In this document: in pieces, positions 1 through 64,000 of the stretch
Position numbering within the stretch: the first letter of the stretch is position 1
How the letters are laid out: each line of letters opens with the position of its first letter
Origin: Vicinamibacterales bacterium
GTDB lineage: Bacteria > Acidobacteriota > Vicinamibacteria > Vicinamibacterales > UBA2999
Assembly (NCBI GenBank): GCA_030680175.1
Contig: JAUXWO010000111.1
Coordinates: forward strand, 129,145 to 193,144
Direction of reading: 5' to 3'
Length of the DNA stretch: 64,000 nucleotides
Program-made: the position numbers and the translations under genes
The notes under the pieces: generated by a model
What the model was told of the DNA's origin: nothing
Databases searched by the model: none
The model's input: the letters and a program-made list of their open reading frames with translations, nothing else

Positions 1-1749
1 ATCGACCTGAGCGCGTCCGCGCACCAGCCGATGGGCAACGAGGACGATGCGATCCAGCTCGTCTTCAACGGCGAGATCTACAACTTCCGCGAACTGCGTC
101 AGCGGCTCGTGGCGCAGGGACACATCTTCCGATCGCAGGCCGACTCCGAGGTCGTCGTGCACCTCTACGAGGAGCTGGGGGATCGCGCCATCGACGAGCT
201 CGACGGCATGTTCGCGCTCGCGATCTGGGATGCCCGGCAGGGCCGCCTGCTCCTCGCGCGCGACAGGCTGGGTAAGAAGCCCCTCTACCTGTGGCACGAC
301 CAGCGCCGCGTCGCCTTCGCGTCCGAGATGAAGGCACTCGTGGCGCACCCCGATCTGCGGGTTGAGGTCGACGAGGGCGCCGTGCCGTATTACTTCCTCT
401 ACGGCTACGTCCCGCATCCGGCCACGTGCTATCGCGGGGTGACGCAGATCGAGCCCGGAACGGTAGCGGTGTTCGAACGTGACGGCCGCCGCGTGGACCG
501 CAAGTACTGGCAGCTCACATTCCCGGACGGCCGCGACCGTGACCGCGTCGTGGACGATCGGCCAACCGCCACGCGCCGCGTGCGCGAGCTGGTGACCGAG
601 GCCGTCGAACGCCGCCTCGTGAGCGACGTGCCCCTCGGCGCGTTTCTGAGCGGCGGTCTCGACTCGACCATCGTGGTCGGGGTGATGCGGCAGTTGATGC
701 AGGCACCGGTGCGCACGTTCAGCATCGGCTTCGAGGGTGATGCGGCGTTCGACGAGACGGCGATCGCCCGCGAGACCGCCCGGCAGTTCGGAGCCGATCA
801 CACGGAGTTCCGTGTGACGCCCTCGGCCATCGACCTCCTCGATACGCTCGTCCGTCACCACGACGGTCCGTTCGCAGACTCGTCGGCCATTCCGACGTAC
901 CTGGTCTCGACGCTCACGCGCGAGCACGTGACCGTCGCGCTGACCGGCGACGGCGGCGACGAGGTCTTCGCCGGTTACCTCCGTTTCGGCGCGGCGGTCG
1001 CAGCCGAGCGCGTGCCGCGCTGGACGGCCGCCGCGGCGGGGGCGCTGCTCGGCCTTCTGCCCGCCCCGCGCAACGAGCGGCAGTGGCTCGCGCGCGGCCG
1101 CCGCTTCGCGCGGTTCGCCCAGCTGCCCCTCGAAGACCGGCTGACGGCGTGGGCGGGCGCGTTTTACGATGATGTGGAGCGCCTGCTGTCCCCGGTGCTG
1201 ATCGCGGCGCTGCCCCCGATCGACCGTCGCCGCCATCTCGCAGCGCTCGCGGGCGTCGATGGCGCTTCGCCGCTCGGCCGCGCGCTCGCAGTGAACGCGC
1301 ACAGCTACCTGCACGACGACCTGCTCGTGAAGGCCGACCGGATGTCGATGGCCGCCTCGCTCGAGGTGCGGTCGCCTTTCCTGGACCGCGCCCTCGTCGA
1401 GTACGTGGCCGGCCTGCCAGACGACTTCAAGCTGCAGGGCCGGACGACGAAGGCGATCCTGCGCGAGGCGTTCGTCGACCTCGTGCCGGACGCGGTGCAG
1501 CGCGGCGCCAAGAAGGGGTTCGGCGTGCCGCTCGATGCGTGGTTCAGGGGTGACCTCGCGGACTACGTGCGCGACACGCTCCTCGCGCCATCAGCCCACC
1601 TCCGCGCCTACGTGTCCCAGGACTACGTGCGACGGCTGGTGGACGAGCATGCCGCGCGCCGCGCGAACCACGGGCACCGGCTGTGGACGCTCCTCACCTT
1701 CGAGCGGTGGCTCCACCTCCTCCCCACATGGCGGTCGCGCACCGCATGA
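1..1749 (+). CDS. asnB: Asparagine synthetase, glutamine-hydrolysing (5' partial)
   Basis: Class B asparagine synthetase, which makes Asn from Asp, ATP and glutamine nitrogen. The frame is open from base 1, so the true start and the N-terminal nucleophile Cys of the glutaminase domain lie left of the window. Visible are the rest of the GATase-II domain (FNGEIYNF; RDRLGKKPLY at about residues 89-98) and the synthetase domain with the ATP-pyrophosphatase loop SGGLDS at nt 649-666 and the later GDGGDE motif. The C-terminus is complete (stop 1747-1749). Its stop overlaps the next start (ATGA at 1746). Such AsnB paralogues are common at the edge of exopolysaccharide loci, where they may amidate a sugar acid rather than make free Asn; the substrate is inferred, the family is certain. 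Confidence 0.95.
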   Translation: MDLSASAHQPMGNEDDAIQLVFNGEIYNFRELRQRLVAQGHIFRSQADSEVVVHLYEELGDRAIDELDGMFALAIWDARQGRLLLARDRLGKKPLYLWHDQRRVAFASEMKALVAHPDLRVEVDEGAVPYYFLYGYVPHPATCYRGVTQIEPGTVAVFERDGRRVDRKYWQLTFPDGRDRDRVVDDRPTATRRVRELVTEAVERRLVSDVPLGAFLSGGLDSTIVVGVMRQLMQAPVRTFSIGFEGDAAFDETAIARETARQFGADHTEFRVTPSAIDLLDTLVRHHDGPFADSSAIPTYLVSTLTREHVTVALTGDGGDEVFAGYLRFGAAVAAERVPRWTAAAAGALLGLLPAPRNERQWLARGRRFARFAQLPLEDRLTAWAGAFYDDVERLLSPVLIAALPPIDRRRHLAALAGVDGASPLGRALAVNAHSYLHDDLLVKADRMSMAASLEVRSPFLDRALVEYVAGLPDDFKLQGRTTKAILREAFVDLVPDAVQRGAKKGFGVPLDAWFRGDLADYVRDTLLAPSAHLRAYVSQDYVRRLVDEHAARRANHGHRLWTLLTFERWLHLLPTWRSRTA

Positions 1750-2765
1750 CAACCGCCATGCGCGCGCTGCGCTTCATCTGCGCCGCCTGGATCCTGCCGG
1801 CGGGCTTCTCCCTGGTCGCGTTCTTCGGCTTCTTCACCAACTACACGACGGATGTGTTCTCGGTGCCGGGTCTGCTGGCCCGGTACGAGGGCAGCGTGTT
1901 CCGCTATCGCGTGCTTGGGCGCGAGCTGGTCGTGACCGTCGCCGGCTGGCTCGAGGCGTGGAACGTGGCCTGGCCGGTCCCGCGTGCGCTCACCCTGTTC
2001 GACCCGTCGGCCAGCGCCGCCACGTACTGGGCCTACGTGCTCGTCCACCTCGTGTGCGTCGCGGCCGGCTGCAGCCTCCTGCTCTTGACGCTCCGCCGTG
2101 GGCGGTCGCGGGCAGACGATGGCGCGAGTGAACTGGTGGTGGCGGGCGTGGGCCTGCTCCTCGCGCTCTCGGCGTTCGTCGTCACCCCGTACGACGCGCT
2201 CTTCTTCGCCCTGCAGGCCGCGGCCATCGGCCTCACGCTCCGTCCGGCGTCGACCCTGACGACCGCCGCCCTGGCATCGGTCACCGTCCTCGCCACGCTC
2301 ACGCGCGAGACCGCGGCCTTCCTGCCGGCGCTCTATCTCGCGGTGCACCACCGCGAGATCCTGGCCCGGGTGCCGGCTCGCCTGGCCGGTCTCTGGGCGA
2401 CGGCCGGGGCCTTCGTCGCCACCTACGCGGCGCTCCGGTCGATCTACGGATGGCGGGGTGGCAGCGTCTACTACGACATCCGCGGCACGGACAACCTGGC
2501 GTGGACGGCGCTCGCCGGGTCGGCGCTCCTGCTCGCGTCGATGGTGCTCTTGCTCGCCCCCGGTCCACGGCAGCGGGTCCGGATCTGGTATGCGGTCCTG
2601 TCGCTGCCGTACGTCGCGTTCGTGCACCTCTTCGCGGCGCCGTGGGAATGGCGCCTGTGGGTACCGATCGTGGTGCCGCTGATCGTGCTGCGTGCGATGC
2701 AGGCCAGGGCGGTCGCCGAGGAATCTGCGGCGCCGGTCGTTGGCGCACGGGCACAGCAGGGATAA
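1746..2765 (+). CDS. Polytopic membrane protein of glycan locus, unknown function
   Basis: 339-residue hydrophobic protein starting with ATG at 1746, in an ATGA overlap with the stop of asnB, so the two are translationally coupled. A longer in-frame start at 1683 would overlap asnB more and gives a proline-rich, non-membrane leader, so I reject it. I count about 8-9 likely membrane segments, with an R-Y-R-V-L-G-R-E stretch in the first extracytoplasmic loop (after FFGFFTNYTTD) and a TRE-T motif near the middle. No catalytic motif that I recognise. Position between asnB and a WecA-type transferase points to a role in polysaccharide synthesis or export, but that is context only. Confidence 0.8.
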   Translation: MTTAMRALRFICAAWILPAGFSLVAFFGFFTNYTTDVFSVPGLLARYEGSVFRYRVLGRELVVTVAGWLEAWNVAWPVPRALTLFDPSASAATYWAYVLVHLVCVAAGCSLLLLTLRRGRSRADDGASELVVAGVGLLLALSAFVVTPYDALFFALQAAAIGLTLRPASTLTTAALASVTVLATLTRETAAFLPALYLAVHHREILARVPARLAGLWATAGAFVATYAALRSIYGWRGGSVYYDIRGTDNLAWTALAGSALLLASMVLLLAPGPRQRVRIWYAVLSLPYVAFVHLFAAPWEWRLWVPIVVPLIVLRAMQARAVAEESAAPVVGARAQQG

Positions 2766-2766
2766 C

Positions 2767-4578
2767 ATGGTGCCGCCTTCCCTTGAAACCATGGCGCTCG
2801 TGCTGATCCCGTTCCTGCTCGCGCTCGCCATCGCGGTGGCGCTCGTGCCGCTGTGCCGCATGCTCGCGCACCGCAGCGGCGTCGTGGCGCACCCGCGCGA
2901 CGACCGGTGGCACCGGCAGACGGTGCCGCTCTTCGGGGGGATCGCCATTGCCGTCGCGACCCTGACGGGCGCCGCCCTGCTCGGCGTCGCCGTCCCGATG
3001 GCCGTGCCGCTCGTCGCCGCCAGCCTCATCTTCCTCGTGGGCCTGACCGACGATGTGCTGACGTTGAAGCCGGCGACCAAGCTGATCGCGCAGATCGCGC
3101 TGGCCGCGGCGCTCGTGTACTTCGGGTTCCGCCTGAACTGGCTCGAGTCGCGGCTCCTCGACAGCCTGTTGACGATCGTCTGGGTCGTCGGCCTGACCAA
3201 CGCCTTCAACCTGCTCGACAACATGGATGGCCTCTGCGCGGGCATCGCCGTCATCGTCGCGGGGATGATGATGGTCGGCCTGCTCACGGGCGCGGCGAGC
3301 CAGGAGGCGGGAGACGAAGTGCGGCTCCTGGCACTGCTGGCAGGTGCGACGGCCGGGTTCCTGATCTACAACTTCCCGCCGGCCTCGATCTTCATGGGCG
3401 ACAGCGGGAGCCTGTTCCTCGGCTTTACCCTCGCCGCCCTGACGCTGAGCCCGGACGGGGTGCGCGGCAGCCGGTCCGACGTCCTGTCGATCATCGCCGG
3501 TCCGGTGTTCGTGCTGCTGATTCCGATCTTCGATACGACCCTCGTCACCGTGTCGCGCCTGCTCTCGGGACGATCGCCTGCCACGGGCGGGCGGGACCAC
3601 TCGTCGCACCGCCTCGTGGCCATCGGCCTGTCGGAGCGCACGGCGGTGTTCGTGCTCTGGTTCCTCGCGGCGGTCGGCGGCGTCATCGGCCTCACGCTGC
3701 GGAGCACGGGGTGGTCGATGGTGGCCGGCGGGCTCTTCCTGGTCGCCATGAGCCTGCTGGCGGTGTACCTCGCGCGCGTTCGCGTCTACGACGAGGAGGC
3801 CGTGCCCGACGCAATCAGCGGCGCGATCACACCCCTCGTGGGCGACTTCATGTACAAGCGCCGCGCGGCGGAGGTCGTGCTCGACTTCTGCCTGATCGGC
3901 ATTGCGTACTACGGCGCGTACCGCCTGCGGTTCGAGGGCGACGAATATCTATACAACGCCGAGAACTTCTACGAGTCCCTGCCCATGGTGCTCGCGGTCC
4001 AGCTCATCGCCTTCTTCATCGTCGGGGTGTACCGCGGGATGTGGCGGCACTTCGGGTTGATGGACGGCGTGACGATCGCGAAGGGCGTCCTGCTGGGCAC
4101 GGCCGCCACGCAGCTCGCGCTGGTCTTCCTGTACCAGTATGCGACCTACTCGCGGAGCGTCTTCCTCATCTACGCGGTTCTGGTCGGCGTGCTCGTGACG
4201 CTCTCACGCGCGTCGTTCCGGTTGATGAGCGAGTTCGTGCAGCGGCAGCGCGCCACCACGCGGCGTGCGGTGATCTACGGCGCCTCGGAGAATGCGGCCG
4301 TGGCGCTCAAGGAACTGCACGACCGGCGCGGTGAGTCACTCCGGATCGTCGGCTTCCTGGACGATGACCCACGGATGGCGCGGGCGACGGTGCAGGGCTA
4401 CGCCGTGCTCGGCACGCTCGACGCGCTCGAGTACCTGATCACGGCCGAGGCCGTGGACACGGTCGTCCTGAACCGCCAGCTCCTCGACCCTGCCCGTTTC
4501 GCCACCATCGAAGCGCTCTGCCAGCAGCACGACGTCTCGCTGCTGCGCCTCAACGTCGCCATCGAAGAGCTCGTCTAG
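2767..4578 (+). CDS. WecA/MraY-type phosphosugar transferase fused to CapD-type N-terminal domains
   Basis: 603-residue fusion. Residues about 1-350 are a GT4 polyprenyl-phosphate N-acetylhexosamine-1-P transferase with its hallmarks in order: TDDVLTLKP, NAFNLLDNMDGL, FMGDSGSLFLG and the loop motif H-S-S-H-R-L. Residues about 365-603 match the front half of CapD/WbpM-like enzymes: four membrane helices, then a Rossmann 'CoA_binding_3' domain (VIYGASENA; GFLDDD). The SDR dehydratase/epimerase half normally following this domain is absent; the gene stops after the nucleotide-binding fold. ATG 2767 is chosen; ATG 2791 (MALVLIPF) is an alternative. It probably initiates lipid-linked glycan assembly at the inner membrane. 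The appended half may be regulatory or a leftover. Confidence 0.9.
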   Translation: MVPPSLETMALVLIPFLLALAIAVALVPLCRMLAHRSGVVAHPRDDRWHRQTVPLFGGIAIAVATLTGAALLGVAVPMAVPLVAASLIFLVGLTDDVLTLKPATKLIAQIALAAALVYFGFRLNWLESRLLDSLLTIVWVVGLTNAFNLLDNMDGLCAGIAVIVAGMMMVGLLTGAASQEAGDEVRLLALLAGATAGFLIYNFPPASIFMGDSGSLFLGFTLAALTLSPDGVRGSRSDVLSIIAGPVFVLLIPIFDTTLVTVSRLLSGRSPATGGRDHSSHRLVAIGLSERTAVFVLWFLAAVGGVIGLTLRSTGWSMVAGGLFLVAMSLLAVYLARVRVYDEEAVPDAISGAITPLVGDFMYKRRAAEVVLDFCLIGIAYYGAYRLRFEGDEYLYNAENFYESLPMVLAVQLIAFFIVGVYRGMWRHFGLMDGVTIAKGVLLGTAATQLALVFLYQYATYSRSVFLIYAVLVGVLVTLSRASFRLMSEFVQRQRATTRRAVIYGASENAAVALKELHDRRGESLRIVGFLDDDPRMARATVQGYAVLGTLDALEYLITAEAVDTVVLNRQLLDPARFATIEALCQQHDVSLLRLNVAIEELV

Positions 4579-4635
4579 GGGACGGATGCACCCCTGACCG
4601 CACCCACAGGGGCGGAGCTGCGCCTCGGTGCGCGA

Positions 4636-6612
4636 TCAGCAACGCGCGGGAGGCGCGCCTCCCGCATCCTCCGCTGCCCCCTCGTCCGGCGCTTCGAGAC
4701 GCAGGGCGGCAACGACCGCGACGGCCATGAACAGGAACATCAGCGGCTGCACCGTGACCGTGTAGCGCTGATTGGTCAGCACGAAGCAGATCGTCGCCGG
4801 GATGTAGACGATGGGCAAAAGCAGGAAGAGGAGGGCGGAGCGGCGCCGCCAGGCGAAGACGACGCCCGACACGAAGAGCAGGAGGTACGCCGTGGACGCG
4901 AGCATGCCGACGGCGTAGACCGCGCGGCTCCACGCGAACTGATAGACCGCCGCCGGGTCGTCGGTGCTGCGGATGACGAACAGCCGCACGGCCCGGTACG
5001 CAGCGGCGGCCGCAAAGGCGCCGGGCTCCTGCGTGATGTTGTCGAGCGCCAGCGCGAGGTACCGCTGCATCTGGTGCACCTCCCGCCGGTAGTAGATCTG
5101 GTTCACCCCCACCTGCGCGGCCGTCAGACACGAGCCGTCATCCGCTGGGGCCGTGTCCGAGAGGCCGGCGAACGACACACGTGCGTCCAGCAGGCGCGCC
5201 GCCAGCCCCGCGTCCAGCGCGACGTCCGACAGGCGGCCGGAGAAGGTGAAGGGGACGGAGAGCTCCGAGCCGTCCACGAAGGTCAGGGTGGCGGCCGCCG
5301 GCGTGACGTCGAGGCCCTGGAGCGCGAGCGCGTGGCTGAGCATGCGCGTGACGATCGCGTCGAGGTCGGCCGTGTCGACGACGCCGTCGCCGGTCAGGTC
5401 GAGCCGATCCGCATGCGGGAGCTCCTCGCCCCAGGCCAGGTGGCGCAGGACGCGCACGACGTCGAAGATGTCGAGCATGTCACCGTGGCGGTCAAGGTCG
5501 CCGAGGTGGTCGTCGGAGACGAAGAACACCCGCGGCGCCGCCGTCGTAGCCTGTGCACTGGATGCCACCCGGTAGTAGAGCGTCGTCGGGAGGGGCTGTC
5601 CTGGAAGCTCGAAGTCGAGCGTGTCGGCACGACGGGCTGTGGCACGGACCGTCGTGGGCCGTGGATCGCGGTCCGTCCAGTAGGTGAGCGCCGGCTGCGC
5701 ATCGACGGGGCAGCCGTCCAGAGACGCGGAGACCAGGATCGTCGTGTCACCGAGGCTCGTGTAGTCGAACGCCGGGGCTTCGAAGACCGATCGCGGGTTG
5801 CGCGCGCGGCTCTCGAGGTACGGACCCACCTGCAGCGACCCGTACCAGAGCTGCACCGCGCCGTGCGTGCTCGTCGGCAGGAAGCGCCCCGTGAGCCGGT
5901 AGTTCCGCGCGACCCACGGCGTGAGCGCGAGGCTGACGACGGCGAGGAACACCGCCATGTGGGCGGCCTTCCGCCACGACCGCGCGGGCCATGCGACGTA
6001 GCCGGCCGCGACGAGCCACGGCAGCAGCACGAGGTTCGGACGGAACTGCGGCACGAGGCCGGCCAGCAGGCCGGCCAGCGCGAACATGGCGGCACCCGGC
6101 ACGAGGCTGCCGCGCACGAACGCCCACGTCGCCGCCACGAAGAGCACCGTGCAGATCGCGTCGGACGCCTGCGTGGATGCGTAGATGGTGTTGAACGAGA
6201 GCACGCCGGTCAGGCCGGCCGCGAGCGCGGCCACACGCCGGCCCGCCAGCGGCAGCGCGAGCCGGTACAGCATCAGCGGGATCGCGGCGTTGGCGACGAC
6301 CTGTGCGAGGATGGGCAGCCACTCGTGCTCGCCGAACAGGCGATAGAACGCCGCCACGAAGTACGCGTAGCCCCACGGCACGTCGGTCGTCCCGAACGGC
6401 TCCCCGCGCGCCAGGTCGCGGGCGAGGTTGTGGTACTGGTCGATGCCGCGCCAGTCCCACGGGTGCGGCGCCCAGACGAAGGTGAAGAACAGGCCGAGGG
6501 CGAGCGACGCGGCAGCCGCCGTGTACGGCACGACGGCGGAGTCGAGCAGCCGTCCGGCGCGTTGGGAGAAGGAAGGGAAGGCGGGCACGACCAGAGGGGA
6601 AACCGGTCGCAT
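4636..6612 (-). CDS. PMT/ArnT-like membrane glycosyltransferase with dockerin-like insert
   Basis: 658-residue protein. The N-terminal half (about 30-235) has the dense membrane helices and first-loop acidic motif (WDWRGIDQYH-NLARD) of the GT-C/GT39 superfamily, which transfer sugars from polyprenyl phosphate on the outer face. After about residue 245 comes a long soluble domain. At about 370-426 it contains two Ca-binding-like loops resembling a dockerin type I repeat pair (GDLDRHGDMLDIFDVV and DLTGDGVVDTADLDAI). Three more helices follow near the C-terminus. A -10-like TATAGT sits just upstream of the ATG on the minus strand (near 6620-6626), so the transcript may be leaderless. It is convergent with the WecA-type gene. 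Acceptor and sugar are unknown. Confidence 0.75.
   Translation of the reverse strand: MRPVSPLVVPAFPSFSQRAGRLLDSAVVPYTAAAASLALGLFFTFVWAPHPWDWRGIDQYHNLARDLARGEPFGTTDVPWGYAYFVAAFYRLFGEHEWLPILAQVVANAAIPLMLYRLALPLAGRRVAALAAGLTGVLSFNTIYASTQASDAICTVLFVAATWAFVRGSLVPGAAMFALAGLLAGLVPQFRPNLVLLPWLVAAGYVAWPARSWRKAAHMAVFLAVVSLALTPWVARNYRLTGRFLPTSTHGAVQLWYGSLQVGPYLESRARNPRSVFEAPAFDYTSLGDTTILVSASLDGCPVDAQPALTYWTDRDPRPTTVRATARRADTLDFELPGQPLPTTLYYRVASSAQATTAAPRVFFVSDDHLGDLDRHGDMLDIFDVVRVLRHLAWGEELPHADRLDLTGDGVVDTADLDAIVTRMLSHALALQGLDVTPAAATLTFVDGSELSVPFTFSGRLSDVALDAGLAARLLDARVSFAGLSDTAPADDGSCLTAAQVGVNQIYYRREVHQMQRYLALALDNITQEPGAFAAAAAYRAVRLFVIRSTDDPAAVYQFAWSRAVYAVGMLASTAYLLLFVSGVVFAWRRRSALLFLLLPIVYIPATICFVLTNQRYTVTVQPLMFLFMAVAVVAALRLEAPDEGAAEDAGGAPPARC
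4646..4665. terminator. Perfect 20-bp palindrome at convergent gene ends, possible terminator
   Basis: A perfect palindrome (arms GCGGGAGG/CCTCCCGC around CGCG) lies 70 bp after the stop of the WecA-type gene and inside the last codons of the convergent minus-strand glycosyltransferase. As RNA it would form an 8-bp GC stem with a tetraloop. No T-run follows on either strand, so intrinsic termination is uncertain. Confidence 0.3.
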
Positions 6613-6673
6613 TGTACTATACGCACGCGGCGCATCGCCGCGGGGAGGCGCGCGTACGGCGAAGCCGATTGGC

Positions 6674-7312
6674 GTGAGGCGATGGGGGCGGGTGGCGCTG
6701 GTGCTGGTGATCCTGACGACCGGGATCGCGGGCGCGACGTGGCTCGCCCGGGTGCCGATCCTCCGCGCGATCGGCCACCAGCTCGTGCATGCCGATCCCG
6801 TGGCGCCGAGCGATGCGATTCTGGTGCTGTCGGGCGGGCGCTTCGACCGCGAGCTCGAGGCGGCCGATCTCTACAGCCGCGGACTCGCACCCATCGTGGT
6901 CATGACCCGCGAGCCCGAGGCAGGGGTCCTGGAGGTGCTGCGCGCCAGGGGGGTGCGCGTGGAGTCCAGCTTAGAGCTCCGGCAGCGTGTCCTCGAGGAG
7001 CTGGGGGTGCCGGCGGCCAGCATCGACGTGCTCGACGGGCTGGTGCGCTCGACGCAGGACGAGGCCGAGGCCGCGCGGCGCTGGGCGGCCAGCCGCGGTG
7101 CGTCGAGCCTGCTGGTCGTCAGCTCTTCGTTCCACACCGCGCGTGCCCGCCGGGTCTTCCTGAAGGTCTTCCGGGACACCGGCGTGGCTGTGCGCTTCGT
7201 GCCGGCGGCGTCCAGCGACTTCGACCCCGAGACCTGGTGGACCGACCGCGTCACGCTCCGCGATGGACTCTTCGAGTGGCAGAAGGTGCTCTTCTACAGG
7301 GTGTGGCACTGA
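6674..7312 (+). CDS. YdcF/SanA-type DUF218 protein
   Basis: 212 residues from GTG 6674 (RRWGRVALVL follows). This start gives a short basic leader and one N-terminal membrane anchor; there is no ATG in the right place, and upstream extensions are basic and unlikely. The DUF218 signature is visible: SDAILVLSGG-RFDRELEAADLY, then DGLVRSTQDEA and the VVSSSFHTARARRVF stretch, which contribute the conserved polar pocket of the YdcF/SanA/ElyC family. Members sit at the inner membrane and are linked to envelope polymer (peptidoglycan or exopolysaccharide) metabolism, often in EPS loci. It is divergent from the dockerin-bearing transferase; about 60 bp separate the two starts and should hold both promoters. 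Confidence 0.85.
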   Translation: MRRWGRVALVLVILTTGIAGATWLARVPILRAIGHQLVHADPVAPSDAILVLSGGRFDRELEAADLYSRGLAPIVVMTREPEAGVLEVLRARGVRVESSLELRQRVLEELGVPAASIDVLDGLVRSTQDEAEAARRWAASRGASSLLVVSSSFHTARARRVFLKVFRDTGVAVRFVPAASSDFDPETWWTDRVTLRDGLFEWQKVLFYRVWH

Positions 7313-7358
7313 CCCGGCCCCCTCGAGCCCCGCGTGGCGCCAGCGCCCGCGATCCCCT

Positions 7359-7364
7359 ACAATG
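7359..7364 (+). promoter_or_regulatory. Candidate -10 box TACAAT upstream of GT2 gene
   Basis: TACAAT lies 26 bp before ATG 7391. The same hexamer recurs shortly before other starts in the window (37496, 38583). No convincing -35 is visible, so this is a weak call on sequence alone. Confidence 0.35.
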
Positions 7365-7390
7365 ACGCCTGGCTCCGGCCGGTCCCATCG

Positions 7391-8095
7391 ATGAAGCTCT
7401 CGATCATCATCCCCGTCTACAACGAAGCGCAGACGATCAACGAGGTTGTCGAGCGCGTCTGGGCCGTCGATCTCGGCGACATCGAGAAGGAAGTCATCCT
7501 GGCTGACGATGGGTCGAGCGATGGCACGCGGCAGATCATCGAATCGAGCCGGTGGATCGCGGACCCGCGCGTCCGCAGCTACACGAGCCCCATCAATCTG
7601 GGCAAGGGGGCGGCCGTGCGGCTCGGCCTCAAGATGGCCACGGGGGACATCGTTCTGGTGCAGGACGCCGACCTCGAGTTGGATCCGCAGGAGTACGGCG
7701 CCCTGATCGCCCCGATTCTCGAGGGCCGCACCCGCGTCGTCTACGGCTCGCGCTTCCTGCGCACACGCTCGACGATCCCCTTCAGGACGCGCTTCGTCAA
7801 TCGATCGCTCACCCTCTTCACCAACATCCTGTTCGGCGGCCGGCTGACGGACATGGAGACCGCCTACAAGGTGTTCCGCCGCGAGGTCATCCAGGCGGTC
7901 CGCCTGCGCTGCGTCGGCTTCGACTTCGAGCCCGAGATCACCGCCAAGCTCCTCCTCGCCCGCGAGCCGATCGTCGAGGTGCCGATCGCGTATCATCCGC
8001 GGCGGGCGGACGAGGGCAAGAAGATCCGCTGGACCGACGGCGTGGATGCCGTCTACGTGCTGTGCAAATGCCGGTTGACCGGCGGCCGCTACTGA
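7391..8095 (+). CDS. Family 2 glycosyltransferase (DPM1/DPG synthase-like)
   Basis: 234 residues from ATG 7391 (MKLSIIIPVYNEA), which is the usual first strand of GT2 enzymes; the in-frame ATG at 7334 lies ahead of a TACAAT -10-like box (7359-7364) and is rejected. Motifs: IIPVYNEAQTI, ADDGSSDGT (donor binding), QDADLELDP (DXD-type metal site), and YGSRFL. Length and lack of C-terminal helices match soluble dolichyl/polyprenyl-phosphate mannose or glucose synthases. Such an enzyme would make the polyprenyl-P-sugar used by the neighbouring GT-C transferases, a sensible pairing with the overlapping downstream gene. Confidence 0.9.
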   Translation: MKLSIIIPVYNEAQTINEVVERVWAVDLGDIEKEVILADDGSSDGTRQIIESSRWIADPRVRSYTSPINLGKGAAVRLGLKMATGDIVLVQDADLELDPQEYGALIAPILEGRTRVVYGSRFLRTRSTIPFRTRFVNRSLTLFTNILFGGRLTDMETAYKVFRREVIQAVRLRCVGFDFEPEITAKLLLAREPIVEVPIAYHPRRADEGKKIRWTDGVDAVYVLCKCRLTGGRY

Positions 8096-10146
8096 GTCTC
8101 GGCGCCCCCCTCCTGTGGACGGCCTACGTCGCCGCCCCGATCGACGGATGGGGTCTGCTCGACGGGCTGCCGATCCGGCCGCTCGAGGCCGCGGTGCTGG
8201 CAGCGGTCTGGTGGGTGTGGGGCAGTGGTGGACGCCTCCCCGGCCGCGCGTGGGCGCCGCTCTTCCTGATCCTCCTCAAGCTGGCCGGTGCGCCGTGGCT
8301 CGTCCCGCAGGGGTTCGACGCGCGCTACTTCGCCAACGCCTCGTGGGCGCCGCCCCACGAGCGCAGCCTGGAACAGCCCCCGGGTCCGCTCACGCGGAGG
8401 GATGCTCGCCTCGCCTTCGGCTGGGACGCGGGCGGCGAACTGCCGCTGCACTTCTTCCACGACAACAGCCGGTTCAACGTCGGGACGACGGCCGAGCGGC
8501 AGGGGCTGCCGTTCTCGATCGAGTGGACGGGGCAGTGGCGCGTCTACGAACCGGGCCCGGTTCCGTTCTTCGCTGCGGGCGAGTCGCTGGCGGCCACCGT
8601 GCTGGTGGACGGCGTCGTCGTACTGGAGAAGCCGGCCGACGCGCCTGACGCGACCGTCACGGCGCCCGTGGCCGCGGGATGGCGTGCGCTGACGGTCCGG
8701 GTGACGGCCCCGCGCGGACGGGCGCGCGCCTTCGAGGCCGGTATCGTCGACACGAGCGGCACGCGGCGACCATTCGGTGCGGGCGATGTGTTTCCAGCGG
8801 CCATTGATCTTGCCGCGCGTGCGCGGGATGCTCAGGTGCGGCTCGCGAGCAGGGGTATCGATCTGATGGCGATCGTCGCCCTCGCCGCCGGGGTGCTGGT
8901 GACGTTCATCACCCGCATCCGGGCCGTCGCCGTGCCGCTCTGGCGGGTGCCGCGGTCGCGCCCGGCTGGCGCGGATGTGCTGGCGCTCGTGAGCCTCGTC
9001 GCCCTTGTGGACGCCTGGTGGTTCGGCTGGCAGATCCACGGGCGCGTCGTGCTCCTGCTCGGCGGCGACGACATGCTGACCTACGCCACCCTGGCGCGGG
9101 ACATCGTGCTCAACGGCTGGTTGATGAACGGCGGACAGGCGCCGGGCACCGGCGAGCCGTTCTACTACCAGCCCCTCTATCCCTACGTTCTTGCGGTCAC
9201 GCACGCCGTCTTCGGCGAGGACATGTTCGGGATCTATCTCCTCCAGCGCCTGTGTCTGTGGATCACGCTGCTGGCCACCTGGCAGGTCGGGGCGCGGCTG
9301 TTCGGCGCGCGCGCAGGCGCCGCGACCCTCGGCGTGGCGGCGCTCTTCATCGCGGTGGCGCTCCGGCCGTGGGCGGGCGTCCTGCTCGGCGAGGTCGTGT
9401 TCATCGCGTTCGCGTGCCTGGCGGTGTGGGCGCTGGTCGTGCTCGCGCGCGGCGGCGAAGGCCGCGCGGCGCTGGCCGCCGGCCTCGCCGGTGGATTCGC
9501 GACGCTCAGCCGATCGACGCTGCTGCCCGGGTGGACGCTTGCGCTGCCGCTGGTGGCCCTCGCACGGCATCGCCGAGCGCTGTCGGTGGCGCCGGTCGCG
9601 GCCGTCCTCGTGCTGCTCGTGTCAATCGTCGGACTCGCGACCGCGAGGAACTGGGTAGTGTCCGGCCGGTTCGTGCCCATCGCGTCGAGCTTCGCCGTGA
9701 ACTTCGAGCTTGGAAACCCGCCGCCGCCCGCCCTCGCGGCGCACGACCCGCGCACGCATGCCCTGATGTCCTGGGCGCCCCTCGACGAACGGACGATGCG
9801 GGTGCTTGATGGCGGGTGGCACGCGCCTGGCGCGTTCGTGTCGCAGCTTGGTCGCAAGGCGCTGTACACGCTCGGGGTGTTCGAGCCGTTTCTTCCCGGC
9901 CGCGGCTGGTCGCCCCTCCTCGTCACCACGTGGCTCCTGGCGTGCGGTGGCCTCCTCGTGGCCGGCCGCGCGCGTCCGCCGGTGGAATGGCTCCTCCCCG
10001 CCACGTTGGCGCTCACCCACTTCGCCGCCGTCACGCTGATTTTTCCGCACGCGCACGGCGACCGGCTGATCCTCCCGTTCTACGTCCTGCTCCTGCCGTA
10101 CGTGGGCGTCGCCGTTGCGGCGCTCAGGTTCCCACGATACGATTGA
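8068..10146 (+). CDS. GT39-like membrane glycosyltransferase with PA14-like lumenal domain
   Basis: 692 residues from ATG 8068 (MPVDRRPLLS), overlapping the end of the GT2 gene by 28 bp in another frame, so probably coupled. Layout: N-terminal helices (about 10-75), a soluble beta-rich stretch about 95-245 that looks like a PA14-type carbohydrate-binding fold (FGWDAGGELPLHFFHDNSRF; a paired strand pattern), one helix about 270-290, then a typical GT-C half with the catalytic-loop acids (GGDDMLTYATLARDI, about 330-345), FYYQPLYPYVL and 8 or more helices. The enzyme probably takes the polyprenyl-P-sugar made by the preceding GT2. The lumenal domain may bind the acceptor glycan. The exact reaction is unknown. 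Confidence 0.8.
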   Translation: MPVDRRPLLSLGAPLLWTAYVAAPIDGWGLLDGLPIRPLEAAVLAAVWWVWGSGGRLPGRAWAPLFLILLKLAGAPWLVPQGFDARYFANASWAPPHERSLEQPPGPLTRRDARLAFGWDAGGELPLHFFHDNSRFNVGTTAERQGLPFSIEWTGQWRVYEPGPVPFFAAGESLAATVLVDGVVVLEKPADAPDATVTAPVAAGWRALTVRVTAPRGRARAFEAGIVDTSGTRRPFGAGDVFPAAIDLAARARDAQVRLASRGIDLMAIVALAAGVLVTFITRIRAVAVPLWRVPRSRPAGADVLALVSLVALVDAWWFGWQIHGRVVLLLGGDDMLTYATLARDIVLNGWLMNGGQAPGTGEPFYYQPLYPYVLAVTHAVFGEDMFGIYLLQRLCLWITLLATWQVGARLFGARAGAATLGVAALFIAVALRPWAGVLLGEVVFIAFACLAVWALVVLARGGEGRAALAAGLAGGFATLSRSTLLPGWTLALPLVALARHRRALSVAPVAAVLVLLVSIVGLATARNWVVSGRFVPIASSFAVNFELGNPPPPALAAHDPRTHALMSWAPLDERTMRVLDGGWHAPGAFVSQLGRKALYTLGVFEPFLPGRGWSPLLVTTWLLACGGLLVAGRARPPVEWLLPATLALTHFAAVTLIFPHAHGDRLILPFYVLLLPYVGVAVAALRFPRYD

Positions 10147-10158
10147 ACGGTTTTGGGT

Positions 10159-12058
<1,900 letters not shown>

Positions 12059-12246
12059 GCACCTGGCTGTGAGTTCTTAGTCGTGAGTTCTTAGTCGTGA
12101 GTTCGAGGTTGCCCTGAGCTTGCCGAAGGGAGAGCCGTTACTACCCACGGAAGCGTTTCCGCGAGGTCGAGGCAACAACAACTTCTCGTTGAATCGATCA
12201 CATCAAGTTAACCTATAGCACCTATAGTCAGGCTGGGTCCGTTCCT
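12059..12246. repeat. Intergenic: short direct repeat and candidate promoter
   Basis: Starts with two to three copies of a 14-bp unit (GTGAGTTCTTAGTC, 12069-12105). These are followed by a CCCTGAGCTTGCCGAAGGG element (about 12112-12130), a dyad found widely in environmental bacteria as I recall. The last 60 bp are AT-richer than anywhere nearby, with two tandem CCTATAG copies (12212-12227); TATAGT at 12223-12228 could be the -10 of the following cassette. Confidence 0.5.
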
Positions 12247-13077
12247 ATGAGCCAATCAGAAGGCGCCTACTACGAAAGCTTTTTCACCAAAGACGAGATT
12301 GAGCTGTGCGAACGGTTCAGCCGCGATGGCTATGTCATCGCCCCCGCGACCGACCGTGCGTCTCTCGACCGGCTGCGCGACGCCATGGTCGAGGCCGCCT
12401 GTGAGTTCCTGAAAATCTCCGCGCCCTCTAACGCCCAGGAGTTTCTCGACACGGTGCACGAGCGAGTCACCCCGGCGCAGCTGAACGAGTTCCGGCTTCA
12501 TGTGATCCAACGCCTCAACAGCCATCCGTGGACGCGCGCCGCGTACTTCGGCACGGCGCGACGCTCGTTGGAGATAATCATCGGCAACGAGCTCGCGATG
12601 CAGAAACGCATCAATCTCTCGATCCAGATGCCGAACGACGATAGCTCCCTGCTGCCGCTTCACTCCGATTGCTGGTCGGGAGATTCGCCGTTCGAGGCGG
12701 TGCTCTGGATTCCGTTCGTCGATTGCTTCAAGACGAAGAGCATGTTCCTTCTCAATCCGACGGCGGACGCAGACTTCGTCGCGAACTTCGGCGAGTACGC
12801 CAAGAAGAGCGCTGAGGATCTCTTCAAGGCCGTGGAGCCGCACCTTCAGTGGCTCGAGATTCCGTACGGCAACGTACTCATTTTCACGCATACGCTCATG
12901 CACGGGAACCGCATCAACGTCGAGAAGCACACGCGGTGGTCCACCAACTGCCGGTTCAAGGGACTCTTCGCTCCTTACTGGGACAAGCGTCTCGGCGAGT
13001 TCTTCGAGCCGATTACGCTGAGGCCGATCTCACGGTACGGTATGAACTACCGGCTCCCGGGAGGCTTCAATGAGTAA
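12247..13077 (+). CDS. 2OG-Fe(II) oxygenase of the 'sporadic carbohydrate cluster' type
   Basis: 276 residues, PhyH-like double-stranded beta-helix. Iron ligands are visible as H139-S-D141 and H219 (HTLMHGN), with R230 placed to bind 2-oxoglutarate. I recognise it together with its partner as the two-gene set that recurs sporadically in O-antigen/capsule loci (Leptospira LIC12192 and others). The role is presumably oxidative modification of a sugar or its lipid-linked glycan; the substrate is not known. Base composition is clearly lower in GC, with many AAA, GAA and TTC/TTT codons compared with neighbours, and it sits on an AT-rich promoter region, suggesting acquisition by transfer. The stop overlaps the next start by 8 bp. 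Confidence 0.85.
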   Translation: MSQSEGAYYESFFTKDEIELCERFSRDGYVIAPATDRASLDRLRDAMVEAACEFLKISAPSNAQEFLDTVHERVTPAQLNEFRLHVIQRLNSHPWTRAAYFGTARRSLEIIIGNELAMQKRINLSIQMPNDDSSLLPLHSDCWSGDSPFEAVLWIPFVDCFKTKSMFLLNPTADADFVANFGEYAKKSAEDLFKAVEPHLQWLEIPYGNVLIFTHTLMHGNRINVEKHTRWSTNCRFKGLFAPYWDKRLGEFFEPITLRPISRYGMNYRLPGGFNE

Positions 13078-13525
13078 CAAAGTTGGTTACCGGGGATACA
13101 TCGCGAGCCGCGCCGTTCGTGGTGAGACCACACCGCAGCATGTCCAGAACCTGGTCATCCGTGACTACGCGAATCGCAACAAGCTGCAATTCAAGCTGAG
13201 CGCCACCGAGTACGGCATGCCGATGTGCTACATGATGCTGGAGAGCATCATCGAAGAGCTGCCCACGCTCGAGGGCATCATCGTCTTCTCGATGTTCATG
13301 CTGCCTCAACGCGCCGAACGTAGGCGGGCGATCTATCGAAGAGTTCTCGACTCCGGGTGTACGCTTCACGCCGCCCTGGAGGCCCTGGTGCTGAAAAGCG
13401 AGCGCGATATTCAGCTCTTCGAAGACGTCTTTCAGGTGCAGCAGCTCACGGGCGAGTCACAAATGGATCTCGCAGCCCAAGACGCGGCAGAGGGATCGGG
13501 GAAGATGCTGCAATTCGGCCGGTAG
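13070..13525 (+). CDS. Sporadic carbohydrate cluster protein, LIC12192-like
   Basis: 151 residues, ATG 13070 overlapping the oxygenase stop (13075-13077). The opening V-G-Y-R-G-Y-I-A-S-R is the signature of the small LIC12192-like family that accompanies the 2OG oxygenase; the central region is alpha/beta (LEGIIVFSMFMLPQ, then RRAIYRRVLDSGCTLHAALEAL). Biochemical function is not known to me. The sheet-helix pattern looks nucleotide- or sugar-binding, but that is a guess. Same lower GC as its partner. Tight coupling to the oxygenase suggests a complex or consecutive steps. Confidence 0.85.
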   Translation: MSNKVGYRGYIASRAVRGETTPQHVQNLVIRDYANRNKLQFKLSATEYGMPMCYMMLESIIEELPTLEGIIVFSMFMLPQRAERRRAIYRRVLDSGCTLHAALEALVLKSERDIQLFEDVFQVQQLTGESQMDLAAQDAAEGSGKMLQFGR

Positions 13526-13670
13526 CGTTCGCCGTGACGGTTGAATTCTCAGAACGGCTCCGATCGGCTCTGGGGCCGAGAACGGTCCGTTGCAGCCGAG
13601 GCGGCGAACTGCCGTCGCGTGGTGTAGGGGTTCAGGTCAGGGACCTGGGCCCTGTGGACCACGGCCCCCC

Positions 13671-14774
13671 TCACGACCCACTACCGCTCCCCCAGATCCT
13701 CCCCACCCGCTCCCCGATCGCCAGGCATGACGTCAGCCCCGGCGAGTCGATGCCGGCGGCCTGGATGAGGCGCGGGTTCTTCGCGTCGCGCTCGATCAGG
13801 AAGTCGGCGAACGTGGCCTCGGGGCCGTGCAGCTTCGCACGGATGCCGGTGCCCCCCGGCTGCAGGTCCGCAAGCGTCACCTCGGGCAGCAGCTCCCGCG
13901 TGGACTCGACGAACGCCTCGAGCGGCAGGCGGTCGCCCTCGTAGTCCTCGCGCCCCTCCTGGTAGCGGATCGTCGGCCCCACGAGCACACTGCCCCACGT
14001 CGTCTTCGTCAGATGCACGCCCAGGCCCGCGCCCGACGGATGGGGGAGGGGATAGACGAGCCCGTTCACCCAGCCGCGCCGCGAGGGCGCGAGCTCCGCG
14101 TACTCGCCCCGGCACGGATGAATCGTGAATGCCTGCCCGCCAAGCTGTGCCGACACCTCGTCCGCGTACAGTCCGGCGGCGTTGACGACGGTGGCGGCGT
14201 GGAAGCGCTCGTGAGGGGTCGCAAGTTCGATGGCGTCCTGGTGGACGTCCGCCCCGATGAGCGGGCTGCCGGCGAGCAGCGCGACGTCCGCGTCGCGGCA
14301 CCGCGCCGCGAGCGTGCGCACGAGGCCCTCGGCCTCGACGATGCCCGTGTCGGGTGACCACAGGGCGGCCACGGCGCGGACGTGCGGCTCACGCGCGCGG
14401 ACGAACGCCCCGTCGACGGGCGTCACCGACGTGGCCCCGTTCGCGTGCGCCCGGGCGAGCAGCGCGTCGAGCGCCGGCGCCTCATCGTCGCCGGTCGCCA
14501 CGATGAGCTTGCCGCAGCGCTGATGCGCGACGGCGTGGGCCTCGCAGAAGGCGTAGAGCCGGTCGCGTCCCTCGACGCAGAGCGCCGCCTTGAGCGAGCC
14601 GGCCGGGTAGTAGATCCCGGCATGGATGACGCCGCTGTTGCGCGTGCTCGTGCCGTGTCCGAACCGCGGCCCGCGCTCCAGCACACAGACGGACGCGCCA
14701 CGCTCGGCCAGCGCCAGCGCCACCGACAGCCCGACCACGCCGCCACCCACCACCGCCACATCGATTTCGATCAC
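13671..14774 (-). CDS. lhgO: FAD-dependent L-2-hydroxyglutarate oxidase-like enzyme
   Basis: 367 residues from GTG 14774 ([15 protein letters not shown]). DAO-fold flavoenzyme: GGGVVG dinucleotide motif at 10-15, the L2HGDH-type [14 protein letters not shown] stretch, [10 protein letters not shown] in the middle, and the C-terminal [14 protein letters not shown] motif that completes FAD binding. L-2-hydroxyglutarate oxidase/dehydrogenase removes the toxic by-product of malate/lactate dehydrogenases. It stands alone on the minus strand inside the glycan locus. The region upstream of its start is the 9-bp repeat array, so its promoter must lie in or beside that array. Confidence 0.85.
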
Positions 14775-15103
14775 GGAAGAAGATTACTACTGGTGCCCGG
14801 GGTGCCCGGGGTGCCCAGGGTGCCCAAGGGTGCCCAGGGTGCCCAGGGTGCCCAGGGTGCACAGGTGCCCAGGGGGCACGTTGGGCACCTTGGGCACCTG
14901 GGCACCTTGGGCACCTGGGCACCTTGGGCACCTGGGCACCCTGGGCACCTTGGGCACCTTGTGCACCTTGGGCACCTTGGGCACCTTGTGCACCTTGTGC
15001 ACCTTGGGCACCTTGGGCACCTTGGGCACCTTGGGCACCTTGGGCACCTTGGGCACCTTGGGCACCTTGGGCACCTTCGATTTTGTGGTACGATCCGCAG
15101 GTT
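14775..15103. repeat. 9-bp tandem array (GGGCACCnn), mirrored orientation
   Basis: Gene-free 329 bp. From 14792 to about 14872 the units read rightward as GTGCCCAGG/GTGCCCGGG. From about 14873 to 15077 they read as the complement, GGGCACCTT or GGGCACCTG, with occasional TGCACCTTG. So the array is an imperfect inverted repeat whose arms could fold into a stem of about 80 bp. All six frames stay open through it because of the 9-bp phase; the resulting Gly-Thr-Leu or Ala-Pro-Trp repeats are not believable proteins. It separates divergent lhgO-like and DegT genes and must contain or flank both promoters. Confidence 0.9.
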
Positions 15104-16219
15104 GTGAACGTCCCGCTGCTTGATCTCAAGGCGCAGTATGCGCCCCTCCGTTCAGACCTGCTCGACGCCGTCACCCGCGTTGCCGACAGCCAGCAGTTCA
15201 TCATGGGCCCCGAAGTCGAGGCCTTCGAGCGCGAGATCGCGCTCGTCACCGATACGACCTACGCGCTCGGGGTCTCGTCGGGCACCGATGCCCTGCTCCT
15301 GGCCCTCATGGCGCTCGACATCGGTCCGGGCGACGAGGTCGTCACCAGCACGTTCTCGTTCTTTGCCACCGCCGGCTGCATCGCGCGCGTGGGCGCCAAG
15401 CCCGTGCTCGTCGACATCGACCCCGAGACGTTCAACATCGACCCGGTGGCCGCCGCCCGCGCCTGCACCCGCCGGACCAAGGCGCTGCTGCCCGTGCATC
15501 TGTTCGGCCAGAGCGCCGACATGAGCGCCATCCTCGCGCTGGCCGACGAGTTCAAGCTCAAGGTGATCGAGGACGCCGCGCAGGCCATCGGGACCCGCGA
15601 GCACGGCGGCGTGGTCGGGGGCATCGGCCACATCGGCTGCTTCTCGTTCTTCCCGAGCAAGAACCTCGGCGGCTTCGGCGACGGCGGGCTCGTCTCGACG
15701 AACAACCACGAGCTGGCCCGGCGCATGCGCCTCCTCCGCAATCACGGGCAGGAGCCGAAGTACTACCATCACCTGATCGGCGGCAACTTCCGGCTCGACG
15801 CCCTGCAGGCGGCCGTGCTGCGCGTGAAGCTCCCGCATCTGGCCGGATGGACCGAGGCGCGGCGCGCCAACGCCGCGCGCTACCGGAAGCTCTTCGCCGA
15901 GGCGGACGTCCCCGAGATCACGCTGCCGGTGGACCGCGGTGGCGACGGGTACCACATCTACAATCAGTTCGTGATCCGCGCCCCGCGGCGCGAGGAGCTG
16001 CGCGCGCACCTCACGGCGGCCGGCATCGGCACGGAGGTCTACTACCCCGTGCCCTTCCACCTGCAGCAGTGCTTCGCGCACCTCAACTACAAGGCGGGCG
16101 ACTTCCCGCACGCCGAAAAGGCCGCGGCCGAGGTGCTGGCGCTGCCGATCTACCCCGAGCTCACCGACGGGCAGCAGGCCTATGTCGTGGACCGGATTCG
16201 TGCCTTCTACCGCGAGTGA
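15104..16219 (+). CDS. DegT/DnrJ/EryC1 sugar aminotransferase
   Basis: 371 residues from GTG 15104 (VNVPLLDLKAQY, the normal N-terminus of this family); the open frame upstream is only the 9-bp array. PLP enzyme that aminates a nucleotide-linked keto-sugar, such as WbpE/WlbC-type UDP-3-keto sugar or a 4-keto-6-deoxy sugar. Motifs: SSGTDALLLAL, VDIDPETFNID, EDAAQAIG and the Schiff-base Lys186 in PSKNLGGFGDGG, with N-H-G-Q after. A TACGAT -10-like box (15089-15094) lies 9 nt before the GTG. It precedes the nucleotide-sugar dehydrogenase by 2 bp, so the two form an operon. Confidence 0.93.
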   Translation: MNVPLLDLKAQYAPLRSDLLDAVTRVADSQQFIMGPEVEAFEREIALVTDTTYALGVSSGTDALLLALMALDIGPGDEVVTSTFSFFATAGCIARVGAKPVLVDIDPETFNIDPVAAARACTRRTKALLPVHLFGQSADMSAILALADEFKLKVIEDAAQAIGTREHGGVVGGIGHIGCFSFFPSKNLGGFGDGGLVSTNNHELARRMRLLRNHGQEPKYYHHLIGGNFRLDALQAAVLRVKLPHLAGWTEARRANAARYRKLFAEADVPEITLPVDRGGDGYHIYNQFVIRAPRREELRAHLTAAGIGTEVYYPVPFHLQQCFAHLNYKAGDFPHAEKAAAEVLALPIYPELTDGQQAYVVDRIRAFYRE

Positions 16220-16221
16220 TC

Positions 16222-17514
16222 ATGGAACTTCTGAAGAAGATTGAATCGAAGCAGGCGCGGCTCGGCGTCATCGGCCTCGGCTACGTCGGCCTGCCGCTCG
16301 CGGTCGAGTTCGCCAGCGCCGGCTTCCACGTCGTCGGCTTCGACGTGGATGCGGCGCGCGTCGCCGAGCTGAACGCCGGGCGCAGCTACATCCCGGACGT
16401 GTCCGCGGACCACCTGAAAGAGGTCGTCGCCGCGGGCCGGTTCATCGCCACGACGGACCCGATGGCGCTCGCCGACTGCGACATCATCGACATCTGCGTG
16501 CCCACGCCCCTCCGCAAGACCAAGGACCCCGACCTCTCCTACGTCGTCAAGGCGGTGGAGACGACGGCGGCGGTCCTCAGGAAGGGCCAGCTGATCATCC
16601 TCGAGTCGACCACGTATCCGGGAACGACGGACGAGGTGGTGCGGACGGCGCTCGAAGAAGGCGGCCTCAAGGCGGGCGAGGACTTCTACCTGGCCTTCTC
16701 GCCGGAGCGCGTCGACCCCGGCAACGCGAAGTACCAGACGAAGAACATCCCGAAGGTCGTGGGCGGCCACAACGAGTCGAGCTCGAAGGCGGCCGTCGCG
16801 TTCTACAGCCAGGTGATGGAGACGGTGGTGCCGGTCAGCTCGCCGCGCGTCGCCGAGATGGTGAAGCTGCTCGAGAACACGTTCCGTGCGGTGAACATCG
16901 GGCTCGTGAACGAGCTGGCGCTGATGTGCCACCGGATGAACATCGACGTCTGGGAAGTGATCGACGCGGCCAAGACCAAGCCGTTCGGCTTCATGCCGTT
17001 CTATCCGGGCCCTGGCCTCGGCGGCCACTGCATCCCGATCGACCCCTTCTACCTGTCGTGGAAGGCGAAGGAGCACAACTTCGAGGCGCGGTTCATCGAA
17101 CTGGCCGGGCAGATCAACAGCAGCATGCCCGAGCACGTGGTCAACCGCGTCATGGAGGCGCTCAACACGCAGCGCAAGTCCGTGAACGGCGCGAAGGTGC
17201 ACGTGTTCGGCGTGGCCTACAAGAAGGACGTGAACGACCTCCGCGAGTCGCCCGCGCTCGATATCATCGAGCTGCTGCGGCGGCGCGGCGCCGAGGTGTC
17301 GTACACCGACCCGTATTTTCCATCGTTCGAGCATGCCGGTCACGGGATGACGCACGAAGACGAGGCGGGCGCGCACACGGGCAAAGACTGCGCGCTGATC
17401 GTCACCGATCACACGGTGTTCAACTACGCCGCCATCGCCGATCGCTTCCCGCTCGTCGTCGACACGCGCAACGCGCTCAAGGGGACGCGCGGGCGGCACA
17501 TCTTCGGGCTGTAG
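16222..17514 (+). CDS. UDP-N-acetylhexosamine/UDP-sugar 6-dehydrogenase (WbpA/TviB-like)
   Basis: 430 residues from ATG 16222. NAD-dependent four-electron dehydrogenase making a UDP-uronic acid. Motifs: GLGYVGLPLA, PTPLRKTKDPDLS, ESTTYPGTT, FSPERVDPGN, ENTFRAVNIGLVNELA and the catalytic Cys270 in G-G-H-C-I-P-I-D-P; C-terminal VAYKKDVNDLRESPA. The PTPL and FSPER-DPGN forms match the UDP-GlcNAc/GalNAc 6-dehydrogenase branch (WbpA, WbpO, TviB) more than UDP-glucose DH. With the DegT enzyme it fits a WbpA-B-E style route to a diamino-uronic or amino-uronic sugar, but the oxidoreductase and acetyltransferase steps are not in the window. Confidence 0.93.
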   Translation: MELLKKIESKQARLGVIGLGYVGLPLAVEFASAGFHVVGFDVDAARVAELNAGRSYIPDVSADHLKEVVAAGRFIATTDPMALADCDIIDICVPTPLRKTKDPDLSYVVKAVETTAAVLRKGQLIILESTTYPGTTDEVVRTALEEGGLKAGEDFYLAFSPERVDPGNAKYQTKNIPKVVGGHNESSSKAAVAFYSQVMETVVPVSSPRVAEMVKLLENTFRAVNIGLVNELALMCHRMNIDVWEVIDAAKTKPFGFMPFYPGPGLGGHCIPIDPFYLSWKAKEHNFEARFIELAGQINSSMPEHVVNRVMEALNTQRKSVNGAKVHVFGVAYKKDVNDLRESPALDIIELLRRRGAEVSYTDPYFPSFEHAGHGMTHEDEAGAHTGKDCALIVTDHTVFNYAAIADRFPLVVDTRNALKGTRGRHIFGL

Positions 17515-17524
17515 CGCGGCCGGC

Positions 17525-17613
17525 GGCGGGCGCTCGGCTGTCGGCTCCCGGCGTTCGGCGCACCCCGTGCACTGTGGGCACCCCGTGCACCCTGGGCACT
17601 GTGAGCACCCTGC
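17525..17613. repeat. Short composite repeat: GCTCGGCT-type plus 9-bp units
   Basis: About 35 bp of the TCGGCTGTCGGC-like family (17525-17560) run straight into five or six 9-bp units of the CACCCCGTG/GGGCACTGTG family (17559-17611), which end at the ThiS start. It is a small copy of two repeat families that occur separately elsewhere in the window. Confidence 0.7.
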
Positions 17614-17814
17614 GTGACTATTACACTGAACGGTGACCCCCACGAGTTGCCCGGGCCGATGACCGTGTCGGCCCTGCTCGCGCATCTCGAGATCGACCAT
17701 CGGCGTGTGGCGGTCGAGCACAACCTCGCCGTCCTGAAGCGCGCCGCCTACGAGTCCACGACCGTGCGCGAGGGGGATACGGTCGAGGTCGTCAACTTCG
17801 TCGGCGGCGGGTGA
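17614..17814 (+). CDS. thiS: ThiS-family sulfur carrier protein
   Basis: 66 residues from GTG 17614 (MTITLNGD). Ubiquitin-like beta-grasp sulfur carrier, recognised from length, the opening I-T-L-N-G pattern, VAVEHNLAVLKR and the C-terminal V-V-N-F-V-G-G-G tail that is thiocarboxylated. ThiS normally hands sulfur to ThiG for the thiazole of thiamine; no other thi gene is nearby. Instead it sits 66 bp before an EgtB-type sulfoxide synthase. Orphan ThiS is common, so thiamine use remains the default, with a link to thiohistidine chemistry only a possibility. Confidence 0.88.
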   Translation: MTITLNGDPHELPGPMTVSALLAHLEIDHRRVAVEHNLAVLKRAAYESTTVREGDTVEVVNFVGGG

Positions 17815-17880
17815 GGGCCAGGCGCGGACGCGCCCGTGAACCCTTCGCTGCAGGACGGCCATCTAAGCCAGGGAGGGATG

Positions 17881-19206
17881 ATGCCGACGACAGCCGAGGT
17901 GGTGGACCGCGACGCGCTCATCGCGTGGTACCTCCGCACACGCGCCCGCTCCCGCGCCATCTTCGATCTCGTGAGCGAGGACGCCTACTACGCGCGTCCC
18001 ATCCTGCTGCGCCACCCCCTCGTGTTCTACGAGGGCCACCTGCCTGCCTTCAGCGTCAACACGCTCCTCAAGAAGGGGCTCGGGCATCCCGGCATCGACC
18101 CGGCCCTCGAGACGCTCTTCGCGCGCGGCATCGATCCGGATGACGAAGCCGCCGCACAAGGCGCGGGCGTGTCGGCGTGGCCCACGAGGGCCACGGTACG
18201 GCACTACGCAGACGAGGCCGACGCCGCGATCCTGGCGGCGCTGGCACGCGCGCCCATCGTGGATGACCGGGTCCCGGTGCTGCGTGGCGCGGAGGCCGCC
18301 TTCGCCATCATCGAGCACGAGGCGATGCACCAGGAGACGCTGCTCTACATGTGGCACCGCCTCCCGCTCGACAGCAAGCGCGCACCCGCCGGATACGCCC
18401 CGGTCGTGGACGGCAAGGCGCCGGACGCGGCGCGGGTGGCCATTCCCGCCGGGACCGCCACGCTCGGCACCGGCCCCGAGGCCGCCTTCAGCTGGGACAA
18501 CGAACGCCGTGTGCACCGCGTGCCGGTGGAGGCGTTCGAGGTGGACGCCTTCAACGTCACCAACGCCGACTTCATGCGCTTCGTGGAGGCCGGGGGCTAT
18601 TGCGATCCGAAGTGGTGGCGCGCGGAGGACTGGGCGTGGGTCATGAGCACCGGCGTCACGCACCCGCTGTTCTGGGAGCGTCACGACGGGACATGGCACT
18701 GGCGCGGCATGTTCCAGCTCGTGCCGCTGCCGGGCGCGTGGCCCGCGTACGTCACGTATGCCGAGGCGACGGCCTATGCGAAATGGCAGGGCGCGCGGTT
18801 GATGACCGAGGCGGAGTACCACCGGGCGGCGTTCGGCGCGCCCGACGGTGGCGAGCGCGCGTTCCCGTGGGGGGACGCACCGCCGGCCTCGTCGCACGGG
18901 GTGTTCGACTTCGAGACGTGGGATCCGCAGCCCGTGGGCAGCCGCCCCGCCGGCGCGAGCGCCTGGGGCGTACACGACCTGATGGGGAACGGCTGGGAGT
19001 GGACGTCGACGGTGTTCGGTCCGTTCGACGGGTTCGAGCCGCTGCCGTCCTATCCCGAGTACTCGGCGGACTTCTTCGATGGCCAGCACTACGTGATGAA
19101 GGGCGCCTCGCCCGTCACGTCACGCGACCTGCTGCGTCGCGGCTTCCGCAACTGGTTCCGCCCGCAGTATCCGTACATGTACGCCAGCTTCCGCTGCGCG
19201 CGCTAG
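17881..19206 (+). CDS. egtB: EgtB/OvoA/SenA-type nonheme iron sulfoxide synthase
   Basis: 441 residues from ATG 17881, 4 nt after an AGGGAGG ribosome site; GTG 17836 and ATG 17878 are alternatives. N-terminal DinB-like helical domain carries the iron motif H146-x3-H150-x-E152 (HEAMHQE). The C-terminal two-thirds is an FGE/SUMF1 fold (VTNADFMRFVEAGGY, WEWTSTVFGPF, RRGFRNWFRPQYPY). It joins a thiol or selenol to the imidazole of (trimethyl)histidine. The LRHPLVFYEGH and WFRPQYPYMYASFR segments look closer to OvoA/SenA than to classical EgtB. With EgtD downstream, ergothioneine is the likeliest product; EgtA, C and E are not seen. The stop TAG lies inside a CTAG at the edge of the inverted-repeat element that follows. 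Confidence 0.88.
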   Translation: MPTTAEVVDRDALIAWYLRTRARSRAIFDLVSEDAYYARPILLRHPLVFYEGHLPAFSVNTLLKKGLGHPGIDPALETLFARGIDPDDEAAAQGAGVSAWPTRATVRHYADEADAAILAALARAPIVDDRVPVLRGAEAAFAIIEHEAMHQETLLYMWHRLPLDSKRAPAGYAPVVDGKAPDAARVAIPAGTATLGTGPEAAFSWDNERRVHRVPVEAFEVDAFNVTNADFMRFVEAGGYCDPKWWRAEDWAWVMSTGVTHPLFWERHDGTWHWRGMFQLVPLPGAWPAYVTYAEATAYAKWQGARLMTEAEYHRAAFGAPDGGERAFPWGDAPPASSHGVFDFETWDPQPVGSRPAGASAWGVHDLMGNGWEWTSTVFGPFDGFEPLPSYPEYSADFFDGQHYVMKGASPVTSRDLLRRGFRNWFRPQYPYMYASFRCAR

Positions 19207-19369
19207 TGTCCTGGAACCGTGATTCGTTGCATAAGTCCCGGAGCGCGGCGCCCGGCTGGCAAGGCGCGACGACCGAGCATACTGGGCGTATTTGAGGGAG
19301 GAGCAACGCCGCCAGCCGGGATGCCCCGCCCGGGAATTGTGTAACGAATCACGGTTTCAGGACGCTAGC
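19202..19369. mobile_element. MITE-like palindromic element between egtB and egtD
   Basis: About 165 bp bounded by imperfect inverted repeats of about 30 bp (left from 19205, right ending 19366); the shared core is AACCGTGATTCGTT, with 4-5 mismatches over the arms. A second nested dyad lies inside (CCCGGCTGGC... and ...GCCAGCCGGG). GCTAG borders both ends, so CTAG could be a 4-bp target duplication. It holds no ORF. This is the architecture of a non-autonomous element (MITE), and it sits exactly at the egtB stop codon. As RNA it would be one long hairpin between the two ergothioneine genes and could uncouple or attenuate egtD. Confidence 0.75.
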
Positions 19370-19382
19370 TTGCGGAGGGACC

Positions 19383-20372
19383 ATGCCCGGCACGCACAAC
19401 ACGACCACCACCGCTACCGGTGATCCGCTCGCGCGCTTCGCGGAGGATGTCGCGCAGTCCCTGCAGCAGACGCCGCGGCGGATCGCGCCGATGTACCTCT
19501 ACGATGCGCTCGGCTCCGCGCTCTTCGAGGCCATCTGCCAGCTGCCGTGGTACCGCATCACGCGCGCCGAGCATGCGCTGCTGGCGCGCCACGCGGCCGG
19601 GATCCTCGCCGCCGCCGGCGGCGTGCCGCAGATCGTGGAGCTCGGCCCCGGCAGCGGCGAGAAGCTCGCGCACCTGACAACGGCGGCGCGGGAGGGCGCG
19701 GTGATCGACGTGCACCTGGTGGACATCTCCGATGCGGCGCTCGACCTCGCTCGTCGCACGCTGCAGCGCACCGGCGCGCGGATCACCCTGCATCACGGCA
19801 CCTACGAAGAGGGCCTGCGCCAGGCGCTCGCCGCCCGGCGCGCGAGCGCGCCCGTGCTCGTGGCGTTTCTCGGATCCAACATCGGGAACTTCGACCCACC
19901 CGAGGCGGCGTCGCTGCTCGCCGCGATCCGCGCGGCGCTGGCACCGGGGGACTCGCTGCTCCTCGGCGTGGACCTGGTCAAGCCCGAGCGCACCCTGCAG
20001 CTCGCCTACGACGATCCGATCGGCGTCACCGCGTCGTTCAACCTGAACGTCCTCCGCCGGATGAACGAGGAACTGGGGGCCGACTTCGACCTGGCGCGGT
20101 ACCGTCACCGGGCGGTCTGGAACGCGCAGGAGTCGCGCGTGGAGATGCACCTCGTGAGCACGCGCCGGCAGGACGTGGAGATCCCGGCCGCGGGGCTGCG
20201 CTTCACGATGGAAGAGGGCGAGTCCATCTGGACGGAGAGCTCCTACAAGTTCACGCCGGAGCGCGTCGACGCCCTCGGCCGCACCGCCGGCTTCACCCCC
20301 GGCCGGCCGTGGGTGGACGCGGAGGCGGGTTTCGCGCTGACGCTGTTCACGGTGGACGCGACGCGGCCGTAG
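19383..20372 (+). CDS. egtD: L-histidine N-alpha-methyltransferase (EgtD)
   Basis: 329 residues from ATG 19383, preceded by GCGGAGGGACC, a good ribosome site. SAM-dependent trimethylation of histidine to hercynine, first step of ergothioneine synthesis. Visible: YLYDALGSALFEAICQLPWYR-TRAE at the N-terminus, SAM loop VELGPGSGEK (85-94), FLGSNIGNFDPPEA, GVDLVKPERTL-AYDD and the FTMEEGESIWTESSYKF strand that binds the imidazole/carboxylate. Length and motifs match EgtD throughout. Confidence 0.95.
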   Translation: MPGTHNTTTTATGDPLARFAEDVAQSLQQTPRRIAPMYLYDALGSALFEAICQLPWYRITRAEHALLARHAAGILAAAGGVPQIVELGPGSGEKLAHLTTAAREGAVIDVHLVDISDAALDLARRTLQRTGARITLHHGTYEEGLRQALAARRASAPVLVAFLGSNIGNFDPPEAASLLAAIRAALAPGDSLLLGVDLVKPERTLQLAYDDPIGVTASFNLNVLRRMNEELGADFDLARYRHRAVWNAQESRVEMHLVSTRRQDVEIPAAGLRFTMEEGESIWTESSYKFTPERVDALGRTAGFTPGRPWVDAEAGFALTLFTVDATRP

Positions 20373-20441
20373 TCAGACGGTCAACGAACCTGCAGTCGGA
20401 GCGCTCACGGGTGACCCTGCTGGTTCCGCTCATTCCGGGTC

Positions 20442-20470
20442 TTGACTCGCGACTGAACGGCATACACACT
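20442..20470 (+). promoter_or_regulatory. Candidate promoter of vapBC
   Basis: TTGACT (20442-20447) followed 17 bp later by CACACT (20465-20470). The -35 is good and the -10 weak. The -10 overlaps the dyad at 20461-20479, as expected for an autorepressed toxin-antitoxin promoter. Confidence 0.45.
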
Positions 20471-20479
20471 ATGTGTATG
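20461..20479. promoter_or_regulatory. VapBC operator: perfect dyad over the antitoxin start
   Basis: CATACACA-CTA-TGTGTATG is a perfect 8-bp inverted repeat with a 3-bp spacer. It covers the presumed -10 and the ATG codons at 20471/20477. VapBC and similar complexes bind short dyads of this sort at their own promoter, so this is very probably the autoregulatory operator. Confidence 0.75.
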
Positions 20480-20707
20480 AAACGCACAAATCTTGTGCTT
20501 GACGAGCGCCTGCTCGAAGAGGCCGTGAAGGTGAGCGGCGAGCGCACCTACTCGCGGGCGGTCGAGCGCGCGCTCGAGGACTTCGTACGCCGGGCCCGGG
20601 CCCGGCAGATTCTGACGCTGGCGGGCAGCGGCCTGTGGGAGGGAGATCTGTCGGTGGTGCGCGAAGATCGAGCCCCGTACGGCGAGCCGTCCAAGCGGAA
20701 GCGATGA
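20477..20707 (+). CDS. vapB: VapB-type antitoxin
   Basis: 76 residues from ATG 20477 (MKRTNLVLDERLLEEAVK); ATG 20471 adds two residues. The ribbon-helix-helix start (T-N-L-V-L-D-E-x-L-L-E-E-A) is typical of the VapB subfamily with N-x-x-LDE; the basic and acidic C-terminus would wrap the toxin. Stop TGA overlaps the toxin ATG (ATGA at 20704). The sequence is found within a larger open frame running on from egtD, but this start has the operator and the family N-terminus. Confidence 0.88.
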   Translation: MKRTNLVLDERLLEEAVKVSGERTYSRAVERALEDFVRRARARQILTLAGSGLWEGDLSVVREDRAPYGEPSKRKR

Positions 20708-21111
20708 CGCTCGTCGATACCTCGGTCTGGGTGGAGGTCTTCCGGCGCGGGTCCACCTTCCGCCTCGAGTCGGTCCTCGACATCGAGGAAGCGGTGACGT
20801 GCCTGCCGGTGATTCAGGAAGTGCTGCAGGGGTTCGACGACGAGGCGGCCTTTCAGACAGCGCGGATCGCCATGAAGGCGCTGCCCATCGTCGAGATGCC
20901 CATGCACGAGTCGGTGTTCGACCAGGCCATCGACCTGTACCGGCGGGCGCGGCGCGCGGGCGTGACCGTGCGTTCGGGCGTGGACTGCGTGATCGCGGCG
21001 TGCGCCCTGCGTCACGCCCTGCCCGTGCTGCACTGCGACCGCGACTTCGATGCCCTGGCGCGCGTCTCGTCGCTCGAGTCCCTCAACATCCGGTCCGTGC
21101 GCTCTCGTTAG
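20704..21111 (+). CDS. vapC: VapC-type PIN-domain ribonuclease toxin
   Basis: 135 residues from ATG 20704. PIN-domain RNase: acidic metal ligands at D5 (LVDTSVWVE), the Glu of IQEVLQG, the Asp of S-G-V-D-C-V-I-A-A and the final Asp of H-C-D-R-D-F-D. VapC toxins cleave initiator tRNA or rRNA when released from VapB. All four acidic positions are present, so it is probably active. Directly downstream begins a 9-bp repeat array. Confidence 0.92.
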   Translation: MTLVDTSVWVEVFRRGSTFRLESVLDIEEAVTCLPVIQEVLQGFDDEAAFQTARIAMKALPIVEMPMHESVFDQAIDLYRRARRAGVTVRSGVDCVIAACALRHALPVLHCDRDFDALARVSSLESLNIRSVRSR

Positions 21112-21395
21112 TGACGCACCCCGGGGCACCTCCGGCACCCGGGCACTTTGGGCACCTTGGGCACCCCGGGCACCCCGGGCACCCCGGGCACCCCGGGCAC
21201 TCCGGGCACCGTGGGCACCCCGGGCACCGTGGGCACCTTGGGCACCGTGGGCACCCCGGGCACCGTGGGCACCCCGGGCACCGTGGGCACCCCGGGCACC
21301 CCGGGCACCGTGGGCACCGTGGGCACCCCGAGCACTTATCTCCTCCCCTCATCTATTGCATTCCCCCCATCAGATTGCATAATTTGAACGGTCGT
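21112..21395. repeat. 9-bp tandem array (GGGCACCnn), single orientation
   Basis: About 24 units from 21117 to 21336, mostly GGGCACCCC and GGGCACCGT, all in one orientation. Then comes an AT-richer stretch (21336-21395) with two ATTGCAT copies. Part of a 373-bp gene-free gap between vapC and the giant oxidoreductase. No stop codon occurs inside the array in several frames, which creates false ORFs. Confidence 0.9.
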
Positions 21396-21424
21396 TTGAC
21401 TGGACCCGATGGTCCTGTTACCTT
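21396..21424 (+). promoter_or_regulatory. Promoter of the giant oxidoreductase
   Basis: TTGACT (21396-21401), 17-bp spacer, TACCTT (21419-21424). This is the best sigma70-like match in the window and would start RNA near 21431, at the left edge of a perfect palindrome. Confidence 0.55.
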
Positions 21425-21430
21425 GGGGCT

Positions 21431-21450
21431 GGCCCGTGTCGACACGGGCC
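21431..21450. promoter_or_regulatory. Perfect 20-bp palindrome at predicted transcription start
   Basis: GGCCCGTG-TCGA-CACGGGCC is a perfect 20-bp palindrome starting at the predicted +1 of the downstream gene. It could be a dimeric repressor operator or, in RNA, an 8-bp GC hairpin at the very 5' end of the leader, which would stabilise the mRNA or control it. Confidence 0.5.
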
Positions 21451-21484
21451 CCGCCGCCGTCCTCATCGAGTGAATCAGGTGTCC

Positions 21485-24400
21485 ATGACAGGTGTCCCCT
21501 CCGCGCAGCAGGCGCTCGGCGTTCCAGGCTTCACGTTTGCCGACTTGCACGAGCCTGCCCGGCTGAAGACGTTGCACGACCTCTTCATCGAGGAGGTGCG
21601 CGGCACCGAACCGGAGCTGTGGGCGGCCTGGGAGGCCTACCGGCAGGATGCGAAGGCGCCGGGTGGCCCGGTCGCCGAGTCGAATCTGATCGTGCAGATG
21701 GCGCCGCACGTCAGCCGCTTCGTCACCCGCCTGTTCCAGGTGGGCGACGAGGCCGAGGCGATGGCGGCCGCCACGCGCGCGTACGACGACCTGTTCCGCT
21801 TCAAGATCGACTTCGTCCGGCGCCGCGCGCTGCCGCTGCTCAAGGGCGGCGGGCATGTCGAGGCGAGCGTCGACGACCACGCGTACGTCGACCGCTGCAC
21901 GGCCGGGGCGCCCGACGATGAGACGCGGGAGCTGATGCTAGCGCGCGCGGGCTGCGCGTTGCTCGACCGGGAGGCCGCGCTCCGCGAGGGCGGGAGCGAC
22001 GCCGACAAGGCCGCCGTCGCGGACGAGATCGAATCGCTGAAGCGCTGGGCGGCCGCCCATGCTCACGCCCCCGCCTATCGCGGCTGGGTCGTCTTCCGCT
22101 TCCCCGAGACGCTCGACTACCAGCAGCTCGTGCCGGTCCTGCGGCCGCAGCCGTCCCTGCCGGAAGCGATGGTCGGGCCCGAGGAGAAGCTGCGCCGGCG
22201 CGAGGGCTTCAAGCTCACGGACACGCGCGCGGCGACGCGCGAGGTGCTGAGCGAGATCCACTACTGCGTGCTCTGCCACGAGCGCGACAAGGACACCTGC
22301 TCGAAGGGCATCGTCGACAAGGCCGGCGCGGTCACGACCAACGCGCTCGGCATCCCGCTGGCCGGCTGCCCGCTCGACGAGAAGATCTCGGAGATGCACA
22401 CGCTGCGGAAGCGCGGCGATGCCATCGGGGCGCTCGCCATCGTCACCGTGGACAACCCGATGTGCCCGGGCACGGGGCACCGCATCTGCAACGACTGCAT
22501 GAAGGGCTGCATCTACCAGAAGCAGCAGCCCGTGGACATTCCGCAGGTCGAGACGGGCGTGCTGACCGACGTGCTGCGCATGCCGTGGGGCGTCGAGATC
22601 TACGGGCTGCTCACCCGGTGGAATCCGCTGAACCGGGTGCGCCCGTACGCGCTGCCGTACAACGGCCGCAACGTGCTCGTCGTGGGCCTCGGCCCCGCGG
22701 GCTACACGCTCTCCCACTACCTTCTCAACGAGGGCTTCGGCGTCGTCGCCATCGATGGCCTGAAGATCGAGCCACTGGCCGACGAGCTCACCGGCGCCGG
22801 CGGGCAGCCGCCGCGGCCCGTGCGCGACTGGAGCGAGATTTACCGTCCGCTCGACGAGCGCGTGCTCGAGGGCTTTGGCGGCGTCTCCGAGTACGGCATC
22901 ACCGTGCGCTGGGACAAGAACTTCCTGACGCTGATTCACCTCACGCTCGCGCGCCGCGGCCGGCTGAAGATCTACGGCGGCGTCCGCTTTGGCGGCGCGC
23001 TCCCGCTCGACGAGGCGTGGGGCTACGGCATCGACCATGTGGCGATCGCCTCGGGCGCGGGCCGGCCCACGATCATCGGCATCAAGAACAACCTGATCCG
23101 CGGCATCCGCAAGGCCAGCGACTTCCTGATGGCCCTGCAGCTGACGGGCGCCTTCAAGAAGGACGCGCTGTCGAACCTGCAGACGCGCCTCCCCGCGGTC
23201 GTCATCGGCGGCGGCCTGACGGGCGTGGACACGGCCACGGAGCTGCTCGCGTACTACCCGCTGCAGGTCGAGAAGACGCTCGAGCGCTACGAAACGCTGA
23301 CGCGTGATCTCGGCGAGGCGGCGGTGCGCGGCATGATGGACCCCGAGGAGACGGGGATCCTGGACGAGTTCCTGGCGCACGGCCAGGCGGTGCGGGCCGA
23401 GCGCGCGCGCGCGGCCGAGGCGGGGGAGCTCCCCAACTTCATTGCGCTGGTACGGGAGTGGGGCGGCGTGACGCTGGCCTACCGCAAGCGCATGCAGGAC
23501 TCGCCGGCGTACCGCCTCAACCACGAGGAGGTCGTCAAGGCGCTCGAAGAGGGCATCGTCTTCGCCGAGAACCTCGACCCGGTCGAGGCGGTCCCCGATC
23601 AGTTCGGCCACGTCCAGGCGATGGCGTTCACCCGCCACACGGCGGAGGGCGGGATCGAGCGCATCGAGCTGCCGGCGCGGACCGTCCTCATCGCGGCCGG
23701 GACCGCGCCGAACGTGACCTACGAGCGCGAGCACCCCGGCTCGTTCAGCCTCGATGGCCGCAAGCGGTTCTTCCAGGGCTTCTCGGCCGTGAAGAACGCC
23801 GATGGCACCTTCCGCCTCGAGCCCGACGCGAACGGCTTCTTCACCTCGCACGATGCGGGCGGGAAGTTCGTCACCTACTACGGCGACAACCACCCGCGCT
23901 ACAACGGCAACGTCGTGAAGGCGATGGCGTCGGCCAAGCACGGCTACCCGCACGTGGCGCAGCTGTTCGCCGACGAGATCGCGGCGCTCGATCCGGCGGC
24001 ACAGCCCGCGCGTGAGGCCGCGTGGCAGGCGCTCGTCGGCCGTCTCGACGCGCAGCTGCTCGCCACGGTCGAGCGTGTCGAGCGGCTCACCCCGACGATC
24101 ATCGAAGTGGTCGTGAAGGCGCCCGCCGCGGCGCGGCACTTCCATCCGGGCCAGTTCTTCCGGCTGCAGAACTTCGAGCGTCTCAGCCCCCACGTGACGA
24201 CCGACGGCTACGTGGCGTCGCTCACGATGGAGGGCATCGCGCTCACGGGCGCGTGGGTGGACAAGACGCGCGGCCTGCTGTCGCTCATCACGCTCGAGAT
24301 GGGCGTGTCGAGCCGGCTGTGCGCCTACCTCAAGCCGGGTGAGCCGGTCGTCGTGATGGGACCGACCGGCACGCCGACCGAGATTCCCGAAGGCGAGACG

Positions 24401-25042
24401 GTGCTGCTCGCGGGCGGCGGGCTCGGCAACGCCGTGCTCTTCTCGATCGCGCGCGCGCTCAAGGACGCCGGCAACCGCGTCATCTACTTCGCCGGGTACA
24501 AGGACGGGGCCGACCTGTTCAAGCGCGAGGAGATCGAAGGCGCGACCGATCAGGTCATCTGGTCCACCGATGTCGGCGTACCCGTCGTGCCCGCGCGCCC
24601 CCAGGACGCGCACATCCGCGCCAACATCGTCCAGGCGATGGTGGCGTACGCCAAGGGCGAGCTGGGCGAGCAGCGCGTGCCGCTATCGGACGTGGACCGC
24701 ATCATCGCCATCGGCTCCGACCGTATGATGAACGCCGTGCACCTCGCGCGGCGCGGCGTGCTGAAGTCGTACCTGAAGCCGACGCACTGCGCCATCGGCA
24801 GCATCAACTCCCCGATGCAGTGCATGATGAAGGAGGTCTGCGCGCAGTGCCTCCAGCGCCATGTCGATCCCGCGACCGGCAAGGAGGAGTTCATCTTCTC
24901 CTGCTACAACCAGGATCAGGACCTCGACCGCGTGGACTTCGCCAACCTGCACGCCCGCCTGCGGCAGAACACGGTGCAGGAGAAGCTGTCGAACCTCTGG
25001 CTCGCGCACCTGCTCGACGAGTCGAGGCTCGCGAAGGTGTAA
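21485..25042 (+). CDS. Giant FAD/Fe-S oxidoreductase: GltD-like plus PyrK/FNR-like fusion
   Basis: About 1185 residues from ATG 21485 (GTG 21470 and 21479 are in frame upstream). Order: a helical N-terminal region (about 1-250) I cannot assign; cysteine clusters CVLCHERDKDTC (about 260) and CPGTGHRICNDCMKGC (about 325-345) that should bind Fe-S as in the GltD/DPD N-domain; an FAD motif GLGPAGYTL (about 400); a second dinucleotide motif IGGGLTGVDTATEL (about 573); then from about 850 an FNR/PyrK-like module with the GGGLGNAVLFSI NAD motif and a terminal Cys cluster (CMMKEVCAQC ... FSCYN) for a 2Fe-2S centre. It probably moves electrons between NAD(P)H pools and a quinone, ferredoxin or substrate. 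The reaction is unknown. Confidence 0.85.
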   Translation: MTGVPSAQQALGVPGFTFADLHEPARLKTLHDLFIEEVRGTEPELWAAWEAYRQDAKAPGGPVAESNLIVQMAPHVSRFVTRLFQVGDEAEAMAAATRAYDDLFRFKIDFVRRRALPLLKGGGHVEASVDDHAYVDRCTAGAPDDETRELMLARAGCALLDREAALREGGSDADKAAVADEIESLKRWAAAHAHAPAYRGWVVFRFPETLDYQQLVPVLRPQPSLPEAMVGPEEKLRRREGFKLTDTRAATREVLSEIHYCVLCHERDKDTCSKGIVDKAGAVTTNALGIPLAGCPLDEKISEMHTLRKRGDAIGALAIVTVDNPMCPGTGHRICNDCMKGCIYQKQQPVDIPQVETGVLTDVLRMPWGVEIYGLLTRWNPLNRVRPYALPYNGRNVLVVGLGPAGYTLSHYLLNEGFGVVAIDGLKIEPLADELTGAGGQPPRPVRDWSEIYRPLDERVLEGFGGVSEYGITVRWDKNFLTLIHLTLARRGRLKIYGGVRFGGALPLDEAWGYGIDHVAIASGAGRPTIIGIKNNLIRGIRKASDFLMALQLTGAFKKDALSNLQTRLPAVVIGGGLTGVDTATELLAYYPLQVEKTLERYETLTRDLGEAAVRGMMDPEETGILDEFLAHGQAVRAERARAAEAGELPNFIALVREWGGVTLAYRKRMQDSPAYRLNHEEVVKALEEGIVFAENLDPVEAVPDQFGHVQAMAFTRHTAEGGIERIELPARTVLIAAGTAPNVTYEREHPGSFSLDGRKRFFQGFSAVKNADGTFRLEPDANGFFTSHDAGGKFVTYYGDNHPRYNGNVVKAMASAKHGYPHVAQLFADEIAALDPAAQPAREAAWQALVGRLDAQLLATVERVERLTPTIIEVVVKAPAAARHFHPGQFFRLQNFERLSPHVTTDGYVASLTMEGIALTGAWVDKTRGLLSLITLEMGVSSRLCAYLKPGEPVVVMGPTGTPTEIPEGETVLLAGGGLGNAVLFSIARALKDAGNRVIYFAGYKDGADLFKREEIEGATDQVIWSTDVGVPVVPARPQDAHIRANIVQAMVAYAKGELGEQRVPLSDVDRIIAIGSDRMMNAVHLARRGVLKSYLKPTHCAIGSINSPMQCMMKEVCAQCLQRHVDPATGKEEFIFSCYNQDQDLDRVDFANLHARLRQNTVQEKLSNLWLAHLLDESRLAKV

Positions 25043-25054
25043 CATCGGTCGCGC

Positions 25055-26761
25055 ATGCTCGCGCCCGGTGCCCAGATTGACGGCCGCTACGAGATCCTCG
25101 GGCCCCTCGGATCAGGGGGCATGGGGCAGGTCTACCGGGCCCGCCGCGTGAGGCTCGGCGACGAGGTGGCCATCAAGGTGATGCACCCGTCGCCCGGTGA
25201 CGACCCGGAGCTCGGTGAGCGGTTCCTCCGCGAGAGCCGCGCGTGCGCCCAGCTGCGGCACCCCTCGATCGTCTCGATCCTCGACTTCAGCGTCGACCAG
25301 AGCGGGCATCCGTACCTGGTCATGGAGCTGCTGAGCGGCCCGAGCCTCCGCGAGGAACTCGAGCTCGGCGGCGCCATGCCGCCGGCCACCGCGGCCCGGG
25401 TGCTGGGGGACATCGCCGCCGCCCTCCAGCTCGCGCACGACCGCGGCATCACCCACCGCGACCTCAAGCCCGCCAACATCGTCGGCCACGAGTACGGCCC
25501 CGGGCAGCGCACGTACAAGATCATCGACTTCGGCCTGGCCTCGGCGAAGGCGCCCGCGGATCACACCCGGCTGACCCTGCCGCACGTGTTCCTCGGCACC
25601 ATCGCGTATGCCGCGCCCGAGCAGCTGCGCGGGGAGCCCGGCGCGCCGGCGGCCGATCAGTACGCGCTGGGCGTCACGGCGTACGAGATGCTGACGGGCC
25701 GGCGGCCGTTCGAGGCCGACAATCAGGCGACGCTCATCCAGCAGGCACTCGTCGATGTGCCCGTGGCGCCGCGCGAACGGCGTCAGGGCCTGCCCGACGC
25801 GGTCGATGCCGTCGTGATGCGTGCCCTCGAGAAGGCTCCTGCCGACCGGTGGCCCTCGGTGGCCGCGTTCGCCGCGGCGTTTACGGCGGCGGCTGGCGGT
25901 GTGACAACGGGAGGCACGGCCGCCGGTGCGCACGCCGGCTTGCTCGCCCGCTACGAGCTCGGGCCGATGCTCGGCAGGGGCCGGCTCGGGAGCCTCGTCT
26001 ATCGTGGCCGGCATCGCGCGCTCGGCCTGCCGGTGGCCATCCGCGTGTTGAAGCGCGAGGAGCAGGCGCACTGGGAGGCCGTGCGCGAGCGCTTCCTCGT
26101 CGAGGCGCGGACGACGCAGGTCGCGCATCCGCACATCCTCCAGGTGCGCGACGTGTGGGACGACGAGCAGGCGGTCTACCTCGTCTCGGACCTGCACGAG
26201 GGGCCCAGCCTGCGCGAGGCGATGGCCAGCCAGGGCCCGATGCCGTGGGCGCGCGTGCAGCCGCTCGTCGCGCAGATCCTCGAGGCCACCGCGGCCCTTC
26301 ATCGCGGCGGCGGCTTCATCGCCGGCGTCAACCCCGACATGATCCGGCTCACGACCGATCACGAGGGCGACCGCCTGCTGATGTCGACGGCCGGGATCCG
26401 CTCCGTGCAGGATGTGCTGGCGACGATGCGCGAGCAGGAGCTGCGAGGGCAGGAGGCGAGCGAGCGCGAGCTGCCGTATGTGGCGCCCGAGGTGCTGATG
26501 GGCCGCGCGCCGGATGCGCGCGCCGACGTCTTCACGGCGGGCGTGCTGGCCTACCAGATGCTCACGGGCCTGCTGCCGTTCCGCGCGCGGAGCCTGCCGG
26601 AGCTGCTCGGCCAGATGCTCACCGTCGTGCCGGCGCCGGTCGCCGCCCTCGCGTCTGACGTGCCCGCGCCCGTCTCCGCCGCCCTCACCCGCGCCCTCGC
26701 CCCCCAGCCCGACGCGCGTTTCGCGTCAGCGACGGAGATGGCGGGGGAAGTGGGCGAGTGA
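25055..26761 (+). CDS. Tandem Ser/Thr kinase-pseudokinase
   Basis: 568 residues starting 12 bp after the oxidoreductase stop. First domain (about 12-275) is a complete Hanks-type PknB-like kinase: LGSGGMG loop, K41 in VAIK, catalytic HRDLKPAN at 134-141, DFG at 158-160, APE. Second domain (about 300-565) keeps the kinase outline (GRGRLGSLVYRG loop, YVAPEVLMG, DVFTAGVLAYQMLTG). Its invariant Lys is Arg330 (VAIR), the HRD loop has become F-I-A-G-V-N-P-D, and DFG is T445-A-G447, so it should be catalytically dead. No transmembrane or sensor domain. The pseudokinase probably controls or scaffolds the active half. The target may be the adjoining oxidoreductase; that is inference. Confidence 0.9.
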   Translation: MLAPGAQIDGRYEILGPLGSGGMGQVYRARRVRLGDEVAIKVMHPSPGDDPELGERFLRESRACAQLRHPSIVSILDFSVDQSGHPYLVMELLSGPSLREELELGGAMPPATAARVLGDIAAALQLAHDRGITHRDLKPANIVGHEYGPGQRTYKIIDFGLASAKAPADHTRLTLPHVFLGTIAYAAPEQLRGEPGAPAADQYALGVTAYEMLTGRRPFEADNQATLIQQALVDVPVAPRERRQGLPDAVDAVVMRALEKAPADRWPSVAAFAAAFTAAAGGVTTGGTAAGAHAGLLARYELGPMLGRGRLGSLVYRGRHRALGLPVAIRVLKREEQAHWEAVRERFLVEARTTQVAHPHILQVRDVWDDEQAVYLVSDLHEGPSLREAMASQGPMPWARVQPLVAQILEATAALHRGGGFIAGVNPDMIRLTTDHEGDRLLMSTAGIRSVQDVLATMREQELRGQEASERELPYVAPEVLMGRAPDARADVFTAGVLAYQMLTGLLPFRARSLPELLGQMLTVVPAPVAALASDVPAPVSAALTRALAPQPDARFASATEMAGEVGE

Positions 26762-26945
26762 GGGCGGGGGGCGACACGTGCACGCCGCACCGCCAGAGCA
26801 GGGACGTTCTTCACGTACAAAACACGAAGGACACGAAGGCCACGAAGGTTCAGGTTAGTACGGGGTCGCTGTAAAGGGAACCTTAAGGAGTCTTCTTCGT
26901 GGCCTTCGTGTGCTTCGTGTTTGTACGTCCGTCTCGTCCGTCTCG
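26762..26945. repeat. Mirrored CACGAAG repeat array
   Basis: Left arm 26814-26849 reads ACGTACAAAACACGAAGG and on as CACGAAGG-type units. The right arm (26888-26935) is its near-exact reverse complement (CTTCGTGG.., ending GTTTGTACGT). Together they make an inverted repeat with arms of about 36 bp around a 40-bp middle. It lies between the convergent kinase and prolyl oligopeptidase genes, where it could act as a bidirectional terminator, but each arm is itself a tandem array. Confidence 0.8.
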
Positions 26946-29054
26946 CTACCGCAGCTGTCCAAACACGAACGTGAAGATGTCGGCCTCTTCGTCGATCTGC
27001 TTGGAGACGGGCTTGCCGGCGCCGTGGCCGGCGCGGATGTCGACGCGGATCAGGATCGGGCCGGCGTTCGAAGCGACGGCGGCCTGCAGGCGTGCGGCGA
27101 ACTTCTTCGCCATGCCGGGATCGACGCGGTCATCGGTGTCCGCGGTGGTGATGAGCGTGGGCGGATATGCGACGCCGTCGCGGACGTTGTGGAGCGGGGA
27201 GTACGCGTAGAGGAAGGGGAACTGCGCTGGATCCTCGGCGGAGCCGTACTCCGGAATCCAGAAACGGCCGACCGTGAAGCGGTGGTAGCGCAGCATGTCC
27301 GCCACGGGGACGCGGCAGACGACCGCGCCGAAGAGGTCGGGGCGCTGCACCATCACGGCGCCGACGAGCAGGCCGCCGTTGCTGCCGCCTTCAATCGCCA
27401 CCCGGCTGGGGCGCGTGTAGCCCTCGGCGATGAGCCACTCGGCGGCCGCGATGAAGTCGTCGAAGACGTGCTGCTTGCGGTCGAGCACGCCGGCCTGGTG
27501 CCACGCCTCGCCGTACTCGCCCCCACCGCGCAGGTTCGGGACGGCGATCACACCGTTCCCGTCGAGCCAGAGAAACTGCGACGGGTCGAACTTCGGCGTG
27601 AGGCTGATGTTGAAGCCGCCGTAGCCGGTCAGCAGCGTCGGCCGCAGGCCATCGCGCACGAGGCCCTTCTTGTGGACGAGGAACATCGAGACGCGGGTCC
27701 CGTCCGTGGACGGGTACCACGCCTGCGTCACCTCGTACGCCGACGGGTCGATGAGCGCGGAGCCCGCGCGGCCGAACGGCGTGAGCGCCTGCCCGGCGAA
27801 GTCGAAGCGGTACACCGTCGGGGGCTCGGTGAACGACGAGAACCGCAGGAACATCGCCTCGTCGTCGACCCGGCCGGTCAGTCCGGAGAGCGATCCGAGC
27901 GAGGGCAGCGGGACCTCGCCGGCCGGGGCGCCGTCGAGCGTGAAGAGCCGGACGTGGTCGCTGGCCTGGCGCAGGTACACGGCGACGAGCTGCCGGCGCA
28001 CGATGGCGAGCGAAGACAGCGTGTCCACTTGCGCTGGCACGATGGCACGCATCGGCACCCTGCCTGATGGCCCCATCGCGGGGATGCCCCGCGAGACGTC
28101 GACGGCGATCACGCGCCCGAGCGGCGCCTCGTGATCGGTGCGGAAGTACAGGCGGCCGTCCACGGCGTCGGCAAAGGCAAACGCCGAGTCGAACCCCGTG
28201 ACGAGCGGCTGCGGGCGGGCACCGGCGACGGAGAGATCGACGACCGAGACCTCGCTCTTGTCGCTCGCGCCCTTGAGTGAGGTGAGCACGAGCCAGCGGC
28301 CGTCCGTGGAGGTGGCCGTGACGGTGATCACGTCGCGGTCGCCCGGGCGTTCCGCGATCAGGCGGTCGTCCGACTGCGGCGTCCCCAACTGGTGAAAGCA
28401 CACGCGCGCGAGGTAGTGCTCGTCTCCGGCGGGCACGGTGCCAGGCTCGGGGAAGCGCGTGTAGAAGAACCCATCGCTGTCGCGCGTCCAGGACAGGTTG
28501 GTGAACTTGGCCCACTGCAGCCGGTCGTCACGGTCACGGCCGGTGGCGACCTCGCGCACGTGGAGGTCCTGCCAGTCGCTGCCGCCGTGCGAGAGCGCGT
28601 ACGCCACGAGCACGCCATCGGGGCTGACGGCGTAGGCCGTGAGGGCGATGGTCCCATCCTCGCTGAGCGTGTTGGGGTCGAGCAGCACGCGGGGCTCGCC
28701 GTCGAGGCCGTCCTGCACCATCAGCACCGGCTGGTCCACCGTGCCGTCGTGGAACGTGTAGACGTACCGCTCACCGCGGCGTTCGGGGGCGGTGGTACGG
28801 GGGAAGTCGTACAGCGCCGTGAGGCGCGCCTTGACCTCGGCCCGCCGCGGGACGTCCACCACGCGGCGCACCAGCGTGTTCTGCGCGTCGACCCATGCCA
28901 GGGTGTCGGCGGCCCCGGCGTCTTCGAGCCACCGGTACGGGTCGGCCACACGCGTGCCGTGGTAGTCGTCCACGACGTCCGCCCGACGGGCGGCCGGGTA
29001 GAGTCCGCCCGCAGCCGGCATCTCGGCGTCCTTCGAGCTCACCTGCCTCCCCAT
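26946..29054 (-). CDS. Prolyl oligopeptidase, S9A family
   Basis: 702 residues from ATG 29054 ([14 protein letters not shown]), a usual length for POP; ATG at about 29021 (MPAAGG) is also possible. The frame is open further upstream only because of a heptamer repeat array. N-terminal segment [15 protein letters not shown] is the family hallmark, followed by a seven-bladed propeller and the alpha/beta-hydrolase domain. Nucleophile Ser558 lies in G-G-S-N-G-G, the Asp in T-D-D-R-V, and the His in R-A-G-H-G-A-G-K-P. No signal peptide, so it is a cytosolic endopeptidase that cuts short proline-containing peptides. Confidence 0.93.
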
Positions 29055-29305
29055 GCTGGTCGGGTGACCAGCGATCAGCGGTCGGCTGTCAGCGACCAGC
29101 TTTCCGCTCTCGGCGATCAGCGGTCGGCTCCCAGCGACCAGCTTTCGGCTCTCGGCTGTGGGGCAGCTATGACCGCGCCGATAGCCGATAGCCGATAGCC
29201 GATCGCCGATCGCTTGCCGCTGATAGCCGATCGCCGATCGCGATCGCTGATCGCCGATCGCCGATCGCTGATCGCCGTTCGCCGACCCCTGGTCGGCGAA
29301 CGTTC
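29055..29305. repeat. Heptamer-type GCCGATA array, mirrored
   Basis: 29070-29160 consists of units such as CGATCAGCGGTCGGCT and CAGCGACCAGCTTTCGGCTCT; 29174-29300 consists of the complement-type units GCCGATAGCCGATAG, GCCGATCGCCGATCGC and GCTGATCGCCG. The first part therefore reads as the reverse complement of the second, forming an imperfect inverted repeat centred near 29165. It separates two minus-strand genes (glucokinase upstream, POP downstream), so it is in the leader or promoter of POP. Confidence 0.85.
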
Positions 29306-30280
29306 TCAGATCATTTCGTTCGCGTAAACGGCCGCGCCGAGCAGCGCCGCCTGCGGGTTGAGGATGACCTGGATCGGCATCGACTGCAGCAGGGCGGACA
29401 TCGGCCCCTTGTCGCTGAACGCCGCCACGAATCCGCCCTTGTCGAGCACTGGCAGAATCTTCGGCGCGATGCCGCCTCCGATGTACACGCCCGCCGTGGC
29501 CAGCGAACGGAGGGCCAGATTGCCGGCGGCCGCCCCGTACGCGGCCGCGTACATCTCGAGGGCCTCGACGCAGCGCGGGCACCAGCCCTCCATGGCGGAA
29601 CGCGAGATGGTCGCCGGCGCCTGGTCGAGCTCGGCATGCGCGCCGACGGCGCTGCAGGCGCCCGCCTCGTGGGTGAACCGGTACAACGCGACGATGCCGG
29701 GGCCCGAGACTACCTGCTCGAGATCCACGCGGGAGGACTCCCGCAGCAGCATCTGGACGAGCCCGATTTCGCGCTCGTTGCGCGCCGCGAAGTCCGTGTG
29801 ACCGCCCTCGGTGGCCATCGGGCGGAACTTGCCGCTGATGTTGTGCAGGACCGACTCCCCGAGTCCCGTGCCCGACGCGATCAGCGCGGCATTGCCGCCA
29901 GGACGCCGCTGCCCGCGCTGCAGCGTGTGCAGCTCATCCCGCTCGAGCACCGGCACGGCGTGCGCCATCGCCTCCAGGTCGTTCAGCAGCCGGACGCGCG
30001 GCATGTTGAACTTCCGCATCAGCTCGTCCGCGCTGGACTTCCACGGGATGTTGGTGAGCTGGGCGACCTGCTCGACGACCGGGCCCGCCACGCCGAAGCA
30101 CGCGGCGTCGATCCGCGGCGCGCTGCCGCGCCCCTTCAGAAAGGCCGAGACGATCGCCGGGAGGCTGTCGAACTGGGCCGTCGTGAAGCTCTTGACGTCG
30201 ACGGCGACGGGCCGCTTGGGCGCGAAGTTGTAGAGTCCCAGGAGGGTCTTGGTGCCCCCCACATCACCCGCGAGAATCAT
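29306..30280 (-). CDS. glk: Glucokinase (ROK-independent Glk family)
   Basis: 324 residues from ATG 30280. ATP-dependent glucose phosphorylation. GDVGGTKT phosphate-1 motif at the start, FGVAGPV, LNDLEAMA (catalytic Asp), ASGTGLGES and EGGHTDFAARNE, all hallmarks of proteobacterial-type Glk (hexokinase fold, not ROK: the ROK zinc motif is missing). A TAGAAT -10-like box (30290-30295, minus strand) is 9 nt from the ATG, suggesting a nearly leaderless mRNA. Confidence 0.94.
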   Translation of the reverse strand: MILAGDVGGTKTLLGLYNFAPKRPVAVDVKSFTTAQFDSLPAIVSAFLKGRGSAPRIDAACFGVAGPVVEQVAQLTNIPWKSSADELMRKFNMPRVRLLNDLEAMAHAVPVLERDELHTLQRGQRRPGGNAALIASGTGLGESVLHNISGKFRPMATEGGHTDFAARNEREIGLVQMLLRESSRVDLEQVVSGPGIVALYRFTHEAGACSAVGAHAELDQAPATISRSAMEGWCPRCVEALEMYAAAYGAAAGNLALRSLATAGVYIGGGIAPKILPVLDKGGFVAAFSDKGPMSALLQSMPIQVILNPQAALLGAAVYANEMI

Positions 30281-30303
30281 GGCGAGGCTATTCTACTTCG
30301 CCC

Positions 30304-31485
30304 TCAGTCGGAGAACTCCCGCGCCAGCTCCACCCACTCGCCCTCGGGGGCCAGGCGCTGGTAGGCGTGCCAGTAGGGCCGCGCGTCCGCGGACCGCCCC
30401 GTCTTCTCCAGCGTCACGGCCATGTAGAAGTGCGCGTCGGGGTACTCCGGGTTGAGGGCGAGCGCCCGCCGGTAGCAGTCCTCCGCGTCGCGGTAGCGGC
30501 CGTGGTCGTGATGGATATTGCCGAGGTTGAAGTAGGCCTCGAAGAACGTCGCGTCGAGCGTGATGGCGCGCTCGTAGAGGGCCTGCGCTTCCGCGAGCTC
30601 GTCACGGGCGTACCGGATGTTGGCCAGGTTGATCAGGGCGGCGGGCAGATCCGGGTCGGCGTCGAGCGCCCGCCGGTAGGCCCGCGCCGCCTCCTCCTGC
30701 CGCTCCGCCGTGCCATCGTCGAGCAGCGAGCCCATCAGGAAGTACTGCTCGGCGTCGGTGAGCGGCGGCGAGGGCGGCAGCAGGCCGGCCGGACGGGCCG
30801 GGGGCGCGACGGGCGCGGCGGCGTCGCGCGGGGCCAGGGTGAGGATGCGCGCCTGCGGCGCCTCGAGCCGGAAGTCGAACGCCAGCTGGCCGCTGCGCGA
30901 GGCCTGCAGATCCCGCAGCACGGCCCGGAAGGGCGCGCCACGCTGCAGCTCCGCATGCACCTGGCGCAGCACCGCCAGGTCGGCGAAGCCGAACCACGTG
31001 TCCGCGGTGTTGCGATGCGTCGCGTGGATGAACCCCCACTTCTGGAGGTAGCGCAGGTGGTCCTCGCGCAGCGCGGGGTACATCGTCAGGATGTCGCGCT
31101 GGGCGTAGTGCTGCTCGCGCAGCGCGGCCACCGGCGGCAGGCCCACCAGCCGGCAGTACGCGTCCTCGCTGATCACGCGGATGCGGCCCGGCGTCTCGCG
31201 GTTGATCTGCGCGGCGCGCCGCAGCTTCTGGCTGTGGGTGCTCGTGTCCGCGGCCAGCGCGTCGTCGTCAGGCACCCCCTGCGGGTAGGTGCCGGCGCCG
31301 ACGACCAGCATCGACGTGCGCGCGGTGATCTCGTCTTCGGCCGTGCCGCCGAGTTCCGCGACGAGCGCGCGCGCTTCGCGGCGGCCGAGCGACCACAGCT
31401 TGCCCGTGAAGACGACGATCTGCTGCGCGAGGGGATGCCCCTCGGCGAGTTCGAACGGCAGCACGGCGTTCATCCGGTCCCACAT
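30304..31485 (-). CDS. BRCT-MerR-like-TPR fusion protein
   Basis: 393 residues from ATG 31485 (ATG 31473 alternative). About 18-100 is a BRCT-like domain of the DNA-ligase/NAD type (QQIVVFTGKLWSLGRREARALVAELGG). About 120-195 looks like a MerR-type winged helix (YPALREDHLRYLQKWGFI ... WFGFADLAVLRQVHAEL). A proline-rich linker follows, then four to five TPR units (about 255-385; AYRRALDADPDLPAALINLANI is one). BRCT domains bind phosphopeptides or DNA ends, so this could be a scaffolding regulator. I know of no characterised member. It lies 23 bp upstream of glk on the same strand. Confidence 0.8.
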   Translation of the reverse strand: MWDRMNAVLPFELAEGHPLAQQIVVFTGKLWSLGRREARALVAELGGTAEDEITARTSMLVVGAGTYPQGVPDDDALAADTSTHSQKLRRAAQINRETPGRIRVISEDAYCRLVGLPPVAALREQHYAQRDILTMYPALREDHLRYLQKWGFIHATHRNTADTWFGFADLAVLRQVHAELQRGAPFRAVLRDLQASRSGQLAFDFRLEAPQARILTLAPRDAAAPVAPPARPAGLLPPSPPLTDAEQYFLMGSLLDDGTAERQEEAARAYRRALDADPDLPAALINLANIRYARDELAEAQALYERAITLDATFFEAYFNLGNIHHDHGRYRDAEDCYRRALALNPEYPDAHFYMAVTLEKTGRSADARPYWHAYQRLAPEGEWVELAREFSD

Positions 31486-31540
31486 TGGAGCAGAACGCAG
31501 TGGATGTCAATGCAGCGGGGCGGCCGGCGGACCGGCGCCG

Positions 31541-31876
31541 CTACCGCCGCCAGTAGTCGTCGATGGGGGAGGGGCGGGTCTCTTCGCGCTTGCGGGGCGC
31601 GCGCTTCGCCTTGTAGAGCGCGCAGTCGGTGCACCACGCTTCGGCCTGGAAGCCGGTGGTGCCGGCCATCGGCAGCACGTCGCGATGGCCGCAGCAGTCG
31701 ACCCCGCCGGGCTCCGCGGGACGCCGCCACCGGCACGACAGGAAGCGTTCCTGCGCCGCTGAAACGGGCGCGGCCTCCGCGGCTGGCGCGTCGGCCTTCG
31801 GTGTCGTGTCTCGGTTCGGCGTCGTGTCGTCCGTCCGGTCGTCGCCGGACGGATCGTCACCGAAGCTCGAAGCCAA
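31541..31876 (-). CDS. Small Cys-rich protein downstream of DEAD-box helicase
   Basis: 111 residues from TTG 31876, overlapping the helicase stop by 20 bp. N-terminal third is low-complexity, acidic and Thr/Asp-rich. From about 40 on there is a conserved-looking block with cysteines and histidine (FLSCRWRR, VDCCGHRD, WCTDCALYKAKR) that could bind zinc. The basic tail would suit RNA binding. Family unknown to me. The start may be further in, since the low-complexity leader looks dispensable. Confidence 0.6.
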   Translation of the reverse strand: MASSFGDDPSGDDRTDDTTPNRDTTPKADAPAAEAAPVSAAQERFLSCRWRRPAEPGGVDCCGHRDVLPMAGTTGFQAEAWCTDCALYKAKRAPRKREETRPSPIDDYWRR

Positions 31877-33131
31877 CCGTCTTCTCCACGATGCGCCAGT
31901 TCCGCATCTCGTCGGGGGACACGAGCGTGACGGCGTGCCCGGTCGCGCCCGCGCGCCCGGTGCGCCCGACGCGGTGCACGTAGGTGTCCGGTGTGTCCGG
32001 CACCTCGAAGTTCACGACGTAGGCGATGGCCTCGATGTCGAGGCCGCGCGCCGCGATGTCGGTCGCCACGAGCACGGGGTGCTTGCCCGATCGGAAGCCT
32101 TCCACCGCCCGCTGCCGGTCGATCTGCGAGCGGTCCGCGTGGAGCGCCGCCGCGCGGATGCCCTTGGCCTGCAGGTTGCGCGACACACGATCGGCGCCGA
32201 TCTTGGTGCGCACGAACACGAGCACGGGGCCGTCGGTGTGCTCGCGCAGGAACTTCGCGAGCCAGTCCACCTTCTCGCGCGCCCCCACTTCATGCATCGT
32301 GTGCGTGATGGTGCGGGCCGCGCCCTGCCGCTGGCCGATCTGGATGAAGCGCGGCTCGCGCAGCATCTCGCGCGCCAGCGTCAGCACCTCGTTCGGCATC
32401 GTCGCCGAGAAGAGCAGCGTCTGCCGATCGCGCGGCAGGGCCGAGACGATCCGCTGGACGTCGGGCCAGAAGCCCATGTCGCACATCCGGTCCGCCTCGT
32501 CGAGGACGAGCGCCTGCACCCGCACGAAATCCGTGCTGTTGTGGCGCATGTGATCCATCAGCCGCCCCGGCGTGGCCACGACGATGTCGACGCCGGCCTT
32601 GAGGGCGCGCTCCTGCATGCCCATCTCGACGCCGCCGTAGACGGCGATGCTCGAGCAGGGCGTGTGGTAGATGAGCCCGGTGATGGTGTCTTCGATCTGG
32701 ACGGCCAGCTCGCGCGTGGGCGCGAGGATGAGCGCCCGCGTGAACGCCTCGCGCTCCGCGGTGCCGTACGGCGGCTGCTCGGTCAGCAGCGCCTGCAGAA
32801 TCGGGACGACGAATGCCAGCGTCTTGCCCGTGCCCGTCTCGGCGCAGGCGACGACGTCGCGGCCGGCCAGCGCGAGGGGGATCACCGCCGACTGCACCGG
32901 GCGCGTGGCCTCGAAGCCCATGTCGCGACACCCGGCCATCAGCCGGTCGTCGAGGCCCATCGAGGCGTAGGCCAGCGGCGCCGGATCGGCGTCAGCGTGT
33001 TCCCACGGGATGTCGGGCGTGGCGATGGCGGAGGAGGCGCCGCCCGCGTGGGGGGCCGGTGGCCGGCCGCCGCTGCGGGACGAGCTCCCCCGGCGGCGAG
33101 GCGGTCGGGATGAGGCAGTCTTTGACGTCAA
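31857..33131 (-). CDS. DEAD-box RNA helicase (RhlE-like)
   Basis: 424 residues from TTG 33131. All superfamily-2 motifs in order: Q-motif (FEATRPVQSAVIP), AETGTGKT, PTRELA, GG, TPGRL, DEAD, SAT, then ARGLDI and HRVGRTGRAG. N-terminal 40 residues are a basic Arg/Ser/Pro-rich tail. It unwinds RNA in ribosome assembly or mRNA decay. Its start lies 12 bp after the infA stop, so it is likely cotranscribed with IF-1. Confidence 0.94.
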   Translation of the reverse strand: MTSKTASSRPPRRRGSSSRSGGRPPAPHAGGASSAIATPDIPWEHADADPAPLAYASMGLDDRLMAGCRDMGFEATRPVQSAVIPLALAGRDVVACAETGTGKTLAFVVPILQALLTEQPPYGTAEREAFTRALILAPTRELAVQIEDTITGLIYHTPCSSIAVYGGVEMGMQERALKAGVDIVVATPGRLMDHMRHNSTDFVRVQALVLDEADRMCDMGFWPDVQRIVSALPRDRQTLLFSATMPNEVLTLAREMLREPRFIQIGQRQGAARTITHTMHEVGAREKVDWLAKFLREHTDGPVLVFVRTKIGADRVSRNLQAKGIRAAALHADRSQIDRQRAVEGFRSGKHPVLVATDIAARGLDIEAIAYVVNFEVPDTPDTYVHRVGRTGRAGATGHAVTLVSPDEMRNWRIVEKTVGFELR

Positions 33132-33143
33132 CGTTCAGGTTTT

Positions 33144-33362
33144 CTAGCGCGCGCGGAAGGTGATGATGCCGCGCACCGGGTCGTACGGGGACACACCCAC
33201 CGTGACGCGGTCACCAGGCACCACCTTGATGCGGAATCGCCGCATCCGGCCGCTCAGCTGGGCCAGCACTTCGTGGCCGGATTCGGTCTGCACACGGTAG
33301 AGGCCGCCGCTGTGGACCGCCGTCACCGTACCCTGCATGTCGATGAGATCGTCTTTGCTCAA
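33144..33362 (-). CDS. infA: Translation initiation factor IF-1
   Basis: 72 residues from TTG 33362, giving the standard S-K-D-D-L-I-D start and exact family length; the long open frame upstream (to 34088) is a shadow of the opposite frame of the Aas-like gene. OB-fold with GTVTAVHSGGLYRVQ, GHEVLAQLSGRMRR and the GDRVTVGVSPYD motif, ending R-G-I-I-T-F-R. A GGAGA site lies about 11 nt upstream. It is not in a ribosomal-protein operon here but leads a helicase operon. Confidence 0.95.
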   Translation of the reverse strand: MSKDDLIDMQGTVTAVHSGGLYRVQTESGHEVLAQLSGRMRRFRIKVVPGDRVTVGVSPYDPVRGIITFRAR

Positions 33363-33397
33363 AAGGGTCGTTTCTCCAAGCAACCAGTGTGCCACAT

Positions 33398-35914
33398 CTA
33401 GGAGGGGCGTGGCAAACCATCGAGGCTGCGGACCGCCTCCTCGACCTGCCGGGCCAGCGCCGCGAACTCCGGACCCCGGAGCTGGAGCGGCGGCCCGAAG
33501 GCCACCGTCACAGGACCAGGCCGCGGGCGCGTCTGCCCGGTCGCCAGCACCCGGTGCGCGCCATCGATCCGAATCGGGACGACGGGCAGGTCCAGTCGCG
33601 AGGCCATCATGCCGACGCCTCCGAGGAATGTCCCGATCTCGCCGTCCCTGGTCCGGACCCCTTCCGGAAAGATGAGGATCGAGTACCCATCCTCGGCGAC
33701 CTCGGCCGTGTAGCGCAGGGTCTGCCGCGCGCCGGCCTCTCGCTGGGGCAGGGGGAAGGCATTGAAGAAGAAGGCCGCCAGGTAGTAATTGAGCCGGTTC
33801 GTCAGCACCTGCCGCCACGAGTGGGCCTGCGGGAAGAAGTGCGCGGCGAAGAACTCCTTCGACATCGCCGGCGACACGCGGGCCCGCCATCGCCCCGGCA
33901 GCGCGAGCAGGATCGCCGGCACGTCGAGGTGGCTCTGATGATTGGCTGCGAAGATCACCGGACCCGCCAGCCCGTCCAGATGCTCGAGTCCCTGCACGCG
34001 CAGATGGAGCACGCCGCGGAGGGGCGGCAGGATCCACGTCGCCTGGCTGACCCGCCGGATCGCCCCGACGATCGGATGCCGGTTCCACGCGGGGAACGTC
34101 AGGGGCTCAGGCACCTCCGCCAGCGTCGGCGCTTCCTCGACGAGGCGGCGGACATCGTCGATCGTCCGCGCGCCGGCGAAGCGCGCTTCGTCGAGCCGGG
34201 TGCTGAACGCGTCCTCGATGGCCGCCATCATCTCGAGGCGCTCGAGCGAACTGAGGCCCAGGGCGTCGAGTGGCGTGGCGCCCTCGACCGCATGCCCCGT
34301 CATCCGGGCGAGTACGCGCGCGAGGGCATCGCCGTCCGCGTCCGGGGCCGCGGCTGGCGCACCGGTGCGAACCCACTCGCGAATGGCCCCCCGTTTCAGC
34401 TTGCGGGTGCCCTCGGTGCGCGGCAGGGCGCCGTCCGTCCACACCGAGTGGGACCGGATGCGCTGATGCTCCTGCAGCGCCAGATTCGTGTCGCGCACGG
34501 CCGCGACCGCATCGGCGCCGGGCTCGAGGACGATCACGGCATGCACCCGCTCGCCGTCTCCGGCCTCGTGCCCCACCACCGCCGACTCGGCGACCCCGGC
34601 CTGCGCGTTCAGGACGGCCTCCACATCATCGGGGAACACGTTGAGGCCCTCGGGGGTGACGATGACCTCTTTGATGCGGCCCTTGATGTAGAGCCGCCCC
34701 TCGGCGTCGAGCGTCCCGATGTCGCCCGTATGGAACCATCCCTCCTCGTCGACGACCGCCTGCTCGTGCCCGGCGTAGTACCCGCTCGTCACGTTCTCCC
34801 CGCGGACCAGGATCTCGCCATCGGCGGCGATGCGCAGCTCCACGCCCTCGATCGGCGCGCCGACCGATCCCGCGCGCGCACGCAGCGGATGATTCAGGGT
34901 GACGATGGGGGCGGTTTCGGTGAGTCCGTAGCCCTGGATCACGAGGAACCCGAGCCGTTGCCAGAACGCCTCGAGCGCGATGGGCAGTGGCGCCCCGCCG
35001 ACGACGAACGCCCAGCACTTGGGGCCGAACAGCCGGTGGGTGCGCCGGTACCGCCACCAGCGCGCCGGGATCGCCAGGCGCCGTGCGGGCGCGGGCGCCG
35101 CCGCCGCCGGGTCCACGCGCCGGACGTGGTCCTGCAGCATGTCGAGCATCTTCGGCACGCACACGACGACCGACACGCGGTGCCGCCGCACGAGCCGCGC
35201 GATGTCGTGCGGGTTCACGTGCCGCATGAAGACGACGGTGCCGTCCACGAGCGGCGGGATGTGAGCCGCGAGGGACTGGCCGAACAGGTGGCTGAGCGGC
35301 AGCAGGTTCAGGAAGCGGAGCGGCAGGACGGGCCGCAGGTACTTCCGGTACTTCGCGATCTCGCGATCGACGGCGCCGAGATTGGCGAGGCTGTTCCGGT
35401 GCCGGATGAGCACGCCTTTTGGATCGCCCGTTGCGCCGGAGGTGAAGATGATCTGGGTCAGGTCGTCCCGTGTGATCGCGACCTCGGGCGCCGGCGCGTC
35501 CGACGCCCAGTCGACGCCGGCCAGGGGCCACACGTCGCCGTCCACGCCGCCGGGCGCGAGTCCGTGCACATCGTCGCCGGCCAGGATCAGGCGCGCGCCG
35601 GTGATCCCCTGGACCCGGCGCAGGAAGTCGAGCGAGGCGCGGAAGTCGATCGGCACGAGCACCACGCCGATCAGCAGGCAGCCCCAGTAGGCGACGAGCC
35701 ACTCCGGCCGGTTCTCGCTCCACACGATGACGCGGTCGCCCTTGACCAGGCCATGGGCCGAGAGCCTGGCGGCGAAGGCGCGCGCCGCGCCCGTCAGGGC
35801 GGCGTAACTGTGCCGCCGTGTCCGCACGCCATCGTCGTAGATGATGGCGCAGCCGCGCTGCCCGTCGAGGGCGCGGAAGCGATCGACGAGCGTCGTCGGC
35901 GTGCCGGGGCCCAT
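33398..35914 (-). CDS. Aas-like fusion: AMP-ligase, acyl carrier domain, 1-acylglycerophosphate acyltransferase
   Basis: 838 residues from ATG 35914. Residues about 1-530 are an acyl-CoA/ACP synthetase (FTSGATGDPKGV, QGYGLTETAP, TGDIGTLDAEGRLYIKGR). About 540-610 is a carrier domain with the phosphopantetheine Ser556 in LGLSSLERL. About 620-838 is a PlsC acyltransferase (H659-x4-D664 in NHQSHLD; FPEGVRTRDGEIG). So one protein could activate a fatty acid, hold it on its own ACP and acylate a lysophospholipid, as in Aas but with an internal carrier. ATG 35914 is only 9 bp from the start of the divergent gene. Confidence 0.9.
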   Translation of the reverse strand: MGPGTPTTLVDRFRALDGQRGCAIIYDDGVRTRRHSYAALTGAARAFAARLSAHGLVKGDRVIVWSENRPEWLVAYWGCLLIGVVLVPIDFRASLDFLRRVQGITGARLILAGDDVHGLAPGGVDGDVWPLAGVDWASDAPAPEVAITRDDLTQIIFTSGATGDPKGVLIRHRNSLANLGAVDREIAKYRKYLRPVLPLRFLNLLPLSHLFGQSLAAHIPPLVDGTVVFMRHVNPHDIARLVRRHRVSVVVCVPKMLDMLQDHVRRVDPAAAAPAPARRLAIPARWWRYRRTHRLFGPKCWAFVVGGAPLPIALEAFWQRLGFLVIQGYGLTETAPIVTLNHPLRARAGSVGAPIEGVELRIAADGEILVRGENVTSGYYAGHEQAVVDEEGWFHTGDIGTLDAEGRLYIKGRIKEVIVTPEGLNVFPDDVEAVLNAQAGVAESAVVGHEAGDGERVHAVIVLEPGADAVAAVRDTNLALQEHQRIRSHSVWTDGALPRTEGTRKLKRGAIREWVRTGAPAAAPDADGDALARVLARMTGHAVEGATPLDALGLSSLERLEMMAAIEDAFSTRLDEARFAGARTIDDVRRLVEEAPTLAEVPEPLTFPAWNRHPIVGAIRRVSQATWILPPLRGVLHLRVQGLEHLDGLAGPVIFAANHQSHLDVPAILLALPGRWRARVSPAMSKEFFAAHFFPQAHSWRQVLTNRLNYYLAAFFFNAFPLPQREAGARQTLRYTAEVAEDGYSILIFPEGVRTRDGEIGTFLGGVGMMASRLDLPVVPIRIDGAHRVLATGQTRPRPGPVTVAFGPPLQLRGPEFAALARQVEEAVRSLDGLPRPS

Positions 35915-35923
35915 GGTTCGATT

Positions 35924-37321
35924 ATGATCGAAGGCACCATCGTGCCGATGCCCAACCTGCCGCCGTCGCTGGCCGTCGGGGCCCTCTACGACGGGCTGCT
36001 GCAGACGGCGCTCCGCCAGTTCTTCGAGCGGGCGACGTTCGAGACGGAAGCCGTGCCGTCGCCCTCGTCCGACGGCCGGCTGGCGATTGAACCCACCGAG
36101 GACCCGGGCGCGCTGGCGGTCCGGTGGTTCGGCAAGCGCTACGTGCTCCGCGTCCCGGGGCAGCGGCCGTTCACCGCGCACGAAGTCCGGTTTGCACGCG
36201 CCATCGGCGCGGTGCTGTCGGCGCGCTATCGCGCCATCCTGGACCCGAAGCTCGTGGCGGAACGCGGGGACCTGTTTCGCGGCGCGATGGAGGACCGCTA
36301 CGTCGGCGCCTTCTTCGACCAGGCCCCGTATCTGCTGCGACAGTCGGCGGTCACGACCGACCGCATCGCGCTCGCCATCGAGATGATGCGCGTGGCGGCG
36401 CTCTCGACCTACGAGAACCAGCCCATCTCGACCGGCGTCCTGCTGCTCGGCTCGAGCGAAGACCCGCTCGGCGCGTACCCCGCGGCCGAGCGCGACCGCC
36501 CGCACTACACGGGCGCGCTCACCTCCATCAAGAGCTTCTACCGGCTCGCCGATGGCCTGCGCACCGTGTTCCTCGTCAGCCGCGACGGACGGCTCCTCGA
36601 CATCGTCGATGTGGAGCGGTGGGCGGGGCAGGCGGCGGAGGGCCGGGTGCTTGGGGTGCCGTGCGCGGAGACGTATCAGCCGCACGCCCGCGCGACGCTC
36701 GGCGGGCCGCACGTGTGCGTCGTGCTCAGCCCGCGGCAGGAGATCAAGGTGTTTGCCGAGGGCGCGCAGGCCTTCACCTTCCGCAACGCCGACTGGCACC
36801 TGCTCGATCTGCAGGAGAAGTACGCCCTGTGGGAATCCGCCGTGGGCACCCCGGATGTGGCGGCGCGGCTGTTCCAGACCGCGCTCGACCTGTCGGACGC
36901 GCGGCAGGGCGCGCTCTTCGTCGTGCTGCGCCGGCCGCTCGATTCCCTGCCCCATCTGGTGGCCGCGGCGGACCGCCTGGACATGGAGCCGGTCGGCCAG
37001 CCCTCGGATCCCGACACGCCGTCACGACGGCACCTGCTGCACGTGCTCGCCGGACGCTCCGTCACGGAACTCGATCCGAGCGTGCTGGCGGCGCTGGCGA
37101 CGCTCGATGGCGCGGCAGTCACCGATCGCGACGGGGCGCTGCTGGCGGTCGGCGCGATCCTCCGGCATCCGCCGAGCAGCGAGCCGGCGACCCTGGACGG
37201 CATGGTCGAAGGGGCCCGCACCACCGCGGCGCTGGCCGCGAGCCGCTTCGGTCCGGTGCTGAAGGTGAGCGAGGACGGGATGATCTCGTTCTACGACGCC
37301 GGCCGGGTGTGGGATATCTAG
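35924..37321 (+). CDS. DisA_N/diadenylate-cyclase-like domain protein
   Basis: 465 residues from ATG 35924 (ATG 35948, MPNLPPS, is an alternative that leaves more room for a promoter). The first 330 residues form an unassigned alpha/beta region, including a pair of matching strands. The C-terminal 75 residues resemble a DisA_N domain: LDGAAVTDRDGALLAVGAIL corresponds to the D-G-A motif, and GARTTAALAAS...LKVSEDGMISFY to the R-H-R-A-A and SEExGxIS motifs. The R-H-R triad reads R-T-T, so c-di-AMP synthesis is doubtful. Possibly a c-di-nucleotide-fold protein with a new role. Divergent from the Aas-like gene with starts 9 bp apart. Confidence 0.75.
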   Translation: MIEGTIVPMPNLPPSLAVGALYDGLLQTALRQFFERATFETEAVPSPSSDGRLAIEPTEDPGALAVRWFGKRYVLRVPGQRPFTAHEVRFARAIGAVLSARYRAILDPKLVAERGDLFRGAMEDRYVGAFFDQAPYLLRQSAVTTDRIALAIEMMRVAALSTYENQPISTGVLLLGSSEDPLGAYPAAERDRPHYTGALTSIKSFYRLADGLRTVFLVSRDGRLLDIVDVERWAGQAAEGRVLGVPCAETYQPHARATLGGPHVCVVLSPRQEIKVFAEGAQAFTFRNADWHLLDLQEKYALWESAVGTPDVAARLFQTALDLSDARQGALFVVLRRPLDSLPHLVAAADRLDMEPVGQPSDPDTPSRRHLLHVLAGRSVTELDPSVLAALATLDGAAVTDRDGALLAVGAILRHPPSSEPATLDGMVEGARTTAALAASRFGPVLKVSEDGMISFYDAGRVWDI

Positions 37322-37541
37322 ATCTCAGATGGCAGATTGCAGAATTCAGATTGGCAACGGAAATCGATTGGCGGACTTGTTGTGCCGATAGCCGATAGCC
37401 GAAAGCCGAAAGCCGAGAGCCGAGAGCCGAGAGCTGATAGCCGAGAGCCGATAGCTGATAGCCGACCGCCGAGAGTCGCCGTGCTCCCGGTCGGCTACAA
37501 TAGCGGCTCATCCTTCTGACGACTGGGTTGGCACGGACATC
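37322..37541. repeat. Heptamer-type GCCGATA/GCCGAGA array with candidate -10
   Basis: 37386-37475 is a one-orientation array of 7-8-bp units (GCCGATA, GCCGAAA, GCCGAGA, GCTGATA). It is preceded by an AGATGGCAGATTGCAGAATTCAG-type stretch of short direct repeats. TACAAT at 37496-37501 could be the -10 for the following SDR-like gene, giving a leader of about 35 nt. Confidence 0.8.
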
Positions 37542-38450
37542 ATGCGGATTTTTCTGACTGGCGCGACGGGGTATATCGGGTCGGCCGTGCTCGACGCGCT
37601 GCTGCGCGCCGGACACCAGGTGACGGCCATTGCGCGCGATCCCGAGAAGGCGGAGCGCCTGACGGCGAAGAGCGTCACGGCGATCGTCGGCGAGCTCGGC
37701 ACACCGAAGTCGTACTTGGCGGCGCTCGAAGCGTCCGATGCCGTGGTGAGCACGGCGTTCGAGTACTCGGCGCGCGGCGTCTCGCTGGATCGGCAGGTCC
37801 TCGAGGCCGTGCTGCCGGTGATGGCCGAGGCGGCGAAGAAGCAGCCGCGCACCTTCATCTACACGTCGGGAATCTGGGTGCTCGGCAAGACGTCGACGCC
37901 GGCCGACGAAGAGGCTCCGCTCGCGCCGGCCGAGCTCGTGGCGTGGCGGCCGGACCATGAGCAGCTCGTGCTCGGGTGGGGCGGCAGCGGCCTGCGCACG
38001 ATCGTCGTGCGCCCCGGCATCGTCTACGGCGGCGGCCGCGGCATCGTCTCGGACCTCATCAAGGACGCGCTGAACGGGCTGGTGCGGGTGATCGGCCCCG
38101 GCCGGAATCACTGGCCGTGCATCTACGATCGCGACCTGGCGGATCTCTATGCGCGCCTGGTGGCCAACCCCGAGGCGCGCGGGATCTTCCACGCCAACGA
38201 CGAGGGCGACGAGCGCGTCAACGACATCGTCGAGGCCATCGCGGCGCAGGTATCGCAGACGCCGGACATCCGGCACATGCCGATGGCCGAGGCGCGGAAG
38301 AAGCTCGGGCCGTATGCCGATGCGCTGGCGCTGGACCAGAAGGTGCGCAGCCCCCGGGCGCGCGCGCTCGGCTGGGCGCCCACGCTCCGCAGCGTGGCCG
38401 GCAACGTGGCCCGCCTCCTCGAAGAGTACCGCGGCGCCCAGCGGAGGTAA
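37542..38450 (+). CDS. NAD(P)-dependent epimerase/dehydratase-family (extended/atypical SDR)
   Basis: 302 residues from ATG 37542. GATGYIG nucleotide motif at 7-13, A-R-D-P-E-K-A after the second strand, and the conserved RPGIVYG-GGRG and NDEGDERV blocks of 'nucleoside-diphosphate-sugar epimerase' proteins. The usual YxxxK is not obvious; the region around YTSGIWVLGKT takes its place, so this belongs to the atypical, NmrA-like/extended group. Substrate unknown. Confidence 0.85.
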   Translation: MRIFLTGATGYIGSAVLDALLRAGHQVTAIARDPEKAERLTAKSVTAIVGELGTPKSYLAALEASDAVVSTAFEYSARGVSLDRQVLEAVLPVMAEAAKKQPRTFIYTSGIWVLGKTSTPADEEAPLAPAELVAWRPDHEQLVLGWGGSGLRTIVVRPGIVYGGGRGIVSDLIKDALNGLVRVIGPGRNHWPCIYDRDLADLYARLVANPEARGIFHANDEGDERVNDIVEAIAAQVSQTPDIRHMPMAEARKKLGPYADALALDQKVRSPRARALGWAPTLRSVAGNVARLLEEYRGAQRR

Positions 38451-38557
38451 TGGGGTCAGATCTTGATTATTGCGGCGCCGCTGATGGGGTCAGATCTTGA
38501 TTCTTGCATCAGCTGCGAGACGGAATCGGCCGACGCAAGAATCAAGATCTGACCCCA
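38451..38557. repeat. REP-like repeat: two direct and one inverted copy
   Basis: A 23-bp unit beginning TGGGGTCAGATCTTGATT occurs at 38451-38473 and 38485-38507, with an exact inverted copy at 38535-38557. The last two form a 23-bp-arm hairpin. This looks like a REP/BIME-type element as mobilised by RAYT transposases; no RAYT gene is in the window. It lies between the SDR-like and M28 genes. Confidence 0.85.
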
Positions 38558-38582
38558 TGTTCCCCCATGTTCCCCCCCGGCC

Positions 38583-38588
38583 TACAAT
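38583..38588 (+). promoter_or_regulatory. -10 box TACAAT with leaderless start of M28 peptidase
   Basis: TACAAT is followed by 6 nt and then ATG 38595, so transcription would begin at the A of the start codon. No ribosome site is present. This is a clear example of the leaderless pattern seen at several genes here. Confidence 0.55.
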
Positions 38589-38594
38589 GGGCGC

Positions 38595-40250
38595 ATGACC
38601 CTACGCCTCCTGGCCCCGATCGCGCTCTCCCTGTGCCTGGCCGCCTGCGGCGGGACGCCGCCGCCCATCGAGGCCCCCGTGCCGTCCGGCCCCGCCGAGG
38701 AGGAGATTCAGGTGGGCCCGCTGACGGCGCACGTCCGGATGCTGTCGCACGACCTGTTTGAAGGGCGGGCGCCCGCGACGCGCGGCGGCGACCTCGCCGC
38801 CGAGTACCTCGCCACGCAGCTCGCGGTCCTGGGCGTCGAGCCGGCGGGTGACGAGGGCACGTACTTCCAGCAGGTGCCGATCATCGAGTCGCTGGTGGAC
38901 CGCTCGTTCACGATGAGCGTGCCCGGCGCGAGCTACCGCTACTCCACCGATGTGGTCGCCTTCTCCGGCGTGGAGGATGCGCGCGTGCACGTGCAGGGCG
39001 AGGTCGTGTTCGTGGGCCACGGGGTGGTGGCGCCCGAGGAGAACTGGAACGACTACGCGGGTGTGGACGTGAAGGGCAAGTGGGTGCTCATCATGGTGAA
39101 CGACCCGCCCGCCACCGCCGAGGAGCCGGACTTGTTCGGCGGCAAGGCGCTCACCTACTACGGCCGCTGGACCTACAAGTACGAGGAGGCCGCACGCCAG
39201 GGCGCGGCGGGCGCGATCCTGATCCATACCGACGAGTCGGCGACCTACCCCTGGCAGGTGGTGCAGTCCTCGTGGTCGGGCGCGCAGTTCTCCGTGCCGC
39301 CCGCCCCGGGCGCGCCGGCCTTGCGCATCAAGGCCTGGATGAGCGACGCCGCCGCGATCGATCTCGTGAAGCGCGCCGGCCGCGACCTGAACGCCCTGCG
39401 TGCCGCCGCCGTGCAGCGCGGCTTCACGCCCGTGAGGCTCGGCATGCCCGTCGCCGCCACCCTGACGCAGCGCACTTCGCGCAAGACCTCGCCCAACGTC
39501 ATCGGCAGGGTCCGCGGCGTGAACGAGGCGCAGGCCGTGGTCTTCACCTCGCACTACGACCACTTCGGCATGCGCCCCGCCGCACCGGGCGCTCCGGCCG
39601 GTACCGACACCATCTACAACGGCGCCTACGACAACGCGTCCGGGGTGGCGGGATTGCTGCAGATCGCGAGCGCCATGGTGCGCGCGACCGAGCGCCCCGC
39701 GCGGTCGATGTACTTCGTCTTCACGACCGCCGAGGAAGCGGGCCTGCTCGGGGCGGAGTACTGGGCCGCGCACCCGTCGCTGCCGATGGACCAGGTGGTG
39801 GCCAACATCAACGTGGATGGCCTGAACTACCTGGGCCCGACGCGCGACCTGACGTTGCTCGGCGCCGGCCGCTCGTCGCTCGGCCCGATGGCCGAGGCGC
39901 TCGCCGCGGAGCGGGAGCGCGTGATCGGCGCCGATCAGCATCCCGAGCGCGGCTACTTCTTCCGGTCCGATCACTTCCCGCTGGCCAAGGCCGGGGTGCC
40001 GGCGCTGTCGATCAGCGAGCCGCGTGAGTTCCTCGGCCCGAACGCCGAGGCGCTCCGCGAGCGGCAGCAGGCCTACAACACGACCCACTACCACCAGCCG
40101 AGCGACGAATACGATCCGTCCTGGGACTTCTCGGGCGGCGTGAACGACCTGCGCTTCCTCGCACAGCTCGCGTGGCGCATCGCGGCGCTCCCGGACGTGC
40201 CCACCTACAACGACGGCGACCAGTTCGCGCAGGTCCGCCGCCAGCCGTAG
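38595..40250 (+). CDS. M28 family zinc aminopeptidase, lipoprotein
   Basis: 551 residues. Signal peptide with lipobox L-A-A-C (Cys18), so it is anchored in the envelope. A PA-type insert (about 130-260) precedes the M28 catalytic domain: zinc ligands H320/D322 region (HYDHFG), D346 (YDNASG), catalytic E380/E381 (EEAG) and H460 (D-H-F-P-L), all present. Releases N-terminal amino acids from peptides outside the cell. Leaderless start (see -10 at 38583). Confidence 0.93.
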   Translation: MTLRLLAPIALSLCLAACGGTPPPIEAPVPSGPAEEEIQVGPLTAHVRMLSHDLFEGRAPATRGGDLAAEYLATQLAVLGVEPAGDEGTYFQQVPIIESLVDRSFTMSVPGASYRYSTDVVAFSGVEDARVHVQGEVVFVGHGVVAPEENWNDYAGVDVKGKWVLIMVNDPPATAEEPDLFGGKALTYYGRWTYKYEEAARQGAAGAILIHTDESATYPWQVVQSSWSGAQFSVPPAPGAPALRIKAWMSDAAAIDLVKRAGRDLNALRAAAVQRGFTPVRLGMPVAATLTQRTSRKTSPNVIGRVRGVNEAQAVVFTSHYDHFGMRPAAPGAPAGTDTIYNGAYDNASGVAGLLQIASAMVRATERPARSMYFVFTTAEEAGLLGAEYWAAHPSLPMDQVVANINVDGLNYLGPTRDLTLLGAGRSSLGPMAEALAAERERVIGADQHPERGYFFRSDHFPLAKAGVPALSISEPREFLGPNAEALRERQQAYNTTHYHQPSDEYDPSWDFSGGVNDLRFLAQLAWRIAALPDVPTYNDGDQFAQVRRQP

Positions 40251-40468
40251 GGCGTTCACGTACATAGACGAAGGTCACGTCCGCCTCCGCGGCCGGAGGC
40301 CGCTACGGCGTGACCTCGCCGAAGCTCGCTCGAGCCTGAGGCGAGCGGAGGCGGGAAGGCCACGAAGACGCACGAAGCAACGACATTCAGGATCCTGATG
40401 TACCGTCTTCGTGACCTTCTTTTCCCTTCGTGACCTTCGTGATTACCGGCCGGTCTGACAGAGCCACC
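40251..40468. repeat. CACGAAG array with central palindrome and hairpin
   Basis: Units of the CACGAAGg family run in on the left (ACGTACATAGACGAAGGTCACG; GGCCACGAAGACGCACGAAG) and their complement on the right (CTTCGTGACCTTC repeats up to 40441), meeting at a CAGGATCCTG palindrome (about 40390-40399). A GTCCGCC...GGCGTGAC hairpin of the type forming the 68-bp unit at 59893 is inserted in the left arm (about 40278-40313). No gene. Confidence 0.8.
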
Positions 40469-41431
40469 ATGCCTGAACTTGTTTCCCTCGACGACATCAA
40501 GGCCGCCTCGGCGCGGATCCGTCCGGCGGCGCGCGTCACGCCGCTCATCGACGTGCCGTGGCCGGGGCCCGATCCGGGCGAACGGCGCCTCTGGCTCAAG
40601 TGCGAGAACCTGCAGCCGATGGGCGCCTTCAAGATCCGCGGCGCCACCAACATGCTCCGGCAGCTCGCGCCCGACGCGCTGGCGCGCGGCGTCATCACCT
40701 ACTCCTCCGGCAATCACGGGCAGGCGGTGGCGCTGGCCGCGCGCGAGGCCGGGGTGCCCGCGGTGATCGTGATGCCCACGACCGCACCGGCCGTGAAGGT
40801 CGAGGGCGCGAAGGGGTACGGCGCGGAGGTGATCTTCGAAGGCCGCACGTCCGCCGACCGCAAGGCGCGCGCCGAGGCCATCGCCGCCGAGCGCGGCCTG
40901 ACGATGGTGCCGCCGTTTGATGATCCGTGGATCATCGCAGGGCAGGGCACCGTTGGCCTCGAGATCCTCGAACAGCGCCCGTCCGTCGGGACGGTGTACG
41001 TGGAGGTGGGCGGCGGCGGCCTCATCGCGGGTGTGGCCGCGGCGATCAAGCTGTCGCGGCCGGACGTGCGCATCGTCGGCGTCGAGCCCGAGGGCGCCGC
41101 GAAGATGTCCACGTCGATCGCCGCCGGTCACCCCGTCACCCTCGACACGGTCGGGACGATCGCCGATGGCCTGATGGCCGTGCGCCCGGGCGACCTGAAC
41201 TTCGCGCACGTGCAGGCGTACGTCGACGAGGTGGTGACGGTGGGCGATGGCGCCATCGAGTGCATGGTGCCGTGGCTCTTCCGCCATGCGCGGCTGGTCG
41301 TGGAGCCGAGCGGCGCGGTCGCCGCGACCGCCATCGCACTCGGCCTCGGCCACCCCGCCGGCGACGTCGTCGCCATCGTCAGCGGCGGCAACGTGGAGCC
41401 CGCCCTCTTCGCGCGGCTGATCTCCGCCTGA
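40469..41431 (+). CDS. PLP-dependent threonine dehydratase/serine racemase family
   Basis: 320 residues from ATG 40469. Fold-type II PLP enzyme: N-LQPMGAFKIRGA places the Schiff-base Lys55, SSGNHGQAVA binds phosphate of substrate, and VGGGGLIAG is the PLP-phosphate glycine loop. The single-domain length without an ACT or regulatory tail matches catabolic threonine dehydratase, serine racemase or threo-3[16 protein letters not shown] ammonia-lyase. Which substrate is not decidable from sequence. Confidence 0.9.
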   Translation: MPELVSLDDIKAASARIRPAARVTPLIDVPWPGPDPGERRLWLKCENLQPMGAFKIRGATNMLRQLAPDALARGVITYSSGNHGQAVALAAREAGVPAVIVMPTTAPAVKVEGAKGYGAEVIFEGRTSADRKARAEAIAAERGLTMVPPFDDPWIIAGQGTVGLEILEQRPSVGTVYVEVGGGGLIAGVAAAIKLSRPDVRIVGVEPEGAAKMSTSIAAGHPVTLDTVGTIADGLMAVRPGDLNFAHVQAYVDEVVTVGDGAIECMVPWLFRHARLVVEPSGAVAATAIALGLGHPAGDVVAIVSGGNVEPALFARLISA

Positions 41432-41460
41432 GCGTTTCCTGGCCGCGGGCTGGGCGAGGA

Positions 41461-41477
41461 CGGCTCAGCCTGAGCCG
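41461..41477. terminator. Small hairpin between convergent genes
   Basis: CGGCTCA-GCC-TGAGCCG forms a 7-bp stem between the dehydratase stop and the stop of the convergent CCA-adding enzyme, overlapping the latter. No T-run follows, so any terminator role is tentative. Confidence 0.3.
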
Positions 41478-42883
41478 GACGGCGTCGCGTCGCCACGGGC
41501 GTCGATGATCTCCCGCGCGGCGGTGATCGCCTCCTCGGTGGTCATCACCGCCGAGTCGAGTTGCAGTTCGTAGACGGCCCTCAGAATCTCTCCCATGCGC
41601 GGGCCGGGCGGGACGCCCAGTTCCAGCAGGTGGCGTCCCATCAGGATCGGCGCCGGCGGACGATGCTCCACGCCGAGCGTACGTGCGCGGTCGATGAACC
41701 AGTCCATGGCGCTGCAGTCGAACGTGCCGCCGCGTCCGTGGCAGTCCGCGCGGGCGAAGCGCGCGAGGAGTTCGAGGTCCACCTTCTGGGCCAGCCGCCG
41801 GAACGCGCCGTCGGTGAGCGTCGCCTGCGCCTTGTGAAACGCGCTCGGCCGGAGATGCTCGGCGACGATGCCGAGCACCTGCGCGCGGACGTCGAATCCG
41901 TCGAGCGTGTGGACGTTCAGGCGGTCGAGCAGGTGCGTGGCGTACGGGACGCCCGCGGCTTCGTGGCCGGGCGACTTCACGCGGCCCTCCACGTGGATCG
42001 TCGTCTCGGGCTTGCCGAGGTCGTGGCACACGGCGCCGAGCATGATGGCCGCGAGCCGCGGGCGGTCGAGGTCGGCATTGCGGCGCCGCGCCTCGTCGAT
42101 CACCATCAGCGTGTGCGTCCACACGTCGCCCTCGGGATGCCACTCCGCATCCTGCGGGCAGGTGTAGAGCGGCACCATCTCCAGGAGGATCTGCTCGACG
42201 ACGCCGAGGTCGCGCGCGAGGGCGAAGCCGATCGACGGACGCGGGGCCTGGAGCAGGAGCTTCTCCATCTCGCCCCAGATGCGTTCCGCCGGCAGGTCGT
42301 CGAGCGGGATGGCACGGCAGATCGCCTTCGTCTCGTCCGCCATCGACAGGTCGAACCGCGCCGCAAACTGCAGCGCGCGCAGCACGCGCAGCGAGTCGTC
42401 CGCGAACGTGGCCGGGTCCACGACGCGGAGGAGGCGCCGGTCGAGGTCCTCCCGCCCGCCGAACGGGTCGAGGTGGTCGCCGGTGAGCGGGTCCCAGCCG
42501 ATAGCGTTGATGGTGAAGTCGCGCCGCCGCGCGGCCTCGTCGAACGGCATCGACGGATCGCCCCGGACCTCGAAGCCCTTGTGGCCGCGGCCCGTCTTCG
42601 ATTCGCGGCGGGGAAGCGCGACGTCGATCGCGCCGAGCTTGTAGACGGGGAAGGCCTGGCCCACCGGCTCCACGCGGCCGAGCGTGGCGAGCAGCGCCCG
42701 CAGGTCGTCCTCGGGGATGCCGAACACCTCGAGGTCGAGGTCCTTCGACGCGAGCCCGAGCAGGCGGTCCCTCACGAACCCGCCCACCACCACCGCGCGG
42801 CCTCCCTGCGCCGCCACCGCGCGGGCCACGCGCCGGGCGTCGTCTACAAGATCGGGGACGGTGGGCGACTGGAGATCGGACAC
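41465..42883 (-). CDS. cca: tRNA nucleotidyltransferase (CCA-adding, HD-domain type)
   Basis: 472 residues from ATG 42883. Class II nucleotidyltransferase: [12 protein letters not shown] with the DLDLEVFG metal pair, [11 protein letters not shown], then [16 protein letters not shown] and the arm domain; an HD phosphohydrolase module follows ([10 protein letters not shown], with H-A-A...). This architecture (GGFVRD head plus HD tail) occurs in bacterial CCA/A-adding enzymes. Adds or repairs the 3' CCA of tRNA. Divergent from the DUF2277 gene with 76 bp between starts. Confidence 0.9.
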
Positions 42884-42947
42884 GGTCCCACAAGCTTAGC
42901 GAAAGACGGTGGGTGGGTGGGCGCCCACTCCCCGCGTCCTTCCGCGC

Positions 42948-42953
42948 TAGAAT
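42948..42953 (+). promoter_or_regulatory. -10 box TAGAAT with leaderless start
   Basis: TAGAAT, then six C residues, then ATG 42960. The spacing puts transcription start at the ATG, as at 38583. Confidence 0.5.
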
Positions 42954-42959
42954 CCCCCC

Positions 42960-43664
42960 ATGTGTCGCAGTATCAAGACGCTCGCCAACTTCGCGCCGCC
43001 TGCGACCGATGACGAAATCCGCGCGTCGGCGCTGCAGTTCGTCCGCAAGCTGAGCGGTGCGACGAAGCCGTCGAAGGCGAACGAAGCCGTCTTCAATCAG
43101 GCCGTGGAGGAGGTGACGGAAGCGGCCCAGCGCCTCGTGCGGTCCCTGGTGACCACGGCGCCGCCGCGCACGCGCGAAGAGGAAGCGCGCAAGGCCAGGG
43201 AGCGCGCACGAGCGCGCTATGGCGGCACGGCCGTGCTGCTGCTGTGCGTGTGTCTGGCCGGCTGCGCGTCGATCCGGAACGGCCGCACTCAGAGCGTCGA
43301 GGTCAGCTCCCTGCCAGCAGGCGCACGAGTCGTGGTCGACGGAGTCCCGGGTGCGGTGACGCCGACCGTGCTCGAGCTTCCGCGTAAGGCCAAGGCTGTC
43401 GAGGTACGCCTCGAGATGGCTGGCTACGACGCCGAGCGCCTCGTCCTGTCACGGCGGGCCAGCCGATGGGTCATGGGCAACGCCGGGCTGTTTGCGCCGT
43501 TACTTCTGAACCAGGGTTTCAGCTCGTACGGTCCGGTCCTCCTCGGCTATCTCGTCGCCGTCGCCGCGAGCATGGGGATCGACTTCATGAACGGAAGCGC
43601 CTACGAACACGTGCCCGAGCGCGTGCACATCGCGCTGACGCGGTCTCCGTCGACGCCGGATTGA
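42960..43664 (+). CDS. DUF2277 domain fused in frame to PEGA-type lipoprotein
   Basis: 234 residues. Residues 1-88 match the small DUF2277 family end to end (MCRSIKTLANF-PPAT; LQFVRKLSG; LVTTAPPR). With no stop, the frame continues into a hydrophobic segment plus lipobox (TAVLLLCVCLAGC, Cys101), then a PEGA-like beta module (SSLPAGARVVVDGV) and two C-terminal hydrophobic stretches. Normally these would be two proteins. Either a real fusion puts DUF2277 on the cytoplasmic side of a membrane anchor, or an internal GTG near 43233 starts a separate lipoprotein. An AGGGAG lies about 30 nt before that GTG. Confidence 0.8.
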   Translation: MCRSIKTLANFAPPATDDEIRASALQFVRKLSGATKPSKANEAVFNQAVEEVTEAAQRLVRSLVTTAPPRTREEEARKARERARARYGGTAVLLLCVCLAGCASIRNGRTQSVEVSSLPAGARVVVDGVPGAVTPTVLELPRKAKAVEVRLEMAGYDAERLVLSRRASRWVMGNAGLFAPLLLNQGFSSYGPVLLGYLVAVAASMGIDFMNGSAYEHVPERVHIALTRSPSTPD

Positions 43665-43765
43665 GTGAGTTGCTGCCATGCTCCCGCCGGTCGTCCACCC
43701 GTGTGGTCCCGCCGGGGCCGCGTGGTGACGGCGTGGTGTGAAGCAGACCTGGCTGGAGGGGCCTG

Positions 43766-44527
43766 ATGGATCTTGGACTGACAGGGAAGCGGTGCGTCGT
43801 GACCGGCGCGAGCAGGGGCATCGGGCTGGCCATTGCCCGTGGGCTCGCGGCGGAAGGCGCGCACGTCGCGATCTGCGCCAGGGGCGAAGGGCCGCTGCGC
43901 GAGGCGGAGCGGGAGCTGCGCGCACTGGGCGTGCAGGTCTTTGCCGAGGCGTGCGACGTCGGCGACGGGACGGCCGTCGGCCGCTTCCTCGACGCGGCAC
44001 GTGAGGCGCTCGGCGGTGTGGACGTCTGCATCCACAACGCGTCGGCGCTCGCGCGCGGGCCGGACCCGGGGTCGTGGGCGCGGAGCCTCGAGGTCGACCT
44101 GATGGGCGCGGTCCATGCCTTCGAGCACGTCATCCCCTGGATGGCCGCGTCCGGTGGCGGGAGCCTGCTGGTGGTGTCGTCGATCTCGGGCATCGAAGCC
44201 AGCCCGGCACCCGACTTCGCCTACAGCGCCGCGAAGGCGGCGCAGCTCGCCTACGTGAAGAAGCTGGCCACGCTGCACGCGCCGAATCGCATCCGCGCCA
44301 ATGCCGTCGCGCCCGGCTCGATCGACTTCCCCGGCGGCCTCTGGGATGGCGTCCGCCGGGAGAACCCCCAGATGTACGAGATGGTGCGCGGCTCCATTCC
44401 CTGGGGTCGCATGGGGACGCCAGAGGAAGTGGCGGACCTCGCCGTCTACCTCGTCTCCCCGCGCGCAGGCTGGGTGACGGGCGAGTGCGTGGCCGTGGAT
44501 GGGGGACAGCATCGGGGGATGAGATAG
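43766..44527 (+). CDS. Short-chain dehydrogenase/reductase
   Basis: 253 residues from ATG 43766, behind CTGGAGGGG. Classical [11 protein letters not shown] (13-20), NASALA, SSISG and Y153-x3-K157 (YSAAK), C-terminal [11 protein letters not shown] and GECVAVDGG. Substrate cannot be told; the [13 protein letters not shown] pattern fits FabG/3-ketoacyl-type or a sugar/steroid dehydrogenase. Followed immediately by a 9-bp repeat array. Confidence 0.9.
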
Positions 44528-44783
44528 GTGCACGGGGTGCACGGGGTGCACGGGGTGCACGGGGTGCACGGGGTGCACGGGGTGCACGGGGTGCACGGGG
44601 TGCCCAAGGTGCCCGGGGTGCCCAAGGTGCCCAGGGTGCACGGGGTGCCCAAGGTGCCCAGGGTGCACGGGGTGCCCAAGGTGCCCAGGGTGCACGGGGT
44701 GCCCAAGGTGCCCAGGGTGCACGGGGTGCCCAAGGTGCTCAGGGTGCCCAAGGTGCACAGGGTGCACAGGGTGCACAGGGTGC
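44527..44783. repeat. 9-bp array (GGGGTGCAC / AGGTGCCC) with 27-bp higher-order repeat
   Basis: Begins with eight copies of GTGCACGGG. It then shifts to a higher-order 27-bp unit made of three different 9-mers (GTGCACGGG, GTGCCCAAG, GTGCCCAGG), repeated about four times, and ends with GTGCACAGG copies up to the ChrA start. Same family as the arrays at 14792 and 21117 in opposite orientation. The array occupies the whole 5' region of chrA; no other promoter is visible between the SDR and chrA. Confidence 0.9.
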
Positions 44784-44798
44784 ATGAAGGCGGGCGCC

Positions 44799-46088
44799 AT
44801 GCCTGAGGTGCCGTTCCGCGCGGCGCTGGCCGTGTGGTGGCGCATCGGTCTGCTCAGCTTCGGCGGCCCGGCCGGGCAGATCGCGCTGATGCACCGGATC
44901 CTCGTCAGCGAGAAGCGCTGGGTCGACGAAGCGCGCTTCCTGCACGCGCTCAACTACTGCATGCTCCTGCCGGGGCCCGAAGCGCAGCAGCTGGCCACCT
45001 ATATCGGCTGGCTGCTGCACGGCGTGCGCGGCGGACTTGTGGCGGGGCTGCTCTTCATCCTGCCTGGCGCCGCGGCGATCCTCGCGCTGTCGTGGCTCTA
45101 CGTGCTGCTCGGCGATCTCTCGATCGTGGCGGGGCTGTTCTTCGGCCTGAAGGCCGCCGTGCTCGCGATCGTCATGCAGGCGCTCGTGCGGATCGCGCGG
45201 CGCGCGCTGACCGGCCTGCTTGCGCCGGCGCTCGCCGTCACCGCGTTCCTGCTCCTGTTCGTGTTCGACGTGCCCTTCCCGTTCGTCGTGCTTGGCGCGG
45301 GCCTGATCGGCTACGCGGGCGCGCGATGGTTCGCGGACGCGGCCCCCGCGGCGGCGCCGCCCGAGGATGTCGTCGTGCGGCCCGGCACCACGCGCGCGGC
45401 CGTGACCTGCCTCGTGCTGTGGGCGGGCACGATTGCCGGAGTCTATGCCGTCTTCGGCGCAGGCCACGTCTACACCGACCTGGCGTCGTTCTTCTCGAAG
45501 ATGGCCGTGGTCACGTTCGGCGGCGCCTACGCGGTGCTCGCCTACGTGGCGCAGCAGGGCGTGGAGCACTACGGGTGGCTGCGGCCGGGCGAGATGATCG
45601 ATGGCCTCGGACTGGCCGAGACCACGCCGGGGCCGCTGATTCTCGTGACGCAGTACGTGGGCTTTCTCGGCGCGCTGCGCCAGGCGCCATTCGAACCGGC
45701 GCTCCTCGCGGCCTCGCTCGGCGCCGCGCTGACGACGTGGGTGACGTTCCTGCCGTGCTTCCTGTGGATCTTCGCGGGCGCGCCCTACGTCGAGCGGCTG
45801 CGTGGTCATCGTGCGCTGTCCGCCGCGCTGGCCGCCATCACGGCCGCCGTCGTGGGCGTCATCGCCAATCTGGCGCTGTGGTTCGCGTTGAACGTGCTCT
45901 TCGCGCAGCAGACGCGCGTCACCGCCTACGGCGTCGATCTGCTGGCCCCCGTCCCGGCCAGCGTCAGCGTGCCGATGCTCGTCCTGTCGGCGATCGCCAT
46001 CGCGCTGGTCTTTCTGGCGCGCCTCGGCATCCCCGGGGTGCTGGCCCTCTGCGCGGCGCTCGGCATGGCGTGGAGTCTGTCGCAGTAG
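44799..46088 (+). CDS. chrA: Chromate transporter, two-domain (ChrA)
   Basis: About 429 residues from ATG 44799, with AAGG 8 nt upstream; ATG 44784 (MKAGAMPEV) lies at the repeat boundary and is also open. Long-chain CHR family: two homologous halves, each with the W-x-I-G-L-L-S-F-G-G-P and P-G-P-E signatures (GLLSFGGPAGQIA ... LLPGPEAQQL; VVTFGGAYAVLAY ... ETTPGPLILVTQYVGF). About 10-12 helices. Exports chromate with proton coupling; some members may serve other oxyanions. Confidence 0.93.
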   Translation: MPEVPFRAALAVWWRIGLLSFGGPAGQIALMHRILVSEKRWVDEARFLHALNYCMLLPGPEAQQLATYIGWLLHGVRGGLVAGLLFILPGAAAILALSWLYVLLGDLSIVAGLFFGLKAAVLAIVMQALVRIARRALTGLLAPALAVTAFLLLFVFDVPFPFVVLGAGLIGYAGARWFADAAPAAAPPEDVVVRPGTTRAAVTCLVLWAGTIAGVYAVFGAGHVYTDLASFFSKMAVVTFGGAYAVLAYVAQQGVEHYGWLRPGEMIDGLGLAETTPGPLILVTQYVGFLGALRQAPFEPALLAASLGAALTTWVTFLPCFLWIFAGAPYVERLRGHRALSAALAAITAAVVGVIANLALWFALNVLFAQQTRVTAYGVDLLAPVPASVSVPMLVLSAIAIALVFLARLGIPGVLALCAALGMAWSLSQ

Positions 46089-46146
46089 CGCCGGTCGTGC
46101 TCCCCCGGCGCCCGGACGGAGGCCGCATGGTATCGTCGTCTTCAGG

Positions 46147-47004
46147 ATGCCCTGGCCGCCGTTTGACATCGGCACGCGACTTTCGTGGCTGGGCGTTCTC
46201 CTGCTGTCCGCGCTCGTGACCCTGCTGGTGGGGTTCCTCGACTACCAGACGGGCATCGAGTACCGCGTGTTCCCCTTCTATTTCCTGCCCATCAGCTTCG
46301 CCGCGTGGTACGCGGGGCGGAGCGGTGCCCTCACGACGGCAGTCGTGGGCGCGGCCAGCTGGCTGGTGTTCAACTACCTGGGGGGATTGCGCTACTCGCA
46401 TGTGTCGGTGTGGGCGGTCAATCTCGTCACGCAGGGAACGGCACTGGCCCTGGTCGGGTGGCTCATCGCCACGGTTCGGGCCGCCCTCGCCCGGGAGACG
46501 CTGCTCAGCCGCACCGACCCGATGACGGGCCTGCTGAACAGCCGGGCGTTTGGCGAGGCGGTGCGGCGTGAACTCGCATTCGCGCGCCGGCAGGGGCAAC
46601 CGCTCACCCTGGCCTTCACGGACATCGATGGCTTCAAGGCCGTGAACGACAGGTGGGGGCACCGGGTCGGCGATGACGTGCTGTGCCGGGTGGCCGCGGC
46701 GGTGCGTGAGACGCTGCGCGCGACCGACATCGCGGCGCGCCTTGGTGGCGACGAGTTCGCGGTGCTGCTGCCGGCCACATCATCCGAAGGCGCGGGTGTG
46801 CTCCTCGAGCGGCTGCGGAGCCAGGTGGCGGCTGGCGTCAGCACAGAGGCCGGGAGCGTGACCCTCAGCATTGGCGCCATCACCTGCGTCGATGGCGCAG
46901 CCGACCTCGACTCCCTGTTGCAGCAGGCGGACCGGGCGATGTACGCGGCCAAGGCGTCCGGCAAGGACCGGGTGCGCCTCGACATGTTCACCGCCGAGGC
47001 CTGA
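46147..47004 (+). CDS. Membrane diguanylate cyclase (GGDEF)
   Basis: 285 residues from ATG 46147. N-terminal 115 residues hold four helices (of the kind seen in small membrane-sensing DGCs), then a GGDEF domain: DPMTGLLNSRAF, FTDIDGFKAVND, R-L-G-G-D-E-F (G200-F204) and ADRAMYAAK. The site is intact, so it should make c-di-GMP. No RxxD inhibitory site is evident at the usual distance. The 3' end overlaps the convergent hydroxyacid oxidase by 17 bp. Confidence 0.93.
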   Translation: MPWPPFDIGTRLSWLGVLLLSALVTLLVGFLDYQTGIEYRVFPFYFLPISFAAWYAGRSGALTTAVVGAASWLVFNYLGGLRYSHVSVWAVNLVTQGTALALVGWLIATVRAALARETLLSRTDPMTGLLNSRAFGEAVRRELAFARRQGQPLTLAFTDIDGFKAVNDRWGHRVGDDVLCRVAAAVRETLRATDIAARLGGDEFAVLLPATSSEGAGVLLERLRSQVAAGVSTEAGSVTLSIGAITCVDGAADLDSLLQQADRAMYAAKASGKDRVRLDMFTAEA

Positions 47005-48190
47005 TCTCCGTCTGGGGCCAGTGCCCCGGCCGCTCGAGATGCGACGCGCCCAGTTCGTCGACGGACTGGCAGCCGAGCAGTTTGAGCGTGCGGACGAAGT
47101 CGGTGCGCAGGATGTCGATCGCCCTGGCGACCCCTGGGCCGCCCGCCGCGCCGAGGCCGTACGCATACGCGCGCCCCGCGAGCACCGCCTTCGCGCCGAG
47201 CGCGAGGGCCTTGGCGATATCGCTGCCGCGGCGGATGCCGCCGTCGAGCAGCACCTCCGTACGATCGCCGGCCGCCGCCACCACCTCCGGCAGCATCCGC
47301 AGCGTCGCGTGGACGCCGTCGAGCTGCCGCCCCCCATGATTGGAGACGACGATCGCCTCGGCGCCGTGGTCGACGGCGATGTGCGCGTCCTCGGCGGTGT
47401 GGATGCCCTTGACCACGATCGGGCCCTCCCAGGCCTGGCGGATCCACGTGAGGTCGTCCCACGTCACCGTCGACTGCTCGAGCGCCGTGCCGACATCCGC
47501 GTAGAGCATCGGCCCTTCATCCGGCAGCACGACGTTCGGGAACTTCATCAGCCCGCCGTCGCGAAGGAAGCCGAGCAGCCAGCGCGGCCGCGCCGCGAAC
47601 TGCCAGACGTACGGGAAGGCCGTGACGGGATGCTTCGTCAAGAGTTCCTTGATGCCGTTGCGCGCGTCCCGCTCGCGGAAGCCGGAGACCGCCGTGTCGA
47701 TGGTGACGACGAGCGCGCGGAAGCCGGCGGCCCTGGCGCGGGCGATGGTGCCCTCGGCGACGGTGCGACCGCCGAGCAGGTAGAGCTGGTACCAGGCGGT
47801 GCCGCGCGTGGCCTGCTTCACATCCTCGAGCCGGCACCCCGAGAGCGTGGAGAGGATGTAGATGAGCCCGGCCTCGCCGGCTTCGCGGGCCGCGACTTCC
47901 TCGCCGCGGGGGAAGAACAGCCGCGAGCTGCCCACGGGCGCCAGCAGCAGCGGCATGGCGACCTCGGTCCCGAGCACCGTCGTCTTCGGGGTGCACCCCG
48001 ACACCGGGACGGCGCAGCGCGGCCGGAAGGCCACCTCGTCGAACGCGTCGCAGTTGTCGCGCAGCGTGATCTCGCGGTCGGCCCCGCCATCGATGTAGTC
48101 GAACACCGCGCGCGGCAGCCGCCGCCTGGCGAGGCGGCGCAGGTCGGCGATGTTGATCACGTGGGGGGAAGCGACGGCGGCGCGCGACAT
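46988..48190 (-). CDS. FMN-dependent alpha-hydroxyacid oxidase (LldD family)
   Basis: 400 residues from ATG 48190. TIM-barrel flavoprotein of the L-lactate dehydrogenase/glycolate oxidase group: FDYIDGGADREITLRDN, WYQLYLL, VTIDTAVSGFRERD, and the active site V-V-S-N-H-G-G-R-Q-L-D-G followed by DGGIRRGSD and GRAYAYGLG. Catalytic His and the FMN-phosphate loop are in place. Substrate (lactate, glycolate, mandelate or other) not deducible. Confidence 0.92.
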   Translation of the reverse strand: MSRAAVASPHVINIADLRRLARRRLPRAVFDYIDGGADREITLRDNCDAFDEVAFRPRCAVPVSGCTPKTTVLGTEVAMPLLLAPVGSSRLFFPRGEEVAAREAGEAGLIYILSTLSGCRLEDVKQATRGTAWYQLYLLGGRTVAEGTIARARAAGFRALVVTIDTAVSGFRERDARNGIKELLTKHPVTAFPYVWQFAARPRWLLGFLRDGGLMKFPNVVLPDEGPMLYADVGTALEQSTVTWDDLTWIRQAWEGPIVVKGIHTAEDAHIAVDHGAEAIVVSNHGGRQLDGVHATLRMLPEVVAAAGDRTEVLLDGGIRRGSDIAKALALGAKAVLAGRAYAYGLGAAGGPGVARAIDILRTDFVRTLKLLGCQSVDELGASHLERPGHWPQTEIRPRR

Positions 48191-48281
48191 GGCGGGATTG
48201 TCGCATACGGCCGGGGCGGACTCCGGTCAAAGTTCAATGAGCCGCGTTCGCAGTTAAGATAGGCGCGCGCGAGGGAGGCCG

Positions 48282-50174
48282 ATGAGTCGTAGTCTGATGC
48301 TGGTTCTTGCCGCCACGATGAGCGTGGCCGGTCTTGCCGCGCAGCCGGGGGCGCCGCGCGTCGACCTGATCCTCCGCGGCGGGACCATTCTCGACGGGAC
48401 CGGCGCGCCGCGGTTCGCCGGCGACGTGGCGGTGGCCGGCGGCGTGATCGTCGGTGTCGGCGACCTCGGGGGCATGGCGGCGGCCGAGGTGATCGATGTG
48501 CGCGGCCTGTATGTCACGCCCGGGTTCATCAACCTCCACAGCCATCCCACGCCCGGCGGACTGCAGCGCGCAGAGAACATGCTCACCCAGGGTGTGACGA
48601 CCGAGATCCTGAATCCGGACGGCGGCGGGCCGCTGGACGTGGCCGAGCAGCTGGCGGCGCTCGGTGAGGCGGGCCTCGCCGTGAACGTCGGGGCCAACAT
48701 CGGCTTCAACAGCCTCTGGACCGCGGTCGTGGGCCAGGACGACCGGCGGGCGACGCCCGGCGAGATCGAGCGCATGCGTGCGCTGCTCGTGGCCGGACTC
48801 GAGGCGGGCGCCTGGGGTGTCTCGGCGGGCCTCGACTACAAGCCCGCCTACTACGCCACCACCGAAGAGGCGATTGCCGTGGTGGGCGCGGCCGCGCCGT
48901 GGCGCACGAACTTCACCAACCACGACCGGCTGACGCCCGAGTCCAACTACAGCTCGCGCGCGGGTGTGGCCGAGACGCTGGCCATCGGCCGTCGCGCGGG
49001 CGTCGTGCCGATCGTCACGCACATGAAGGCGCAGGGACACGAGCAGGGCACGGGCCAGGCCCTGATCGATCTGATCCAGGACTCGGCGGCTCCGGGCAGC
49101 GTGGCGGCGGCGGACGTGTATCCCTACCTGGCCGGGCAGAGCGGTCTCGGCGCGCTCATCATCCCGGGCTGGGCGCAGGACGGCGGGCGCGATCGCATGC
49201 TCGAGCGCTTCACGGACCCGGCCCTGCGCGCGAAGATCGTGGCCGAGTCCGAGGAAGCCATGCGCCTGCGCTTCGGCGGGCCGTCGGGCGTCTTCGTCAC
49301 GGGCCTCGACACGGAACTGACCACGCTCATCGACGAGATGGGCGGCGTCTCGCCCGGCGAAGCCGTCGTGCGCGCGCTCGAGGAGGCCAACCGCGGTGCC
49401 ATCCTCCGCTTTGGCAGCGAAGCCGACCTCGTCGCGATCCTCCGGGGCCCGACGACGTCGGTGGCGTGTGATTGCGGGGCGACGGACCGGCCGGCGTCGC
49501 ATCCGAGGTACTGGGGGTCGTTCCCGCGCGTGTTGGGGCGCTACGTGCGCGAGCAGGGGCACCTGACATGGGAGGACGCGGTCCGGAAGATGACGGGCCT
49601 GCCCGCGGCGACGATCGGCCTGGTGGACCGCGGGCTCGTCGCCGCCGGCCACGCCGCCGACCTCACCGTGATCGATCCCGCGGCCGTGATGGACCACGCC
49701 ACGTTCGAGCGCCCGAACGAACCGTCGGTGGGCATCCGCCATGTGCTCGTGAACGGCCGCCTCGCGCTGCTCGATGGAACCGTCACCGGGACGCAGGCCG
49801 GCCGCGTCCTGCGCCGCACGGTGCACATGCCCAGCCGTCCGATGAACGGCGCCGAGGCACGGGGGATCACCGTGAGCGGACGCGTCGGCGACGGCGTGTC
49901 GGTGGAGGTCGACGTCACGCAGCCGGCCGGCGCGCGCGCGGGCCGCGGCCGCCTGCGCATCACCGACGGACCGCGCACGGTGGACGGCGTCGCGATCGGC
50001 GCGGTTCAGACCGCCGGCCCGTGGTCGGCCGTGACGGCGGTGGCCGCCATCGACGGCGCCTGGCACCCGGTGCTCGTGATCGTGGACCGCGAGGTGCCCG
50101 GCCGCACCGGTACACATGTCTCGGTGCGGGTGGCAGGGCAGGTGATCGCCGCCGACGGACCGCTCGCGCGGTGA
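48282..50174 (+). CDS. N-acyl-D-amino-acid deacylase (D-aminoacylase), secreted
   Basis: 630 residues from ATG 48282, after GGGAGG; TAAGAT at 48255-48260 may be the -10. Signal peptide MSRSLMLVLAATMSVAGLAAQ. Amidohydrolase-superfamily protein of the D-aminoacylase/N-acyl-D-glutamate deacylase subtype: LRGGTILDGTGAPRF, PGFINLHSHPTPGG (metal His pair), THMKAQG and the C-terminal GHAADLTVIDP. A beta-domain of about 120 residues after the barrel is longer than usual. Would release D-amino acids from acylated peptidoglycan fragments or peptides in the periplasm. Confidence 0.88.
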   Translation: MSRSLMLVLAATMSVAGLAAQPGAPRVDLILRGGTILDGTGAPRFAGDVAVAGGVIVGVGDLGGMAAAEVIDVRGLYVTPGFINLHSHPTPGGLQRAENMLTQGVTTEILNPDGGGPLDVAEQLAALGEAGLAVNVGANIGFNSLWTAVVGQDDRRATPGEIERMRALLVAGLEAGAWGVSAGLDYKPAYYATTEEAIAVVGAAAPWRTNFTNHDRLTPESNYSSRAGVAETLAIGRRAGVVPIVTHMKAQGHEQGTGQALIDLIQDSAAPGSVAAADVYPYLAGQSGLGALIIPGWAQDGGRDRMLERFTDPALRAKIVAESEEAMRLRFGGPSGVFVTGLDTELTTLIDEMGGVSPGEAVVRALEEANRGAILRFGSEADLVAILRGPTTSVACDCGATDRPASHPRYWGSFPRVLGRYVREQGHLTWEDAVRKMTGLPAATIGLVDRGLVAAGHAADLTVIDPAAVMDHATFERPNEPSVGIRHVLVNGRLALLDGTVTGTQAGRVLRRTVHMPSRPMNGAEARGITVSGRVGDGVSVEVDVTQPAGARAGRGRLRITDGPRTVDGVAIGAVQTAGPWSAVTAVAAIDGAWHPVLVIVDREVPGRTGTHVSVRVAGQVIAADGPLAR

Positions 50175-50407
50175 GGCGATCGGCGAGCGGCGGTCGGCGA
50201 TCAGCCTTCGGCTGTCGGCTTCCAGCTAGCGGCTGTCGGCGATCAGCGTCCGGCCATCGGCTCTCGGCTCACGGCTGTCAGCGGAAAGCCAGCGACCCGG
50301 CCTGCTGGAGGGAGCTGGGAGCCGAAAGCCGAAAGCTGATCGCCGACCGCCGACCGCCATCGCCGACAGGCGTTCGCCTGTCGCCGATTCCTGATAGCCT
50401 CTTGCGC
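50175..50407. repeat. Heptamer-type array, mirrored
   Basis: 50180-50282 contains CGGTCGGCGATCAGCCTTCGGCTGTC-like units. 50320-50390 contains their complement type (GAGCCGAAAGCCGAAAGCTGATCGCCGACC). The two halves face each other around about 50300, in the same mirrored layout as 29055-29305. It lies in the leader or promoter of the M20 peptidase; GATAGCCT just before the ATG may double as a -10. Confidence 0.8.
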
Positions 50408-51556
50408 ATGGATGTCACACTCGACCTGCTCAAGCGCCTCATCGCCATCGACTCGGTGAACCCCTCGCTCGTGCCCGGGGCGGCGGGCGAGGCCGCCATC
50501 GCGCGGATGCTCGTTGAGTACCTGCGCGATCGCGGCTTCGCGGTCGAGGTGCAGGACGCCGCGCCCGGCCGTCCGAACGTCGTGGCCACGCTCGAGGGGC
50601 GCGCCCCCGGCCGGTCGCTGATGTTCTGCGGCCACATCGACACAGTCGGGGTGATCGGGATGGACGCGCCGTTCATCCCGGAGGAGCGCGACGGGCGCAT
50701 CTACGGACGCGGGTCGCAGGACATGAAGGGCGGCGTCGCGGCGATGATCGGCGCCGCGGAGGTCATCGCGCAGTCGGGCGGGCTCGACGCGGGCCGCATC
50801 CTCATCGCGTGCGTGGCCGACGAGGAACATGCCAGCATCGGCGCCGACGCGCTCGTCACGAAGTGGCGCGCGGATGGCGCCGTGGTGACCGAGCCGACGG
50901 ACCTCACCATTGGCGTGGCCCACAAGGGCTTCGAGTGGGTCGAGATCGAGACGCGCGGTGTCGCGGCGCACGGCAGCCGGCCGCGCGACGGGCGCGACGC
51001 GATCATGCGGATGGGCCGGGTCCTCGGCGAACTCGAGGCGCTGGACCGCGACCTGCAGAGCCGCGCGCCGCATGCCCTGCTCGGCACGGCGTCCCTGCAT
51101 GCCTCGCTCATCTCCGGCGGGCGTGAGCTGAGCAGCTATCCGGACCGGTGCACGCTGCAACTGGAGCGGCGCACCCTGCCGGGCGAGCGGATCGGCGTGG
51201 CCGCCCAGGAGGTGCAGGACATCCTGGCCCGCCTGATGACGCGCGACGACGAGTTCGAAGCGGCGAGCACGGCGCTCTTCGCCCGTGCCCCCTTCGAGGT
51301 GCCGCAGGCCGACGCGCTCCCCGCGACGCTCGTGGCCGCCGCGAAGGGCCTTGGCCTGTCCGCACCGGTCACCGGCATGAGCTACTGGGCGGACACCGCG
51401 GTGCTGCAGGGCGCCGGCATCCCGTCGGTGCTCTTCGGCCCGGCCGGGGCCGGACTCCACGGGGTGGACGAGTACGTGGACACCCGGAGCGTCCTGCAGT
51501 GCCGCGACGCCCTGGTGGCGCTGGCCCGCGCCTGGGGCAAGGGTGATGGAATCTGA
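50408..51556 (+). CDS. M20/ArgE-DapE family metallopeptidase
   Basis: 382 residues from ATG 50408 (MDVTLDLLKRLIAIDSVNP). Dinuclear-zinc deacylase/peptidase: CGHIDTVG (H76, D78), GRGSQDMKGG, CVADEEHAS (Glu pair), and the dimerisation insert KGFEWVEIETRGVAAHGS; C-terminal H in AGLHGVDEYVD. Close to acetylornithine deacetylase/succinyl-DAP desuccinylase, but equally an aminoacylase; a partner for the preceding D-aminoacylase is plausible. Confidence 0.9.
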   Translation: MDVTLDLLKRLIAIDSVNPSLVPGAAGEAAIARMLVEYLRDRGFAVEVQDAAPGRPNVVATLEGRAPGRSLMFCGHIDTVGVIGMDAPFIPEERDGRIYGRGSQDMKGGVAAMIGAAEVIAQSGGLDAGRILIACVADEEHASIGADALVTKWRADGAVVTEPTDLTIGVAHKGFEWVEIETRGVAAHGSRPRDGRDAIMRMGRVLGELEALDRDLQSRAPHALLGTASLHASLISGGRELSSYPDRCTLQLERRTLPGERIGVAAQEVQDILARLMTRDDEFEAASTALFARAPFEVPQADALPATLVAAAKGLGLSAPVTGMSYWADTAVLQGAGIPSVLFGPAGAGLHGVDEYVDTRSVLQCRDALVALARAWGKGDGI

Positions 51557-51853
51557 TGATGTCGTGATGTGCTGATCTGGTGATCGGATGTTCGATGTCA
51601 AGATCTGGGGATGTAGCTCTTGATCTTGCTGCCCCCAGGAGGTGGCTTGATCTTGATCGGCGGCAGCGGCCACCAGTGACGCCATGTGCGGAGAAGCGAC
51701 GACGACCCGCCAGTGCTCGCTGGTGACTGTCACATCAGCCATCAGCACGTCAGGGCATGCGCGCGGAGATCACCAGATCAAAAGATAGATCTGCAGATCT
51801 CACATGGAACATCAGATCACCACATCACCACATCACGAGATCACAAGATTCTG
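51557..51853. repeat. GTGATCTG-type repeats in mirrored arms
   Basis: Gene-free 297 bp. Left (51555-51610): TCGTGATGTGCTGATCTGGTGATCGG.. . Right (51765-51850), read on the other strand, gives TCGTGATGTGGTGATGTGGTGATCTG.., nearly the same sequence. So the gap is flanked by imperfect inverted arms of about 45-55 bp made of GTGATsTG units. The middle (51650-51760) shows no motif I can name. It lies between convergent M20 and proline dehydrogenase genes. Confidence 0.75.
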
Positions 51854-52783
51854 CTAGCTCCTCATGCCCTTGAGCACGAACCACACGTTGGCCGGCCGCT
51901 CGCCGAGCCGGCGCATGAAATACGGAAACCACTGCTGCCCGTACGGGACGTACACGCGCACGCGGTATCCGTCGGCCAGGAGCGCCGCCTGCAGGTCGCG
52001 CCGGATGCCGTAGAGCATCTGGAACTCGAAGCGATCCTTCGCGTAGCCGCGCTCGGCGGCGTAGCGCTTCGTCGCCTCGAGCATCGCCTCGTCGTGCGTG
52101 GCGATCGCCGGATACGTCCCCTCGTCGAGCAGCAGGCGCATCAGATCCACGTACGACGCATCGACGTCCGCTTTGCGCTGGTGCGCGACGGTCTTCGGCT
52201 CCTTGTAGGCGCCCTTCACGAGACGCACGCGGGCGCCGAGCGCGTTCAGGCGCCGGACGTCGGCCTCCGTCCGCATCAGGCATGACTGCACGACCGTCCC
52301 CACGCGCCGGTGCCCCTGCTGCCACAGCGTCTCGAGGATCTGCAGCGTCACCTCGGTGTAAGGCGAGTTCTCCATGTCGATGCGGACGAAGAACTCGTGG
52401 CGGTCCGCCGGCTCGAGGATGCGCCGCAGGTTGTCGACGCACGTGGCGCGGTCCACATCCAGCCCGAGCTGCGTGAGCTTCAGCGAGATGTTCCGCTCGA
52501 TCCCCGATCCCACGATCGTCTCGAGGATGCGGAGGTACTCGTCGGTCGCCGCCGCGGCCTCCTCCGTCGTCGCCACGCTTTCGCCGAGGTAGTCGAGCGT
52601 CAGGAGATATCCCTGGGGCGGCAGGTCCGCGACGCCGGCGATCGCCTCCTCGACGGATTCTCCGGCGACGAAGCGGCGCGCGAAGCCGCGGCCGGGGGCC
52701 ATGCCGTAGCGCGAGGCCTGGCGTTGCAGCCAGCGGGACTGGGCGAGCGTGTGGAACAGGGCTTTCGAAGTGGCGTCGATCAT
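51854..52783 (-). CDS. putA: Proline dehydrogenase (monofunctional, PRODH)
   Basis: 309 residues from ATG 52783. FAD-dependent TIM barrel oxidising proline to pyrroline-5-carboxylate. Motifs: SLKLTQLGLD, VRIDMENSPYTEVTL, VQSCLMRTEADV, RLVKGAYKEP, ATHDEAML and FEFQMLYGIR, ending with the RVYVPYGQQWFPYFMRRLGERPAN block. Bacillus/Deinococcus-type short enzyme, not bifunctional PutA. The P5C dehydrogenase is not in the window. Confidence 0.94.
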   Translation of the reverse strand: MIDATSKALFHTLAQSRWLQRQASRYGMAPGRGFARRFVAGESVEEAIAGVADLPPQGYLLTLDYLGESVATTEEAAAATDEYLRILETIVGSGIERNISLKLTQLGLDVDRATCVDNLRRILEPADRHEFFVRIDMENSPYTEVTLQILETLWQQGHRRVGTVVQSCLMRTEADVRRLNALGARVRLVKGAYKEPKTVAHQRKADVDASYVDLMRLLLDEGTYPAIATHDEAMLEATKRYAAERGYAKDRFEFQMLYGIRRDLQAALLADGYRVRVYVPYGQQWFPYFMRRLGERPANVWFVLKGMRS

Positions 52784-53954
52784 GCGTGGGGACTTGTCTC
52801 GCTAGTGCGTGGGCCCGGCGGGCGTCAGCAGGTGCTGGATGGTGCTGGCGTAGTAGCGCAGCACGTGGCGCTCGCGCACGCGGAAGCGTCCACGCTCGGA
52901 CACGATCACGCCGCGGAGTTCGAGCGGGTCGGCGGCGGTGGCCACGGCCTCGCGGCCGGAATCGACGGCCAGGTTCGCCCCGGCCGCGCGCAGGGTGTCG
53001 AGCAGGGCATCGATGCGCGACTCGAGCTCCTTCCGCGTGATCGACGGCCGCATGCAGGCCGCCACGACCGCCGTGGGCAGCACCTTGTAGAGGCGGCCGA
53101 TCTCGTCGCGCACCCGGTGCGCCAGCGCCGAAACCGATCGGCGCGACTCGGGGTCGTAGCCGTCGAGCGCGAGCGGCGGGCCGAACGTGACAAACGCGCG
53201 GCTGCGGTAGCCAACGGCGTAGCGCACCATCTCGGCCAGCTCCCGGCTGAAGGGACGCTGCCGCCGCTTCACCTTCTGGTGCGCGAGGACGTGATCCTCG
53301 AGCACGAGGTCGTAGGCGACCGCCGTCGGGATCAGCACGAGCCCCGGCTGCCGCGCGTGCAGGCACGCGCTCAGGAGGCCCGTCTTCGCGCTCTTCAGCT
53401 CGCCGCTGTAGCTGCGCCCGCCCTCCGGGTAGAAGAACAGGTCGTGGGCGCGGAGCAGTTCGATGACGTACGCCTTGAGCGTGATGTGGTACGCCGGGTC
53501 CTTGGTGGCGCGCCGGATCGGCATCGCGCCGGTGACGTGGCGGTGGAGCAGGCCGAGCGGCCCGCCGAACAGGTTGATGCCGGCCGCGATGATCGGCGGC
53601 CGGATGCCCGCATCGTCCAGCACGAGCGGCTCGACGAGGTAGTCGGTGTGGCTCTTGTGGTTCGACGCGTACACGATCCGCCCGGCGCGGGCCGCGTCCC
53701 GCGGGATGGAGACATTCTCGGCCACGCGGTCGATCTTGCGCAGAATCGGGTAGAGCGGGTACTCGAGCGCGCGGTACAGCCCGTAGCGCTGCGTCGTGCG
53801 CAGCTCCTCGAGGTACCCCAGCACCCGGCGGCGCGCCTCGGCGCCGCTGACGCCGTGGCTGCCGGCGAGAAAGCCGGCGACCTCCTCGTGGATCAGCACG
53901 GCGTCCGTGATGGCGTCAGGCGCAGGCACGGCCGTCTGCGTGAACCACGGGCGC

Positions 53955-54965
<1,011 letters not shown>

Positions 54966-54975
54966 GATCTCTCGT

Positions 54976-55434
54976 CTACGCGGGGAAACGTCCAGCCAGC
55001 GCCGCCGCAATGGCCTCGAGCAAAGTACGGTCGGCCTCGCCGAACGCCGCCGGCTGGTCGCTGTCGATATCGATCTCGCCGTAGACGATGCCGTCGCGCA
55101 TGATCGGGACGACGATCTCGGATCGGGTTTCGATCGAGCACGCGAGGTACCGGGGGTCCGCGTGCACGTCGTCCACGGTGATGGTCTGCTGCTCGCTGGC
55201 CGCGGCGCCGCAGATGCCGCGGTGCAGCGGGATGCGCGTGTGCGGCGAGGGCTTGCCTCGGTAGGGGCCGAGCACGAGCGTGTCGCCCTCGAGCAGGTAG
55301 ACGCCGGCCCACGTGTACGTGGGCAGGTGCGCCTTGAGTGACGCCACCGTCTGGTCCAGGGCCGCCTCGAGGCTGGGCGCGGCGTCCACCGCCGCCCGCA
55401 CCGCCGACAACACCTCCGCGCGCACCGCATCCAT
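54976..55434 (-). CDS. msrC: GAF-domain free methionine-(R)-sulfoxide reductase
   Basis: 152 residues, a lone GAF domain. Recognised by WAGVYLLEGD-LVLGPYRGKP, HRGICGAAA, and DPRYLACSIETRSEIVVPI, the block typical of fRMsr, with two cysteines (in GICG and LACS) at the catalytic/resolving positions. Reduces free Met-R-sulfoxide with thioredoxin. It starts 10 bp upstream of the isocitrate dehydrogenase ATG, in the same direction. Confidence 0.8.
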   Translation of the reverse strand: MDAVRAEVLSAVRAAVDAAPSLEAALDQTVASLKAHLPTYTWAGVYLLEGDTLVLGPYRGKPSPHTRIPLHRGICGAAASEQQTITVDDVHADPRYLACSIETRSEIVVPIMRDGIVYGEIDIDSDQPAAFGEADRTLLEAIAAALAGRFPA

Positions 55435-55450
55435 CGTCAGACTCCGTCCC

Positions 55451-55939
55451 TTATTCCCGTGCGTCCCAGAAGATCAGCGCCAGCCCGCCGACGGCGGCGA
55501 GGCTGAGCAGCACCGTCGAGAGCTGATGCAACCCGTCGAACTCGACCCGCCGCGGGTCGTCCGCGGCGAGGCTCGCCACGGGGCCGCCGATCTCCCGCTG
55601 CAGCGTCTCGATCCGCGGGGCCAGAATCATGCCCGAGTAGCCGAAGAGCCCCAGCATCACCACGATGAGCCCCGCCCGGATGCCGTACGACACCGGGCGC
55701 GGGCCGAGCAGCCGCTGGAGCGTCAGCGACACCAGCATCACGCCGCCCGCCACGTAGGCCAACAGGTGAAATCGCTGCAGGAAGGTGCCGAAGACCAGCC
55801 CGGCGGCCACGCGGCCGGACTCCGGGTCGTGGGCCGTGAGCACCCCGAACACCGTCGGGGCGACCAGCAGGCCCGCTACCAGCATCCCGCCCAGCCAGAT
55901 GACCAGGGCCAGGATGTACAAGTAGCGCAGCGGAAGCAT
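55451..55939 (-). CDS. DUF4149-type small membrane protein
   Basis: 162 residues from ATG 55939, four predicted helices. The LYILALVIWLGGMLVAG start, FHLLAYVAGGVMLVSL and the GLFGYSGMILAPRIETLQ loop are typical of the DUF4149 family. Role unknown; such proteins often sit near heme or respiratory genes. 16 bp upstream of the fRMsr gene, probably one operon. Confidence 0.82.
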   Translation of the reverse strand: MLPLRYLYILALVIWLGGMLVAGLLVAPTVFGVLTAHDPESGRVAAGLVFGTFLQRFHLLAYVAGGVMLVSLTLQRLLGPRPVSYGIRAGLIVVMLGLFGYSGMILAPRIETLQREIGGPVASLAADDPRRVEFDGLHQLSTVLLSLAAVGGLALIFWDARE

Positions 55940-56047
55940 CCGATCATTATACGAGGAACCGCCGGACGGCCCCCAGTGCGGTCGTTTGCCCCCGTTGCTC
56001 GGTGCTTGCTACACTTCGATGTTTCAAGTCACCCCGCAGGAGCCTTT

Positions 56048-57898
56048 GTGCCATCAGCGACCCCCGCCCCGTTGCCGGTTCTCCAGAACATCGCCACCCG
56101 CCTGCGGATCGAATCGATCCGGGCCACCACCGAAGCGGGCAACGGCCACCCGACCACGTGCTGCTCGGCCGCTGACATCATGGCGGCCCTGTTCTTCGGC
56201 GAGATGCGCTACGACGCGGCGAACCCGCAGCACACCCACGCCGATCGCCTCGTGATGTCGAAGGGCCACGCGGCGCCGCTGCTCTACGCGGCGTGGGCCG
56301 AAGCCGGCTACCTGAAGCGGGAGGACCTGCTCACGCTGCGGCTCTTCACGTCCGACCTCGAGGGGCACCCCACGCCGCGGCTGCCGTTCGTGGACGTGGC
56401 GACCGGGTCGCTCGGCCAGGGCCTGGCCGCCGGCGTCGGCATCGCCCTGAACGCGCGCCGCATCGGCTCCGACTACCGGACCTACGTCCTGCAGGGGGAC
56501 GGCGAAACCGCCGAGGGCTCGGTGTGGGAGGCGGCGTCCCTCGCCCAGTTCTACGCGCTCGACAACCTCGTCGGCATCACCGACGTCAACGCGCTCGGCC
56601 AGAGCCGCGGCACGCAGTTCGAGCACGACCTCGACACGATGGCGGGGCGCTGGCGCGCGTTCGGCTGGCACACCATCCTGATCGATGGCCACGACATCGC
56701 GGCCATCCAGGCGGCGCTCGCCGAAGCCCGCGCCACCACCGGCCGTCCGACGATGATCCTGGCGCGGACGCTGAAGGGCAAGGGCGTGAGCTTCGCCGAG
56801 GGCCTGCCGAACTGGCACGGCAAGCCGTTCAAGAAGGGCGACGAGGCGGACCGCGCGATCGCGGAGCTCGAGGCGCAGCTCGTGCCCGGCGCCGCCGGCG
56901 TGCCCGCGATTCCCGCGCCGTCGCGGCCGGCGGATCCGGCCGTCGTCCCCGGCGCCATGGCGCCGCCCGCCTACACGAAGGGCGAGGAGGTGGCGACGCG
57001 CGAAGCGTACGGCACGGCGCTCGCCAAGCTCGGCGCCGCCGACCCGCGCGTGGTCGCGCTCGACGCCGACGTGAAGAACTCGACGTTCAGCGACCGCTTC
57101 GAGGCGAAGTTCCCGGAGCGCTTCTATCAGAACTTCATCGCCGAGCAGGCGATGGTGGGCGCGGCGATGGGGCTCGCCAGCCGCGGCGCGATTCCGTTCC
57201 CGTCCACGTTTGCCGCGTTCCTCTCGCGCGCGGCCGACTTCATCCGGATGGCCGCGATCAGCGGCCTCAACATCAAGCTGGCGGGCTCGCACGCGGGCGT
57301 GTCGATCGGCGAGGACGGCCCCTCGCAGATGGCCCTCGAGGATCTGGCCATGATGAGCGCGGAGCCGAACCTCACCGTGCTCTATCCCTGCGACGCCGTG
57401 AGCACGGAGCGCCTGATCGCGGCGGCCGCGGCCGAGCCCGGGCCGGTGTACATCCGCACGTCGCGGCCGAAGACGCCGGTGATCTACGACAACGCCGAGG
57501 CGTTCCCCGTGGGCGGCTGCAAGGTGCTCCACGAGACCGCCGCCGACACGGTGACGCTCATCGGCGCGGGCGTGACGGTCTTCGAGGCGCTGAAGGCGCG
57601 CGACCTGCTGAAGGCGCAGGGCGTCTCGGCCCGCGTCGTCGATCTCTACTCGGTCCAGCCGGTGGATGCGGCCACGCTCACGCGCTGCGGGCGCGAGACG
57701 GGGCGGCTCATCACGGTCGAGGATCACTACGCGGTGGGCGGCCTCGGTGACGCCGTCGCGCGCGCCGTGGCCCCGGCCGGGATCACCGTCACGCGCCTCG
57801 CCGTCCGCGAGATCCCGCGCAGCGGCCGGCCCGAGGAGCTGCTCGAGAAGTACGGCATCTCGGCGGAGCACATCGTCCGCGCCGCGCTCGACCGCTAG
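56048..57898 (+). CDS. tkt: Transketolase (animal-type, about 616 residues)
   Basis: 616 residues from GTG 56048, 5 nt after an AGGAG site (56038-56042). ThDP enzyme of the pentose phosphate pathway. GNGHPTTCCSAADIMAALFF, HADRLVMSKGHAAP, GSLGQGLAAGVG, QGDGETAEGSVWEAA and the IRTSRPKTPVIY block match the short (TKTL1/human-like) bacterial transketolases; middle-domain Glu in FIAEQAMVGAAMG. The pyrimidine half begins after a proline-rich linker (residues about 285-310). All catalytic acids seem present. Confidence 0.95.
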   Translation: MPSATPAPLPVLQNIATRLRIESIRATTEAGNGHPTTCCSAADIMAALFFGEMRYDAANPQHTHADRLVMSKGHAAPLLYAAWAEAGYLKREDLLTLRLFTSDLEGHPTPRLPFVDVATGSLGQGLAAGVGIALNARRIGSDYRTYVLQGDGETAEGSVWEAASLAQFYALDNLVGITDVNALGQSRGTQFEHDLDTMAGRWRAFGWHTILIDGHDIAAIQAALAEARATTGRPTMILARTLKGKGVSFAEGLPNWHGKPFKKGDEADRAIAELEAQLVPGAAGVPAIPAPSRPADPAVVPGAMAPPAYTKGEEVATREAYGTALAKLGAADPRVVALDADVKNSTFSDRFEAKFPERFYQNFIAEQAMVGAAMGLASRGAIPFPSTFAAFLSRAADFIRMAAISGLNIKLAGSHAGVSIGEDGPSQMALEDLAMMSAEPNLTVLYPCDAVSTERLIAAAAAEPGPVYIRTSRPKTPVIYDNAEAFPVGGCKVLHETAADTVTLIGAGVTVFEALKARDLLKAQGVSARVVDLYSVQPVDAATLTRCGRETGRLITVEDHYAVGGLGDAVARAVAPAGITVTRLAVREIPRSGRPEELLEKYGISAEHIVRAALDR

Positions 57899-57906
57899 GG
57901 GCAGGT

Positions 57907-57937
57907 CCCGCGCATCCCCGCGGGGAGGATGTGCGGG
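57907..57937 (+). terminator. Strong hairpin after transketolase
   Basis: An 11-bp stem (CCCGCGCATCC / GGATGTGCGGG, one G-U pair) with a 9-nt loop begins 9 bp after the tkt stop. A weak C/T stretch follows rather than a U-run, so it may act as a Rho-assisted or intrinsic-like terminator. Confidence 0.45.
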
Positions 57938-58071
57938 CCCCGTCATCTTCAGCGCACGTGCGCGTCTCCCCCGCCCGCGCGGGGCGTGCGCGTCGTCCTG
58001 CCGCAGCAGGTCCGTGCCGCCCTCGCGCGCCGCCGTGCGAAGATAACGTGCTGACCTTAGGAGCAGGCATC

Positions 58072-58539
58072 ATGAGCTTGATCGACCCCGGCACGAAGGC
58101 CCCCGCGTTCACCCTCAACGACCAGGAGGGCACTGCCCACTCGCTGTCCGACTACGCCGGCCGCCCCGTCGTCCTCTATTTCTATCCGAAGGACGACACG
58201 CCCGGCTGCACGAAGGAATCGTGCGCGTTCCAGGACAACCTGCCGAAGTTCGAGAAGCTGAAGGCGGCCGTGTTCGGCGTCAGCATCCTCGACGAGAAGA
58301 GCAAGGCGAAGTTCGCGCACAAGTACGACCTCACGTTTCCATTGCTCGCCGACGTGGACCACGCCGTAGCCGAGAAGTACGGCGTCTGGCAGGAGCGGTC
58401 GATGTACGGGCGCAAGTTCATGGGCGTCGCCCGCACCACGTACCTGATCGGCGCCGACGGCAAGGTCGTGCAGCGCTGGGACACGGTCAAGGTGGACGGA
58501 CACGCCGAGGCAGTGCTTGCCGCGGTGAACGCGCTCTGA
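58072..58539 (+). CDS. bcp: Thioredoxin-dependent peroxiredoxin, BCP/PrxQ type
   Basis: 155 residues from ATG 58072 with AGGAG 8 nt before. Peroxiredoxin with peroxidatic Cys46 and resolving Cys51 five residues on (P-G-C-T-K-E-S-C), the atypical 2-Cys PrxQ arrangement. GKFAHKYDLTFPLLADVD and KFMGVARTTYLIGADG are family standard. Detoxifies H2O2 and organic peroxides. Confidence 0.95.
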   Translation: MSLIDPGTKAPAFTLNDQEGTAHSLSDYAGRPVVLYFYPKDDTPGCTKESCAFQDNLPKFEKLKAAVFGVSILDEKSKAKFAHKYDLTFPLLADVDHAVAEKYGVWQERSMYGRKFMGVARTTYLIGADGKVVQRWDTVKVDGHAEAVLAAVNAL

Positions 58540-58561
58540 GCGGCCGCGCCGCCGATCCCGC

Positions 58562-59881
58562 ATGACCCACGCCGCCTCCGATCCGCCTTCCGGCACGACC
58601 CACCTGCACGTCACCGTCCACGGCATGGACTGCGCCGAGGAGGCGGCGCTCGTACGCCGCGCCCTCGCGGATGATCCGGGCGTCCGCGATCTCGACTTCG
58701 ACCTCGTCGGCGGCCGCGTGCGCGTGGTCTACGACGAGGCCGCGACGACGCCGGCGGCGATCGTGGCGGCGATCGGCCGCACGGGCCTCGGGGCGGCGCT
58801 CGAGGGCGAGGTGGAGCACGGCCACGGCCACGATCACGACCATCATCACCACGATCACGATCACGCGCATGGCGCGCCCAGGCTGCTGCTCATCAGCGGC
58901 GCGCTGTTCCTCCTCGGCTGGGGGATCGACGCCTGGCATGCCGACGGCTGGATCGACGCGATCCTGGGCCACGCCCACGTGCCGGGCGACGATGGCGATC
59001 ACGGACGGGTGCCGGCGAGCATGGCCGCCTACGGCTTCGCCCTGGTGGTGGGCCTGTGGCCGACGTGGCCGCGCGCGCTGGCGTCCCTCCGCTACCGGCG
59101 CCTCGACATGCACGTCCTCGTCTGCATCTCGGCGGTCGGGGCGGCGGCGATCGGCCAGTGGTCGGAGGCGGCGGCCGTCGCGTTCCTCTTCGCCCTGGCG
59201 CACTGGATCGAGGCGTGGAGCATCAGCCGCGCGCGGGCGGCGGTGGCCGAACTCGTGGGCCGCGGGCATGATGTCGCCGGGAGCGCGGCGCGGCCGGGCG
59301 CCGGCGTCGAACGCTGGATCGAGCGGTTCGCCCTCGTGTATACGCCGGTCGTCGCCGCCGCCGCAGTCGTCGTCGCCATCGTCCCGCCGCTCGTCGACGG
59401 CCTGTGGGCCGTGTGGTTCTACCGCGCGCTCGTGTTCCTCGTGCTCGCGTGTCCCTGCGCGCTGGTCATCTCCACGCCCGTGACGGTGGTCGCGGCGCTC
59501 ACCTCGGCCGCGCGGCGCGGCGTTCTGATCAAAGGCGGGGGGGCGCTCGAACGGGCCGCCGCGGCCGGGTCCGGCACGCGGGCGGCGCTGGCGGGACGCG
59601 GCGTGATCATCGAAAGCCGTGACGCGCCGGCCGCCGACCTGGCGGCCGCCGACATCGTGTTCGTGGACGAGACCCCGGACACGCTGCCGTGGTTCCAGCG
59701 GCACGCACGGCGTGCGATGCGCGTGATCCACCAGAACGTGTCGATCGCGCTGCTGACGAAGCTGGCCTTCCTCGTCTCCGCGCTCTTCGGCGTCGCCCCC
59801 CTCTGGCTGGCGGTGCTCGCCGACACCGGCGCGACGGTGGCCGTGACGCTCAACGGCCTGAGGCTGCTGCGGGCACGATAG
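58562..59881 (+). CDS. P1B-type ATPase-like membrane protein lacking A-, P- and N-domains
   Basis: 439 residues. Begins like a Zn/Cd/Co ATPase: HMA domain with GMDCAEEA (one Cys, acidic pair) and a His-rich run (11 His in 86-103). Membrane core is kept, including CPC at 297-299, AACPCALVIS context and the closing ADTGATVAVTLNGLRLL helix. But the actuator loop is only about 35 residues (no TGE), and between KGGGALE (about 330) and IIESRDAPAADLAAADIVF (about 349-368) there are about 20 residues where the D-K-T-G phosphorylation site, N-domain and GDGxND should be. It cannot pump by the normal cycle. Clean in-frame edges argue against recent decay. Possible roles: metal sensor, channel, or subunit. 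Confidence 0.85.
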   Translation: MTHAASDPPSGTTHLHVTVHGMDCAEEAALVRRALADDPGVRDLDFDLVGGRVRVVYDEAATTPAAIVAAIGRTGLGAALEGEVEHGHGHDHDHHHHDHDHAHGAPRLLLISGALFLLGWGIDAWHADGWIDAILGHAHVPGDDGDHGRVPASMAAYGFALVVGLWPTWPRALASLRYRRLDMHVLVCISAVGAAAIGQWSEAAAVAFLFALAHWIEAWSISRARAAVAELVGRGHDVAGSAARPGAGVERWIERFALVYTPVVAAAAVVVAIVPPLVDGLWAVWFYRALVFLVLACPCALVISTPVTVVAALTSAARRGVLIKGGGALERAAAAGSGTRAALAGRGVIIESRDAPAADLAAADIVFVDETPDTLPWFQRHARRAMRVIHQNVSIALLTKLAFLVSALFGVAPLWLAVLADTGATVAVTLNGLRLLRAR

Positions 59882-60123
59882 GCGGGGGAACAGCGTCCGC
59901 CTTCGCGGCCGAAAGCCGCTTCGGCGGGACTGGCGAATTGCGAACAGCGAATAGCGAATAGCGTCCGCCTTCGCGGCCGAAAGCCGCTTCGGCGGGACTA
60001 GCGAACAGCGAATAGCGAATAGCGAACTGCGTCCGCCTTCGCGGGCGAAAGCCGCTTCGGCGGGACTGGCGAACAGCGAATAGCGAATTGCGAATTGCGA
60101 ATGTCAGCGAATTGCGAACAGCG
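59882..60123. repeat. 68-bp tandem repeat x3 with hairpins, then GCGAATA array
   Basis: A 39-bp hairpin unit (GTCCGCCTTCGCGG ... CCGCTTCGGCGGGAC) occurs at 59893, 59961 and 60029, exactly 68 bp apart; the 29-bp spacers consist of GCGAATAGCGAA/GCGAACAGC copies. After the third unit the spacer repeat continues (60068-60123) right up to the ATG of the MBL gene. A related hairpin occurs alone at about 40278. The unit copies differ by only one or two bases, so amplification is recent. Confidence 0.9.
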
Positions 60124-61578
60124 ATGTTTCGTCTGACGGCGGTGGTGGCGATCACGGTCGGGGCACTTGGCGTGTCCTCGTGTACGTCAGCGCCCGCGGA
60201 TCCGCTCGCCCGCGTCCGCCGCGCGGCCGACGTGATGGGGGCCACCGCGCTGGCCTCCCTCCGGTACGAGGCGACGGGATCCCACTTCGCGCTCGGGCAG
60301 AGCCCGCGCCCCGATGCCCCGTGGCCCCGCTTTGACGTCCCCTCGCTGACCGTCGAGATCGACTACGCCTCGTCGGCGATGTCGCTCGACCTGACGCGCA
60401 CGGGTGTGGAACCGCCACGCGGGGGCGGCGGCCAGCCCCTGGCCGGCCCCGAACGACGCGTCGAGTTCGTCTCGGGGGCATTCGCCTGGGCCCTGCACGG
60501 CGATCACCCCGTCCCCGAGCCCGCCGTCGCCGCCGAACGCGCCGTCCAGATATGGATGTCGCCTCACGGCTTTCTGAAGGGCGCGCTGGCGCACGACACG
60601 ACGGTCGAGGAGCACGACGATGGGCGGGCGACGGTGCGGTATACGGTGCTCGGGACGCATGTGCTGACGGGGACCATCGACGCGGCGGATCACGTCGAGC
60701 GCGTCGACACGACGATCGCCAGCCCCGTCCTCGGCGACATGCCGGTGGTCTCCGTGTATGACGGGTACGAGACGTTTGCCGGCGTCCGCATGCCGACGCG
60801 CATCCGGCAGGCGATGGGCGGGTTTCCCGTGTGGGACCTGGCCGTGACGGGCGTGACCCCGCAGGCGGCCGTCTCGATCGTGGCCCCGCCCGACGTTGCG
60901 TCGGCGGCGCCGCCGGTTCCCCTTGTCGAACTCGACGAGGTCGAGGAGGGCGTCCACTACGTCACCGGCGGGTCGCACCACAGCGTCGTCATCGAATTCG
61001 GCGACCACATGGCGATCGTCGAGGCGCCGCTCGACGAGGCACGCGCGGAAGCCGTCATCGCGGCGGTGCGGGCGGCGATCCCCGGCAAGGCGATCCGCTA
61101 CGTGATCAACACCCACCCGCACTTCGATCACGCGGGCGGCCTCCGGACCTTCGTGGCCGAGGGCGCCATCGTCGTCACCCACGAGATCAACCGGCCCTTC
61201 TACGAGCGCGCATGGGCCGCGCCGCGAACGCTCGCGCCCGATCGCCTCAGCGAGACGCCGCGGGCGCCGGAGTTCATCACGGTGGACGACTGGCATGAGT
61301 TCACGGACCGCCGCCGGCTCATCGAGGTGCATCACCTCGCCGGCAACGCGCACCACGATGGACTGCTGATGGTCTGGATGCCGCGCGAGCGGATTCTGAT
61401 TCAAGCCGACGCGTACACGCCGGGGCCGGCGGCACTGGCGCCACCGGCCCGAGCGAATCCCTTCAGCGTGAATCTCTTCGAGCACATCCACCGGCTGGCA
61501 TGGCCGGTGGATGTCATCCTGCCGCTCCACGGTCACGCGGCGACGTACGACGACCTCGTGAGGGCGGTGGGGCGGTAG
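60124..61578 (+). CDS. Metallo-beta-lactamase-fold hydrolase, lipoprotein
   Basis: 484 residues from ATG 60124 (MFRLTAVV), giving a signal peptide with lipobox V-S-S-C. The first 280 residues are a beta-rich domain with no name I know. The MBL domain lies at about 285-484: H-x-H-x-D-H (THPHFDHAGG), AGNAHHDG, QADAYTP and the final LHGH. All metal ligands are present. Likely a periplasmic or outer-membrane-facing hydrolase; substrate unknown. Start of ATG is directly abutted by the repeat array, so the leader is repetitive. Confidence 0.85.
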   Translation: MFRLTAVVAITVGALGVSSCTSAPADPLARVRRAADVMGATALASLRYEATGSHFALGQSPRPDAPWPRFDVPSLTVEIDYASSAMSLDLTRTGVEPPRGGGGQPLAGPERRVEFVSGAFAWALHGDHPVPEPAVAAERAVQIWMSPHGFLKGALAHDTTVEEHDDGRATVRYTVLGTHVLTGTIDAADHVERVDTTIASPVLGDMPVVSVYDGYETFAGVRMPTRIRQAMGGFPVWDLAVTGVTPQAAVSIVAPPDVASAAPPVPLVELDEVEEGVHYVTGGSHHSVVIEFGDHMAIVEAPLDEARAEAVIAAVRAAIPGKAIRYVINTHPHFDHAGGLRTFVAEGAIVVTHEINRPFYERAWAAPRTLAPDRLSETPRAPEFITVDDWHEFTDRRRLIEVHHLAGNAHHDGLLMVWMPRERILIQADAYTPGPAALAPPARANPFSVNLFEHIHRLAWPVDVILPLHGHAATYDDLVRAVGR

Positions 61579-61579
61579 G

Positions 61580-62140
61580 CTACCGCCCCTGGCGGCGCTC
61601 CTTCCGCTGATCGGCGCGCTCCTGCTGGCGCTTATCGGCGTCGGCCCGCAGGTCTCGCGCCTTCTGCTGCTGCTCGGGTGTCAGCACCCCGAACACGTCC
61701 CGGTGGACCTGAGCGCGGAGGACCGCGGCGTCGGCCTCGATGGCGGCGAGGTCCGCCGCCCGCTGCCGGACGAGCGCTTCGTTGAACGCGTCGCCGTTCA
61801 CGGCCTCGTCGAGCGCGCGCCGGGCCGCGCCCATGCGTTCGCCCACGGCGCGGAACGCGGCTTCATGGGTCCCCATGATGCCGCGCACTTCCTCGCGCTG
61901 GGCGTCGTTCAGGCCGAGCCGCGCAAGGGGGAGTCCGGGACCGCGTCGCCCGGGTCCGCCGGGTCCGCGCATCCCCGGCCCGCCGGGCCCGCCCGGCTGC
62001 GTCATCCGCTGGCCCTGGCCCTGGCCTTGCCCGCGGCCGGGTCCGCCGCCCTGGGCGGCCACCGAGGCTCCAGTCACTCCCGCGGCCAGCGCCAGGGCAA
62101 GCCCGGCCGAGAGCATCGTGCGTGTGGTGAGTCTCATCAT
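61580..62140 (-). CDS. Spy/CpxP-like LTxxQ periplasmic protein
   Basis: 186 residues from ATG 62140 (MMRLTTRTM; ATG 62137 also possible). Signal peptide ending V-A-A-Q, then a Gly/Gln/Pro-rich low-complexity segment (about 32-70), then a helical domain with R-E-E-V-R-G-I-M and V-L-T-P-E-Q-Q-Q-K, the second LTxxQ-type motif of Spy/CpxP chaperones. Divergent from a response regulator-histidine kinase pair. Converges with the MBL gene 1 bp away. Confidence 0.82.
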   Translation of the reverse strand: MMRLTTRTMLSAGLALALAAGVTGASVAAQGGGPGRGQGQGQGQRMTQPGGPGGPGMRGPGGPGRRGPGLPLARLGLNDAQREEVRGIMGTHEAAFRAVGERMGAARRALDEAVNGDAFNEALVRQRAADLAAIEADAAVLRAQVHRDVFGVLTPEQQQKARDLRADADKRQQERADQRKERRQGR

Positions 62141-62294
62141 GATTCTGTCCTTCCGCGTCGTGGTCCGTGTCGTGAGGGAGCTTGGCCCTCATTCCTTCTG
62201 ACCGGTTTGACTGTCAACAAGTGACACGGCTGCGGCGGGGCTGTGACAAAACCGTGGCGACGGACGCGGGGGCGGTGGGGCACCGGAAGCGCCG

Positions 62295-62300
62295 TAAGAT
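62295..62300 (+). promoter_or_regulatory. -10 box TAAGAT of the response regulator gene
   Basis: TAAGAT ends 9 nt before ATG 62310, and a GGAGGG site (62302-62307) sits in the short leader, so the mRNA would begin with its ribosome site. The 169-bp region shared with the divergent CpxP-like gene should contain both promoters and any regulator sites. Confidence 0.4.
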
Positions 62301-62309
62301 CGGAGGGCC

Positions 62310-63041
62310 ATGTCGCGCGTGCTGATCGTCGAGGACGACCGCCACATCCGGGAGCTGATTGTGCTGCACCTCGGACTCGAGGGGCTGGCTTGCACGGCGG
62401 TCGGTGATGGGCACGAGGCGCTGGCGCTGGCGGGCGAGACGGCCTTCGACCTCGTGGTGCTCGATCTGATGCTGCCCGGCGTGGACGGCCTCACGATCTG
62501 CAAGGCCCTCCGTCACGGAGGACCGAACGAAGATGTCCCGATCCTGATGCTCACCGCGCGTCGTGAGGAGTCCGACAAGGTGCTGGGGCTCGAAAGCGGC
62601 GCCGACGACTATTTGGCCAAGCCCTTCGGCGTGCGCGAGCTCGTGGCGCGCGCGCGGGCGCTGCTCCGGCGCCCCCGCGCCTCGGTGCTGCGCGCCGAGG
62701 CGGCCGCGCACTCGGCCGGTGCGGCCGGCCTCGACGAGCGGCCGCTGGCGATCCACGGCATGGAGATCGACCCGGCGCGCCGTCGCGTGCGGATCGCCGG
62801 GCAGGACGTGGAGCTGACCGCGCAGGAGTTCCGGCTGCTCCACGTGCTGGCGTCGCATCCCGGGATCGTCTTCAGCCGCGAGGCCCTCCTGTCGCGCGTC
62901 TGGAGCGACCAGACGTTCGTGACGCCACGGAGTGTCGACACCCTGGTGAAGCGCCTGCGCCGCCGCATCGAGGCCGACCCGGCCACCCCGGCGCGCATCC
63001 TCACCGTGTGGGGCGCCGGCTACAAGTGCGCGGATGTGTAG
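62310..63041 (+). CDS. OmpR/PhoB-family response regulator
   Basis: 243 residues from ATG 62310, after GGAGGG. Receiver domain with E-D-D (8-10), phosphoacceptor D52 (VVLDLMLPG), T in MLTARREE and K in AKPFGVRELV; then a winged-helix trans_reg_C domain (about 150-243) with TPRSVDTLVKRLRRRIE as recognition helix. Partner of the downstream kinase. Its target probably includes the divergent CpxP-like gene. Confidence 0.93.
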   Translation: MSRVLIVEDDRHIRELIVLHLGLEGLACTAVGDGHEALALAGETAFDLVVLDLMLPGVDGLTICKALRHGGPNEDVPILMLTARREESDKVLGLESGADDYLAKPFGVRELVARARALLRRPRASVLRAEAAAHSAGAAGLDERPLAIHGMEIDPARRRVRIAGQDVELTAQEFRLLHVLASHPGIVFSREALLSRVWSDQTFVTPRSVDTLVKRLRRRIEADPATPARILTVWGAGYKCADV

Positions 63042-63140
63042 CTCGCCGTTCGCCGTTCGCCGTTCGCCGTTCGCCGAGAGCCGTTCGCCGTTCGCCGAGA
63101 GCCGATCGCTGATAGCCGAAAGCCGAAAGCCGATAGCCGC
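63042..63140. repeat. Heptamer-type array (GCCGTTC/GCCGATA) inside the two-component operon
   Basis: One-orientation array of CGCCGTTCGCCGTT, GCCGAGA, GCCGATA and GCCGAAA units filling the 99 bp between the regulator stop and the kinase ATG. It leaves no room for another leader, so the kinase must be read through the repeat or start from it. Confidence 0.85.
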
Positions 63141-64000
63141 ATGATCCGCCTCTCCTCCCTCTACCTCCGCATCGGCCTCGGCTTCATCCTGCTGCTGGCG
63201 TTGATGCTGGCCGCGCAGGCGGGGCTCTTCCTGTGGCTGGCCGTGCGGTCGGAGGGGGCGCTGCCGCCGCGCATGCTGGCCGACTTCGCGGATCTGGTGG
63301 CCGACGAGATCGAGGCGGAGGCCGCGCGCACGCCGGGGCTTGATCTGGAGCAGTACGCGCGCACCCGCTTCCCCGAGCTGCACCGGCCGGTGGTCCTCGT
63401 CCTCTCGGACGGACGGCTGATCGCGGAGCAAGGGGCGGCGCTGCCGCCGCCCGTGGCCGAATGGGCGGTGGCGCGTGTCCGTCAAGCGGCTGCGGAGGCG
63501 CCCCCCGCGGGATCCCCGCGCGGACCGGGCCGCCGCGGGGCGCGTCGTGGCCGCCGCATCGATGGGCCCGGGCGCCTTCCCGTGGCGTTCGCGCCGGTCG
63601 TCGTCGACCGCCGGGTGGTGGCGGCCGTGGTGGTGACGCCCCTCCGTCCGTTCGGCCGCGTGATGGAGCAGTTCGCGCCGCTCATCGGTCTCGGCGCTCT
63701 CCTGCTGCTCGTGGGCGGCACGGCGCTGGCCGCCCTGATCGTGTTTCGTCCGGCGCACGCGCGGCTGCGCGCGCTGCAGGAGGCGGCCGACCGCCTGGGC
63801 GCGGGTGATGCCTCGGCGCGCGCGCCCGACGAGGGCGGGGACGAGATTGCGTCGGTGGCGCGCTCGTTCAACCGCATGGCCGGCGAACTGGCCGCACGGC
63901 AGGCCGCGCTCGTCGACGCCGACCGCGCGCGCCGCCAGCTGCTCGCCGACGTGTCGCACGAGTTGATGACGCCGCTGACGGCGATCCGCGGCTACGCCGA
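63141..64000 (+). CDS. Sensor histidine kinase (3' partial)
   Basis: 286 residues to the window edge, from ATG 63141 (MIRLSSLYLRIGLGF). Layout: cytoplasmic leader, helix 1 (about 8-35), a periplasmic sensor of about 145 residues that is short on recognisable folds and contains an Arg/Gly/Pro-rich stretch, helix 2 (about 182-205), HAMP (about 205-258; P-x-x-RLRALQEAADRLGAGD), then the HisKA start with phosphorylated H273 (S-H-E-L-M-T-P-L-T). The ATPase domain is beyond the right end. Partner of the OmpR-type regulator; with the CpxP-like protein this looks like an envelope-stress (CpxPRA-type) set. Confidence 0.88.
   Translation, partial: MIRLSSLYLRIGLGFILLLALMLAAQAGLFLWLAVRSEGALPPRMLADFADLVADEIEAEAARTPGLDLEQYARTRFPELHRPVVLVLSDGRLIAEQGAALPPPVAEWAVARVRQAAAEAPPAGSPRGPGRRGARRGRRIDGPGRLPVAFAPVVVDRRVVAAVVVTPLRPFGRVMEQFAPLIGLGALLLLVGGTALAALIVFRPAHARLRALQEAADRLGAGDASARAPDEGGDEIASVARSFNRMAGELAARQAALVDADRARRQLLADVSHELMTPLTAIRGYA

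Follow-up and report, generated by a model that had tools for sequence, protein, structure and literature searches.

Zinc ATPase Derivatives without Catalytic Domains Form a Conserved Family in Acidobacteria

We describe a family of membrane proteins that derive from PIB-2 (ZntA-type) ATPases and have lost the catalytic domains. Its first member is a 439-residue product encoded at 58562–59881 on the + strand of the window (the whole 64,000-nucleotide stretch of DNA analyzed here), as defined by its ORF, Pfam matches, alignment to ZntA and motif counts. The family is under strong purifying selection, strongest along the metal path, and its motorless core is likely to carry or sense metal independently of ATP. 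By PIB-2 descent and membrane signature the family is PIB-2; by the motifs that define the enzyme it is no P-type ATPase.

Domain Architecture

A single intact frame runs from the ATG at 58562 to the stop at 59881, and its product consists of an HMA domain, a His-rich loop and an eight-helix membrane core (all features on the + strand). The HMA domain (residues 17–75, 58610–58786; PF00403, E 4.9e-11) carries the single-Cys motif GMDCAEE and is detected by Pfam in 18 of the 19 family members. A His-rich cytosolic loop, evident in the sequence (residues 86–103, 58817–58870, HGHGHDHDHHHHDHDHAH), differs in length and His content between orthologues. Between AF2 helices 99–125 and 151–165 lies an expanded, His-containing MA-MB loop (residues 126–150, 58937–59011), which we infer from P-type topology to be on the external side; it is His-bearing in most orthologues and in the sister ATPases of family f8 described below, and short in G148. 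The remainder of the core was placed by alignment. M1-M2 (residues 171–232, 59072–59257) has SsZntA equivalents and the invariant residues H184, V187, E202, F210 and H214; M3-M4 (residues 249–332, 59306–59557) has the CPC motif at 297–299 (59450–59458) and E254, the equivalent of ZntA D348; and M5-M6 (residues 384–437, 59711–59872) has K400 and D421, the equivalents of ZntA K693 and D714.

The catalytic part is missing by several measures. The Pfam E1-E2_ATPase match covers only the last part of the profile (positions 103–181 of 181, the M3-M4 stretch), and the Pfam search of the product found no Hydrolase/HAD domain. Three membrane pieces align with Shigella sonnei ZntA (4umv; 154–236 with 153–236, 243–333 with 337–428, and 376–439 with 669–732), and the alignment skips the ZntA A domain (about 237–336) and the P and N domains. 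TGE, DKTG, GDGxND and TGD occur in none of the 19 members. An aspartyl phosphate cannot form and phosphoenzyme cycling is impossible, in line with the earlier view, taken from the sequence of this one gene, that it cannot couple to ATP in the known way. In the AF2 model the membrane part is of medium confidence (pLDDT 60–75 in M3-M4 and 54–60 in M6); Foldseek matches the model to ZntA (4umw/4umv) and ATP7B, with gapped alignments and low TM-scores.

Two joints replace what was lost. Joint 1 (residues 233–248, 59258–59305; alignments) stands where ZntA has its complete actuator domain of about 100 aa. At joint 2 (with the P-domain remnant, residues 333–383, 59558–59710; alignments and AF2) the stretch from DKTG through GDGxND and the N domain have been removed, and the last beta-alpha-beta is kept. 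When aligned with its nearest full-length relatives, the product lacks the entire A domain (deletion 1) and a second block that starts just before DKTG and ends just past GDGxND (deletion 2). The surviving P-domain tail of 40–50 residues, the last beta-alpha-beta after GDGxND, is retained in 15 of the 19 members, including the product studied here, where residues 331–380 have a pLDDT of about 88–95; it is shortened in the four members from genus g10, most of it being gone. By eye, GVIIES...DLAAADIVFV aligns gap-free with the P-domain end of f8 ATPases (automatic alignments divide the stretch differently). The sequence-only reading had described the core, CPC, HMA domain and His loop as kept and the catalytic domains as gone, with clean in-frame joins. 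The motif counts, Pfam matches and ZntA alignment bear this out except in one respect, the survival of the P-domain tail.

Metal-Path Residues

CPC, E202, N(x)7K and DxG(x)7N (as DTG(x)7N) are invariant in all 19 members, and the earlier claim that the metal path is kept holds across the family. N(x)7K in M5 and DxG(x)7N in M6 are the PIB-2 signature (PMC6305203). In the alignment, C297, C299, D421, K400, E202, F210 and E254 correspond to SsZntA C392, C394, D714, K693, E202, F210 and D348. In SsZntA, C392/C394/D714 make up the metal site, K693 is the built-in counter-ion, E202 the release ligand, F210 a cap and D348 a funnel residue (PMC6305203, PMC8880997). The equivalents of SsZntA C392, C394, D714, K693, E202 and F210 are unchanged in 19/19.

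Other positions have changed. Funnel positions 184 and 214, both Glu in the cytosolic funnel of SsZntA, are His in every member. Of 106 ordinary PIB-2 ATPases, 99 have Asn and seven have His at position 184, and one has His at position 214; none of 11 sister f8 ATPases compared has His at either. Position 187, the cap Met (M187) that acts against backflow, is Met in 106/106 ordinary PIB-2 ATPases and Val in 19/19 family members, which retain the other cap residue, F210. Since the full-length sister f8 ATPases also have Val, V187 predates the domain loss and is ruled out as a mark of uncoupling. These alignments show that the family has kept and remodeled the intramembrane metal path.

Family Membership and Selection

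A first search of relatives gave 13 colinear orthologues, and the family now comprises 18 orthologues with 52%–60% identity, from five genera of one Acidobacteria family. With the source genome this makes 19 carriers among 193 genomes of the class. Conservation of the joints had been named as a check in the sequence-only reading, and both joints are common to all 19 members, in each of which the frame is open. No full-architecture member was found outside this Acidobacteria family in the class (193 genomes) or in a phylum sample (396 genomes), nor did a pattern-based search of GTDB species genomes yield one among the matches listed. Two congeneric genomes, G153 and G154, have no match, but their contigs end at the locus and may have missed a copy.

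Pooled dN/dS is 0.135 for the family, and pairwise values in close pairs are 0.06–0.21. These ratios are rough because some pairs have a moderate or high dS, but the regional ranking is clear. The lowest pooled regional values are those of M1-M2 (0.058), M3-M4 (0.070) and M5-M6 (0.057), followed by the HMA domain (0.11) and by the variable loops and joint 2 (0.16–0.23). The basal member from G021 (L023 / L132) has no HMA domain, its frame apparently beginning just past the stop of the upstream Bcp gene with a short His-rich stub. The HMA domain is thus dispensable in the family, and its loss with the core kept points to the core as the functional part.

Phylogenetic Origin

A tree of the membrane core unites the 19 members in a monophyletic group (FastTree support 1.0; ultrafast bootstrap 89). 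Sister to it are full-length PIB-2 ATPases of family f8 from the same order (support 0.82), with TGES, DKTG and GDGIND intact. This sister clade of full-length f8 zinc ATPases locates the domain-loss event. The tree, taken with the joints that all members have in common, indicates that the A domain and the DKTG-to-GDGxND block, N domain included, were lost once from a full-length PIB-2 zinc ATPase. The simplest history is that the pump was gained or duplicated in an ancestor of the five genera, that the motor was then lost, and that vertical descent followed; we favor vertical descent because the gene order of the locus is common to most carriers with a long enough contig.

The full-length f8 ATPases (for instance G184:C160) resemble the family in V187, S190, W219 and the expanded His-bearing MA-MB loop. 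They differ in their intact TGES, DKTG and GDGIND and in having N184, G214 and Y210 where the family has H184, H214 and F210. The f8 loci L142–L152, L184 and L185 form a divergent PIB-2 subclade with V187, S190, Y210, an expanded His-bearing MA-MB loop and DKTG[IV]xT instead of DKTGTLT.

A separate truncated zinc ATPase, G184:C63 (L140:1435-2919, - strand), resembles the family in its in-frame loss of TGES and the N domain. Unlike the family, it retains DKTG, groups within full-length f8 ATPases (to which it is about 65%–92% identical by segment), occurs in one genome and directly adjoins a Zur-like gene of the Fur family. It looks like an independent, recent truncation. Hence such truncations arise repeatedly, and G184:C63 carries no evidence for function. 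Zur linkage as a trait of the family is ruled out, as among the loci checked the Zur-like gene stands beside G184:C63 only.

Genomic Neighborhood and Proposed Function

Most carriers with a long enough contig share the gene order transketolase, PD40 protein, Bcp, motorless ATPase gene, Metal_resist, response regulator, histidine kinase and ADP/ATP-translocase-like protein (the names transketolase, PD40 and ADP/ATP-translocase-like come from sequence appearance, not from family search). Supply of A, P and N domains in trans from next door is ruled out, none being found among the conserved neighbors. In the window, a metallo-beta-lactamase-fold protein (60124–61578) lies between the gene and Metal_resist and is outside the conserved neighborhood of other carriers. 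The intergenic stretch just 3' of the gene (59881–60120) holds repeats of gcgaacagcgaatagcgaat and cgtccgccttcgcggccgaaagccgcttcggcggga units, and a similar-looking stretch seems to be present at about 63040–63140, in the gap separating the response regulator from the kinase.

The strongest selection falls along the metal path, and metal therefore most probably passes into or through the membrane core. The reading that we prefer, with confidence no better than middling, is that the protein is an ATP-independent divalent-metal permease of the inner membrane, most likely for Zn2+. The HMA domain, the His loop or the expanded MA-MB loop would collect the metal, which would then pass through the H184/H214/E254 funnel, be bound at C297-C299-D421 and exit by E202. 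The driving force might be the metal gradient together with the membrane potential, giving channel-like flow with net uptake or equilibration, or else an exchange of protons via H184/H214 and the K400-D421 pair. We propose a little more cautiously that a P-type ATPase lineage has here lost its entire ATP motor and become a stable, selected ATP-independent metal permease, the two acquired His serving in gating or proton coupling. The comparisons tilt toward a retained metal path, with transport itself a proposed role. An ATP-independent channel, a sensor and a subunit complementing another ATPase were the three options of the sequence-only reading, and each keeps some probability here.

The selected metal site could instead sense or store metal and not move it. 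As a sensor or transceptor, the core would bind Zn2+ and use the HMA domain, the His loop or the P-domain remnant to signal to a partner, for which the nearby two-component system is one candidate. Retention of a metal site without a motor fits this idea, as do three neighbors identified by family search and synteny, which are conserved on the downstream side in most carriers whose contig reaches far enough: a Metal_resist / LTXXQ periplasmic protein (CpxP/ZraP-like, 61580–62140, - strand), an OmpR-type response regulator (62310–63041, + strand) and a sensor histidine kinase, which runs off the window after its N-terminal part (63141–64000, + strand). However, the kinase-regulator pair also occurs in less closely related genera of the family that lack the motorless ATPase gene, the protein has no output domain, its P remnant is eroded in genus g10, and the whole permeation line is conserved down to the exit residue E202, which sensing alone would not need. 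We consider a sensor unlikely on balance.

Less probable again is a partner subunit that does not act alone and serves a full-length P1B ATPase by domain donation, dimer formation or regulation. Full-length P1B ATPases above the NCBIfam cut-off are present in 19/19 carriers, but also in 13 of 14 control genomes, and such co-occurrence says little. No ATPase gene adjoins the motorless one in the loci examined, and G033 has no other PIB-2-like match at E 1e-10, though other P1B ATPases are present. As all carriers keep normal P1B ATPases, the gene supplements these pumps, and replacement of a normal zinc ATPase is ruled out.

A membrane metal store or chaperone, which would load the operon peroxiredoxin, a periplasmic protein or some other client with no crossing of the membrane, seems improbable. 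It would draw on the position of a Bcp-type peroxiredoxin gene (58072–58539, + strand; AhpC-TSA E 3.7e-41), 22 nt upstream of the gene in the window. In 14/19 carriers a Bcp gene precedes the motorless ATPase gene in the same orientation. In 11 of these the two overlap or are separated by no more than about 75 nt, and in three carriers they share a TAGTG stop-start; this arrangement suggests that they are co-transcribed, as probable operon partners. Bcp peroxiredoxins require no metal, however, and genus g21 keeps the gene with no Bcp at the locus.

The sequence-only reading had held that a pseudogene would be indicated by broken frames or by a lack of orthologues with the same joints, and such truncations do arise, as the solitary, recent-looking G184:C63 illustrates, but a pseudogene or assembly artifact is ruled out for practical purposes by 19 genomes with the same joints, open frames, purifying selection and invariant sites.

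Comparison with Known Systems

The family is like PIB-2 (ZntA/CadA-type) Zn/Cd/Pb ATPases in its HMA domain, eight-helix core, CPC, N(x)7K, DxG(x)7N, E202 and an acid at the funnel position of D348. It is unlike them in being without actuator, phosphorylation and nucleotide domains and in its two funnel His. PINA, an expressed splice form of ATP7B, is without the metal-binding domains and the first four helices and keeps the catalytic part (PMC3750203); it resembles the family as a P1B ATPase short of large parts, and its loss is the opposite one. The earlier statement that no described family of this shape is known agrees with our survey of the literature on P-type ATPases without catalytic domains, which found no such published family within partial coverage, most subscription papers lying outside it.

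Implications

P-type ATPases are regarded as pumps whose membrane part serves no purpose unless the A, P and N domains are present. In these five genera evolution has kept the membrane part by itself, under strong selection. The family offers a natural test of what a metal path does without phosphorylation, be it leak, channel, proton exchange or sensing, and it warns that an annotation based on HMA and CPC does not prove an ATPase. If the proposed function is true, a primary pump would have become a secondary transporter or channel through clean domain loss.
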